The notes under the pieces: model-generated
What the model saw: only the letters and a program-made list of their open reading frames with translations
Told to the model about the DNA's origin: nothing
Databases searched by the model: none
Source of the DNA: Bacteroidota bacterium
Lineage (GTDB): Bacteria; Bacteroidota; Bacteroidia; NS11-12g; UBA955
DNA: 43,226 nucleotides
Direction: 5' to 3'
Assembly: GCA_024103355.1 (NCBI GenBank)
Contig: JAGFIU010000046.1
Coordinates: forward strand, 1 to 43,226
Shown here: piece by piece, positions 1 through 43,226 of the stretch
Numbering within the stretch: position 1 is the first letter of the stretch
Layout: each line of letters starts with the position of its first letter
Position numbers and translations under genes: made by a program

Positions 1-31
1 TAATTGGTGGTTTATGCCAGATTTTTTGTCT

Positions 32-39
32 TAGCTTTG
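32..39 (+). promoter_or_regulatory. Predicted -7 box of the lptD-like gene
   Basis: TAGCTTTG matches the Bacteroidota -7 consensus TAnnTTTG exactly. It lies 40 bases before the TTG start of the downstream gene. No convincing -33 TTTG is visible at the usual spacing, so only the -7 box is called. Confidence 0.5.
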
Positions 40-78
40 CACACTTGATTTTTAAAACGCAATTTTAGAGCCTCAGTT

Positions 79-2691
79 TTGAACCACCTAAAATTTAAGT
101 CTTTTAATATACCTAAGCCCTTGTGGATAACCGCGCTATTAATGGTGTCTTCATTTTTTTTGTTTTCTAATAACTATCAAGTTTCAAGAACCTTTTCAAA
201 AGATTCTTTGATATTTAATTCTATTCCTGATACGTCTATCATAATAGAAAGCAGTTTGCGAAAAAACAAAATGAAAGTTTCTAAAGATGCACTTGATGTT
301 GAGGTTAAATACCAAGCCAAAGATTCGGTTAGACTTGACCTAAGAAACAAAAAGGTATATTTATACGGAGAAGCAAAAGTTGACTACGGAGACATGGCTT
401 TGGCAGCAGCTTATATTGAAATTAAGTTTGAAAATAAAGAATTAAAAGCAAAAGGAAGAATAGATAGCCTCGGTCACTATGTTGATTTACCTGTTTTCAA
501 GGATAATGAGAGGGAAGTAGGTGCTGACACAATGCACTACAACTTTGCCACAAAACGTGGACGTATGCAAGGCGTCAGAATGCAGGAAGGGGAGGGTTAT
601 GTTTTGTGTAACAGGGTTTTCAGAGATAGTTCAGGTGTGATTTTTACGGATATTGGGAAATACACAACTTGTGATTTAGACCATCCTCATTTCTATCTGA
701 ATGCAAGAAAACTTAAAATTATTCCTAATAATAAAATTGTATTTGGCCCTTCCAATCTTGTTGTAGAAGATGTACCCTTGCCGGCTTATTTACCTTTTGG
801 ATTATTTCCAACAAAAAAAGGTCAAACCTCAGGGATTATTATTCCTCAATATGGTTTGAGTGCTTCACGGGGTTATAATTTAACAAATGGAGGCTATTAT
901 TTCCATCTCAGCGACTATTTAGATGAAGCATTAACTTTTGATTTTTATTTTAGAGGAAGTTGGGGTGTTCATTCAAACACTCGATATGCCAAGCGTTATA
1001 AATATAATGGCTCATTGAACCTTGGCTATGCATACAATGTTTTTGGAGAAAAAGGGTTACAAGATTATCGTATTTCACCGGATTATAAGATTAGATGGGT
1101 TCACTCTCAAGATGCAAAAGCTAAACCCGGTACCGGATTTAGTGCAGATGTAGATATTGTTAGTAATCAGTATAACTTAAACAACTCATTTGATGCAAAC
1201 CAAATAGTAGCAAGCCAATATAGATCTTCAGTTTCTTATTCCAAAATGATGTCAGGGGGCAAATACAATCTTAGAATTGGAATGAACCATAGCCAGAATA
1301 CACAAACGAGAGAATTTAATATTGACTTACCTAATATTAATTTTGATATAGCTCGTTTTACTCCTTTTAAGCGTAAAAATACAATCGGTAAACCCCTTTG
1401 GTATGAAACTATTGGACTGAGCTACAATACAAATTTTGCAAATCGGCTTTCAACCTATGATTCACTTTTGAATAATCCTTCTGTTATACATGATTTTAGA
1501 AATGGTATTAGCCATTCCATTCCTATCAGTACTTCATTTAAATTTTTAAATAATCATTTCACCCTAAATCCATTCTTTAATTATAATGAATTCTGGTACT
1601 TCAAAACAATTAGAAAGGAATATAATCCGATTGAGAATAAAGTAAACATTCGTGAAGTTGATGGATTTGCTCGTTCATCCACTTTTTCTGCAAATGCAGG
1701 TATCAATACTCGGATATTTGGAACTTTTAAATTCAAAAGAAATCCCAAAGTTGAAGCAATAAGACACGTAATTACACCATCATTAAACTTTAGTTACAGC
1801 CCTGATTTTTCTTCCACTTGGTTCAATTATTACAGAGATATTCAACTGGACTCGTTTGGGAATATGGGTAGATATTCAATTTTTGAAAATGGAATAAAAG
1901 GTGGTCCAGGAATTGGAAGACAAGGAATAATTGGTCTTACAATCATCAATAATTTGGAATTAAAAAGGATTATTAAAACAGATACCTCGACAGATTATAA
2001 CTATATTAAGCTGATAGAGTCATTCAATATTGATGGTAATTATAACTTCTTAGCTGATAGCTTTAATTTTAGTAATCTTAGATTCAATTTTCGAACAACA
2101 CTCTTTAAAAAGTTATCAGTACAACTCAATGCAGATTTAGATTTATATGCTCGTGAGAATAATAGAAGAGTGAATAAGTTGCAAATTGGAAAAAATGGGA
2201 ATCCGGGTCATTGGAATAGTGCCTATTTTGTCACTTCATTCTCATTAAATCCTGAGGCATTCAAAAATGGAAGACCGGTATATACGCCTCCGGCCGGCAG
2301 GATACTTACCGATCAGGAATGGAGAAATATTGAAATGTACCCTTACAATTATCTCGACTTTAGTGTTCCCTGGAATTTAAACATCAATTACTCGCTTAGG
2401 TATTCTGAAAATTATGGAAGTGCAAAGAGTATTTCAAATCTTTTTAACTTCTCCGGGGATATAAGCCTGACTGAAAATTGGAAAATTGCCATAACCTCAG
2501 GTTATGATGTAACGCAAAATGAAATAGCGTATACTTCTATTGATTTTGTTAGAGATATTCACTGTTGGCAATTTAACTTCAATTGGATACCTCTTGGAGA
2601 AAGAAAAAGTTTCTTTTTTACTCTTAGAGCTAAATCTACTCTCCTTCAAGATTTAAAAATTAATAAAAGAGGGTATTGGTTTGACAGATAA
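79..2691 (+). CDS. lptD: LptD-like outer-membrane LPS assembly protein
   Basis: Predicted LPS-assembly beta-barrel of the outer membrane, 870 residues, close to the usual size of Bacteroidota LptD-like proteins. A basic then hydrophobic N-terminus (about residues 1-30) is a signal peptide. An OstA/LptA-like segment follows at about residues 70-130 (KVYLYGEAKVDYGDMAL). From about residue 270 the sequence is alternating aromatic and polar strands that fit a large barrel, ending in an aromatic residue near the C-terminus (YWFDR). In proteobacteria LptD works with the lipoprotein LptE to insert LPS; no lptE-like gene is visible here. The TTG start at 79 supplies the basic n-region; the alternative ATG at 142 would remove most of it. 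The gene stands alone and converges on dnaK. Family assignment is confident; the exact substrate is inferred. Confidence 0.85.
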   Translation: MNHLKFKSFNIPKPLWITALLMVSSFFLFSNNYQVSRTFSKDSLIFNSIPDTSIIIESSLRKNKMKVSKDALDVEVKYQAKDSVRLDLRNKKVYLYGEAKVDYGDMALAAAYIEIKFENKELKAKGRIDSLGHYVDLPVFKDNEREVGADTMHYNFATKRGRMQGVRMQEGEGYVLCNRVFRDSSGVIFTDIGKYTTCDLDHPHFYLNARKLKIIPNNKIVFGPSNLVVEDVPLPAYLPFGLFPTKKGQTSGIIIPQYGLSASRGYNLTNGGYYFHLSDYLDEALTFDFYFRGSWGVHSNTRYAKRYKYNGSLNLGYAYNVFGEKGLQDYRISPDYKIRWVHSQDAKAKPGTGFSADVDIVSNQYNLNNSFDANQIVASQYRSSVSYSKMMSGGKYNLRIGMNHSQNTQTREFNIDLPNINFDIARFTPFKRKNTIGKPLWYETIGLSYNTNFANRLSTYDSLLNNPSVIHDFRNGISHSIPISTSFKFLNNHFTLNPFFNYNEFWYFKTIRKEYNPIENKVNIREVDGFARSSTFSANAGINTRIFGTFKFKRNPKVEAIRHVITPSLNFSYSPDFSSTWFNYYRDIQLDSFGNMGRYSIFENGIKGGPGIGRQGIIGLTIINNLELKRIIKTDTSTDYNYIKLIESFNIDGNYNFLADSFNFSNLRFNFRTTLFKKLSVQLNADLDLYARENNRRVNKLQIGKNGNPGHWNSAYFVTSFSLNPEAFKNGRPVYTPPAGRILTDQEWRNIEMYPYNYLDFSVPWNLNINYSLRYSENYGSAKSISNLFNFSGDISLTENWKIAITSGYDVTQNEIAYTSIDFVRDIHCWQFNFNWIPLGERKSFFFTLRAKSTLLQDLKINKRGYWFDR

Positions 2692-2705
2692 GAGCGTATC
2701 TGACT

Positions 2706-2743
2706 AAAAAAAATCCCCTTACACGTTCGTGTAAGGGGATTTT
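2706..2743. terminator. Bidirectional intrinsic terminator between lptD and dnaK
   Basis: A perfect 12-bp stem (ATCCCCTTACAC at 2713-2724 pairing with 2729-2740) closes a GTTC loop. It is flanked by an A-run on the left and a T-run on the right, so it can end transcripts from both converging genes. Confidence 0.9.
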
Positions 2744-2764
2744 AACACTATATAAAAAGAAAAA

Positions 2765-4660
2765 TTATTTTACTTCTTCGTAGTCAACATCCTGAACATT
2801 GTTGGCACCGCCATTGTCATTGTTTGGCTGGTGGTTTTCAGGATTTGGATTATTTTGCTGTGCATTATACATATCTTGAGAAGCAGCTTCCCATGCTTTA
2901 TTTAAAGCCTCAGAAGCGGGGTCAAGAGCTGCAATATTCTTATCAGCATGTGCTTTTTTCAATTCAGCAAGTGCAGATTCAATAGTACCTTTCTTTTCGG
3001 CCGGAATCTTGTCTCCATACTCTTTAAGATTCTTTTCAGAAGTAAAGATAAGCGTGTCTGCAACATTGAGTTTATCAATTTCTTCTTTCGCTTTTTTGTC
3101 TGCTTCTGCATTTGCTTCAGCTTCTTTTTTCATACGCTCGATTTCCTCTTTGCTCAAACCTGATGACCCTTCAATGCGAATGTGTTGTTCTTTGTTGGTT
3201 CCTTTGTCGCGTGCGTGAACGTTTAGAATTCCGTTTGCATCAATATCAAATGTAACTTCGATTTGAGGCACACCTCTTGGAGATGGTGGTATTCCATCTA
3301 AAGTAAATCTGCCAATGCTCTTGTTATCACGTGCCATAGAGCGTTCACCTTGCAATACATGGATTTCTACTTGTGGCTGATTATCTGCTGCGGTAGAGAA
3401 TACTTCACTTTTCTTAGTTGGAATAGTAGTGTTGGCATCAATTAATTTGGTGAAAATGCCTCCCATTGTTTCAATTCCAAGTGAAAGAGGGGTTACGTCA
3501 AGAAGCAATACATCTTTCACATCACCGGCTAGCACTCCACCTTGAATTGCAGCACCGATAGCTACCACCTCATCAGGATTCACACCTTTTGATGGTGCTT
3601 TGCCAAAGAATTTCTCTACTGCTTGTTGAATTGCAGGGATACGAGTAGAACCTCCTACCAAAATCACTTCGTCAATATCAGCGGTTGTGTAACCTGCATT
3701 TTTGAGTGCTGATTTACAAGGTTCGATTGTTCTTTGAATCAAATCATCCACTAATTGCTCAAATTTAGCTCTTGTTAGATTTGTTACAAGGTGTTTTGCA
3801 ACTCCGTCAATGGCGGTGATATATGGAAGATTTATCTCAGTAGCAGCAGAGGATGATAACTCAATCTTGGCTTTCTCAGCGGCTTCTTTAAGACGTTGCA
3901 TAGCTGTTGGGTCTTTAGAGATGTCAATGCCAGGATTGTCTTTTTTAAATTCTTCAACTAACCAATCAATAATTCTGTGGTCAAAATCATCTCCTCCTAA
4001 GTGGGTATCTCCGTCAGTTGACTTTACTTCAAACACTCCATCGCCAAGCTCAAGAATAGACACGTCATGTGTACCTCCTCCGCAGTCAAACACTGCAATC
4101 TTCATGTCTTTATGTCTTTTATCTAATCCGTAAGAAAGAGCGGCAGCAGTAGGCTCGTTAATAATCCTGCGAACTTTTAATCCTGCAATTTCTCCTGCTT
4201 CTTTCGTAGCTTGTCTTTGAGCATCGTTAAAATATGCAGGTACGGTGATAACAGCTTCTGAAACAGTAGTTCCAAGGTAATCCTCTGCGGTCTTCTTCAT
4301 TTTTTGAAGAATGATTGCTGAAATTTCTTGAGCAGAATATTTTCTGTCTCCAATTTCAATACGAGGAGTGTTGTTTTCACCTTTTACAACTTTGTAAGGC
4401 ACCCTTGCAATCTCTTTACCTACTTGATCATAGGTATTACCCATAAATCTTTTAATGGAAAAAATGGTGTTTTGTGGGTTTGTGATAGCCTGACGTTTGG
4501 CAGGGTCACCCACTTTTCTCTCACCGTCTTTCAAAAATCCAATCACAGAAGGTGTGGTTCTTTTACCTTCTGAATTGGGGATTACAACGGGCTCGTTTCC
4601 TTCCATAACAGAAACACAAGAGTTTGTAGTTCCTAAGTCAATTCCAATTATTTTGCTCAT
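2765..4660 (-). CDS. dnaK: Chaperone DnaK (Hsp70)
   Basis: ATP-dependent cytoplasmic Hsp70 that binds unfolded segments of client proteins, normally with DnaJ and GrpE. It has 631 residues, full length. Visible signatures are the phosphate-1 loop GIDLGTTNS at residues 5-13, [11 protein letters not shown] near 147, [12 protein letters not shown] near 167, a phosphate-2 loop written [11 protein letters not shown] near 191 (Cys where many DnaKs have Leu), and the interdomain linker before [10 protein letters not shown] near 388. The C-terminus is the acidic DVDYEEVK type. The gene is monocistronic: neither dnaJ nor grpE adjoins it. The 131-base upstream gap has no CIRCE repeat; it carries four TCTGNCA-type elements and a sigma-54-like sequence, described separately. 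The ATG follows directly from homology. Confidence 0.98.
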
Positions 4661-4686
4661 TTGCTATTTGATTTTTCATCTGTTTC

Positions 4687-4701
4687 TCAACCATTATGCC
4701 A
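4687..4701 (-). promoter_or_regulatory. Sigma-54-like promoter candidate of dnaK
   Basis: Read on the minus strand, TGGCATAATGGTTGA fits the -24/-12 pattern TGGCAYR-N4-TTGCW, with A in place of the usual C after TTG. The G of TTG is 28 bases before the dnaK start codon, which would give an untranslated leader of about 16 bases. No TAnnTTTG box is seen at this distance. The same architecture precedes htpG. Sigma-54 use is an inference from the motif. Confidence 0.45.
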
Positions 4702-4704
4702 TCA

Positions 4705-4770
4705 AGTCAGAATAGACTTTTTGGCTGTCAGAAATGATGCTTACTTGTCAGAATGGCACATTTGGCAGAA
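4705..4770 (-). repeat. Four tandem TCTGNCA-type elements upstream of dnaK
   Basis: On the minus strand, reading towards dnaK, the elements are TTCTGCCA (core at 4763-4770), ATTCTGACA (4746-4754), TTTCTGACA (4726-4734) and ATTCTGACT (4705-4713). Spacings are about 17, 20 and 21 bases, so all lie on roughly the same face of the helix. All have the same orientation. Similar elements precede htpG at 35372-35443. They look like tandem sites for an activator or repressor; the protein is unknown. Confidence 0.6.
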
Positions 4771-4791
4771 AATTAAGACTTATTAAGCGAA

Positions 4792-5685
4792 TTATCGTGT
4801 CAGAACCGCATATACAAACCGAATCATGTTGGTAATAGGATTTCTGGTAAAGACTTTTTTGGTAATCGTGTCTTCTATTGATTGGGTAAGGGCAGGAGAG
4901 TGTAATAAAATATTGTGGTGATTTCTGAGCGGATGTGATTCAAGCAGAAACTTTTGGTCAGAAGCTTTGGTATGTGTAGAGTTGTCTCCAAAGCCAATGT
5001 TGACAACCAAATTGTCTGATGGAGAGACCGATTTAAGTCCTTGTACCCAATTCAAATATTGGTTTTGGAAATCCCAAGTGTCAATTTTGTTTTTATGTGT
5101 AAGCAGCAGGTTTCTGTACCAGAGTAGTTTGTTGTTGAGATTGCCCGGTACTAAATCGAAACGAAATTTGTAATCTTTCAAAGGAGTGGTGGTGTAATTG
5201 TCCCATACTCTTTTCCAAGTTGCCCAGCCCCAAATATGAGAATAACTGATTAGAATATGATTTTGTTGAATTTGCTTGTCAAACTCAACCAATGTGAAAC
5301 CTGACACATGTCCTACCGTCACATCCTTTTCATAGAGTTTTAGCATATTGGAGCAAAATACAAAGAAATCATCATTGGGCAGGCAATCATCTTCTAAAAT
5401 TATACCTTGTTCCGTGTGCTCAAAAAACCAAGTAATGGCAGAAGACACAGCGAGTTTGCATCCTAAATTCTGAGTGCGATAAAGGGTGTGCAGTTTACAT
5501 TCCCAGTCTATATTGAATATAGCTTTGACTTGTTCAACCGTTTTGGCTTCTTGTGTATTTCTGGGACCGTCAACAGCGACAAAGAGTTGAGCCGGTTTGG
5601 CTTTTTTGATTTGGTCAAAAACCCGTGTCGTCTGTGCAGGACGGTTAAATGCAATGAGTAGGACAGGAGCAATGTAGTCAGCCAT
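4792..5685 (-). CDS. HlpA-like glycosyltransferase-fold protein
   Basis: Predicted nucleotide-sugar transferase of the GT-A fold, of the kind often annotated as HlpA or hemolytic protein in Bacteroidota. The N-terminus PVLLIAFNRP with VFDQIKKAKPAQLFVAVDGPRN fits the nucleotide-binding half of a family 2-like transferase. ILEDDCLPNDDFF near residues 94-106 carries the acidic cluster expected for metal and donor binding, and SHIWGWATWKRVW is a conserved aromatic acceptor-side motif. It has 297 residues from the ATG at 5685; a TTG at 5715 would add ten residues unlike the family, so the ATG is preferred. No signal peptide is seen, so it should be cytoplasmic. It sits head to head with an FkbM methyltransferase gene, which suggests surface-glycan work. 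Donor and acceptor cannot be read from sequence. Confidence 0.75.
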   Translation of the reverse strand: MADYIAPVLLIAFNRPAQTTRVFDQIKKAKPAQLFVAVDGPRNTQEAKTVEQVKAIFNIDWECKLHTLYRTQNLGCKLAVSSAITWFFEHTEQGIILEDDCLPNDDFFVFCSNMLKLYEKDVTVGHVSGFTLVEFDKQIQQNHILISYSHIWGWATWKRVWDNYTTTPLKDYKFRFDLVPGNLNNKLLWYRNLLLTHKNKIDTWDFQNQYLNWVQGLKSVSPSDNLVVNIGFGDNSTHTKASDQKFLLESHPLRNHHNILLHSPALTQSIEDTITKKVFTRNPITNMIRFVYAVLTR

Positions 5686-5757
5686 AGCGGGCGTTTTAGG
5701 GGCGGCAAGATACAACTGATTTTTTACGATAGTGTTTATAGTATAAGAAATTTACTT

Positions 5758-5765
5758 TAACTTTG
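5758..5765 (+). promoter_or_regulatory. Predicted -7 box of the FkbM-T9SS operon
   Basis: TAACTTTG matches TAnnTTTG and lies 12 bases before the ATG at 5778, which implies a very short leader. It would drive the FkbM methyltransferase and the following surface-protein gene. Confidence 0.55.
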
Positions 5766-5777
5766 TAAAAGCAAATT

Positions 5778-6482
5778 ATGATGTTTAAGAATTTAAAAAA
5801 GAAGTTGTTACGAATCTTGCCGATTCACTACTATAAGATTAAAAGATGGTATTCTCAAGAGGGAGAGGATGCCATAATTCAAACATATTTTGAAGATATA
5901 GGAATGAAAAGAAAAGGATTTTATGTAGATATTGGTGCACATCATCCCATCAGGTTTTCAAATACTCATTTGTTGTATAAAAGCGGTTGGAAAGGGTTAA
6001 ACTTTGAACCTAATGTATCAAGCGGTAGGGCGTTTAAACTCTTCCGAAGAAGAGATAAAACAGTCCACATAGGAATTGGAAATGAAGAGTGTGAAAAAGA
6101 CTTTTATGTGTTTGATGAACCAGCGATTAATAGTTTTGACAAAGCTGTTTCAGAAGACCGGGATAAAGAAAGTCCTTACAAACTTATAAAAGTTATAAAA
6201 ATACCCATAATGAGATTGGAAACGGCACTTGACAAATATTTGCCCAAGAATCAGAAAATTGATTTAATGTCCATAGATGTTGAGGGATTGGATTTAGAGG
6301 TAATGAAAAGCAATAATTGGGAGAAGTATAAACCCAATATGTTGTTGGTGGAAGATTTGGATTTTGACTTTGAAAATCTGCAATCATCAGAGGTTTGGAA
6401 TTTCCTTAAAAAGCAGGATTACAAGATTTATGCAAAAACCCACAGGACATTAGTGTTTGTGAGTAATAAAATCGAAAAATAA
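5778..6482 (+). CDS. FkbM family methyltransferase
   Basis: Predicted SAM-dependent O-methyltransferase, commonly acting on sugars of surface glycans in this family. It has 234 residues. The core shows the family pattern: SQEGEDAIIQTYF near residue 27, the SAM-binding loop GFYVDIGAHHPIRFSNTHLL near residues 47-66, GWKGLNFEPN with the acidic SAM-ribose contact near 70-79, and DLMSIDVEGLDLEVM near 160, which is the hallmark IDVEG motif. There is no signal peptide, so it acts in the cytoplasm. An ATG immediately follows the chosen one and either could be used. Only seven bases separate its stop from the large T9SS gene downstream, so the two are probably one transcript. Family is confident; the methylated substrate is unknown. 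Confidence 0.88.
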   Translation: MMFKNLKKKLLRILPIHYYKIKRWYSQEGEDAIIQTYFEDIGMKRKGFYVDIGAHHPIRFSNTHLLYKSGWKGLNFEPNVSSGRAFKLFRRRDKTVHIGIGNEECEKDFYVFDEPAINSFDKAVSEDRDKESPYKLIKVIKIPIMRLETALDKYLPKNQKIDLMSIDVEGLDLEVMKSNNWEKYKPNMLLVEDLDFDFENLQSSEVWNFLKKQDYKIYAKTHRTLVFVSNKIEK

Positions 6483-6489
6483 AACCAAC

Positions 6490-9363
6490 ATGAAGAAGAT
6501 ACTTTTATTGGCTGTTTTGATACTTAACATCAATAAGGTATACTCTCAATTTGACACCCTTTTTTGGTTTGTTGCACCCGAGGTTCTGAATTATGGATAT
6601 GATTTTGACAGACCTATTGTTTTCAGAATATCGACTGAGAATTTTGCAAGTACCGTTACTATTGATTTTCCCGCTAATCCTCTATTAACCCCTTATGTGA
6701 TCAACATCGGTGCAAATAACACTCTAACACAAGATGTTACGACTTATATAAACGATTTAGAAAATATCCAGCCCAATCAGGTATTAAACAAAGGAATAAG
6801 GATTAGAGCAACACAACCTGTGAGCGTCTACTATGAAGTAGTAAGTTCTATCCAATCTTTTTGCACATATTGTAGCCCAGATATTTTCACACTAAAAGGA
6901 CAAAAGGCATTAGGTACTAAGTTTTATATCCCTTTTCAAACTGTATATCCTAACGGTACAAGCGGTTCTTATGCTGCTTTTGACATAGTAGCAACAGAAG
7001 ACAATACATTTGTTACCATAACACCAAGTCAAAATATTGTGGGAGCAACAGCAGGAAACCCACTTACAGTTGTATTAAACAAGGGGCAAACATTTTCTGC
7101 AAGATCATCTTCTCAACAAGGCAATTTAAAACCGAGTGGTTCTAAGGTAATATCAAACAAACCGATTGCGATAACTATTAAAGACGATTTGGTTTTAATA
7201 TCATCTTGTCAGGACTTGGCGGGCGACCAACTTGTTCCTGTTGATTATACTGGTACAGAATATATTGTGGTAAAAGGAAATCTAAATCCCTTTGACATAG
7301 TTTCAATTTTGGCAACGGAAGACAATACAAATGTCGTCATTAACGGAACTTCGGTAGCAACTTTGAATGAGGGACAAACCTTTACATACAATCTCACTAT
7401 CAACTGTATTTATATCCAAACAACAAAAAAAACGTATGTAATTCATTTGACGGGAACGGGGTGTGAGGGTTCGTTAGCGGTTATTCCAGCTTTGTTCTTT
7501 TCATGTATCAAGCAATATGGTTTTACACGCCCTTCCGCTGATGATTTGTTTTTGTTTGTGATAGTAAAAAACGGTGGCGAGGGGAGTTTTGTGTTAAACG
7601 GTAACAGCACTCTGTTTATACCTGCTGATTTTTCAAATGTCCCCAATACAGGAGGACTTTACAAATACGCTAAAAAATCTTTCAATACTTCCACAGTACC
7701 TTCTAATGCAGGAAGTTTAATCAGAAATACAACACACCCTTTTCAGTTTGCATTACTAAATGGTAGAAATTCCGCAGGTGGTTCTCGCTATGCTTATTTC
7801 TCAAATTTTGAGGGCGAAAATAATGAAGTAGATATTTCAGCCGAAAAAGCCGCACTTTGCGAGGGCGACACAATCCGTTTATATGGTCAAACTCTTGACC
7901 CCAATACCGTTAGTTGGACAGGTCCCAATGGCTTTACTTCCAATCAACTCAATATTGTTATTCCCAATGTATCGCCTGTTCATGCAGGCTACTATGTATT
8001 CACAACTTCCGCCCCTGCTTGCGGTTCCGGCAAAGATTCTGTTTATATAACTATCGCCTCCAAACCCATCAAACCCACAGTGAGTTCCAATCTCCCCGTT
8101 TGTTTGGGAGAAAAACTAATCTTAAAAATCACAAATAAACCCGGATTTGCTCATACTGTATCGTGGGATAAAGGTGCAAAAAGAGCTATTGGCATTGACG
8201 ATTCATTGGTTTTTTATCCCACATTTCAGTCAGACGAAGCTGTGTATTCCGTACAATACCGTTCAGTCAGCAACGGTTGTTTGAGCGATACCGCACAAAT
8301 CAAAGTGTCTCTGTTGCCCTTACCCGACAAGCCCTCTATTACTTCTACTGCTACCAAGTATTGCGAATTTGACCATGTTGTCATCAGCAATAAAACGACT
8401 GTGCCACTAAGCACACAGTTTTCATGGAAAGGCGAACATGGGTTCTCGTCAAACCTTCGAAATATGATTGATTTAGACAGCATTAGAACCGGACAATCGG
8501 GTTGGTATAAACTCACCTTGATTGACAGCAATGGATGCAAGAACGAGAGTGATTTGATTTATATTGACGTTATCCCTTATCCTGATTTGAGCAATGTATC
8601 CATTAGGTCAAATAGCCCTATTTGTTCTGGAGAGCCACTGAATCTCAAAGTACTTAATATAGATAGTAGTTTGGCAGTCAAATGGAAAGGTCCGTCAGGT
8701 TTTAGTTCAACATTGAAAGACATACTAATTCCAAATACCACCACTGCCATGTCAGGGATATACAAACTAAGTGTGAGCCGTGATATTTGTGAATTTTCAG
8801 ACACCTTGCAAACAGCTGTTTTAGTTAGACAAACACCCCGTGCGGATTTTGATTTTTTCCCTGCCATAGCGCGTACAGGACGCAATATTCACTTTATTAA
8901 TAAGAGTTCTTTTGCTGCTGCTTATGAATGGAATTTTGGAGATTTCTCTGACCATTCGCCAGCCATTAACCCTGACCATATTTATGAACGTGAGGAAAGA
9001 TTGTATATAACACTGATTGCATACAATATCGATTCTACTTGCATAGATTCTTCTGTCAAAAGACTGGATGTGTATAACTCCGAAGAAGGAGTGTATGTTC
9101 CAAGTGCTTTTTCTCCAAACAATGACGGGAATAATGATATCTTTAAAGTAGTAGCAACAGGGGTAAAATTTGAAATTACATTAGAAGTTTATAATCGCTG
9201 GGGAGGTCTGATATTTAAAACGGAAGATGCTCGAAATATTGGTTGGGACGGAACCAACAGTGACATTCCGTGTCAGGAAGGGGTGTACATGTATGTTGTG
9301 CGATACATAAGCCTTGAAGATAAAGCTATTGTTACCTCCGGCACGGTTACTTTGTTGAGATAA
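6490..9363 (+). CDS. T9SS type B surface protein with IgGFc-binding and PKD domains
   Basis: Large secreted surface protein of 957 residues. A signal peptide occupies about residues 1-20, cleaved after a YSQ motif. The next ~425 residues resemble the IgGFc-binding N-terminal domain (repeated ATEDNT-type turns at about 165 and 277, and paired cysteines around 250 and 305). From about 447 to 780 there are three or four Ig-like domains, each opening with a Cys-x-GE/GD motif. A PKD domain follows at about 784-860 (YEWNFGDFSDHSP). The C-terminus is the CHU_C or gliding-motility type B sorting domain, with VPSAFSPNNDGNNDIF near 869 and YNRWGGLIF, which marks export by T9SS. The gene follows the FkbM methyltransferase by seven bases. 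A role in adhesion is inferred; binding of IgG is only a family name. Confidence 0.85.
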   Translation: MKKILLLAVLILNINKVYSQFDTLFWFVAPEVLNYGYDFDRPIVFRISTENFASTVTIDFPANPLLTPYVINIGANNTLTQDVTTYINDLENIQPNQVLNKGIRIRATQPVSVYYEVVSSIQSFCTYCSPDIFTLKGQKALGTKFYIPFQTVYPNGTSGSYAAFDIVATEDNTFVTITPSQNIVGATAGNPLTVVLNKGQTFSARSSSQQGNLKPSGSKVISNKPIAITIKDDLVLISSCQDLAGDQLVPVDYTGTEYIVVKGNLNPFDIVSILATEDNTNVVINGTSVATLNEGQTFTYNLTINCIYIQTTKKTYVIHLTGTGCEGSLAVIPALFFSCIKQYGFTRPSADDLFLFVIVKNGGEGSFVLNGNSTLFIPADFSNVPNTGGLYKYAKKSFNTSTVPSNAGSLIRNTTHPFQFALLNGRNSAGGSRYAYFSNFEGENNEVDISAEKAALCEGDTIRLYGQTLDPNTVSWTGPNGFTSNQLNIVIPNVSPVHAGYYVFTTSAPACGSGKDSVYITIASKPIKPTVSSNLPVCLGEKLILKITNKPGFAHTVSWDKGAKRAIGIDDSLVFYPTFQSDEAVYSVQYRSVSNGCLSDTAQIKVSLLPLPDKPSITSTATKYCEFDHVVISNKTTVPLSTQFSWKGEHGFSSNLRNMIDLDSIRTGQSGWYKLTLIDSNGCKNESDLIYIDVIPYPDLSNVSIRSNSPICSGEPLNLKVLNIDSSLAVKWKGPSGFSSTLKDILIPNTTTAMSGIYKLSVSRDICEFSDTLQTAVLVRQTPRADFDFFPAIARTGRNIHFINKSSFAAAYEWNFGDFSDHSPAINPDHIYEREERLYITLIAYNIDSTCIDSSVKRLDVYNSEEGVYVPSAFSPNNDGNNDIFKVVATGVKFEITLEVYNRWGGLIFKTEDARNIGWDGTNSDIPCQEGVYMYVVRYISLEDKAIVTSGTVTLLR

Positions 9364-9372
9364 AATCGCACA

Positions 9373-10035
9373 CTATTCACCCCACAAATGCGGAAAGAGA
9401 AAGAGTCCTGACAAAAGGTAAAGAATATCTAAAACCGTAATCAATGCCAATTCTTGTAAAATATTAGTTAAATCGGCATTAGCAGTCAATAACTCATTGG
9501 AAGCTGTAAATACAACCATCAATAACGGAATTAACAATGGTATAGAAAGTAATGGCAATAAGACGGCAGCATTATTACTTGCCGATGCAATGGCGCCTGT
9601 AAAAGTGAAAATAGCTGCAAAACCAAGAGAACACACTATGGACAAAGTAAATAGCGGAAGTAATGGAATAGGCGTAAAACCATATAACAAAATCAAAAAT
9701 ATCGCTCCAAATAAACTAACCATTAGGATATAAATAAAATTGCTGAAAGTGCGCAACACAAAGAAATCTTTTGGTGCAATGATTTGATAAATATACAAAT
9801 TTAACCCTTTTTGAGTCTGCAAGAAACTACGACTCAGCCCGCTCACAGACGCCATCAACGTGATGAGCCAGTAAAAGACCGACCAATCTTGCCCTTGCGG
9901 ATGCTCCATGCCGTAATAAAATACAAGAACAAACGCAAAAGCCTGCATAACAGACGTAAGTATAAGTCTGCGCGAATTAAGTTCGAGAGAAATTTCAAGG
10001 GAAAGCCATTTAGTATAATTTTCAAGGGTTTTCAA
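9373..10035 (-). CDS. ccmB: Heme exporter/ABC permease CcmB
   Basis: Inner-membrane permease of the CcmAB complex used in System I cytochrome c maturation, 220 residues, the usual CcmB length. Six hydrophobic segments can be followed through the protein. The N-terminal ELNSRRLILTSVMQAFAFVLVFYYG and the cytosolic loop LSRSFLQTQKGLNLYIYQIIAPKDFF fit the family, where the loop contacts the CcmA ATPase. No ATG precedes the conserved part, so the TTG at 10035 is used. Neither ccmA nor ccmC lies beside it, so its ATPase must be elsewhere. The gene converges on the T9SS protein gene with nine bases between stops. Confidence 0.85.
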   Translation of the reverse strand: MKTLENYTKWLSLEISLELNSRRLILTSVMQAFAFVLVFYYGMEHPQGQDWSVFYWLITLMASVSGLSRSFLQTQKGLNLYIYQIIAPKDFFVLRTFSNFIYILMVSLFGAIFLILLYGFTPIPLLPLFTLSIVCSLGFAAIFTFTGAIASASNNAAVLLPLLSIPLLIPLLMVVFTASNELLTANADLTNILQELALITVLDILYLLSGLFLFPHLWGE

Positions 10036-10085
10036 TGTGATTTTTTGCCTTAATTTGCGCCTTGCAAAATAATAGAAATACTTTT

Positions 10086-10547
10086 ATGATTACTCCCTTC
10101 GAAAATTTATCAGACACGCACCAAGCTATTCTCAAAGATGCACCTTTTTGGGTAACCATGTGGGTTGGACTCGCAGACGGACATTTTACTCAAAAAGAAC
10201 AGATTAAAGCAATTCAGACTTTAGAAATAAAGGCTTTTTCTGAATCACATGATGTGAGTGTTTTATACCAAGAAATCAAAAATCCTGCTTCAAGAATGGC
10301 TGATTTGTTGAATGAATTAAGTGGAGATGTGGAAGCAGATCAGGTATTTGTAAAAGAGAAATTATTAGAAGTAAAGACTGTTTTAGAAGACATAGATAAA
10401 TCATTTGCCCATGCACTTTTCAGAAGTTTGAAAAATGTCGGAGTCTATGTTGCCCTTGCTTCAGGTGGTATTTTCGGTTATGATAATATCAGCAGATCAG
10501 AAAAAGTAGCATATTCATTGGACTTTGTTAAACCAAACATTCAATAA
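10086..10547 (+). CDS. Small TerB-like protein of unknown function
   Basis: I do not recognise a named family with certainty. The 153-residue protein has no signal peptide or membrane segment and is mainly helical. WVGLADGHFTQKEQIKAIQTLE near residues 17-38 resembles the acidic metal-binding helix-turn of TerB-like proteins (ADG followed by E), and GGIFGYDNISRSEKVAY lies near the C-terminus. The ATG at 10086 is preferred over a TTG 24 bases earlier. Its stop codon overlaps the start of the biotin carboxylase gene in a TAATG, so the two are translationally coupled and probably share a transcript. A role linked to the carboxylase is possible but not shown by the sequence. Confidence 0.6.
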   Translation: MITPFENLSDTHQAILKDAPFWVTMWVGLADGHFTQKEQIKAIQTLEIKAFSESHDVSVLYQEIKNPASRMADLLNELSGDVEADQVFVKEKLLEVKTVLEDIDKSFAHALFRSLKNVGVYVALASGGIFGYDNISRSEKVAYSLDFVKPNIQ

Positions 10548-12043
10548 TGTTTTCAAAAATCTTAATTGCAAATCGAGGAGAGATTGCGGTGCGTGTCATT
10601 AGGACTTGCCGCGAGATGGGAATTAGAACTGTTGCCGTATATTCAGAAGCAGATGCAGACGCACTCCATGTGAGGATGGCAGATGAATGTTACTGTATAG
10701 GTGCAGCCACCTCTTCGGAATCGTATTTAAGAATTGATAAAATAATAGATGTATGTAAAAAGTCCGGTGCAGAAGCCGTACATCCCGGATATGGATTTCT
10801 AAGTGAAAATGCCGGCTTTGCTCGAGCATTAAAAGAGGCAGGGATTACATTCATTGGTCCATCAGCAGAAAGCATGGAACTAATGGGAAGTAAAATTGCC
10901 AGTAAGCAGGCAGTGGCTAAGTTTGGTGTGCCTTTAGTACCGGGTATCAATACTGCTATTACAGACCCAATTGCAGCAGAACAAACTGCAATAGAAATTG
11001 GTTTTCCTGTCTTGATTAAAGCCTCAGCAGGAGGTGGCGGTAAAGGAATGAGGGTAGTAAATAATAAAGAAGAATTTCTCTCTGCTTTGCAAATGGCACA
11101 AAGTGAAGCCCGAAATTCATTTGGTGATGATTCTGTATTCATTGAGAAATATGTGCAGAAACCTCGACATATTGAAATACAGGTATTGGCAGATGGAAAC
11201 GGCAACAGTATTTATTTGTTTGAGCGTGAATGTTCAATTCAACGCAGACATCAGAAATTAGTGGAAGAGGCTCCTTCGGGCATTTTGACACCGGAACTTA
11301 GAAAAAAAATGGGAGAGGCTGCTGTGAATGTTACGAAAGCGTGCGACTATCAAGGTGCAGGAACAGTTGAATTTTTGTTGGATGCCAATATGAATTTCTA
11401 TTTTTTAGAAATGAATACTCGTTTGCAAGTTGAGCATCCGGTAACCGAACTGATTACCGGGCTGGACTTAGTGAGAGAGCAAATTAGAATAGCAGCAGGT
11501 TTAGGATTCTCTTTTAATCCCGAAGATTTAAAAATCAATGGACATGCAATAGAATTAAGAATTTGTGCAGAAGACCCATACGAAAATTTTCTTCCGGACA
11601 CCGGACAATTGAACACTTATCGATTACCCAAAGGTCCGGGAATCAGAGTGGATGATTGTATGGAGGAAGGGATGAGTATCCCTATTTTTTATGATAATAT
11701 GTTTGCAAAATTGGTTGTCTGGGCGCAAACTCGAGATTTGGCAATTGAAAGAATGAAACGCGCAATTTCAGAATTTGAAGTAACAGGGGTTGCCACTACA
11801 TTGCCGTTTGGTGAATTCGTCATGAATCATCCGGATTTCAAGAATGCTGACTTTGATACTGGGTTTATTGCAAAGAATTTTTCTCCGGAAGCCCTTGCGC
11901 CACAAGAGCTTTCTGATGAATTAGTACAAGCTGCTGCGATTGCTTTGGTAGAAGTTTTTGAGCAAAATAGACAAGTTCCCAAATCTGAAAATATTAAGTC
12001 AGGTTCAAGTATCAATCATTGGTATTATAATAGAAAAAATTAG
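10547..12043 (+). CDS. accC: Biotin carboxylase subunit (acetyl/propionyl-CoA carboxylase)
   Basis: ATP-grasp biotin carboxylase that carboxylates biotin on a carrier protein with bicarbonate and ATP. It starts MFSKILIANRGEIAVRVIR. Visible motifs are the glycine-rich ATP loop SAGGGGKGMRVV near residue 160, ERECSIQRRHQKLVEEAPS near 225, and EMNTRLQVEHPVTE near 286, which holds the catalytic and metal-binding residues. At 498 residues it is about 50 longer than E. coli AccC; the extra tail is typical of Bacteroidota and acyl-CoA carboxylase subunits. No biotin carrier domain is fused and neither accB nor a carboxyltransferase gene adjoins, so acetyl-CoA versus propionyl-CoA cannot be decided. 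The start overlaps the stop of the previous gene by one base. Confidence 0.9.
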   Translation: MFSKILIANRGEIAVRVIRTCREMGIRTVAVYSEADADALHVRMADECYCIGAATSSESYLRIDKIIDVCKKSGAEAVHPGYGFLSENAGFARALKEAGITFIGPSAESMELMGSKIASKQAVAKFGVPLVPGINTAITDPIAAEQTAIEIGFPVLIKASAGGGGKGMRVVNNKEEFLSALQMAQSEARNSFGDDSVFIEKYVQKPRHIEIQVLADGNGNSIYLFERECSIQRRHQKLVEEAPSGILTPELRKKMGEAAVNVTKACDYQGAGTVEFLLDANMNFYFLEMNTRLQVEHPVTELITGLDLVREQIRIAAGLGFSFNPEDLKINGHAIELRICAEDPYENFLPDTGQLNTYRLPKGPGIRVDDCMEEGMSIPIFYDNMFAKLVVWAQTRDLAIERMKRAISEFEVTGVATTLPFGEFVMNHPDFKNADFDTGFIAKNFSPEALAPQELSDELVQAAAIALVEVFEQNRQVPKSENIKSGSSINHWYYNRKN

Positions 12044-12109
12044 TTTCTAAATACGCAGTTATTCGTATTGTTTGGTTGTTCGTATTTTGTTTAGTATTGC
12101 CATGCAATT

Positions 12110-13090
12110 ATGAAACAATCTAATTTTATTCTTCTATTTTGGATTCTTATCTTTGGAACTAAGAGTATATATTCACAAAGAATCTCATATAAAATTATTG
12201 AAGATGCCCCCAATAAACACATAATTCATTTGCAGTTTGGCGGACTTGTCGAAACTGATTTTAGAAGCAATAGCAATCGTACAGGATATTATGTTACAGG
12301 AATTGTTAAATTGCATAAAAGGATGAGTATTGGCGGAGACTTTTCTTGGGGAACATCCAAGGGGAATTCCAAAATATCTGGTAATGCATATAATGTATTG
12401 GATAAATATTTAATTGACTTAAACGGCAGGGCATCATTTTTTTTTAGCGCGAAAACAATAAAAGAGAATATTAAAGTAACCTTGAGTAGCAATACTTATC
12501 AGGGATATGGATATTCAGTTACACACGAAAAATATATTTATGCCCCTGCAAGAAAACAGACGCTTGTCGGATTTACCGGTAGTGCCGGATATTATCAAAA
12601 CAATATTTTAGACAGTAAAAAAGATTCATTATTCTCCTTTGTTAATAAAGCAAGTAATGTTCCTGCAACTATAAATAATGCAGCGACATTCTTTAATGGT
12701 CTTCGTTTTACAGGTGGATTACAAATTTCCACTATGAGAAATTTTGAAATTGAAGCTCGTGATGTTAGTAATAATATAAGTTATGGAACCAGAACGAATC
12801 GAATGCGCACAGATGTTTATATTGAAGGTATTTTCATGCCGGTTATTGAATATTCAAAAGATATTACAGCTAAACAAGAAAATGGTGGAGAAGATTTTTA
12901 TATGAATACAACTCCCAAAATCCAAAATTTTGGTTATAGAATTAGGGTAGATACCTATTCTACAGGTATTGTTGGTGTAGGACTCAGACTTGAGTTCGGT
13001 CAGAAGCCGGGTATTCAATATCTTGTAGGTAAGAATAAGTATAAAAACCTATACTTTGTTGCAGGGCTAATGCTTGGTCTTAATGGGTAA
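12110..13090 (+). CDS. Predicted outer-membrane protein of unknown function
   Basis: I do not recognise a specific family. The 326-residue protein begins with a clear signal peptide (FILLFWILIFGTKSIYSQ, cleaved about residue 23). The rest is rich in alternating hydrophobic and polar stretches, Gly and Tyr (for example TGYYVTGIVKL, YQGYGYSVTHEKYIY and TGIVGVGLRLEFG), and it ends in a hydrophobic strand (LYFVAGLMLGL), which fits a small outer-membrane beta-barrel. It stands alone after accC, with a degenerate -7 box (TAGTATTG) in the 66-base gap. No catalytic motif is visible. Confidence 0.6.
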   Translation: MKQSNFILLFWILIFGTKSIYSQRISYKIIEDAPNKHIIHLQFGGLVETDFRSNSNRTGYYVTGIVKLHKRMSIGGDFSWGTSKGNSKISGNAYNVLDKYLIDLNGRASFFFSAKTIKENIKVTLSSNTYQGYGYSVTHEKYIYAPARKQTLVGFTGSAGYYQNNILDSKKDSLFSFVNKASNVPATINNAATFFNGLRFTGGLQISTMRNFEIEARDVSNNISYGTRTNRMRTDVYIEGIFMPVIEYSKDITAKQENGGEDFYMNTTPKIQNFGYRIRVDTYSTGIVGVGLRLEFGQKPGIQYLVGKNKYKNLYFVAGLMLGLNG

Positions 13091-13166
13091 ACCCTATTTA
13101 AGTTAATGTTTATTTAATCATTGTTTTTCTCTGAATTTTTTACTTAAAAAAAGAAACTAACAACTG

Positions 13167-13174
13167 TATATTTG
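13167..13174 (+). promoter_or_regulatory. Predicted -7 box of the proline dehydrogenase gene
   Basis: TATATTTG matches TAnnTTTG and ends ten bases before the ATG at 13184. Because the box covers an in-frame TTG at 13172, that TTG would lie upstream of the transcript start, which supports the ATG. Confidence 0.6.
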
Positions 13175-13183
13175 CGCTCGTTT

Positions 13184-14365
13184 ATGGCTCAAAATACATC
13201 ACAAATCAACCTTGATTTTAACAATACTAAAACTGCATACGGATACCTTTCTGACAAGCAGTTAAATTCAGCTATCAAGCTGTTTAAAATGTTTAATTAT
13301 CCCTTTTTAGTTAAATACGGGCCAAAGTTTGCCGGGTTTTCAATGAAAGTGGGTATTCCTGTCAAAGGACTGATAAAGAAGACAATCTTTGCTCATTTCT
13401 GTGGCGGTGAATCTATTATTGATAGTAAATCTAAGATTAACTTTCTTTTTAGTCATAATGTTAAAACTATATTGGATTATGCCGTTGAAGGTGAAGAAAG
13501 CGAAGCTATCTTTGATGCAACATGCCAAGAAGTTATCAGAACTGTTGAAGAGTCTGCCGTGAATGAAGCTATCCCCTTTGCTGTTTTTAAGCCCACCGGA
13601 GTTGCAAGATTTGCTTTGCTTCAAAAAGTGAGTGCCGGTCAAACATTGACAAGTGAAGAACAAGCTGAATTTGAGCGAGTTCGCAATCGTTTTGACACAA
13701 TTTGCAAAAAAGGAAGTGAACTAAATGTGCAGGTATTGATTGATGCCGAACATTCATGGATTCAATTAGCAATTGATAATCTTGTCCTTGAGATGTCCGA
13801 AAAATATAACAAAGAAAGAGCATTGATTTTTAATACTCTACAATTATATAGACACGACAGAGTGCAGTTTTTGAAAGATTGTTTTGAGAAATACAAATTT
13901 CCTTTGGCTTTCAAATTTGTTAGAGGTGCATATATGGAGATTGAGAGAGAACGCGCTGCGCAAATGAACTACAAAGATCCTATCAATCCTGATAAAGCAG
14001 CGACTGATAGAGATTTTGATGAAGCAGTATCTATTTGTTTGCATAATATTGACCGATGTGAAGTGTTGATTGGAACACATAATGAAGCAAGCTGTATAAA
14101 AGCTGCGGAACTTATGGCTAAATTGAATATTGCTCCAAATGATAAACGAGTATATTTTTCACAACTATTAGGAATGAGTGATAATATCAGTTTCATCATG
14201 GCAAAGGCTGGTTATAATGTTGCAAAGTATGTTCCTTACGGACCGGTTTCAACGGTGTTGCCCTATTTATCCAGAAGAGCACAAGAAAATAGTTCCATTG
14301 CAGGGCAGTCTTCAAGGCAATTGCAATTGCTGATAGGAGAAAAGAACAGAAGGAGTAAGTCGTAG
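13184..14365 (+). CDS. Proline dehydrogenase
   Basis: FAD-dependent oxidation of L-proline to pyrroline-5-carboxylate, passing electrons to the quinone pool; first step of proline catabolism. It has 393 residues, a single-domain enzyme with no fused P5C dehydrogenase. Family landmarks are VLIDAEHSWIQLAIDNLV near residue 185, the beta-strand FKFVRGAYMEIERERAA near 248 holding the FAD-contacting Arg, IGTHNEASC near 293, and near 350 the C-terminal motif YVPYGPVSTVLPYLSRRAQEN, where the paired arginines bind the proline carboxylate. The ATG at 13184 is chosen because an upstream TTG lies inside the -7 box. The P5C dehydrogenase partner is not in the window. Confidence 0.92.
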   Translation: MAQNTSQINLDFNNTKTAYGYLSDKQLNSAIKLFKMFNYPFLVKYGPKFAGFSMKVGIPVKGLIKKTIFAHFCGGESIIDSKSKINFLFSHNVKTILDYAVEGEESEAIFDATCQEVIRTVEESAVNEAIPFAVFKPTGVARFALLQKVSAGQTLTSEEQAEFERVRNRFDTICKKGSELNVQVLIDAEHSWIQLAIDNLVLEMSEKYNKERALIFNTLQLYRHDRVQFLKDCFEKYKFPLAFKFVRGAYMEIERERAAQMNYKDPINPDKAATDRDFDEAVSICLHNIDRCEVLIGTHNEASCIKAAELMAKLNIAPNDKRVYFSQLLGMSDNISFIMAKAGYNVAKYVPYGPVSTVLPYLSRRAQENSSIAGQSSRQLQLLIGEKNRRSKS

Positions 14366-14432
14366 TTCTTTTTTTTATATAATGATTAACTTCGCAACTC
14401 CTTTGGCGTTTTGAATTAATAACATTTCAATC

Positions 14433-15425
14433 TTGACACAAACATCACAAAGAAAATCAGACCACATAAAATTGGCTTTCGATTCTGTCGCGGATGGGCA
14501 GGACTCCAGATTTTTTTATGAGCCTTTATTATCAGCTCATCCGAAAGAATCAATCATTCCCGAAACCATCATTGGTAATAAAAAATTAAAACTGCCATTA
14601 TGGGTTTCCAGCATGACAGGAGGAAGCGAAAAAGCCGGTGTCATTAATCATAGAATTGCTCGTGCATGCGGAAAGTTTGGTATTGGAATGGGATTAGGTT
14701 CATGCAGAATCATACTTGAAGATGATAAATATTTTCCCGATTTTGATTTGAGAGATGAACTCGGTAATGAGGTGCCATTTATGGCAAACTTGGGAATTGC
14801 TCAGATAGAAAAAATAGTTCAACATGGCGATTATAAAGTGATTGAAGATTTGCTTGTTGCGTTGAGAGCTGACGGGGTGATTATTCATGTAAATCCCTTG
14901 CAAGAATGGCTTCAACCGGAAGGAGATAGGATATCCCAAGCTCCAATTGAGACAATTTCAAACTTTATCAAACATTTCAACCATGCTGTATGGGTAAAAG
15001 AAGTTGGGCAGGGTATGGGAAGAAAAAGTCTGGAAGAACTGATAAAATTGCCGATTTCAGGATTGGAATTCGGTGCATTTGGTGGAACTAATTTTGCCAA
15101 AATGGAATCTTTAAGAAATTCCGAATCTACTCTAAACCCTTTGTCGCATATTGGACATACTGCAAATGAAATGGTTGATTTTTTGAATGAACTTTATACC
15201 AAACATCCTCAACATTTTAACAATAAGATATTTGTGATTTCAGGAGGTATCAAGAACTTTCTGGATGGTTATTATTTTATTCATAAACTCAAAGCAAATG
15301 CAATCTATGCACAGGCATCACCTTTTCTTAAATATGCATTAGAGAGTGCTGAGTCGGTCGAGAAGTTTATTGAATCAGAAAAAAGAGGGTTGATGGCAGC
15401 GTATTCCTATTTAACTTTGAGATAA
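14433..15425 (+). CDS. fni: Type 2 isopentenyl-diphosphate delta-isomerase
   Basis: FMN-dependent interconversion of IPP and DMAPP, the last step of the mevalonate route. It has 330 residues, the usual length. RKSDHIKLAF at residues 7-16 is the type 2 N-terminal motif. SSMTGGSEKAGVINHRIARA and GIGMGLGSCR (about 66-100) bind FMN, HVNPLQEWLQPEGD near 151 holds the conserved Gln and Glu used in catalysis and Mg2+ binding, and FGAFGGTNFAKME near 213 with ISGGI near 270 close the barrel. An in-frame stop lies at 14412 and no ATG precedes RKSDH, so the TTG at 14433 is the start. The stop overlaps the start of the HMG-CoA reductase gene (TAATG), so the pair is coupled. Confidence 0.93.
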   Translation: MTQTSQRKSDHIKLAFDSVADGQDSRFFYEPLLSAHPKESIIPETIIGNKKLKLPLWVSSMTGGSEKAGVINHRIARACGKFGIGMGLGSCRIILEDDKYFPDFDLRDELGNEVPFMANLGIAQIEKIVQHGDYKVIEDLLVALRADGVIIHVNPLQEWLQPEGDRISQAPIETISNFIKHFNHAVWVKEVGQGMGRKSLEELIKLPISGLEFGAFGGTNFAKMESLRNSESTLNPLSHIGHTANEMVDFLNELYTKHPQHFNNKIFVISGGIKNFLDGYYFIHKLKANAIYAQASPFLKYALESAESVEKFIESEKRGLMAAYSYLTLR

Positions 15426-16753
15426 TGAGTACGGATATAAATAAGACAATTAAAGGGTTTTCAAAACTCAGCAAAGAACAAAAGATTGAGTGGGTTACTC
15501 AAAATTTTGCTCAGCATCCAAAAGAAGCGTTAGAACTCCTCAAAAGTTATTGGCACAATGAGCTATCCACTCAAAAATTGCACGATGATTTTATTGAAAA
15601 CGCAATAACCAATTATTATCTGCCTTTTGCAGTTGCACCTAATTTTAGAATCAATAACAAGATGTATTGTATTCCGCTAGCTATTGAAGAGAGTTCGGTA
15701 GTTGCTGCAGCAGCTAAGGCCGCTAATTATTGGAATGTGCGAGGCGGATTTAAGACAAAAGTGATTTCAACCACCAAAGTTGGACAGGTTCATTTTATAT
15801 GGGAAGGTATTGATAAAAATAAATTTCACTCTTTTTTTGAGAAGCTAATTCCCGAATTTCACAGAAGAACAGAATTAATCACTAAGAATATGCGCCAAAG
15901 AGGTGGTGGCATTTTAAACATTGAACTCAGAGACAAAACGGACTTAATCCCCAACTACTTTCAAATTCATGCACTGTTTGACACCAAGGACTCAATGGGT
16001 GCAAACTTTATTAATTCTGTATTGGAGGAATTTGCCAAAACGTTGATAGATAATCTTGCCGAACAAACATGGGAAACTAATGAGAAACAAGTGCAAATTG
16101 TAATGAGCATTTTGAGTAATTATACTCCTGAATGTCTTGTAAGAGCAGAAGTGTCATGCCCTGTCAAGGATTTGAATGAGGATAACCTTTCACCGGATGA
16201 ATTTGCACAAAAGTTTCAACGAGCCGTTAGGATTGCAGAGGTTGAACCGCATAGAGCTGTAACACATAACAAAGGGATAATGAATGGAATTGATTCTGTA
16301 GTGATTGCTACCGGCAATGATTTCAGGGCCATTGAAGCATGTGCACATGCTTATGCTTCACGCAATGGCAAGTACTCAAGCTTGACCCATTGTGAAGTGA
16401 GTGATGGTATTTTTACGTTTTATATAGAAATACCGCTTGCTCTTGGAACTGTCGGTGGCATCACCTCATTGCATCCAATGGTTAAATTTGCAAATGAGAT
16501 TCTTGGTAATCCAAATGCTGAAGAGCTTATGCAAATCACCGCAGTTACCGGATTGGCGCAGAACTTTTCTGCCCTACGTTCATTGACTACTACAGGAATA
16601 CAAAAAGGACACATGAAAATGCACCTTTTGAATATCCTTAATCAATTGGGAGCAAATGAAGAAGAAAAGGCTGATATTGTTAACTATTTTAAAGATAAAA
16701 TCGTCAGCTATCAATCTGCGGTTGAGGCTTATAATAAGATTAAGAGAAAGTAA
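15425..16753 (+). CDS. mvaA: Class II hydroxymethylglutaryl-CoA reductase
   Basis: Interconverts HMG-CoA and mevalonate. It has 442 residues, and the sequence is the class II (so-called degradative) type. Catalytic residues aligned to the Pseudomonas mevalonii enzyme are Glu88 or 89 in the IEESSVVAAAAKAA motif, Lys283 in THNKGIMNGID, Asp299 in IATGNDFRA, and His396 in GIQKGHMKMH. SMGANFINSVLEE near 190 is the substrate-loop motif. Translation is coupled to the upstream IPP isomerase gene, which argues for isoprenoid synthesis and not mevalonate breakdown, despite the common database name. The gene converges on ruvC with an 11-base gap. The cofactor preference cannot be read reliably. Confidence 0.93.
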   Translation: MSTDINKTIKGFSKLSKEQKIEWVTQNFAQHPKEALELLKSYWHNELSTQKLHDDFIENAITNYYLPFAVAPNFRINNKMYCIPLAIEESSVVAAAAKAANYWNVRGGFKTKVISTTKVGQVHFIWEGIDKNKFHSFFEKLIPEFHRRTELITKNMRQRGGGILNIELRDKTDLIPNYFQIHALFDTKDSMGANFINSVLEEFAKTLIDNLAEQTWETNEKQVQIVMSILSNYTPECLVRAEVSCPVKDLNEDNLSPDEFAQKFQRAVRIAEVEPHRAVTHNKGIMNGIDSVVIATGNDFRAIEACAHAYASRNGKYSSLTHCEVSDGIFTFYIEIPLALGTVGGITSLHPMVKFANEILGNPNAEELMQITAVTGLAQNFSALRSLTTTGIQKGHMKMHLLNILNQLGANEEEKADIVNYFKDKIVSYQSAVEAYNKIKRK

Positions 16754-16764
16754 TTACTTGCTCA

Positions 16765-17340
16765 TTACCCTTTGACCTTGTCGGGATTATCTTTGATAAA
16801 ACTATCCCACGAGCTTTTGTTACCGGAAGTTTTAGAGCCAAATTTTCTAGGTACAAATTGAAATAAATGGCAAACAGCAGCTCCTAACGCATCTGTTGCA
16901 TCCAGAAATTGTGAATCATTTTCAAATTTAAGGAGGCGGGAAAGCATTTCTGCAATTTGTTCTTTGCTTGCATTTCCATTTCCGGTGACTGTCAATTTGA
17001 TTTTTTTTGGTGAATACTCAAAAATAGGAAGTTTTTTTTGTAAACCGGCTGCTATTGCGACTCCCTGTGCACGACCAAGTTTCAACATGCTCTGTACATT
17101 TTTCCCGTAGAAAGGAGCTTCAATTGCCATTTCATCCGGCTTGTATTGAGTAATAATAGAACTAACCCTTTCAAAAATATGATTGAGTTTCTGTGCATGG
17201 TCTTCGAGTTTGCGCATTTCAACAATTCCCATGCTCAGCATAGTCATCTGTTTGGATTTAATACCTATGACTCCATAACCCATAATATTAGTTCCGGGGT
17301 CAATTCCTAATACAATCTTATCAAATTCTTTTGTCTGCAA
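16765..17340 (-). CDS. ruvC: Holliday junction resolvase RuvC
   Basis: Endonuclease that cuts four-way recombination junctions with RuvAB. It has 191 residues, slightly longer than the E. coli enzyme because of a basic tail (VPRKFGSKTSGNKSSWDSF). All four acidic metal ligands are in place: Asp14 in GIDPGTN, Glu74 in MAIEAPFYG, and Asp147 and Asp150 in DATDALGAAVCH. No ATG or GTG precedes GIDPG, so the TTG at 17340 is the start. It abuts the flippase-like gene, which runs the other way. ruvA and ruvB are not in the window. Confidence 0.95.
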   Translation of the reverse strand: MQTKEFDKIVLGIDPGTNIMGYGVIGIKSKQMTMLSMGIVEMRKLEDHAQKLNHIFERVSSIITQYKPDEMAIEAPFYGKNVQSMLKLGRAQGVAIAAGLQKKLPIFEYSPKKIKLTVTGNGNASKEQIAEMLSRLLKFENDSQFLDATDALGAAVCHLFQFVPRKFGSKTSGNKSSWDSFIKDNPDKVKG

Positions 17341-17379
17341 TTGCTTTTATTTGCAGGCAAATTAACAATACAAATCCCT

Positions 17380-18342
17380 TTGAATCCAAAGAAGTTACGC
17401 ACCATCTTTTTTGTTTTGCTCAAATTAGTGTTTGCAGCTTGTGTTGTTTGGGTTTGTATTCTCCCTTTTCTTCCCAATGAAAAATTTAGACTTTTTCTTA
17501 ATGATGATGTTATTCGTTTGGATAATATTTCACTTCCGGCTCTTCTGCTTATTGTTTTGTTTTCTATCTTGAACTTTGTGTTTGAGAGTATTAAATGGCA
17601 AATGATAGGTGGGTTAGTTGAAGAATTTTCATTCAAAACAGCATTAAAAGGAGTATTAGCCGGGGTAGCGGTGAGTAATATTTTGCCATGGAAAACCGGT
17701 GAGTTTATCGGGAAAATTGCTTGGCTCAAGGCTGAAAATAAAGTAAAAGGTTCATACTTTTCAGTTTATGGTTCAATGGTACAACTCTTTGTTACCGTTT
17801 TGTTTGGATTGATAGGATTTCTTTTCTTTAAAGATTTTAAAATTAACCAATATGTTACTTTCAAAATAGTTTGGACTGCATTTGCTTTTCTTTTCATTCT
17901 GGCTCTATTCCTAATCATTTTTAGGAATAAGGTTATGCGTGTTTTGGGTAAAATGTTTGGAAATAAATATGCATTGTATTTTAGTACTGCAAAAGAAATT
18001 AGGTTATCAATGACATTAAAGTTGTTTTTCTTGTCAGTTTTAAGGTATTTGAGTTTTCTTATCCCTTATCTTATTTTGATAAAAATAGGAGATAGTTCAC
18101 TTTCTTTTATCACAATAGGAGGAGGAATAGCAATGGTTTTCCTTATACAGTCGATTGTGCCGGGCTTTTTACTCTCGGATTTGCCGGTTAAAGGGTTCAT
18201 TCACATTTCAGTTTTTTATTCTCTTGTCTCAAATGCGTGGGTTGTTGGGAATGCAGTTCTAATTGTTTTTATAACAAATCAGATTATCCCTTCTTTGATT
18301 GGAGCTATATTGATTCTGCTAAAGAGACGGGAGTTTAAATAG
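17380..18342 (+). CDS. Flippase-like integral membrane protein (LPG synthase TM family)
   Basis: Polytopic membrane protein of about 320 residues with seven or eight hydrophobic segments, of the UPF0104/AglD family that matches the membrane half of lysylphosphatidylglycerol synthase. Family features are NFVFESIKWQMIGG near residue 58 and the re-entrant segment AVSNILPWKTGEFIGKIAWL near 100, both typical of the flippase core. There is no soluble aminoacyl-transfer domain. The start is uncertain: TTG at 17380 gives a basic start (MNPKKLRT), while TTG at 17341 would abut ruvC directly and leave no promoter space. A near-consensus -7 box (TTTATTTG at 17346-17353) favours the later start. The last eight bases overlap the convergent ABC exporter gene. 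The transported lipid is unknown. Confidence 0.72.
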   Translation: MNPKKLRTIFFVLLKLVFAACVVWVCILPFLPNEKFRLFLNDDVIRLDNISLPALLLIVLFSILNFVFESIKWQMIGGLVEEFSFKTALKGVLAGVAVSNILPWKTGEFIGKIAWLKAENKVKGSYFSVYGSMVQLFVTVLFGLIGFLFFKDFKINQYVTFKIVWTAFAFLFILALFLIIFRNKVMRVLGKMFGNKYALYFSTAKEIRLSMTLKLFFLSVLRYLSFLIPYLILIKIGDSSLSFITIGGGIAMVFLIQSIVPGFLLSDLPVKGFIHISVFYSLVSNAWVVGNAVLIVFITNQIIPSLIGAILILLKRREFK

Positions 18343-20107
18343 CTTCACTTGTCAGTAGCTGTTGAACACCGGATTTTTGGAGTTTGTAGTAATATCCTTT
18401 TTGCTTCATTAGCTCATTGTGCGAGCCGGATTCAACCACTTCTCCTTTATTCATAACCATAATATTATCCGCTTTTTCAATGGTTGAAAGTCTATGAGCA
18501 ATCACGATAGAAGTTCTGTTGAGCATCATTTTTTCAATCGCTTTTTGAATCACCTCTTCAGTTTCGGAATCAATAGAAGAGGTTGCCTCATCTAAAACCA
18601 AAATAGCAGGATCAACCACCATCGCTCTAACAAAAGATATAAGTTGTCTTTGCCCCATAGACAAGGTATTACCTCTTTCCATTACTTTGTAATCATAGGC
18701 TCCTGGTAATTTTTCGATAAAGTCGTGCGCACCCAATAGTTTAGCAGTTTCAATAACTTTTTCTTTTGTTATTTCGGGCATATTAAGGGTTATATTTTCA
18801 AGCACAGTACCGGAAAATAAAAACACATCTTGCATAACGATTGAAATTTTCTTTCGCAAAAAAATAGGATTCCATTCTGTGAGTTCAACACCATCAATCA
18901 AAATAGAGCCTTTGTTATACGGATAAAACCTCATTAATAAGTTGATAATAGAGGTTTTGCCTGAACCTGATTTCCCTACAATGGCAAGGGTTTTCCCCTC
19001 TTTGAGTTCAAAACTTAATTCTTTGATTACATAATGTTCATTGTTGTATGCAAACCATACTTTATCAAAAGTGATATTGCCTTTAGGTTCGGTTTGATAA
19101 GTCCCTTTTAAATCTTCTAAGTTTTCTTCATTATCCATTAACCTGAAAACCCTTCCTGCTGCTACCATTCCCATTTGGATATTGTTAAATCTGTCAGCCA
19201 ACATTCGAACCGGGCGAAAAAACATATTGATATAAAGAATAAAAGCAGTAAGTTTCCCAAAGGTGGCAATACCTTCACCTAACATTTCTTTGCTACCCCA
19301 CCACACAAGTAAAGCAAGTGAAATGGCTGTAATGACCTCAATAACAGGAAAGAAAACAGAATAATACAATACGGAGCGCTCATTTGCTTCGTAGTGGCCC
19401 ATGTTAATTTCTTTAAATTTTTCATATTCAATTCCTTCTCTGTTATAGAGTTGAACAACCTGCATTCCGGTAATCCTTTCTTGAACAAATGAATTAATTT
19501 TAGCAACCGCAACTCTCACATCCTGAAAGGATTCTTTTACTTTAATTCTGAAAATATGAGAAGCATAAAGCAAAAGAGGAAGCACGGATAAAGTAATCAA
19601 TGTCAGTTCCCAATCTATGTAAAACATGAAAGCGGTAACCGCGATTAATTGCAATATATCTCCGGTTATCGTAATGATTCCGGCTGCAAAAAGATCGGCA
19701 ATCGTTTCAATATCATTAATACAGCGGGTAACAAGTTCGCCTACCGGGGTTTTGTCAAAGAATTTCTGTTTCATTAAATTAATTTTAACAAAAATCTTAT
19801 TTCTCATGTCTTTGATAACGCTTTGTCCAATCCAGCCGGTAATATAACTATTCCAAAATTGAAGAAGAGTTTGTACAACCAATAAAGCAATTGTTATTAT
19901 GGTAATCCAAAGTAATCCTGATTTATCAGATTTAGCAATATAGTCCTCAAGTGCAATTTGAATTAGGTACGGACGTAAAGGAGCTGTTATTGCTACAAGT
20001 ATAGTACTGATTACTGCCCAGTAAAATTGTTTTTTATAGGGTGATGAAAGTTTGATTATCCTCCACAAAAGCGTTGTGTCCAATATGCTTCTATCTTTCT
20101 TTTGCAT
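18335..20107 (-). CDS. MsbA-like ABC exporter (permease-ATPase fusion)
   Basis: Half-size ABC exporter of 590 residues. The N-terminal ~310 residues hold six membrane helices. The ATPase follows, with Walker A GKSGSGKTS near residue 380, the signature LSMGQRQL near 483, Walker B ILVLDEATSSID near 504, and the H-loop IVIAHRLST near 537. It should act as a homodimer or with a similar half, exporting a lipid, drug or peptide; the substrate cannot be told from sequence. It is the last gene of thiolase-truA-ABC: its ATG is one base past the truA stop. Its stop lies eight bases inside the convergent flippase-like gene. Confidence 0.88.
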   Translation of the reverse strand: MQKKDRSILDTTLLWRIIKLSSPYKKQFYWAVISTILVAITAPLRPYLIQIALEDYIAKSDKSGLLWITIITIALLVVQTLLQFWNSYITGWIGQSVIKDMRNKIFVKINLMKQKFFDKTPVGELVTRCINDIETIADLFAAGIITITGDILQLIAVTAFMFYIDWELTLITLSVLPLLLYASHIFRIKVKESFQDVRVAVAKINSFVQERITGMQVVQLYNREGIEYEKFKEINMGHYEANERSVLYYSVFFPVIEVITAISLALLVWWGSKEMLGEGIATFGKLTAFILYINMFFRPVRMLADRFNNIQMGMVAAGRVFRLMDNEENLEDLKGTYQTEPKGNITFDKVWFAYNNEHYVIKELSFELKEGKTLAIVGKSGSGKTSIINLLMRFYPYNKGSILIDGVELTEWNPIFLRKKISIVMQDVFLFSGTVLENITLNMPEITKEKVIETAKLLGAHDFIEKLPGAYDYKVMERGNTLSMGQRQLISFVRAMVVDPAILVLDEATSSIDSETEEVIQKAIEKMMLNRTSIVIAHRLSTIEKADNIMVMNKGEVVESGSHNELMKQKGYYYKLQKSGVQQLLTSEAI

Positions 20108-20108
20108 C

Positions 20109-20858
20109 CTATTTCTCTACAAATATTTCCTCGGGATAATCAATTTTTAACAGATATAATCCATCAGGCGGCACACTTTGTCCGGCTTGTTTGCGGTCTT
20201 TACTTTCCATGATTGAGCATAAGTCTTCCTTTGTCTTTTTCCCGTATCCTATATCCAGCAGTGTTCCAACAATTGCTCTAACCATATTGCGAAGAAAGCG
20301 GTTTGCTGTGATAGTAAATACAAGCATATCCTCCTTTTCTTCAAAATAAGATTCTGTCAGGTCGCAGATATGGTTCTTTAAGTCATTTACTCTGCTAAAA
20401 GCTTTAAAATCTTTCTTGCCAATCAATAGTTTGGCTGCTTCATTCATTTTCTGAATATCAGGCAAATGCCAGATATATAGTGCTTTGCCAACCTCAAAAG
20501 GATTTTTTCGCAGACTGATTCGATATTCATAAGTACGAGAAAGCGCTGCAAATCTAGCGTTAGTCCCTTCTTTAACTCGCACAACACTATATGCAGCAAT
20601 GCTTAAAGGTGTAATTCCATTGAATTTTCTTAAAAACATTTCTTTGTCTGCAATAGGTTCGTCCGTATCAAAATGTAAAAAAAACTGCTTTGCATGAACG
20701 CCTGAATCTGTTCTACCACAACCAAGGCAGAAGGTTTCCTTTTTTAAGATAATACTAAGTGCCTTGTCAACTTCAGCTTGTACTGTGTTTCCATTGGCCT
20801 GTAATTGCCATCCACAAAACGGTTCTCCGTCAAAAGCAATTTCTAAAAAATATCTCAT
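20109..20858 (-). CDS. truA: tRNA pseudouridine(38-40) synthase TruA
   Basis: Isomerises uridines 38-40 in the anticodon arm of many tRNAs. It has 249 residues, full length. The catalytic aspartate is Asp51 in GCGRTDSGVHA. RTYEYRI near 125, KDFKAFSRV near 153, and FLRNMVRAIVGTLLDIGYG near 208 are the other conserved blocks. The start overlaps the stop of the thiolase gene in a TAATG (one base), so translation is coupled. Confidence 0.96.
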   Translation of the reverse strand: MRYFLEIAFDGEPFCGWQLQANGNTVQAEVDKALSIILKKETFCLGCGRTDSGVHAKQFFLHFDTDEPIADKEMFLRKFNGITPLSIAAYSVVRVKEGTNARFAALSRTYEYRISLRKNPFEVGKALYIWHLPDIQKMNEAAKLLIGKKDFKAFSRVNDLKNHICDLTESYFEEKEDMLVFTITANRFLRNMVRAIVGTLLDIGYGKKTKEDLCSIMESKDRKQAGQSVPPDGLYLLKIDYPEEIFVEK

Positions 20859-22057
20859 TAAACTTTCTCAACAATCAGAGCCATTCCCTGACCAACACCC
20901 ACACACATTGTGGATAATCCGTAACGAACATTATTTCGCTTTTTCATTTCGTGCAAAAGGGTAGTGGTAATCCTTGCTCCGCTTGCTCCCAAGGGGTGTC
21001 CGATTGCTATTGAGCCTCCGTTAACATTTACAATATCGGGATTTAGTTCCAACTCATTCATACAAACAATACTTTGACTTGCAAAAGCTTCATTAAGCTC
21101 AATTAAATCAATATCTTTGACTTGAAGCCCGGCTCTTTTGAGTGCTTTTTGCGTTGCGGGAATGGGACCTATTCCCATAATCTCCGGTGCTACTCCTGCT
21201 GCTGCATAAGAAACAATACGAGCCATAGGTTTCAGATTGTGTTTTTTTACAAATTCTTCTGATGCCAAAATCAATGCTGAAGCACCGTCATTAACACCTG
21301 AAGAGTTTCCTGCTGTTACTGTTCCTCCTTTTTTAAATGCAGGTTTCAGAGTCGCTAAGGTTTCAATTGAACTAAGTCTCGGATGTTCATCGGTTTCAAA
21401 AACAGTAATAGCTCCTTTTTTAGTAGTAATTTCGTATGGAATAATCTCGTCTTTAAACTTCCCTGCCTTATTAGCAATATCCCATTTTAACTGACTTCCA
21501 TGTGCAAATACATCCTGTTGTTCGCGTGTTAATTTCCATTTTTCAGCAACATTTTCAGCTGTTTCACCCATAGCAAAAGGGTAGTGCATAGCTGCTAAAG
21601 CAGGGTTGGTAAATCGCCATCCTATGGTTGTGTCATATATTTCAGGAACGCGGTCAAAAGCTTTTTCTGATTTGGCCATAACAAAAGGAGCTCTGCTCAT
21701 GCTTTCTACACCTCCGGCTATATAAAAATCTCCATAACCCTGAGAAATAGCTAAAAAGGCATCAGCAATTGCATGTAATCCGCTTGCACACAATCTGTTT
21801 ACAGTAAAACCGGAAACCTCAGAGGGTAATCCTGCCAATAAACTTGCCATACGGGCTACATTTCTGTTGTCTTCTCCTGCTTGATTGGCTGCTCCTAAAA
21901 TAACTTCCTCTGTTTGATTAAAATCAATATCGGGATTTCGTTCCATTAACTTCTTTATCACATGTGCTGCCATATCATCAGGACGAACAGTAGCCAAAGT
22001 GCCTGCATATTTTCCTATTGCTGTTCGTGCAGCATCAATTATATAAACTGAATTCAT
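20858..22057 (-). CDS. Acetyl-CoA C-acyltransferase (thiolase)
   Basis: Thiolase that cleaves 3-ketoacyl-CoA, or condenses two acetyl-CoA. It has 399 residues from the ATG at 22057; a start 36 bases earlier has no family support and lies near the -7 box. The acylated cysteine is Cys90 in [12 protein letters not shown]. The His of [16 protein letters not shown] and the second Cys of [10 protein letters not shown] complete the active site, and [11 protein letters not shown] is typical of degradative FadA/PcaF-like enzymes. It could serve fatty-acid oxidation with the 3-hydroxyacyl-CoA dehydrogenase at 27124, or supply acetoacetyl-CoA to the mevalonate route; context does not decide. It is first gene of the operon with truA and the ABC exporter. 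Confidence 0.9.
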
Positions 22058-22077
22058 CTGCAATTTTTTATGTGGTG

Positions 22078-22085
22078 CAAAGGTA
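22078..22085 (-). promoter_or_regulatory. Predicted -7 box of the thiolase-truA-ABC operon
   Basis: TACCTTTG on the minus strand matches TAnnTTTG and ends 20 bases before the thiolase ATG at 22057. Confidence 0.6.
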
Positions 22086-22164
22086 AGTGTCAATCATCAA
22101 TATAAGGCTTTAAATTAATACAGCACCCGTAAAAACTTTTTGTTTTTATAAAATTTCAAAAAAT

Positions 22165-22172
22165 TAGCTTTG
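22165..22172 (+). promoter_or_regulatory. Predicted -7 box of tag
   Basis: TAGCTTTG matches the consensus and ends eight bases before the tag ATG. A TTTTTG stretch ending at 22142 sits 22 bases upstream and could be the -33 element. The region is a divergent promoter pair with the thiolase operon. Confidence 0.6.
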
Positions 22173-22180
22173 CAGATAAC

Positions 22181-22747
22181 ATGAAACATGAGAGATGTCC
22201 GTGGTGTTTGGGCTTCGAAGAATATCAAAAATACCATGACTTGGAATGGGGTATGCCATGCAGGGATGACCAAAAACTGTTTGAGTTTCTGGTTTTAGAA
22301 AGTGCACAAGCCGGTTTGAGCTGGGCAACCATTCTTAAAAGAAGAGAAGGCTACAGAAGAGCATTTGCTAACTTTAATCCTGCACTCGTTGCTCAATTTG
22401 ATGAGGCTGAAATAAAAACGTTGATGAGCAACAAGGAGATAATTCGCAATAGATTAAAGATAGAATCAGCAATAAACAATGCTCGAGTATTCGTAAAACT
22501 TCAAAAAGAATATGGAACCTTTGCCGATTTTTTATGGAGGTATGTTAACGATAAACCAATAACCAATAAATGGAAAAGCATGTCTGAGGTGCCTTCTAAA
22601 ACTGAATTATCCGATAAACTGGCCAAAGATTTCAAGAAAATTGGATTTAGGTTTTTGGGATCTACAATTTTATATTCTTATCTGCAAGCAATGGGATTAG
22701 TTAATGACCATCTTGTTTCCTGCTACCGACATAAGGAAATCAAATAA
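22181..22747 (+). CDS. tag: DNA-3-methyladenine glycosylase I
   Basis: Base-excision repair enzyme that removes 3-methyladenine from alkylated DNA. It has 188 residues, the usual size. The N-terminus RCPWCLGFEEYQKYHDLEWG and the C-terminal NDHLVSCYRH supply the Cys and two His plus Cys of the zinc snap known in E. coli Tag. LFEFLVLESAQAGLSWATIL near 34-53 is the base-binding helix with the conserved Glu and Trp. It is a single gene that converges on the thiol peroxidase gene across 30 bases. Confidence 0.95.
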   Translation: MKHERCPWCLGFEEYQKYHDLEWGMPCRDDQKLFEFLVLESAQAGLSWATILKRREGYRRAFANFNPALVAQFDEAEIKTLMSNKEIIRNRLKIESAINNARVFVKLQKEYGTFADFLWRYVNDKPITNKWKSMSEVPSKTELSDKLAKDFKKIGFRFLGSTILYSYLQAMGLVNDHLVSCYRHKEIK

Positions 22748-22777
22748 AAATTCGGAATGTCAAAAGAGATTTAGTAA

Positions 22778-23233
22778 CTATAAAATCTGATTTGTGTGGT
22801 CTTTGGTATCAACTTTTTCAATAATCTCAGCAATCTTACCCTGTTCATCAATGATGAATGTTGTGCGAGCAATCCCCATATATTTTCTCCCATACATACT
22901 TTTTTCAACCCAAACACCATAAGCATTGGCAATTGACTTATCAGTGTCTGCAATCAAGTCAAAAGGCAAACTGTGTTTCTTAATAAATTTTTGATGACTT
23001 GTTTCACTGTCAGGACTCACGCCCAAAACCGTAAAGCCATTTTTTATCAATACATTATAATTATCCCGTAAATTACATGCCTCAGCTGTGCATCCCGGTG
23101 TATCATCCTTAGGGTAGAAATATAAGACTACCTTTTTGCCTTTCAGTTTACTTAAAGAAACAGATTCCCCATTTTGATTTGTTGAAACAAAGTCAGGAGC
23201 GTTTTGTCCTACTGTTAAAGTGGTTTTACTCAT
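22778..23233 (-). CDS. bcp: Thioredoxin-dependent thiol peroxidase (BCP/PrxQ)
   Basis: Peroxiredoxin that reduces hydrogen peroxide and organic hydroperoxides, recycled by thioredoxin. It has 151 residues. The peroxidatic cysteine is Cys48 in YPKDDTPGCTAEAC and the resolving cysteine is Cys53, the PrxQ arrangement. The start overlaps the stop of the M23 peptidase gene by four bases (ATGA), so the two are translationally coupled. Confidence 0.96.
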   Translation of the reverse strand: MSKTTLTVGQNAPDFVSTNQNGESVSLSKLKGKKVVLYFYPKDDTPGCTAEACNLRDNYNVLIKNGFTVLGVSPDSETSHQKFIKKHSLPFDLIADTDKSIANAYGVWVEKSMYGRKYMGIARTTFIIDEQGKIAEIIEKVDTKDHTNQIL

Positions 23234-25083
23234 GGAATTGTGATTGTACGTTCAAAAATAGCTTCATTTCCTCTTTCATCTTTTACTTTTAGGGTGAAAT
23301 TGTGAATTCCTTTGTCGAATGGAACTTGTAGCTTTCCTGAAAGTAAACCTGTCTTGGGGTCGTATTCCATTAAGAACCATTTATTGTCAATAAAGGCATT
23401 ATAGCTTTTTACTCCTGATAGATTATCACCCAAAGTGAAGGCAAATTCCTGATTAGAATTAAGTTTTATTACTTTGATTGTTGGAGGAATGGTATCAATT
23501 GCAATATAGAATGTGCCGAAATTTCTAACCGAAGTTTCCACAAACCCTGCTCTGTATTTGCCGCCTACTGAATATTTTTTTCCATTATCTAATTCAACAA
23601 TGAGAATTTTTGAGTATAAGGAAGGGGTTATCTCTCTTTCAACTTTGATGGCAATAGTAGATTTCGTCTGAATAGGAACATGTCTTTCTCCAAAACTCCA
23701 CAGAGGGGAATAACCATCATTAACCTTATTATGTACTTTAATACAGACTTTATATTTGAAATACAATGCATTAGAAGATAAAGTTAACCTTGCATTATGA
23801 GCAGTAAGAGCTAATGGGTTACCGGGGTTAAACACTTTACAGTGTTCTATACCTTCAGTTTCTCTAAGCAAAGGTGTAGAATTAAATACTGAGGTAGAAT
23901 CTGCAAATAATTTTACAAAAAGGCTGTCTCTTCTTCCGGTACAATCCTGAGCATATAATTTTAATACGATTGAGTCTTTGAGTAAAAATGTTCCTTTGTC
24001 GGAATTGTAAGAATAGAAATCCAACTTGTTTATATCATCCTTATAGAGCTTTTGAGCTCTGATTCCATCTGTTTTGAAGTAACAGTAATCTATATGGGAA
24101 TTGATGTAGCGTGTTGTTGCAAAATCAATGATATCAATCTTAGATTCAAACAATAATTTATCATTTGCATAAAGCCCTGAGTAGTTTACACCAAGATTCT
24201 CAGTATGTGAGCGGAAATAATCTTTCATAAAAGCAGAGATTGCATAATGACCCTGAGGGAGTTTCATAGTGAGCGTTCTGTTGCTAACACTGTTTTTATC
24301 TGTATTTCTACTTACAAAAGGGAAGGAGCCCATTTCAGTTCTATAATCTTTGTCAATTTTATAAACATTGATTTTAAGAATTTCCGGAGATAGATTGTCT
24401 GCAATAGGAATACCGAACAATAATGGATTTACCGGCTCTGAAGTATTGCTTTTACGGATTTCAAAATGCAGATGTGGTCCACCCGAACCTCCGGTATTTC
24501 CGGAATATGCAATGAGTTCTCCTTGTTTAACTTGGATTAATCCCTTTTCCGGATAGAGTTCTACCTCAAATGATTTTGACGCATATTGATGTTTTCGGAC
24601 ATAAAATTGAATATCTTTATTAAATCTTTGCAGATGTGCATAAACAGTGGTGTAGCCGTTGGGGTGTGCAATATACAAAGCATTGCCGTAGCCTGTTTCT
24701 GACACATTTATTCGACTTACATACCCATCTGCAGAGGCAAATACTTCTTTTCCTTCAATTCCTCCGGTTCTAATATCAACTCCCGTATGAAAATGATTAG
24801 ACCTAAGCTCTCCAAAAGTTCCAACAATAAATGCATCATAGTTTACAGGGAGTTTAAAATAGTTTTGAGGAAATCTCCCATCCGGCATCATTTCAGGAAG
24901 CGGTTCTGGGTCCTCGTCTAGCATAACCAAGGTGTCTTGTATAACAATACTTGTATCACCGGTTTGTTCTACTACTATCTTGTTGCCATTACTTCTTTCA
25001 TCACTTAATAGTACCCATGCCAATAATGGAAAGAGGATCAAAAGCATGAATACAGACCATTTAAGTTCATTCCTCACTTTCAC
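23230..25083 (-). CDS. M23 family metallopeptidase with C-terminal beta domains
   Basis: Predicted LytM-type zinc endopeptidase acting on cell-wall peptidoglycan or on cross-bridges, 617 residues. One N-terminal membrane segment (about 9-26) tethers or exports it. The LytM domain is at about 85-225, with His99 and Asp103 in HFHTGVD and the HLHFE motif at 204-208, so all zinc ligands are present and the enzyme should be active. The remaining ~390 residues are beta-rich, Ig-like, with no recognised catalytic motif. The start is GTG at 25083 (VKVRNE read as Met). The gene overlaps the thiol peroxidase gene by four bases. A near-consensus -7 box (AAACTTTG) lies just upstream. Confidence 0.88.
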   Translation of the reverse strand: MKVRNELKWSVFMLLILFPLLAWVLLSDERSNGNKIVVEQTGDTSIVIQDTLVMLDEDPEPLPEMMPDGRFPQNYFKLPVNYDAFIVGTFGELRSNHFHTGVDIRTGGIEGKEVFASADGYVSRINVSETGYGNALYIAHPNGYTTVYAHLQRFNKDIQFYVRKHQYASKSFEVELYPEKGLIQVKQGELIAYSGNTGGSGGPHLHFEIRKSNTSEPVNPLLFGIPIADNLSPEILKINVYKIDKDYRTEMGSFPFVSRNTDKNSVSNRTLTMKLPQGHYAISAFMKDYFRSHTENLGVNYSGLYANDKLLFESKIDIIDFATTRYINSHIDYCYFKTDGIRAQKLYKDDINKLDFYSYNSDKGTFLLKDSIVLKLYAQDCTGRRDSLFVKLFADSTSVFNSTPLLRETEGIEHCKVFNPGNPLALTAHNARLTLSSNALYFKYKVCIKVHNKVNDGYSPLWSFGERHVPIQTKSTIAIKVEREITPSLYSKILIVELDNGKKYSVGGKYRAGFVETSVRNFGTFYIAIDTIPPTIKVIKLNSNQEFAFTLGDNLSGVKSYNAFIDNKWFLMEYDPKTGLLSGKLQVPFDKGIHNFTLKVKDERGNEAIFERTITIP

Positions 25084-25241
25084 GATTACAAAACAAAGTT
25101 TATCAAATGATTTGGACGTAAAAAAATGTTCACATTGGTTGAAAACATTAAAGTCTATAAATAATCATATGATTAGAAGGGTTGAAAATTGCAATGAAAA
25201 TATTAATTCAAAACAATTTGGAATAAAAGGAAGTAAAACAT

Positions 25242-25249
25242 TATTTTTG
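25242..25249 (+). promoter_or_regulatory. Predicted promoter of tRNA-Cys
   Basis: TATTTTTG fits TAnnTTTG and a TTTG at 25217-25220 lies 21 bases before it, the expected -33/-7 spacing. It ends 17 bases before the tRNA. Confidence 0.6.
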
Positions 25250-25266
25250 CAGTCCCTAAAATTAAA

Positions 25267-25337
25267 GGTCGGATGGCCGAGTGGCTAGGCACGGGTCTGC
25301 AAAACCCTTTACACCGGTTCGAATCCGGTTCCGACCT
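25267..25337 (+). tRNA. tRNA-Cys (anticodon GCA)
   Basis: Seven-base acceptor arms GGTCGGA and TCCGACC pair perfectly. A T-arm with GGTTCGAATCC and an anticodon GCA at 25299-25301 in a CTGCAAA loop identify cysteine tRNA. CCA is not encoded. A strong terminator follows. Confidence 0.95.
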
Positions 25338-25339
25338 CA

Positions 25340-25372
25340 AAAAAAAGCAGTCATTATTGACTGCTTTTTTTG
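25340..25372. terminator. Terminator after tRNA-Cys
   Basis: AGCAGTCA (25346-25353) and TGACTGCT (25358-25365) form an eight-base stem with a TTAT loop, with A-runs before and T-runs after. It can also serve the amino acid permease gene running from the other side. Confidence 0.92.
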
Positions 25373-25396
25373 TATAGTGCTTGTGCTATTATGCAT

Positions 25397-27052
25397 TTAT
25401 GATGCAGTACCTAAATTCTGGTCTTTAAAATATTTGCTTGAAAAATAGAAGAACTCAAGCGAACCAAAAACCATTGAAAAATAGAAGAATGCGTGATCCC
25501 GTTCGGTTTCTACTGTGGTGTAATGATGTGCTAAAGCAAGGCAAATTAGTAAAATTGAAAAAATAATACCAGTCACACAGATTATAGCTTTCTCTTTCGG
25601 ATGTTTTTTCCCATCACTAAGAAGACTTTTTTTGTTTCCATATACAGCATAAATGTTCAAGCCTATTAGCATCCATACCAATAATCGAATCCAAGTATCA
25701 AAGGGCAAGAAGACCATCATGCCAAGACATACGACAATTCCAAGAATGGGGATATAGGGAACCAGTGGTACCCGGAAAGCCCTTGGCGCATCTTTCATTT
25801 TGTACCTTAGAACCAAAACTCCGGCACATACAAGGATAAATGCAAATAGAGTTCCGATGCTGGTCATTTCTCCTACCACACGTCCAGGTACAAACGCTCC
25901 AAACAAACTGACAAACAACATAAACAACAAGTTTGATTTATAGGGGGTGCGATGCTTGGTGTGAACTTCAGAAAAGATTTTTGGTAATAATCCGTCTTTG
26001 CTCATTGAGTAGAAAACCCTGCTTTGACCTAATAACATAACTAAAATAACAGAAGCATAGCCTAAAAGGATAGCAATAATAATAGCCGTATTTAACCATG
26101 GAAAATCTGGGTGAGGAGTTCCATCTATGACAGGCCCCATCCAGTTAATTGCAGTTGCAATAGGTGCAAGCCCGCCACCGCCAAACTCTGTATAATGTGC
26201 AACTCCTGTCATAACATAAGCAAACAAAATATAGAGCACTGTGCATATAATCAGTGAGCCTAAAATTCCAATAGGCATAGACCGCTTGGGGTCTTTAGTT
26301 TCCTGTGCAGCAGTAGAAACAGCATCAAATCCAATGTAGGCAAAAAAGACAATTGCTGCTGCTCGTATCACACCAGACCAGCCAAAAGCACCAAATGTTC
26401 CTTGATTCTCCGGTATAAGAGGCTTGAGATTTTCCGGTCTTATATAATTAAATCCGATAAAGATGAAAACTATAACAATACTCACTTTCAATATAACAAT
26501 GAGTGCATTAACCCAAGCAGATTCACTTGTTCCTCTGATTAATACAAAAGACATCACAAAAACAATAAACACAGCAGGGAGGTTAATTATGCCACCATCA
26601 AAAGGAGTTTTTAGCAGCATTTCAGGTAATGCGACCCCAAAATGTTCAAATAACTTATTGAGATAGCCACTCCAACTTGATGCAACTGTTGCAGCACCAA
26701 TTGCATATTCTAAAACTAAATCCCAACCAATAATCCAAGCAATAAATTCTCCCATTGTTGCGTAAGAATATGTATAAGCACTTCCTGCAACTGGTATCAT
26801 AGAGGCAAATTCGGCATAGCATAATGCAGCAAGTCCACAACCGATTGCAGCTATAACAAATGATATCATAATTCCGGGGCCTGCATAATTTGCGGCTGCT
26901 ATCCCTGTAATAGAAAATAAACCGGCACCAATAATTGCTCCAATACCTAAACCTACTAATGCGGTTGAGTTTAGTGTTCGTTTTAATCCTTGACCTGATT
27001 CTAATGATTCATCTAATAACGAACCGATTGATTTCTTTGAAAATAAGCCCAT
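25397..27052 (-). CDS. APC family amino acid permease
   Basis: Inner-membrane amino acid transporter of the APC superfamily, close to the cationic amino acid transporter group. It has 551 residues from the ATG at 27052 with about 13-14 hydrophobic segments. The first helix has the substrate-binding glycine motif GIGAIIGAGLFSITG near residue 43, and GFDAVSTAAQETKDPKRSMPIGI near 240 is the conserved CAT/APC loop. Substrate is inferred from family only; it could also be a polyamine or a broad-range carrier. It stands alone between the tRNA terminator and a divergent promoter region. Confidence 0.88.
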   Translation of the reverse strand: MGLFSKKSIGSLLDESLESGQGLKRTLNSTALVGLGIGAIIGAGLFSITGIAAANYAGPGIMISFVIAAIGCGLAALCYAEFASMIPVAGSAYTYSYATMGEFIAWIIGWDLVLEYAIGAATVASSWSGYLNKLFEHFGVALPEMLLKTPFDGGIINLPAVFIVFVMSFVLIRGTSESAWVNALIVILKVSIVIVFIFIGFNYIRPENLKPLIPENQGTFGAFGWSGVIRAAAIVFFAYIGFDAVSTAAQETKDPKRSMPIGILGSLIICTVLYILFAYVMTGVAHYTEFGGGGLAPIATAINWMGPVIDGTPHPDFPWLNTAIIIAILLGYASVILVMLLGQSRVFYSMSKDGLLPKIFSEVHTKHRTPYKSNLLFMLFVSLFGAFVPGRVVGEMTSIGTLFAFILVCAGVLVLRYKMKDAPRAFRVPLVPYIPILGIVVCLGMMVFLPFDTWIRLLVWMLIGLNIYAVYGNKKSLLSDGKKHPKEKAIICVTGIIFSILLICLALAHHYTTVETERDHAFFYFSMVFGSLEFFYFSSKYFKDQNLGTAS

Positions 27053-27070
27053 AACAGTTTTATATATCGG

Positions 27071-27078
27071 CAAAAATA
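27071..27078 (-). promoter_or_regulatory. Predicted -7 box of the amino acid permease gene
   Basis: TATTTTTG on the minus strand matches TAnnTTTG and ends 18 bases before the permease ATG at 27052. Confidence 0.5.
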
Positions 27079-27123
27079 GAAATTCTGTTTAGAAAACAGT
27101 TTTCTATTTCTTTAATTTGCAAC

Positions 27124-28014
27124 ATGAAAAATATAGCAGTAATAGGAAGCGGAACCATGGGAAATGGTATAGCTCACGTTTTCGCACTTAATAACTTTAA
27201 TGTAAATCTGATTGATATTAAACAAGAAGCACTTGATAAAGCACTTGCAACCATTACCAAAAATTTAGATCGTCAAGTTCAAAAGGGTATTATTACAGAA
27301 GAACAGAAAACGCATTGTTTATCAAATCTAACACTCATGACTTCCTTGCAATCAGGAATTAGCAATGCTGATTTGGTTGTTGAAGCTGCAACAGAAAATC
27401 AAGAAATTAAATTTCAGATTTTCAGAGATATGGACAAATATGCTCCCGCTCATGCTATTCTTGCCAGCAATACTTCTTCCATTTCGATTACCAAAATTGC
27501 TTCTGTAACTTCCAGACCTGAAAAAGTAATAGGTATGCACTTTATGAATCCTGTGCCGGTTATGAAACTTGTAGAAGTAATCAACGGTTTCAAAACTTCA
27601 AAAGAAGTGACTGACACTATCATTAAAATGTCCTCGGGTTTGGGCAAAGTTCCCACATTGGTTAATGATTATCCCGGGTTTGTGGCCAATAGGATCTTGA
27701 TGCCTATGATTAATGAAGCTATTATCAGTTTGCATGAAGGTGTATCAGGTGTTACAGAAATTGATACTGTTATGAAGCTCGGAATGGCTCATCCCATGGG
27801 ACCTTTACAGTTAGCTGATTTTATTGGACTTGATGTGTGTTTTGCAATATTAAATGTGCTGTACGAAGGGTTTGGCAATCCTAAGTATGCTCCATGTCCT
27901 TTATTGGTAAATATGGTAACAGCCGGTGATTTAGGAGTTAAATCCGGTAGGGGATTTTATGATTACAGTCTTGGAACAAAGGAGCAGGTTGTTTCTCCTA
28001 ACTTTAGCAAATAG
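27124..28014 (+). CDS. 3-hydroxyacyl-CoA / 3-hydroxybutyryl-CoA dehydrogenase
   Basis: NAD-dependent oxidation of 3-hydroxyacyl-CoA (or reduction of acetoacetyl-CoA). It has 296 residues, a single-domain enzyme with no enoyl-hydratase fusion. The nucleotide motif GSGTMGNGIAH is at residues 8-18. ASNTSSISIT near 117 holds the catalytic Ser, and IGMHFMNPVPVMKLVEVI near 137 the His and Glu of the triad. The C-terminal dimer domain has VMKLGMAHPMGPLQLADFIGLD near 218. The -7 box is imperfect (TTAATTTG, ending seven bases before the ATG). It is monogenic, and the thiolase at 20858 is a likely pathway partner. Confidence 0.93.
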   Translation: MKNIAVIGSGTMGNGIAHVFALNNFNVNLIDIKQEALDKALATITKNLDRQVQKGIITEEQKTHCLSNLTLMTSLQSGISNADLVVEAATENQEIKFQIFRDMDKYAPAHAILASNTSSISITKIASVTSRPEKVIGMHFMNPVPVMKLVEVINGFKTSKEVTDTIIKMSSGLGKVPTLVNDYPGFVANRILMPMINEAIISLHEGVSGVTEIDTVMKLGMAHPMGPLQLADFIGLDVCFAILNVLYEGFGNPKYAPCPLLVNMVTAGDLGVKSGRGFYDYSLGTKEQVVSPNFSK

Positions 28015-28040
28015 AAATTTGCATCAATAATTTGAAACAA

Positions 28041-28070
28041 AAAAGGGATAATTTAATTATCCCTTTTTTG
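28041..28070. terminator. Bidirectional terminator overlapping the 3' end of ricT
   Basis: GGGATAAT (28045-28052) and ATTATCCC (28056-28063) form an eight-base stem around the loop TTA, which is itself the ricT stop codon on the minus strand. A-run and T-run flank both sides. It can stop both converging transcripts, and its left arm on the ricT mRNA encodes the last residues of RicT. Confidence 0.88.
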
Positions 28071-29237
28071 TTTCTTGTGCTTGTGTTTTTTATTATTCTT
28101 ATTACCTTGACTTTGTTTAGTTTTCTTATCCAAACCTACCAAATCTGAACTCAATAAATCATCTGAGCTCATAAAGTCTGTCTTCTCTCTAATTGCAGTA
28201 GGGGTTGAAGAGTTTTCGGTTTTAGGAGCATTTAATATTGGCGCTTTTTGTCCACTCTCGTTGAGTTTCATATACTGTTTAACAATGTCTGTTCTAAGTG
28301 GAACCCAATTTGAATCTTCACCAACTTGAAACCACATGAGGCTTTTTAGAATATCAATTTTTTGTAAATGAGCTTCTCCGTTTTCGGCTACTAATGTTAG
28401 GTTTTTAGTTTTTGGAAAATGCTTTAATGCATCCATATAGGTGTCCAACTCAAAATTTAAGCAGCATTTTAGTTTCCCGCAAACACCGCTGAGTTTCAAC
28501 ATATTGATTGAAAGATTTTGAGTTCTTGCAGCATTTAGGCTGACTTGTTTAAAATCACTTAACCAAGTACTACAACATAATTCTCTGCCACAAGAACCAA
28601 TTCCACCAAGCCGAGCAGCTTCATTTCTAAATCCTATTTGTCGCATTTCTATTTTAACCTTAAACTCCTCTGCATATACTTTAATTAACTCTCTAAAATC
28701 AACCCTTGTTTCTGCTGTATAGTAAAACGTAACTTTTCTATTATCACCCTGAAAATCAATATCACTAAGTTTCATAGATAGCCCCATTTCAAGTGCGATA
28801 GTTCTTGCTCGAGTGAGGGTAGATGCTTCTTTTTCTTTTGCTTTATAATATTTTTCAAGGTCAGATTCATTGCAGATTCGCTGAATTTTTTTGTCAACCT
28901 GTTCAGAAGTAATGCCTCTTTTATTGAGTTGTAATCTTACTAATTCATCTGTTAAAAGTACTTCTCCTGCATCATATCCTGTTTCTGCATCCACAACTAC
29001 AAGGGTTCCAACGCTCAATTTGATATTGTTTGAGTTTTTAAAGTATTCTTTTCTGCCTCCTTTGAATCTAATTTCGACAATATTAAATGGCTTGTAATTA
29101 ACCGGCCTTTCTATATGACTAAGCCAATCGTAAGTATTCAATTTATTACAACCCGTAGTCCCACAATTCCCGTTATTTTTACAACCTGCCGGTTTATTTC
29201 CATTTATAGTTCCACTTCCACAATTACTACATCCCAT
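28053..29237 (-). CDS. ricT: RicT-like PSP1 domain protein
   Basis: PSP1/YaaT family cytoplasmic protein of 394 residues. In Bacillus subtilis RicT works with RicA and RicF in mRNA maturation and binds iron-sulfur clusters. The PSP1 region covers about 60-330. GSCGRELCCSTWL near 214 and SGVCGKLKCCLNFE near 250 are the family cysteine motifs. This version adds an N-terminal cysteine-rich stretch (GCSNCGSG and GCKNNGNCGTTGC in residues 1-31) with six more cysteines. The C-terminal ~60 residues are low-complexity and basic, and their last codons lie in the terminator stem. The start overlaps the end of holB by 11 bases. The holB-ricT order is common in bacteria. Function in Bacteroidota is inferred. 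Confidence 0.85.
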   Translation of the reverse strand: MGCSNCGSGTINGNKPAGCKNNGNCGTTGCNKLNTYDWLSHIERPVNYKPFNIVEIRFKGGRKEYFKNSNNIKLSVGTLVVVDAETGYDAGEVLLTDELVRLQLNKRGITSEQVDKKIQRICNESDLEKYYKAKEKEASTLTRARTIALEMGLSMKLSDIDFQGDNRKVTFYYTAETRVDFRELIKVYAEEFKVKIEMRQIGFRNEAARLGGIGSCGRELCCSTWLSDFKQVSLNAARTQNLSINMLKLSGVCGKLKCCLNFELDTYMDALKHFPKTKNLTLVAENGEAHLQKIDILKSLMWFQVGEDSNWVPLRTDIVKQYMKLNESGQKAPILNAPKTENSSTPTAIREKTDFMSSDDLLSSDLVGLDKKTKQSQGNKNNKKHKHKKQKRDN

Positions 29238-30366
29238 ATACTGATTTATTTATTCTTTTGCCTTTAAAAATCTTGTTAAGTTCCATTGATAGGGTCACGA
29301 GAAGTAATTTAATATTCCCGTTTCGTTCTACACCATAAATTGTTTCATTAAACAATTTATAGATATCTTCATAAGAACGCCCCGCCATGACCTTTGCAAA
29401 ATTAGATAAAAATTCGGATTCTTTTTCCGGTACTTCATCAGTAAGGCTATTGTGTGTATAAATAAAGACATCTCTCATTAACTCTAAACCATAATTGAGA
29501 AAATTTACTACAGAATCGCGACCACCTTTATGAATTGGTTCAATGCTATCAATAATTTCGGAGTATTTTCCCTTGTAGCAGGCTAATAACCAATGTCTAT
29601 AAATATCAAAAAATGGTTCTTGAGCATCACGTAGCATGGCTATTGCAGAGTTTACATTTCCTTTTGATGCGATAGCGATTGAATCGGCTCGCTCTTGTTT
29701 AAGTTCATTGTCAATTGACAATAAATACTTAGCGATTTCACCGGTGTTGGGTTTAGATATATATATTCTCTGAGTTCTCGAAATAATAGTTGTTAGTATT
29801 GATTTTTCATTTTCAGTTACTAAAAAAAACAATGTATTATCAGGAGGTTCTTCAATAAGCTTGAGTAAAATATTCCCCTCTTTACCAAGAAATTCCGGTA
29901 GCCACATTACTAAGATTTTCTTTTTTCCTGAATATGATTTAAGACTCAAACGTTTGCCGATGTCCCTAATTTCAGAGGTATAGATATTTAACTGTTTGTT
30001 GTTGCTATCTAAATATTCCTGCCAGTCGCGCACCGATGGGTACAAAGATTGACTGAGCATTTTTCTCCATTCTTCAATAAAAAAAGTTGATAACCCTTTG
30101 TCTTTGGAACTAATAAAAGGAAAGGAGAAGAAGATATCAGGGTGCATAAAAGAGTTTGCTTTAATACAATTTGGACAAACTCCACAAGAATCAGTTTCTG
30201 TAGGATTATCGCAAAGAAGGTATTGAGCAAAAGCCAAAGCAACGGCTAAATTTCCGGCACCTTCGTGTGACGAAAATAAAATAGCATGGGGAATTTTCCC
30301 TGATTTGCTTAGATCATTTAGTTTTTCTATTATTTGTTCGGATGCTGCCAGATTCTTAAACAACAT
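29227..30366 (-). CDS. holB: DNA polymerase III delta' subunit
   Basis: Clamp-loader subunit that, with delta and tau/gamma, opens the sliding clamp during replication. It has 379 residues. The usual P-loop is replaced by SSHEGAGNLAVA near residue 31, without the Lys, as expected for the non-hydrolysing delta'. The zinc cysteines are Cys52 plus the set in DSCGVCPNCIKA near residues 60-68. LLKLIEEPPDNTLFFLVTE near 168-186 is the sensor region. An 11-base overlap with ricT downstream suggests one transcript. The ATG is at 30366. Confidence 0.9.
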   Translation of the reverse strand: MLFKNLAASEQIIEKLNDLSKSGKIPHAILFSSHEGAGNLAVALAFAQYLLCDNPTETDSCGVCPNCIKANSFMHPDIFFSFPFISSKDKGLSTFFIEEWRKMLSQSLYPSVRDWQEYLDSNNKQLNIYTSEIRDIGKRLSLKSYSGKKKILVMWLPEFLGKEGNILLKLIEEPPDNTLFFLVTENEKSILTTIISRTQRIYISKPNTGEIAKYLLSIDNELKQERADSIAIASKGNVNSAIAMLRDAQEPFFDIYRHWLLACYKGKYSEIIDSIEPIHKGGRDSVVNFLNYGLELMRDVFIYTHNSLTDEVPEKESEFLSNFAKVMAGRSYEDIYKLFNETIYGVERNGNIKLLLVTLSMELNKIFKGKRINKSVYGM

Positions 30367-30426
30367 AGTCTCGCAAATTTATGATTAATATTTGGCTGCA
30401 AAGTCATGTTCATAAGTTGACTATAA

Positions 30427-30452
30427 GTAATTAACGGTAATTACATTTGTAA
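30427..30452. promoter_or_regulatory. Inverted repeats upstream of the XRE regulator
   Basis: GTAATT (30427-30432) and AATTAC (30439-30444) are inverted around six bases, and TTACA (30441-30445) with TGTAA (30448-30452) around two. The repeats overlap by four bases. They lie 13-38 bases before the -7 box at 30465, a normal place for an operator of a small autoregulating HTH protein. No binding evidence exists in the sequence itself. Confidence 0.3.
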
Positions 30453-30464
30453 ATTCATTAAATT

Positions 30465-30472
30465 TACTTTTG
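30465..30472 (+). promoter_or_regulatory. Predicted -7 box of the XRE regulator gene
   Basis: TACTTTTG fits TAnnTTTG and ends 24 bases before the ATG at 30497. Confidence 0.55.
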
Positions 30473-30496
30473 TATAATGTTAATTTACATTGTTAA

Positions 30497-30844
30497 ATGA
30501 AAGAGATTGTAGAAAGAATAAACGAGCTAATGTCAGATTTTGGACTTGACAAGAAGGCGATGTCTGAAAAGTTAAATATATCTGCTGCAACCCTTTCTCA
30601 TATTAGTTCAGGCAGGAATAACCCCAGTTTAGAATTGATTCTAAGCATTTTAAAGGCGTTTCCTAATATTTCACCTGACTGGCTATTATTAGGTCTGGGT
30701 GAGAAGTTGAGAGCAGGAGATAGTAAAATTCAAACTAATAGTGACGAGTTGTCAAACAAAATCAAACTATTTAAGATGCTTATGACTGAACATTACAGAA
30801 CAGAGATGAATTTGCTCGATGATATAAAGCAAGTTCATACTTAG
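30497..30844 (+). CDS. XRE family helix-turn-helix regulator
   Basis: Small DNA-binding regulator of 115 residues. A Cro/C1-type HTH covers about residues 3-60: LDKKAMSEKLNISAATLSHISSGRNNPSLELILSILKAF-type spacing, with the recognition helix at ISAATLSHISSGR. SPDWLLLGLGEKL near 60-72 is the end of the fold seen in phage-repressor-like relatives. The last ~40 residues are a short helical tail with no sensor domain. No toxin or second operon gene is seen, so it is not obviously an antitoxin. The last four bases overlap the stop of the convergent ArsR gene. Target genes are unknown; autoregulation is possible given the inverted repeats upstream. Confidence 0.85.
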   Translation: MKEIVERINELMSDFGLDKKAMSEKLNISAATLSHISSGRNNPSLELILSILKAFPNISPDWLLLGLGEKLRAGDSKIQTNSDELSNKIKLFKMLMTEHYRTEMNLLDDIKQVHT

Positions 30845-31179
30845 AGCAATTTCTGCTGTTTTGAATTTTTTGAATGCCCTAAAAAAAGTTCAATAAACTG
30901 ATTACCTGCGGAAGCGATTCTTTCATTATTTACAGAGTAAAGAATCATATTGCTGCTTTTTTTATCAATCAGAAGTCCTGAATGTTTTAATTCTGCTAAG
31001 TGTTGCGAAACTGTTGCTTGTGCAAGCGGTAGTTGTTCAACTATGGAAGCACAGTTTTGGGGGCTTTTATTTAATAAAATTTTCAGAATTTGAACCCTTG
31101 CCGGGTGAGCTAATGATTTAGCAATTTCTGCCAGGTCAATATCGGTTTTAGGAAAGAGGGTTGTTTTTGATTTTGCCAT
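30841..31179 (-). CDS. ArsR family transcriptional regulator
   Basis: Winged-helix repressor of 112 residues. The HTH is AEIAKSLAHPARVQILKILL near residues 17-36 and ASIVEQLPLAQATVSQHLAELKHSGLL near 44-70, with the recognition helix QATVSQHLAEL. The metal motif ELCVCD of classical ArsR proteins is absent and only one cysteine is present, so metal sensing through that site is unlikely. A TTG 15 bases earlier lies near the -7 box, so the ATG at 31179 is preferred. It shares no operon with a transporter or reductase. A five-base inverted repeat surrounds its own -7 box. Confidence 0.85.
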   Translation of the reverse strand: MAKSKTTLFPKTDIDLAEIAKSLAHPARVQILKILLNKSPQNCASIVEQLPLAQATVSQHLAELKHSGLLIDKKSSNMILYSVNNERIASAGNQFIELFLGHSKNSKQQKLL

Positions 31180-31183
31180 ATCG

Positions 31184-31191
31184 CAAACATA
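31184..31191 (-). promoter_or_regulatory. Predicted -7 box of the ArsR regulator gene
   Basis: TATGTTTG on the minus strand fits TAnnTTTG and ends four bases before the ATG at 31179, which would give an almost leaderless transcript. CATAT and ATATG flank it as an inverted repeat (31177-31198), so it may also be an autoregulatory operator. Confidence 0.4.
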
Positions 31192-31336
31192 CAATATGAT
31201 GTTGAATTTACAAATCCCATTGTATGAAAGCTAAAATTTCATTATACTGATTTAAGTAAAACTTTAATGTATAGAGTGTAAATAGCAGATAATGAGTATG
31301 ATGTGACATTAATAGTGTTATAAAGACGTTGGTATA

Positions 31337-32215
31337 TTAATCGGTTTTTTGGTGCTTATGTTTCCATCGTTTGTGTGACCAGAGCCATAGTTCAGGCTTT
31401 TCTTCGATATCGTTCTGTAGCATTTCTGCATATAAAGCGATGATATCAATATTGCTATTATTTAACTTTGATTCAATAATTACTTTAGGGTATAAGTCGT
31501 AATAACCTGATTTTGAAGATTTTACAGATAAATAACAAATAGGTATATCGAGTCTTTTGTGTAATAATTCCGCCCCTGACATAAAGGCAGTTTTTTGATT
31601 GAGAAAATTTATCCAGCGTACATTTTTTAAATTTGAAGGACTTTGATCGGCAACAAGTGTAAATAACACTTTTTCCTTTTGTGAATTTTTGATTTTGTCA
31701 TAAGTTGCTTCCATGGGAATAGTTTCTGCTCCAAATTTTGTTCGTGATTTATATATTAAGTCATTAAAGAAATAATTGTGTAAAGGTTTATAAACGATAC
31801 AGAAATGATGTGGAGCAATTAACTCAGCTGCTTGGGCAATGAGTTCCCAATTACCATAATGCCCTAATAACACGATTGAAGCACCATGGTTATTATATAT
31901 ATTCTGTAATACTTCGCGGTTGTGGAGAATCACTCTTCTTTTGAGTTCATTTTCTCCTATTGAAATACCTTTAATAAATTCAGCGAATAATCTACTCAGG
32001 TGCTTGTAGTACTTCTTTTCTATTTCTTTGATTTCATTTTTTGACTTATTGGGAAAGGAATTTAAAAGATTTTGTCTTGTGACTTTTCTTCGGTATTTCA
32101 AACAATAAAAAAGAAGCCAATAAAAGGGATAGGTAATAAAATAAAGAGCCTGCAATGGAAGCAGGCTCAGAATCTTAATAGGATAATAAAAAAATAGTTT
32201 CTGAATTTTATTCAA
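31337..32215 (-). CDS. LpxL/HtrB-like lysophospholipid acyltransferase
   Basis: Predicted membrane-bound acyltransferase that adds a secondary acyl chain to lipid A or an aminoacyl lipid, 292 residues. An N-terminal hydrophobic stretch (about 12-38) anchors it. The catalytic HX4D/E motif reads LLGHYGNWELIAQ near residue 117, giving His and Glu five apart. FTLVADQSPSN near 187 and WLWSHKRWKHK near the C-terminus are family blocks. No ATG is possible because an in-frame stop lies nine bases upstream, so the TTG at 32215 is the start. It is the last gene of a minus-strand operon that begins with a 54-residue membrane peptide at 35332. Confidence 0.88.
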   Translation of the reverse strand: MNKIQKLFFYYPIKILSLLPLQALYFITYPFYWLLFYCLKYRRKVTRQNLLNSFPNKSKNEIKEIEKKYYKHLSRLFAEFIKGISIGENELKRRVILHNREVLQNIYNNHGASIVLLGHYGNWELIAQAAELIAPHHFCIVYKPLHNYFFNDLIYKSRTKFGAETIPMEATYDKIKNSQKEKVLFTLVADQSPSNLKNVRWINFLNQKTAFMSGAELLHKRLDIPICYLSVKSSKSGYYDLYPKVIIESKLNNSNIDIIALYAEMLQNDIEEKPELWLWSHKRWKHKHQKTD

Positions 32216-32225
32216 AGCGCATTAA

Positions 32226-33140
32226 CTACTCTAACTCAAAAGAACCTGTCTGCTTAAGTTCACCATTCGCCCAAAATTCGACTTTATAAGCACCTTTTTT
32301 AAGTTTTGCTTCCGGGGTATAAACCAAGTTGATATTCTTAGCTTTACCATCAAAACTGAATGTGTTCTTAATTGTATATACATCTGATTTATTAACCAGT
32401 GTTTTATTGTTTTCAACTTTTGAAAGTACGGTCTTATCAGGATCAATGATTCTAATTATTATTACTTGGTCTGAGGGAGAATTTACAATCGGATTCTCGA
32501 TAACGTTAATATCGACATGAATTTCCTCAACTTTTCTAACTTTAGTTTCTTCTTTGAATCCTTTTCTTTTCATTCTACCTAAAGTAAGCTTGATTGGAGC
32601 ATATTGTGCAGCAGATGCTTTTTGCACCTTAGCATCTAATGTCTGATTGATATTTGAGAGTGTCACATTTTGTTCAGTTAGTTCTTCTCCCTTTTTTCTC
32701 AACTCCTCATTTTCTGCTTTCAACTTTTCAATTTCTGCTTGATAGTCATTTGCTTTTATGGTGGCCGCTTCTACTTCCTTTTTAAGTCTTGCTATCTCTT
32801 CAGGAGAGGCTTTTGCTAATCTTGCACGCAAATTTGCGATGGTCTTTTTAAGATTTTCTACGTCTGTTTCAAGGGTTCCTGCATAGTCTGCTAATTCGGC
32901 TCTTTCGGATTCAATCGAAACAAGTTTTTTCTCTAATTCATTTAAGTTAAGTTCCAAACTATCCTTGGCAGTTAGTGTTGTTTTGAGATTGTCTTGTGTT
33001 TCTGTTAGCTGTTTTTCCAATTTCTTGTATTCAGAGAATTGCCAGTAACTTAGCCCACCGGAACCTAATAATAAAATAATCAACAAGATAATTACTATCT
33101 TGTTTTTTGAATTGCTTTGTTTGTTTGTCTCTTCTGTCAT
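32226..33140 (-). CDS. Membrane-anchored coiled-coil protein of unknown function
   Basis: I do not recognise a named family. The 304-residue protein has a short charged N-terminus (EETNKQSNSKNK), one membrane helix at about residues 14-33, then a long heptad coiled coil at about 34-180 with repeated Lys/Glu/Leu patterns, and a C-terminal ~100-residue beta-rich region (VIIIRIIDPDKTVLS and YKVEFWANGEL) that looks Ig-like. The topology suggests an inner-membrane anchor with a periplasmic coiled coil, a possible spacer between envelope layers. It lies eight bases downstream of the thioredoxin-fold gene and ten bases before the acyltransferase start, so it is part of the same operon. Confidence 0.7.
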   Translation of the reverse strand: MTEETNKQSNSKNKIVIILLIILLLGSGGLSYWQFSEYKKLEKQLTETQDNLKTTLTAKDSLELNLNELEKKLVSIESERAELADYAGTLETDVENLKKTIANLRARLAKASPEEIARLKKEVEAATIKANDYQAEIEKLKAENEELRKKGEELTEQNVTLSNINQTLDAKVQKASAAQYAPIKLTLGRMKRKGFKEETKVRKVEEIHVDINVIENPIVNSPSDQVIIIRIIDPDKTVLSKVENNKTLVNKSDVYTIKNTFSFDGKAKNINLVYTPEAKLKKGAYKVEFWANGELKQTGSFELE

Positions 33141-33148
33141 AAGGTTAT

Positions 33149-34492
33149 TTATTGATATTGATTTCTAAGTCGTTCTAAAAGTTCCTGCGAAGTTAAATTA
33201 ATTTCGCACAACCGTTGTCTTTTATTTGTAAAAAAACTGGTTGGAAGCACCTCTACATAATACTTGTCAAGTAGTTTCTGATTTGCAATCCCTACATTAT
33301 ATTGAATATTATTTCGTAGTGACCAACCTAAAACTTTCTTGGGAGGTTCTCCATAATTCAGGGTTATGATATGAATTTTATTTCCAAATTCACGCTGTAT
33401 AATTCCGAGATTTGTTGTGTCTTGAGCAAAAGTGGGGCTTTCAAAATTCCAAAACATAATATAGACCGGTTTGCGTCTAAACTTCCTTATCTTCTTAGGT
33501 TTAATAGAATTATCTGCAAATTCAACTTTAAATTTGGGTATTTTCTTTCCGTACTTTAACTGCCTATCGGGTTGAGATTTTAAATCATGATAAAACTCTA
33601 TATACTTTCCGGATGCATCAATTTTAGTAACAATATATTTCTTTTGATTCCATTCAAAACTAATGACCTTGCCATCCATTTCAAAAATTACATTTCCGAG
33701 TTCTTTTGCATTATAATCACCTAATAAAATCTGGTCGTAACCCTTGTCATTATATAGTCCGTTACAATTAAAATCCTTAAGCGCAATTATAAATGAGTCG
33801 TTTCCTTGTTTATAATTTGCAGAATGAATGGTTATTCTTTGTTCTCTGAATGAGAAATCTGCACCGGCAAATTCTTTACTACCGCTATTTTTCTTATAAT
33901 GCTCATTAAGCAACTTTTTGTATTGAATACTTTTGTCAAACTCAAATCTTGAAATCTGTAATTCGTGATAAGAATCTTTAACTTTGGGGTTGTAGAGTCT
34001 TATGTTATGATAAACATCAAAGAGGTTGCTGAAGGTATCAGGAGGCCCGTCATCGGACAAGTCTAAGTTCATATTGCGATCAATCCAGATATAGGTATCA
34101 CCACGCATACGATTGTTGTTGCCTAACAAACAAAAGACATAGCCGACCGGTTTATTGGTCTCATTAGCTCCAAAGAAGAGGAAAGTAAAAGCGGTATCTT
34201 TCATCCCTTGCATATCAGGGAATTTTACACTAAAAGTCTCAGGCTTATGATTTTTAGGAGTTTTGATACCAAACTCAGAAACACCTTCAAAAGGCTGTCC
34301 CGTGTAGTTGAAAACAGGAATAATCGCTTGAGTTTTTCTGAATTGGTCGTCTGTGGCTCTTTGGTTGAGTTCTAAATGAATGATTTCCTGTGAATTTGCT
34401 TCAAAACAAACTACAAGTATAAAAGTTGATAATATGAGTTTTCTTAATAGGAGCAAAAGGGGACTATCTTCTGTTAAGGAAAATTGAAACAT
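33149..34492 (-). CDS. Secreted protein with degenerate thioredoxin-like (TlpA) C-terminal domain
   Basis: Protein of 447 residues. The N-terminus has a hydrophobic segment (about 9-30) ending in EANSQ, consistent with a signal peptide. The middle is beta-rich and contains a calcium-loop-like stretch (DRNMNLDLSDDGPP near 140). The last ~105 residues follow the TlpA thioredoxin fold: YIMFWNFESPTFAQD near 344 occupies the active-site position, but the CxxC cysteines are replaced, and the cis-proline loop VLPTSFF at 415-421 is kept. It should therefore not be a redox enzyme; a binding or structural use of the fold is inferred. The ATG overlaps the end of the zinc peptidase gene by 29 bases. Confidence 0.65.
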   Translation of the reverse strand: MFQFSLTEDSPLLLLLRKLILSTFILVVCFEANSQEIIHLELNQRATDDQFRKTQAIIPVFNYTGQPFEGVSEFGIKTPKNHKPETFSVKFPDMQGMKDTAFTFLFFGANETNKPVGYVFCLLGNNNRMRGDTYIWIDRNMNLDLSDDGPPDTFSNLFDVYHNIRLYNPKVKDSYHELQISRFEFDKSIQYKKLLNEHYKKNSGSKEFAGADFSFREQRITIHSANYKQGNDSFIIALKDFNCNGLYNDKGYDQILLGDYNAKELGNVIFEMDGKVISFEWNQKKYIVTKIDASGKYIEFYHDLKSQPDRQLKYGKKIPKFKVEFADNSIKPKKIRKFRRKPVYIMFWNFESPTFAQDTTNLGIIQREFGNKIHIITLNYGEPPKKVLGWSLRNNIQYNVGIANQKLLDKYYVEVLPTSFFTNKRQRLCEINLTSQELLERLRNQYQ

Positions 34493-35150
34493 AATATAAC
34501 AATGTAGCCAATGAACCTATTGCAGCAACAACGTATGTCATAGCAGCCCATCTCAAAGCATCTTTAGCGTAAGTTTGTTCTTGTGAGGTAACAATATTTT
34601 TGCTTTCCATCCATTTCAAAGCCCTGGCAGATGCATCAAATTCAACGGGAAGGGTAACAAAACTAAAAAGTGTTGTACCGGCAAACAAAACAATACCAAA
34701 CAATAGTAAGGCAGGGAAGGTGTTTATCAATAAAATTCCTCCTATTAGTACAAAAGGCATCAACTGACTTGAAATCTGAACTGCAGGTACTAATTTAGAA
34801 CGCATTGTTAACCACTTGTAGGCTTGTGCATGTTGCACCGCATGACCACATTCGTGCGCAGCAACTGCGGCAGATGCAGCATTCCTTTCATAATAAACGG
34901 ATTCACTTAGGTTAACAGTTTTGTTTGCGGGATTATAATGGTCTGTTAATTGACCGCTTACTTGTATTACCTGTACGTCTGTAATACCATTGTCGCGAAG
35001 CATCATTTCTGCCACTTCTTTGCCTGTAAGGTTGTTGCGAAGTTGCATTTTTGAATACTTCTTAAATTTTGATTTTAGTGTTTGACCTACAATTAAACTG
35101 AATACAGTAATTGCAATCATTAGGATAAATGAGCCGAAAGTAAAGTCCAT
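34464..35150 (-). CDS. Membrane zinc metallopeptidase (YugP-like)
   Basis: Predicted integral-membrane neutral zinc metallopeptidase (Zn_peptidase_2/YugP family), 228 residues. The active site HECGHAVQH is at residues 99-107, with the ligands His99 and His103 and catalytic Glu100. N-terminal and C-terminal hydrophobic segments (about 5-22, 125-165 and 205-223) place it in the inner membrane. The substrate is unknown. It lies 17 bases downstream of the 54-residue membrane peptide and overlaps the thioredoxin-fold gene by 29 bases, inside a five-gene operon. Confidence 0.9.
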   Translation of the reverse strand: MDFTFGSFILMIAITVFSLIVGQTLKSKFKKYSKMQLRNNLTGKEVAEMMLRDNGITDVQVIQVSGQLTDHYNPANKTVNLSESVYYERNAASAAVAAHECGHAVQHAQAYKWLTMRSKLVPAVQISSQLMPFVLIGGILLINTFPALLLFGIVLFAGTTLFSFVTLPVEFDASARALKWMESKNIVTSQEQTYAKDALRWAAMTYVVAAIGSLATLLYYVSIFLNRR

Positions 35151-35167
35151 GTGTTTATTATTTTGAT

Positions 35168-35332
35168 TTAGTTACGAATTAATTTGAGAATAAGAAAAAG
35201 TATGCCAAGAATAAACATTAAAATACTGATCTTGTTTATACTATGCATGGCGCGCAAGTTGAAATTGGGCCTTTGACCGTTTATTCTCTCTTTCTTGAAC
35301 AGAATATAGGACATGAATTTTTGAAAAATCAT
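35168..35332 (-). CDS. Small membrane peptide, 54 residues
   Basis: An open frame of 54 codons from ATG at 35332 to TAA at 35168, in the gap between the zinc peptidase and htpG. The peptide begins MIFQKFMSYILFKKERINGQ and ends in one membrane helix (ILMFILGILFLILKLI at about residues 37-52) with a basic flank. A TAnnTTTG box (TATCTTTG at 35359-35366) precedes the ATG by 26 bases, and the stop is 17 bases before the zinc peptidase ATG. The clean gene-like arrangement and lack of any overlap support it as real; no homologue is recognised. Function unknown. Confidence 0.55.
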   Translation of the reverse strand: MIFQKFMSYILFKKERINGQRPNFNLRAMHSINKISILMFILGILFLILKLIRN

Positions 35333-35358
35333 TTTATTGCTGTTGAATCAATGTGGCG

Positions 35359-35366
35359 CAAAGATA
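35359..35366 (-). promoter_or_regulatory. Predicted -7 box of the five-gene envelope operon
   Basis: TATCTTTG on the minus strand fits TAnnTTTG. It precedes the small-peptide ATG by 26 bases and lies just outside the htpG element array, so it runs away from htpG. It would drive the small peptide, zinc peptidase, thioredoxin-fold protein, coiled-coil protein and acyltransferase. Confidence 0.55.
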
Positions 35367-35371
35367 GATTT

Positions 35372-35443
35372 TGTCTGACATATCTTCATTTATTGTCTGT
35401 CAATTTTTCATAAATCTTGTCGGGCATTTTATTTGTCAGGTCA
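35372..35443 (+). repeat. Four tandem TGTCTGACA-type elements upstream of htpG
   Basis: The elements are TGTCTGACA (35372-35380), TGTCTGTCA (35394-35402), TGTCGGGCA (35418-35426) and TGTCAGGTCA (35434-35443), at spacings of 22, 24 and 16 bases. The first two match the TCTGNCA core exactly; the last two are looser. All face htpG, as the dnaK elements face dnaK. They probably bind the same regulator. Confidence 0.55.
35422..35436 (+). promoter_or_regulatory. Sigma-54-like promoter candidate of htpG
   Basis: GGGCATTTTATTTGT fits GGCA-N6-TTG of a -24/-12 promoter, with T in place of the usual C after TTG. The G of TTG is 29 bases before the htpG ATG, almost the same as at dnaK (28). It overlaps the third and fourth array elements. 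No TAnnTTTG box lies at this distance. Sigma-54 use is inferred from the motif. Confidence 0.4.
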
Positions 35444-35463
35444 AAAACAAATAGCCAAATATT

Positions 35464-37281
35464 ATGAGTAAAATGAAAAGCAGAAAGATTTCAGTTCATA
35501 CTGAAAATATTTTTCCTATTATCAAAAAGTTCCTTTATACCGACCACGAAGTATTTTTAAGAGAACTTATTTCAAACGCTGTTGATGCCACACAAAAACT
35601 AAAAGCCTTGTCCTCAATAGGTGAATATAAAGGAGAGTTGGGTGATTTAACTATTGAAGTAAAGCTTGATAAAGAGGCAAAAACACTCTCTATTATTGAC
35701 AAGGGTATCGGTTTAACTCAAGAAGAAATCGAAAAGTATATCAACCAACTTGCTTTTTCCGGTGCTGAAGAGTTTTTGCAACAATACAAGGATAAAACTG
35801 ACACCGCAGTGATTGGACATTTTGGACTCGGGTTTTATTCTGCGTTTATGGTTGCTAATAAGGTTGAAATTTATTCATTATCAAGAAGCGATGACGCAAA
35901 ACCTGCATATTGGGTTTGCGAAGGAAATACTGATATAAAAATGGGAGAGGGGACTAAGGCAGAAAGGGGTACGGAAATTATATTGCATTTGAACGATGAC
36001 AGTCTTGAGTTTAATGACTCCTTCAGAATCAAAAATATCCTTGACAAATATTGTCGCTTCTTGCCCGTAAAAATCAAGTTTGAAGATAAAATTATCAATG
36101 AAAAAGAACCGATTTGGACAAAGAAACCACAAGAATTAAAAGAAGATGATTATCAAGATTTATATAAAACACTATACCCTTTTGAACCGGAGTCTCTTTT
36201 TCATATTCACCTAAACGTTGATTACCCCTTTAATCTTACCGGGATATTGTATTTTCCCAAAATCAGCAACCGTTTTGAGCCTGAAAGACATAAGGTTCAG
36301 TTATACAGTAATCAGGTTTTTGTTACCGATAATGTGAAAGACATTTTACCTGATTATTTGGTATTATTACAAGGTATCATAGACTCACCGGATATTCCAT
36401 TGAATGTTTCTCGAAGTGCTTTGCAAAGCGATGGTAATGTTAAGAAAATCACCAGTTACATATCCAAGAAGGTTGCGGATAAGTTGACTGAATTGTTTAA
36501 AAACGATAGAAAGGATTTTGAAACAAAATGGGAAAACCTTGGATTATTTGTAAAATATGGTATGGTGAGTGATGAAAAGTTTTATGATAAAGCCAAAGAC
36601 TTCTGTTTATTGAAGGATGTTGACAGTAATTTTATGACCATTGAAGAGTTCGAGAATAAAGCAAAAGAAATACAGACTAACAAAGACAAAAAGACGGTAT
36701 TGTTGTATTCAACAGACAGCAAAGAGCAGGCTTTGTATGTTAAGCAAGCAAAAGACAATGGTTATATAGTAATTGAGTTGGATGGTCCGGTTGATTCTTA
36801 TTTTATAGGTAAATTGGAAGAAAAGAATGAAAATTTGGTTTGCCGAAGAGTTGATTCTGATACTTTGGATAAATTAGTGGACAAAGGAGTTAATATTGAA
36901 TCTGTTTGTAGCAAAGAAGACGAGGAAAAACTCAAAGAACTTTTTACATCCCAAGCAGAAACAGGTTTTGAGGTAGAAACAACCCCCATGAGTGCGAGTG
37001 AATCACCTGTGGTAATAACAGAAGGGGAGTTTGATCGCAGATTTAGAGAGATGTATGCAAATCAGTCAGCAATGTTTGGTACTGCAGCAATGGGTACTCA
37101 ATACAAAGTTAAAGTGAATGTGAATCATCCTGTAATGAAAAATATTCTGGGCTCGAATGATGAAATTAAAAAAGATTTGGTTGGGCAATTGTTGGATTTG
37201 GCTTTGCTCAGCAAAAATCTTCTTAAAGGTGAAAAAATGGCAAACTTTGTCAATAGAAGCATTGAGTTGATGAATAAATAA
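35464..37281 (+). CDS. htpG: Chaperone HtpG (Hsp90)
   Basis: Bacterial Hsp90, a dimeric ATP-dependent cytoplasmic chaperone. It has 605 residues, slightly shorter than the E. coli protein. The ATP-binding motifs are LRELISNAVDATQKL near residue 34, IIDKGIGLTQEEI near 78, and GHFGLGFYSAFMV near 119. The middle domain has the catalytic-loop Arg in IDSPDIPLNVSRSALQ near 310-325. The C-terminal dimerisation part is short. It stands alone, and its upstream region resembles that of dnaK, with an element array and a sigma-54-like sequence, so both are probably in one stress regulon. Confidence 0.97.
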   Translation: MSKMKSRKISVHTENIFPIIKKFLYTDHEVFLRELISNAVDATQKLKALSSIGEYKGELGDLTIEVKLDKEAKTLSIIDKGIGLTQEEIEKYINQLAFSGAEEFLQQYKDKTDTAVIGHFGLGFYSAFMVANKVEIYSLSRSDDAKPAYWVCEGNTDIKMGEGTKAERGTEIILHLNDDSLEFNDSFRIKNILDKYCRFLPVKIKFEDKIINEKEPIWTKKPQELKEDDYQDLYKTLYPFEPESLFHIHLNVDYPFNLTGILYFPKISNRFEPERHKVQLYSNQVFVTDNVKDILPDYLVLLQGIIDSPDIPLNVSRSALQSDGNVKKITSYISKKVADKLTELFKNDRKDFETKWENLGLFVKYGMVSDEKFYDKAKDFCLLKDVDSNFMTIEEFENKAKEIQTNKDKKTVLLYSTDSKEQALYVKQAKDNGYIVIELDGPVDSYFIGKLEEKNENLVCRRVDSDTLDKLVDKGVNIESVCSKEDEEKLKELFTSQAETGFEVETTPMSASESPVVITEGEFDRRFREMYANQSAMFGTAAMGTQYKVKVNVNHPVMKNILGSNDEIKKDLVGQLLDLALLSKNLLKGEKMANFVNRSIELMNK

Positions 37282-37358
37282 TCACTCATAAGAATACCCC
37301 CTATTTCCTTGATAAGAAAATTCTTTATTCTTCAAATTCATACTGAGGAAAACTTGTA

Positions 37359-37388
37359 TTGAGAAGACTACTGAATATCATAGTTTTG
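37359..37388 (+). promoter_or_regulatory. Predicted promoter of the seven-repeat T9SS protein gene
   Basis: TTG (37359-37361) and TAGTTTTG (37381-37388) lie 19 bases apart, the preferred Bacteroidota spacing. The box ends five bases before the ATG at 37394, so the leader would be almost absent. Confidence 0.55.
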
Positions 37389-37393
37389 CTCAC

Positions 37394-39067
37394 ATGAAAA
37401 AATATTTTACATTCATTACAATATTTGTATTTAATCTTTCCTCATTTGCACAAGTACCTCATGTATTATGGGCATCACAAAGCAAAAATGGAAGTGGAAT
37501 TTCAAACACCGGGATTGCATTGGACAATAATGGAAATTCTTACATTACAGGATATTTTAGTGGTTCTGTAAATTTCGGAACAATTGCATTAACCTCTAAA
37601 GGAGCAAATGATGTTTTTGTAGCCAAACTTAATTCAAAAGGAGAATATGTCTGGGCAGTAAGGGCAGGAAGTACCAATCAGGACAGAGCAAACGCCATTG
37701 CTACTGATAATTTAGGGAACGTTTATGTTACAGGTTCTATTACTCTATTAGTTGATTTTGGCAACGATACACTTATTGCATCCAATAAGTCTGACATATT
37801 TGTCACAAAATTGGATACTGACGGGAATTTTAAATGGGCAAAAAAAGCAGGTGGTTCATTGGATGATGAAGCCTATGGAATTGCTGTTGATAATAACGGC
37901 AATATCTATATTTCCGGTTATTTCAGACTCATTGCAGATTTTGGCAGCCTTTCACTTAATGTTCAAGATAACACTATGGGAGGTTCCAATCAGCAAGAGA
38001 ATATTTTTGTTGCCAAACTTAATAATAACGGTGACTTTTTATGGGTAACACAAGGTGGTGGTGATGGAAGAGACTATGGTTACAATATTGCCGTTAGTAA
38101 TGTCGGTGAGATTTTCGTTGCCGGCTATGTTTCCGAAGACGCTTGGTTTGCAGAAGATGGTTCTTTGTTTGTTTATAATCAGTCAGGATATAATACTTCT
38201 TTTATTGCAAAATATAACAATTTGGGAGTATGTCAGTGGGTAAAAGGTATTGAAAGTGACTTTGAAAATTATGGATATGCGGTTACTGCTGATAATAGTG
38301 GAAACGCTTATCTGACAGGTAAGTATAGCGGCAAGGCAGTCTTTTCAAATTTAGAAGAAACCGCGCAGGGCAGTTTTGATACTTATCTTATAAAGTACTC
38401 TGGTAGTGGCTCTGTATTATGGTATAAATTATTTGGAAATCAAGGAGAGTCGCAATCTTCTGTAGTCTCTTTAGACAACGATAACAATGTATATATTGGA
38501 GGAATTTTCAACAACTCCTATATATTTGGAACTGATACTATCACTACTAACGGAGATTTTGATTTTTTTGTTGCAAAAATGAATAGCTCCGGGCAAGAAG
38601 ATTGGATTTATACCAAAGGTTCTTCAAAAGCAGACTATTTGAACGGGCTTAAAGTCTTTTCAGACAGTTCAATTTTTATTTCCGGTAGCTTTAATGCTGA
38701 TATTTCGTTGGATGACACCTCTTTGACAACAAATTCATTACAAAGCATTTATACAGCCCGTTTGACACATAAAACTTCAGGAGGTAATGGTGACGATGAT
38801 AATAATACCTCAATTTTCAACACTTTAGATTTTAGAACTGCTAATATCTACCCCAATCCTGCTTGTGAAATTTTAACAATATCCAATATCCCATCAAATT
38901 CATGCATCACTATTTCCAATGTTCAAGGTAGGGTAGTAAAAAAGTTTAAGAATTTGTCATCCCCGATGAATATTAGCATTGTTGATCTTGAGGAAGGTAT
39001 TTATTTTGTAAATATGACTAATGAAAACAGCCAATTTGTAATGAAGTTGTTGATTAACAGAGAATAA
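37394..39067 (+). CDS. T9SS type A secreted protein with seven SBBP repeats
   Basis: Secreted protein of 557 residues with signal peptide (about 1-19, ending FAQ). Seven repeats of about 60 residues follow, each with the SBBP-type pattern of DNxGNxYxTG, then an FG strand, then FVAKL or similar and W near its end (repeat starts near residues 33, 93, 153, 222, 288, 350 and 410). Seven is the number for one closed seven-bladed beta-propeller. After a glycine and aspartate linker, the C-terminal ~75 residues are a type A T9SS sorting domain (IYPNPACEILTISN near 482, ending EGIYFVNMTN). No catalytic motif is seen. It stands alone with its own promoter and terminator. Cell-surface binding is inferred. 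Confidence 0.85.
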   Translation: MKKYFTFITIFVFNLSSFAQVPHVLWASQSKNGSGISNTGIALDNNGNSYITGYFSGSVNFGTIALTSKGANDVFVAKLNSKGEYVWAVRAGSTNQDRANAIATDNLGNVYVTGSITLLVDFGNDTLIASNKSDIFVTKLDTDGNFKWAKKAGGSLDDEAYGIAVDNNGNIYISGYFRLIADFGSLSLNVQDNTMGGSNQQENIFVAKLNNNGDFLWVTQGGGDGRDYGYNIAVSNVGEIFVAGYVSEDAWFAEDGSLFVYNQSGYNTSFIAKYNNLGVCQWVKGIESDFENYGYAVTADNSGNAYLTGKYSGKAVFSNLEETAQGSFDTYLIKYSGSGSVLWYKLFGNQGESQSSVVSLDNDNNVYIGGIFNNSYIFGTDTITTNGDFDFFVAKMNSSGQEDWIYTKGSSKADYLNGLKVFSDSSIFISGSFNADISLDDTSLTTNSLQSIYTARLTHKTSGGNGDDDNNTSIFNTLDFRTANIYPNPACEILTISNIPSNSCITISNVQGRVVKKFKNLSSPMNISIVDLEEGIYFVNMTNENSQFVMKLLINRE

Positions 39068-39094
39068 GAATCATTCTTTATTCTTTCGCTATTA

Positions 39095-39147
39095 CAGCAC
39101 AAATGTCAGTTTAAAATAAGGTAGACATTTGTGCTGAATTGTTTTTT
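39095..39147 (+). terminator. Terminator of the T9SS propeller gene
   Basis: A perfect 13-base inverted repeat (CAGCACAAATGTC at 39095-39107 with 39124-39136) closes a 16-base loop and is followed by a T-rich stretch with six consecutive Ts. The T-run is also the -33 region of the next gene. Confidence 0.8.
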
Positions 39148-39170
39148 AACAATCCTAAAACTTACCTTTG
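39139..39170 (+). promoter_or_regulatory. Predicted promoter of the thioesterase-TPR operon
   Basis: TTG (39139-39141) and TACCTTTG (39163-39170) lie 21 bases apart. The box ends 13 bases before the ATG at 39184, so starts upstream of it would not be in the transcript. Confidence 0.6.
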
Positions 39171-39183
39171 CAGTTCAAATAAG

Positions 39184-39639
39184 ATGACCCTAATGCATAA
39201 GTTTAACCCTAAAAATCCTGATTTTAGAGAACTGATTAATGAAAAATTCAAAGGACAATTTTTTATGAAACACAATAACATGAAACTGACAGAAATAGAA
39301 GCCGGTTATGTTAGTGCAGAGGTAATACTCCAACAGATTCACAATCAGCAAGACGGAATTACACACGGAGGAGTAATTGCAACTTTGGCTGATGTGGCAA
39401 TGGGTTTTGCTGCATTCTCTTTGGTGGAAAAAGGGATGGGAATGGTAACTTCAAAACTTGATATTGCATATCTGAATCCTTCAATTGACGGGAAATTGGT
39501 TGCGCGTGGCAGTGTTATTAAGGCCGGCAATAAACTATATTACTGTGAAGCGGATATTATAAATTATAGAGAAAACAAAGATGAAGTTTTAGTTTCACGT
39601 GCGTATGGTACAATGTATGCTATAAATTTAAAAAAATGA
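39184..39639 (+). CDS. PaaI-type hotdog thioesterase
   Basis: Predicted acyl-CoA thioesterase of the hotdog fold, 151 residues from the ATG at 39184; a second in-frame ATG at 39193 is equally possible. Upstream TTG at 39139 is excluded because it is inside the promoter. The family core is HNQQDGITHGGVIATLADVAMGFAAFSLV at about residues 58-86, with the conserved HGG and acidic residue DVAMG of the active site, then LDIAYLNPSIDGKLVARGSVIKAG. The true substrate (phenylacetyl-CoA or another) cannot be told. Its stop overlaps the next ATG by four bases (ATGA), so it is coupled to the TPR protein. Confidence 0.85.
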   Translation: MTLMHKFNPKNPDFRELINEKFKGQFFMKHNNMKLTEIEAGYVSAEVILQQIHNQQDGITHGGVIATLADVAMGFAAFSLVEKGMGMVTSKLDIAYLNPSIDGKLVARGSVIKAGNKLYYCEADIINYRENKDEVLVSRAYGTMYAINLKK

Positions 39640-40670
39640 AAAAGCTGAGAAAGTTTATATTATTAACTATAGGACTGATTTTGCTATTTCCTTTTGCACA
39701 AGCCCAAACAGAAGACTTCTATATAGATAGAGGGTTGGACAGTGAAGAAGAAGGAAATTTTGCCACTGCAATTTTATATTACGACAGTGCTTTAATGCTC
39801 AATGATATGAATGCGATAGCCTATTACAACAGAGGTGTGTGTAATTCCGCATTAAAAAGATATGGTTCTGCATTGGTTGATTATAACAAAGCAATCTCCA
39901 TTGATAGTACAATTGCCGATGCTTATTATAACCGTGGATTGGTGTATGATGCTATGGATAATCCGGTATTAGCTCTAGCTGATATGGAGATATATACTCA
40001 AATGCATCCTGACGATACATTAGGTTATTTAGCGCTTTCTGATTTGTTATTCAAACAAGGTGAGTATTCGCGAGCTATTGCTGCCAACCAAAGGGCTATA
40101 AATGCCGGATTAACACGCAAAGCAATCGCCCTCAAAAATCAAGGAGTGTGTTATTATAAATTAGGTACCAACTCTATGGCAGAATATCTTCTATCTCAAG
40201 CAATCATAGAATCTCCGTCTTTTGATGAAGCCTACTTAGAAAGGGCGCGTGTCAGGGTGGAAATGGAATTGTATAAAGATGCTTATGATGATATTTATAC
40301 ATACATCCAAAAACATCCTAATGAAGTGGACGCAATTAGCATAATATCGCTTTGTAATTTTAATCTGAAAAAGTACGAGGATGCCCTCATAAATTACAAT
40401 CAGCTTATTGATTTGCAACCTGATAATGGAAATTGGTACTTTGAAAAAGGGAATTGTTTGATTAAACTCAAACGAGATTCAGAAGCAGAAGAATCTTATA
40501 CAACCGCATTGAAAACATCAAAAAATACAGGATGGATATTGGTTATGCGTGGAGTAGCGCGTTTTAACCAGAACAAAAAAGAAGAAGCTTGTTTCGATTG
40601 GCAACAAGCAAGGTTGTTAGGAGAAGAAGAAGGGATTTTACTTTATACAAAATATTGCCAAGAAGATTAA
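39636..40670 (+). CDS. Secreted TPR-repeat protein
   Basis: Protein of 344 residues with a signal peptide (about 1-23, ending AQA) and about eight tandem tetratricopeptide repeats across the rest. Examples are AIAYYNRGVCNSALKRYGSALVDYNKAISID near 60, ADAYYNRGLVYDAMDNPVLALADME near 92, and a last unit near 315 with ILVMRGVARFNQNKKEEACFDWQQA. TPR arrays mediate protein-protein contact, here presumably in the periplasm. No enzyme domain is present. Its start overlaps the thioesterase stop in an ATGA. No close partner is identified. Confidence 0.85.
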   Translation: MKKLRKFILLTIGLILLFPFAQAQTEDFYIDRGLDSEEEGNFATAILYYDSALMLNDMNAIAYYNRGVCNSALKRYGSALVDYNKAISIDSTIADAYYNRGLVYDAMDNPVLALADMEIYTQMHPDDTLGYLALSDLLFKQGEYSRAIAANQRAINAGLTRKAIALKNQGVCYYKLGTNSMAEYLLSQAIIESPSFDEAYLERARVRVEMELYKDAYDDIYTYIQKHPNEVDAISIISLCNFNLKKYEDALINYNQLIDLQPDNGNWYFEKGNCLIKLKRDSEAEESYTTALKTSKNTGWILVMRGVARFNQNKKEEACFDWQQARLLGEEEGILLYTKYCQED

Positions 40671-40737
40671 AATGTCTTAAAGTCCTGCAACACTTTATTA
40701 TATTGGCTGTCAGGCTAAATAAAATCTAAAAAAGCAG

Positions 40738-40745
40738 TATCTTTG
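40738..40745 (+). promoter_or_regulatory. Predicted -7 box of ssrA
   Basis: TATCTTTG fits TAnnTTTG and ends 21 bases before the 5' end of tmRNA. The -33 match is weak. Confidence 0.55.
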
Positions 40746-40766
40746 CATTGCTCAATTAAAGACTAT

Positions 40767-41135
40767 GGGGCTGACCGGTATTGACGGGATTACAATTGAG
40801 ATGTAAGCATGTAGAGCCTTGGGTATGCAGCTCTTAAATCTGGAGACCTAAAAACATAAATGGCGAAACTAACTACGCCCTAGCTGCCTAATTTAGTTTA
40901 ATTAGCACTAGTTGTCGGGAGAGGTACCCTGCCTGAGCCGTCCTCTTTCAGACAATCAAAATTGCTCAGGTATTTATTGCCTATTTTCTGCTAAGCAGTA
41001 AATTATTTTGCAGAATAAGGAAAAACTAAGGTCTTCGGCAAACCTTGTTATTCCCGACAATAATGTGCCGATAAACATGTAGAAAGCGTCATTCAGTTTC
41101 TTCTCCGGACGCGGGTTCGACTCCCGCCAGCTCCA
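40767..41135 (+). ncRNA. ssrA: Transfer-messenger RNA (tmRNA)
   Basis: The ends GGGGCTG (40767-40773) and CAGCTCC (41128-41134) pair as the acceptor stem, with GGGTTCGACTCCC forming the T-arm. CCA is not encoded. The tag frame is at 40862-40891 and reads GETNYALAA followed by TAA. This is the Bacteroidota-type tag, which ends with the LAA degron recognised by ClpXP. It frees stalled ribosomes with SmpB, which is not in the window. The region between tag and 3' end forms pseudoknots typical of the RNA. It is the main content of the 40671-41249 gap. Confidence 0.95.
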
Positions 41136-41164
41136 CTTTGAATATTATACGTTTATTAATTCAT

Positions 41165-41178
41165 TTTTGTTAACAAAA
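41165..41178. repeat. Perfect 14-base palindrome after ssrA
   Basis: TTTTGTTAACAAAA is self-complementary and 30 bases past the tmRNA. It has no GC stem and is a poor terminator; it could be a protein site or chance in AT-rich DNA. Confidence 0.3.
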
Positions 41179-41206
41179 GAAAATCCTAATGCAATTAAAT
41201 GATTGA

Positions 41207-41255
41207 TGTTGCTACTCCGGTGACTCATTAACCAATTCCTATAGTGTTGCTACTC
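41207..41255. repeat. Direct repeat TGTTGCTACTC
   Basis: The 11-base word occurs at 41207-41217 and again at 41245-41255, 38 bases apart. The second copy overlaps the stop codon of the metalloprotease gene. No third copy is seen, and its role is unknown. Confidence 0.35.
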
Positions 41256-43226
41256 TTTAATCAACTTTTCAAAATACTGTTGACCACCTGAGTTGATTTT
41301 AATAAAATATATTCCTCGAGGAAGTGAATGAATATCAAGGTTATAACTATTTAATTCTGTTTGGTATTCATTCACAATTTTTCCTTCTATTGTCATGACT
41401 ACAATAGAAGAATGATCTGCTTGTAGGTTGGTTATGTTCACCACCCCCTGAGTAGGATTGGGGAATATTTTGATGGCATTAAAATCTGTTTTTCGTGAAA
41501 GAATGACATTACTTATAGAGCTAAGGGTATATTCTCCGTTAAAATCAACTTGTTTGAGGCGATAATAGTTTATACCTTCATTCGGATATTTATCTATAGT
41601 TGAATATTGATTTTCTTGTTGAGAATTGCCTGCTCCATCAATGATAGAAATGGTGTTCCATGTAATTCCATCTATACTTTTTTGAACTTCAAAATAATCG
41701 TTGTTTATTTCAGAGACTGTTGTCCATGATAGGTGAACAACGCTTTCATCATTATTCAGCTTTGCGTTGAAATAGGAGAGGGTAATAGGGAGAGGATTTG
41801 GTGACCCGCCTCCAAAACCAAAATTGCTCCATCCTGTTGCTCCAGTAACTTTCACAATAGGTTTTAATAGAGTTCCTCCTGTCTGAACCGGGGTTCCGGC
41901 TAAACCCCAACTTCCCATTCCGCTTCTTTTCAGAAGTGCCAGTTCACACAAATCCGTAATTCCATCAAATCCTTCTGCCTCAATACTGATATCATAAGTT
42001 CCGCCAGTAAGTCCGTTTCCATCATCGATTCTCCAATATGCATCTGCAGTATTTGATATATTATAGCCGGAGCATGTACCTACAGCAGATACAGCTATAG
42101 GCAATCCTGAACCGCCCATAGAGGTCTTTTCAAAAGTAGCAGTCAATGTTCCACCGGATGTTGGTGCTGATGAATACTCTACTGTAACAAACTTTTTCTC
42201 ATTATTTTCACCCAATGGAAATAACCCTGATGAACTGCCTGAGTTTGTGCCATCAAACCAACGTGTTAAAGTTCCTTCAATATATCCAGTGGTATAACTC
42301 AAACTTCCTTTATCTGTCGTAGAATTACCGATTGAAAGTGAATATGCACCCGGTTTAATTATTCCATTAGTAATTTTTAATGTACCGATGATATCAATTG
42401 ATTTTTGTAAACTCAGAACAGTGCCGTTATCAACTTCAAAGTCTTTGCAAGTAGAGGGGAGGCCTGAACCTGCATTTTGAGACCCGCTTTTGTTGAATAT
42501 AAAGGATTGTTGATAAGGTGAAATAAAGTAAACAGACCCAATCCCGGCTAAACCGTCTTTATTACTGGTTATTAATTTACTTTGTTCATCCATCTTGATA
42601 TTACTCATGGCCTTTCTTTCTATAGTACTGTCATTTGTTTGAATAAAAGTTCCGCCATTCTCAATAATTAGGTTTCTGTTAATCCCATTATCCATGAATA
42701 ATTTTCCACTTGACCATTTGAGAATTCCTCCATTATTGATTGTGGTTCGTGTGATAACTCTGTCATCGGTTATTTCAATTGTGTGCCCATTTCTAATGAT
42801 TACTGAATCAATATAAAAAGAAGGCAAGATAATGGTGTCATGCCAATATGAGCCATTCCATGGACCATATTCCCAACTTGTAAGTTCATTCCATTTTCCA
42901 CTTTTTTTACTTCTAAAAATCAAAGGTCCTCTAACCATACAATCAACTTGGTTGATTAAGGTCATACCACTTCCGGAGCAAACACCGGTTGTGCTTTTTC
43001 GCATTACATAATTACCACAAGCGGTATCGTTTTTCTGTAAATCTCTTCTAGTAACCCCATTGGATATGGCGTAGTGCATAACATTTCCGCTATTGATAAC
43101 ATGGCCTAATTGGTGCCCGTGACCCAATTCATGGAGTGCAACAGACTCAAAATCATATTCGGACATGGTAGGTGCATCGGGTCCGTACTCCCAGCTAAAT
43201 GTTTTTTTGAATGCAATATCCAATTC
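41250..43226 (-). CDS. T9SS type A secreted metalloprotease, 5' end outside window
   Basis: Partial: the reading frame is open to the right edge, so the first residues shown are not the true start. The visible ~658 residues begin with the end of a metzincin-like domain. Its zinc motif is HELGHGHQLGH, with His at positions 1, 5 and 11 as in HExxHxxGxxH, but Gln where the usual Gly stands, followed by a Met-turn candidate NVMHYAIS. A ~400-residue beta-rich region follows with repeated Gly and Asn and a TGYIEGTLTRWF-type stretch, then a fibronectin-like domain near the end (LSWTTVSEINNDYFEVQKS). The C-terminus is a type A T9SS sorting domain (IKIFPNPTQGVVNITN). It is a surface or released protease of unknown substrate. 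Confidence 0.8.
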   Translation of the reverse strand, partial: ELDIAFKKTFSWEYGPDAPTMSEYDFESVALHELGHGHQLGHVINSGNVMHYAISNGVTRRDLQKNDTACGNYVMRKSTTGVCSGSGMTLINQVDCMVRGPLIFRSKKSGKWNELTSWEYGPWNGSYWHDTIILPSFYIDSVIIRNGHTIEITDDRVITRTTINNGGILKWSSGKLFMDNGINRNLIIENGGTFIQTNDSTIERKAMSNIKMDEQSKLITSNKDGLAGIGSVYFISPYQQSFIFNKSGSQNAGSGLPSTCKDFEVDNGTVLSLQKSIDIIGTLKITNGIIKPGAYSLSIGNSTTDKGSLSYTTGYIEGTLTRWFDGTNSGSSSGLFPLGENNEKKFVTVEYSSAPTSGGTLTATFEKTSMGGSGLPIAVSAVGTCSGYNISNTADAYWRIDDGNGLTGGTYDISIEAEGFDGITDLCELALLKRSGMGSWGLAGTPVQTGGTLLKPIVKVTGATGWSNFGFGGGSPNPLPITLSYFNAKLNNDESVVHLSWTTVSEINNDYFEVQKSIDGITWNTISIIDGAGNSQQENQYSTIDKYPNEGINYYRLKQVDFNGEYTLSSISNVILSRKTDFNAIKIFPNPTQGVVNITNLQADHSSIVVMTIEGKIVNEYQTELNSYNLDIHSLPRGIYFIKINSGGQQYFEKLIKE

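Follow-up and report, generated by a model that had tools for sequence, protein, structure and literature searches.

The dnaK gene of this Bacteroidota bacterium is probably transcribed from a sigma-54 promoter, with TGNCA half-sites upstream of it acting as the enhancer of a bacterial enhancer-binding protein, most likely the one designated EBP2, within a regulon of chaperone and protease genes. The gene lies in a contiguous stretch of 43,226 nucleotides, hereafter the window. On the minus strand, TTCTGCCA begins at position 4770, TTCTGACA at 4753 and again at 4733, and TTCTGACT at 4712, placing the TCTG starts at 4769, 4752, 4732 and 4711 and giving spacings of 17, 20 and 21 bases. The first three copies read TCTGMCA and the last TCTGACT, so that the four tandem elements described before dnaK in the initial annotation of this DNA are indeed present. 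They are followed by the promoter-like sequence TGGCATAATGGTTGA, whose TTG is separated by 27 bases from the dnaK ATG at 4660; it has the GG and GC/GA dinucleotides expected at -24/-12 of a sigma-54 promoter, at the fixed spacing (TGGYAY-N5-TTG). A TGNCA-N3-TGNCA dyad at 4758-4746, TGCCATTCTGACA, had been absent from the earlier list. The coordinates of these features, and of their counterparts at htpG, are collected in Table 1.

Table 1. Positions of chaperone genes and their predicted upstream control elements in the window.
Feature	Position	Strand	Basis or remark
dnaK, 631 aa	2765..4660	-	ORF list; PF00012, 869 bits, full length
Predicted sigma-54 -24/-12 promoter TGGCATAATGGTTGA	4687..4701	-	sequence; shared by 88/90 non-redundant dnaK upstream regions
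Degenerate upstream element TCTGACT	4705..4711	-	8 bases from -24 TGGCA
Upstream element TCTGACA	4726..4732	-	sequence
Dyad TGCCA-TTC-TGACA (TGNCA-N3-TGNCA)	4746..4758	-	includes the second element of the initial annotation
Upstream element TCTGCCA	4763..4769	-	sequence
Additional exact TCTGACA	4798..4804	-	within 3' end of upstream ORF
htpG, second chaperone gene of the window	35464..37281	+	upstream region of the same kind
TCTGACA before htpG	35374..35380	+	
CTGTCA before htpG	35398..35403	+	
Sigma-54-like GGGCATTTTATTTGT before htpG	35422..35436	+	TTG 28 bases from ATG

When the 131-base intergenic region was shuffled 20,000 times with its dinucleotide composition preserved, neither three copies of TCTGMCA nor four of TTCTGMC ever arose, which bears out the earlier judgment that the repeats are unlikely to be due to chance; the promoter pattern TGGYAY-N5-TTG appeared in 0.25% of these shuffles. 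Across the whole genome, a pair of TCTGMCA copies within 30 bases occurs at dnaK and at two sites inside genes, and nowhere else. The exact TCTGNCA tandem was rejected as a genome-wide marker of a regulon, the other paired copies falling in coding sequence. The repeats of the TCTGNCA core proposed initially are real, and its exact spelling is local; the core conserved in relatives is TGNCA with an outer C, in either orientation.

From -300 to +20 of dnaK there is no match to CIRCE, to the TAnnTTTG box, to the sigma-70 pattern TTGACA-N-TATAAT or to RpoH-type patterns, in keeping with the initial observation that CIRCE and TAnnTTTG are both missing here; a TAnnTTTG box shown to drive dnaK had been named as evidence that would count against sigma-54 control, and no such box was found. 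CIRCE (TTAGCACTC-N9-GAGTGCTAA) is also absent from 90 dnaK upstream regions and from 81 other regions. Transcription from the predicted sigma-54 promoter would start near position 4675, leaving a leader of about 15 bases. An RNA thermometer was considered and rejected: positions 4500-5000 have no Rfam match, and a leader as short as the one predicted, at about 15 bases, also speaks against it.

Conservation of the promoter was assessed with the upstream regions of dnaK from 29 relatives and 80 named Bacteroidia records together with that of the window. A usable sigma-54-like site, in a looser form, was the entry condition for this set and was found at 109 of the 110 loci, so that the condition cost a single locus; removal of near-duplicates then left 90 regions. 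The stricter TGGYAY-N5-TTG is present in 88 of these 90 non-redundant regions, where 0.44 would be expected, and its median distance from the ATG is 52 bases. Not one of 119 control upstream regions from the same loci contains the pattern. These counts support the sigma-54-type promoter proposed initially and agree with a sigma-54 transcription start mapped at dnaK in Flavobacterium psychrophilum, another member of the class (PMC9723704). That housekeeping sigma-A instead drives dnaK, with the sigma-54-like hexamers there by coincidence, is very improbable: the Bacteroidota sigma-A promoter, TTG-N17-23-TAnnTTTG, is absent at the dnaK gene of the window and occurs in 2 of the 90 dnaK upstream regions, which is the level expected by chance, and both the 88 sigma-54 matches and the mapped start speak against it. 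The observation in its favor is that no RpoN gene was found in the assembly of the window.

That absence is likely to reflect an assembly gap, to judge from synteny. A search of the assembly, which is rated 100% complete, with the RpoN profile PF04552 gave no match, and no pieces of rpoN were found among the contig ends taken from this genome, whereas the profile matched in 35 of the 38 genomes searched, a sister genome included. In the sister, rpoN lies at 61 kb on contig C2. Contigs from the genome of the window align with C2 as far as about 38 kb, and the matches resume at about 102 kb; no contig end falls in the intervening part, and it is from this pattern that a gap seems the likely explanation.

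The sister genome was not used as a phylogenetic footprint of the dnaK promoter, because its identity to the window forms part of a recombined block. All 110 bases before dnaK are the same in the two genomes, and the identity of 99-100% reaches back at least 1.5 kb upstream and runs on to roughly base 225 of the dnaK gene, after which it falls to about 79%. The block, at least 1.7 kb long (4436-6160 in the window), comprises a glycosyltransferase-like ORF, the dnaK promoter and the first 75 or so codons of dnaK; judged by this alignment, it is a product of recent homologous recombination with a breakpoint inside dnaK. Within it, a segment of 32 bases (4771-4802) is only 72% identical to the sister.

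Upstream of the dnaK promoters, TGNCA is enriched five-fold (256 occurrences vs 48.5 expected) and CTGNCA is found 107 times vs 11 expected, whereas symmetric control words (CA.TG, GT.AC, TC.GA and others) remain below two-fold. The distances between half-sites peak at 8, 12, 20, 32 and 45 bases, and most half-sites are placed 20-80 bases farther upstream than the -24 element. The dyad, which corresponds to the spacing of 8, is present in only 18 of the 90 regions; elsewhere the half-sites are loosely arranged. By these comparisons, the TGNCA pattern at dnaK is class-wide in Bacteroidia. The initial annotation had held that a lack of conservation in relatives would refute it; the core is conserved, and the comparative data support its proposal of upstream regulator sites distinct from the HrcA/CIRCE and RpoH systems.

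OmpR-type regulators read direct repeats, and most of the elements at dnaK in the window are laid out in this manner. The TGNCA elements might accordingly be the sites of a repressor or modulator, for example the OmpR-type RprY, superimposed on the sigma-54 promoter. In Porphyromonas gingivalis, a member of the class without CIRCE, RprY binds to the promoters of groES, clpB and dnaK, apparently as a repressor (PMC3646045). The same study gives no RprY motif and finds htpG unbound, yet an element lies upstream of htpG here, and the half-sites are concentrated upstream of the -24 element, as activator sites are, rather than over the promoter. We therefore regard a repressor or modulator of this kind as unlikely, and favor an enhancer recognized by a sigma-54 activator.

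Half-sites also accompany other chaperone genes. A comparison of chaperone upstream regions from relatives, of the sort suggested in the initial annotation, finds them at dnaK, groES, grpE-dnaJ and htpG, and weakly at clpB. When the 200 bases before each gene were counted in relatives, with the -24 TGGCA included where the promoter has one, there were 75 half-sites at groES (10.6 expected), 49 at grpE-dnaJ (7.7 expected) and 53 at htpG (11.1 expected), with weak enrichment at clpB (30 vs 13.1 expected). The strict TGGYAY-N5-TTG is mostly not matched at groES, clpB and grpE within the order, where a weight matrix instead reveals gene-specific sigma-54-like variants that members of the order share, such as TTGGCAA followed by TTTGA before grpE; the -12 elements of groES in the order are mostly degenerate. 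The dyad recurs at flavobacterial groES, grpE and htpG. In the genome of the window it has 22 copies, vs 8 for a reversed control pattern; 15 of the 22 were examined, and three are intergenic. Two of the three belong to dnaK and grpE, where a sigma-54-like site follows the dyad at 54 and 22 bases, respectively. At grpE, TGTCATAATGTCA stands 22 bases before TTGGCAATAACTTTGATA. Upstream of htpG in the window the order is TCTGACA, CTGTCA and GGGCATTTTATTTGT, and lon in the same genome has the promoter-like site TGGCATATAGATTGA. Additional TGGCAY-N5-TTG sites in this genome precede genes for a thioredoxin-like protein, a secreted protein and a lipoprotein, and these are possibly further sigma-54 targets.

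The genome of the window encodes two genuine PF00158 sigma-54 activators, designated EBP1 and EBP2. EBP2 (422 aa) consists of an AAA+ domain (PF00158 at 16-182, 222 bits), a lid, a variable linker of about 100 residues and a Fis-type helix-turn-helix (HTH; PF02954 at 380-419, 51.8 bits), and has no sensor domain. Its loop reads GSFTGA, a sequence listed among the activity-preserving variants of GAFTGA (PMC4641369), and its orthologues carry GAFTGA, GSFTGA or GAYTGA. EBP2 was detected in all 55 genomes of the class that were sampled, with an identity of at least 54%, and the recognition-helix segment LGISERTLYRK is invariant in the orthologues examined. The gene is flanked by miaB and lptE, with secG and groES-groEL commonly coming next, and it is found beside groES-groEL in 10 relatives and in five of six further genomes of the class. 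The order miaB, EBP2, lptE, (a hypothetical gene), secG, groES and groEL is kept across several Bacteroidia lineages.

One genome, G151, which is 100% complete and free of contamination, encodes EBP2 as its sole PF00158 protein and also has a match to rpoN. Its dnaK upstream region contains TCGGCACGGTGATTGA with half-sites, and its htpG upstream region contains TGACAAACTGACA and TTGGTACGGGGATTGT; these sites are fewer and weaker than those of relatives. If the sigma-54 promoters of G151 work, EBP2 is the only candidate activator found there.

EBP1, encoded on contig C27, is an NtrX-like response regulator with a receiver (REC), AAA+ and HTH architecture. The genome has no other genuine sigma-54 activator besides EBP2, and EBP1 has orthologues in nearly all relatives of the order, so that it might be the protein that acts at the sigma-54 promoter in place of EBP2, and its receiver domain would supply a signal input. 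This assignment has a low probability, slightly above that of a repressor or modulator at the half-sites. EBP1 is missing from G151, which retains the promoter and half-sites, and its loop reads GAFTTA instead of GAFTGA in the genome of the window. In the EBP1-like protein of about 390 aa from a flavobacterium, which ends before any HTH, the loop reads GAFTSA; some loop variants of this kind can remain active (PMC4641369). The flavobacterial gene is situated about 2 kb from dnaJ.

With EBP2 as the most likely reader of the half-sites, a mechanism can be proposed in which dnaK is transcribed from the predicted sigma-54 promoter at 4701-4687 and the TGNCA half-sites form a putative enhancer for a protein that remodels the sigma-54 polymerase. 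EBP2, for which TGNCA binding is our inference, would bind CTGNCA half-sites in dimeric form, with several of these sites about two helical turns apart, and its assembly there would activate dnaK. Similar elements at groES, grpE-dnaJ, htpG and lon would extend this control to a chaperone and protease regulon. Because EBP2 has no sensor domain, its activity would presumably depend on a partner protein, much as PspA restrains PspF, or on the variable linker. The signal may be protein-folding stress, and heat induction of dnaK is suggested by the function of the gene alone.

A close functional parallel is PspF, the phage-shock activator of E. coli, which likewise combines an AAA+ domain with a Fis-type HTH and has no N-terminal sensor; its sites, like those proposed for EBP2, lie upstream of a sigma-54 promoter. 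EBP2 differs in having about 100 extra residues between the AAA+ lid and the HTH and in being linked to cytoplasmic chaperones. Against the PspF model (NCBIfam TIGR02974) it scores 264.8 bits, through the AAA+ part only and under the curated cut-off of 443.55; EBP2 would work like PspF and is not a member of its family. In other phyla, these chaperone genes are regulated through HrcA/CIRCE and RpoH, whereas the dnaK of the window has neither CIRCE nor an RpoH-type promoter.

The sigma-54 promoter of dnaK is of a known kind. Sigma-54 starts have been mapped at dnaK, groESL, grpE-dnaJ, htpG, lon and clpB in F. psychrophilum, where the sigma-54 (SM4) chaperone regulon has -24/-12 promoters like those predicted here (PMC9723704); sigma-54 control of chaperones is thus already published for the phylum, and the promoter is not new. 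The main text of that study leaves the upstream elements unnamed and does not specify which of three activators serves the chaperones. Regulons computed in 2025 likewise place Bacteroidota chaperones under sigma-54, yet in the portion available to us they rely on promoter matrices only and do not assign the activator or its site (PMC12316311). In a literature search that mostly covered sources other than subscription journals, we found no published description of the TGNCA upstream element or of its activator. We therefore consider, with moderate confidence and from comparative sequence data, that the class-wide TGNCA element and its assignment to EBP2 constitute the new part.

It is tempting to extend this to the whole of Bacteroidia, although we hold the extension more tentatively than the account of dnaK itself, at somewhat under even odds: instead of answering to HrcA or to a heat-shock sigma factor, the cytoplasmic chaperone response of the class might be run by a universal, sensor-less EBP2. 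This protein would recognize TGNCA half-sites and dyads ahead of sigma-54 promoters, and a partner, perhaps the chaperones themselves, would in turn control it. Bacteroidota dominate in the gut and are common in soil and sea, and the literature we found assigns them no chaperone activator. With a class-wide element and a near-universal candidate activator, the question of chaperone control becomes testable by deletion of a single gene. If the proposal is true, the known means by which bacteria control heat-shock genes would gain a further one, driven by an activator and dependent on ATP.
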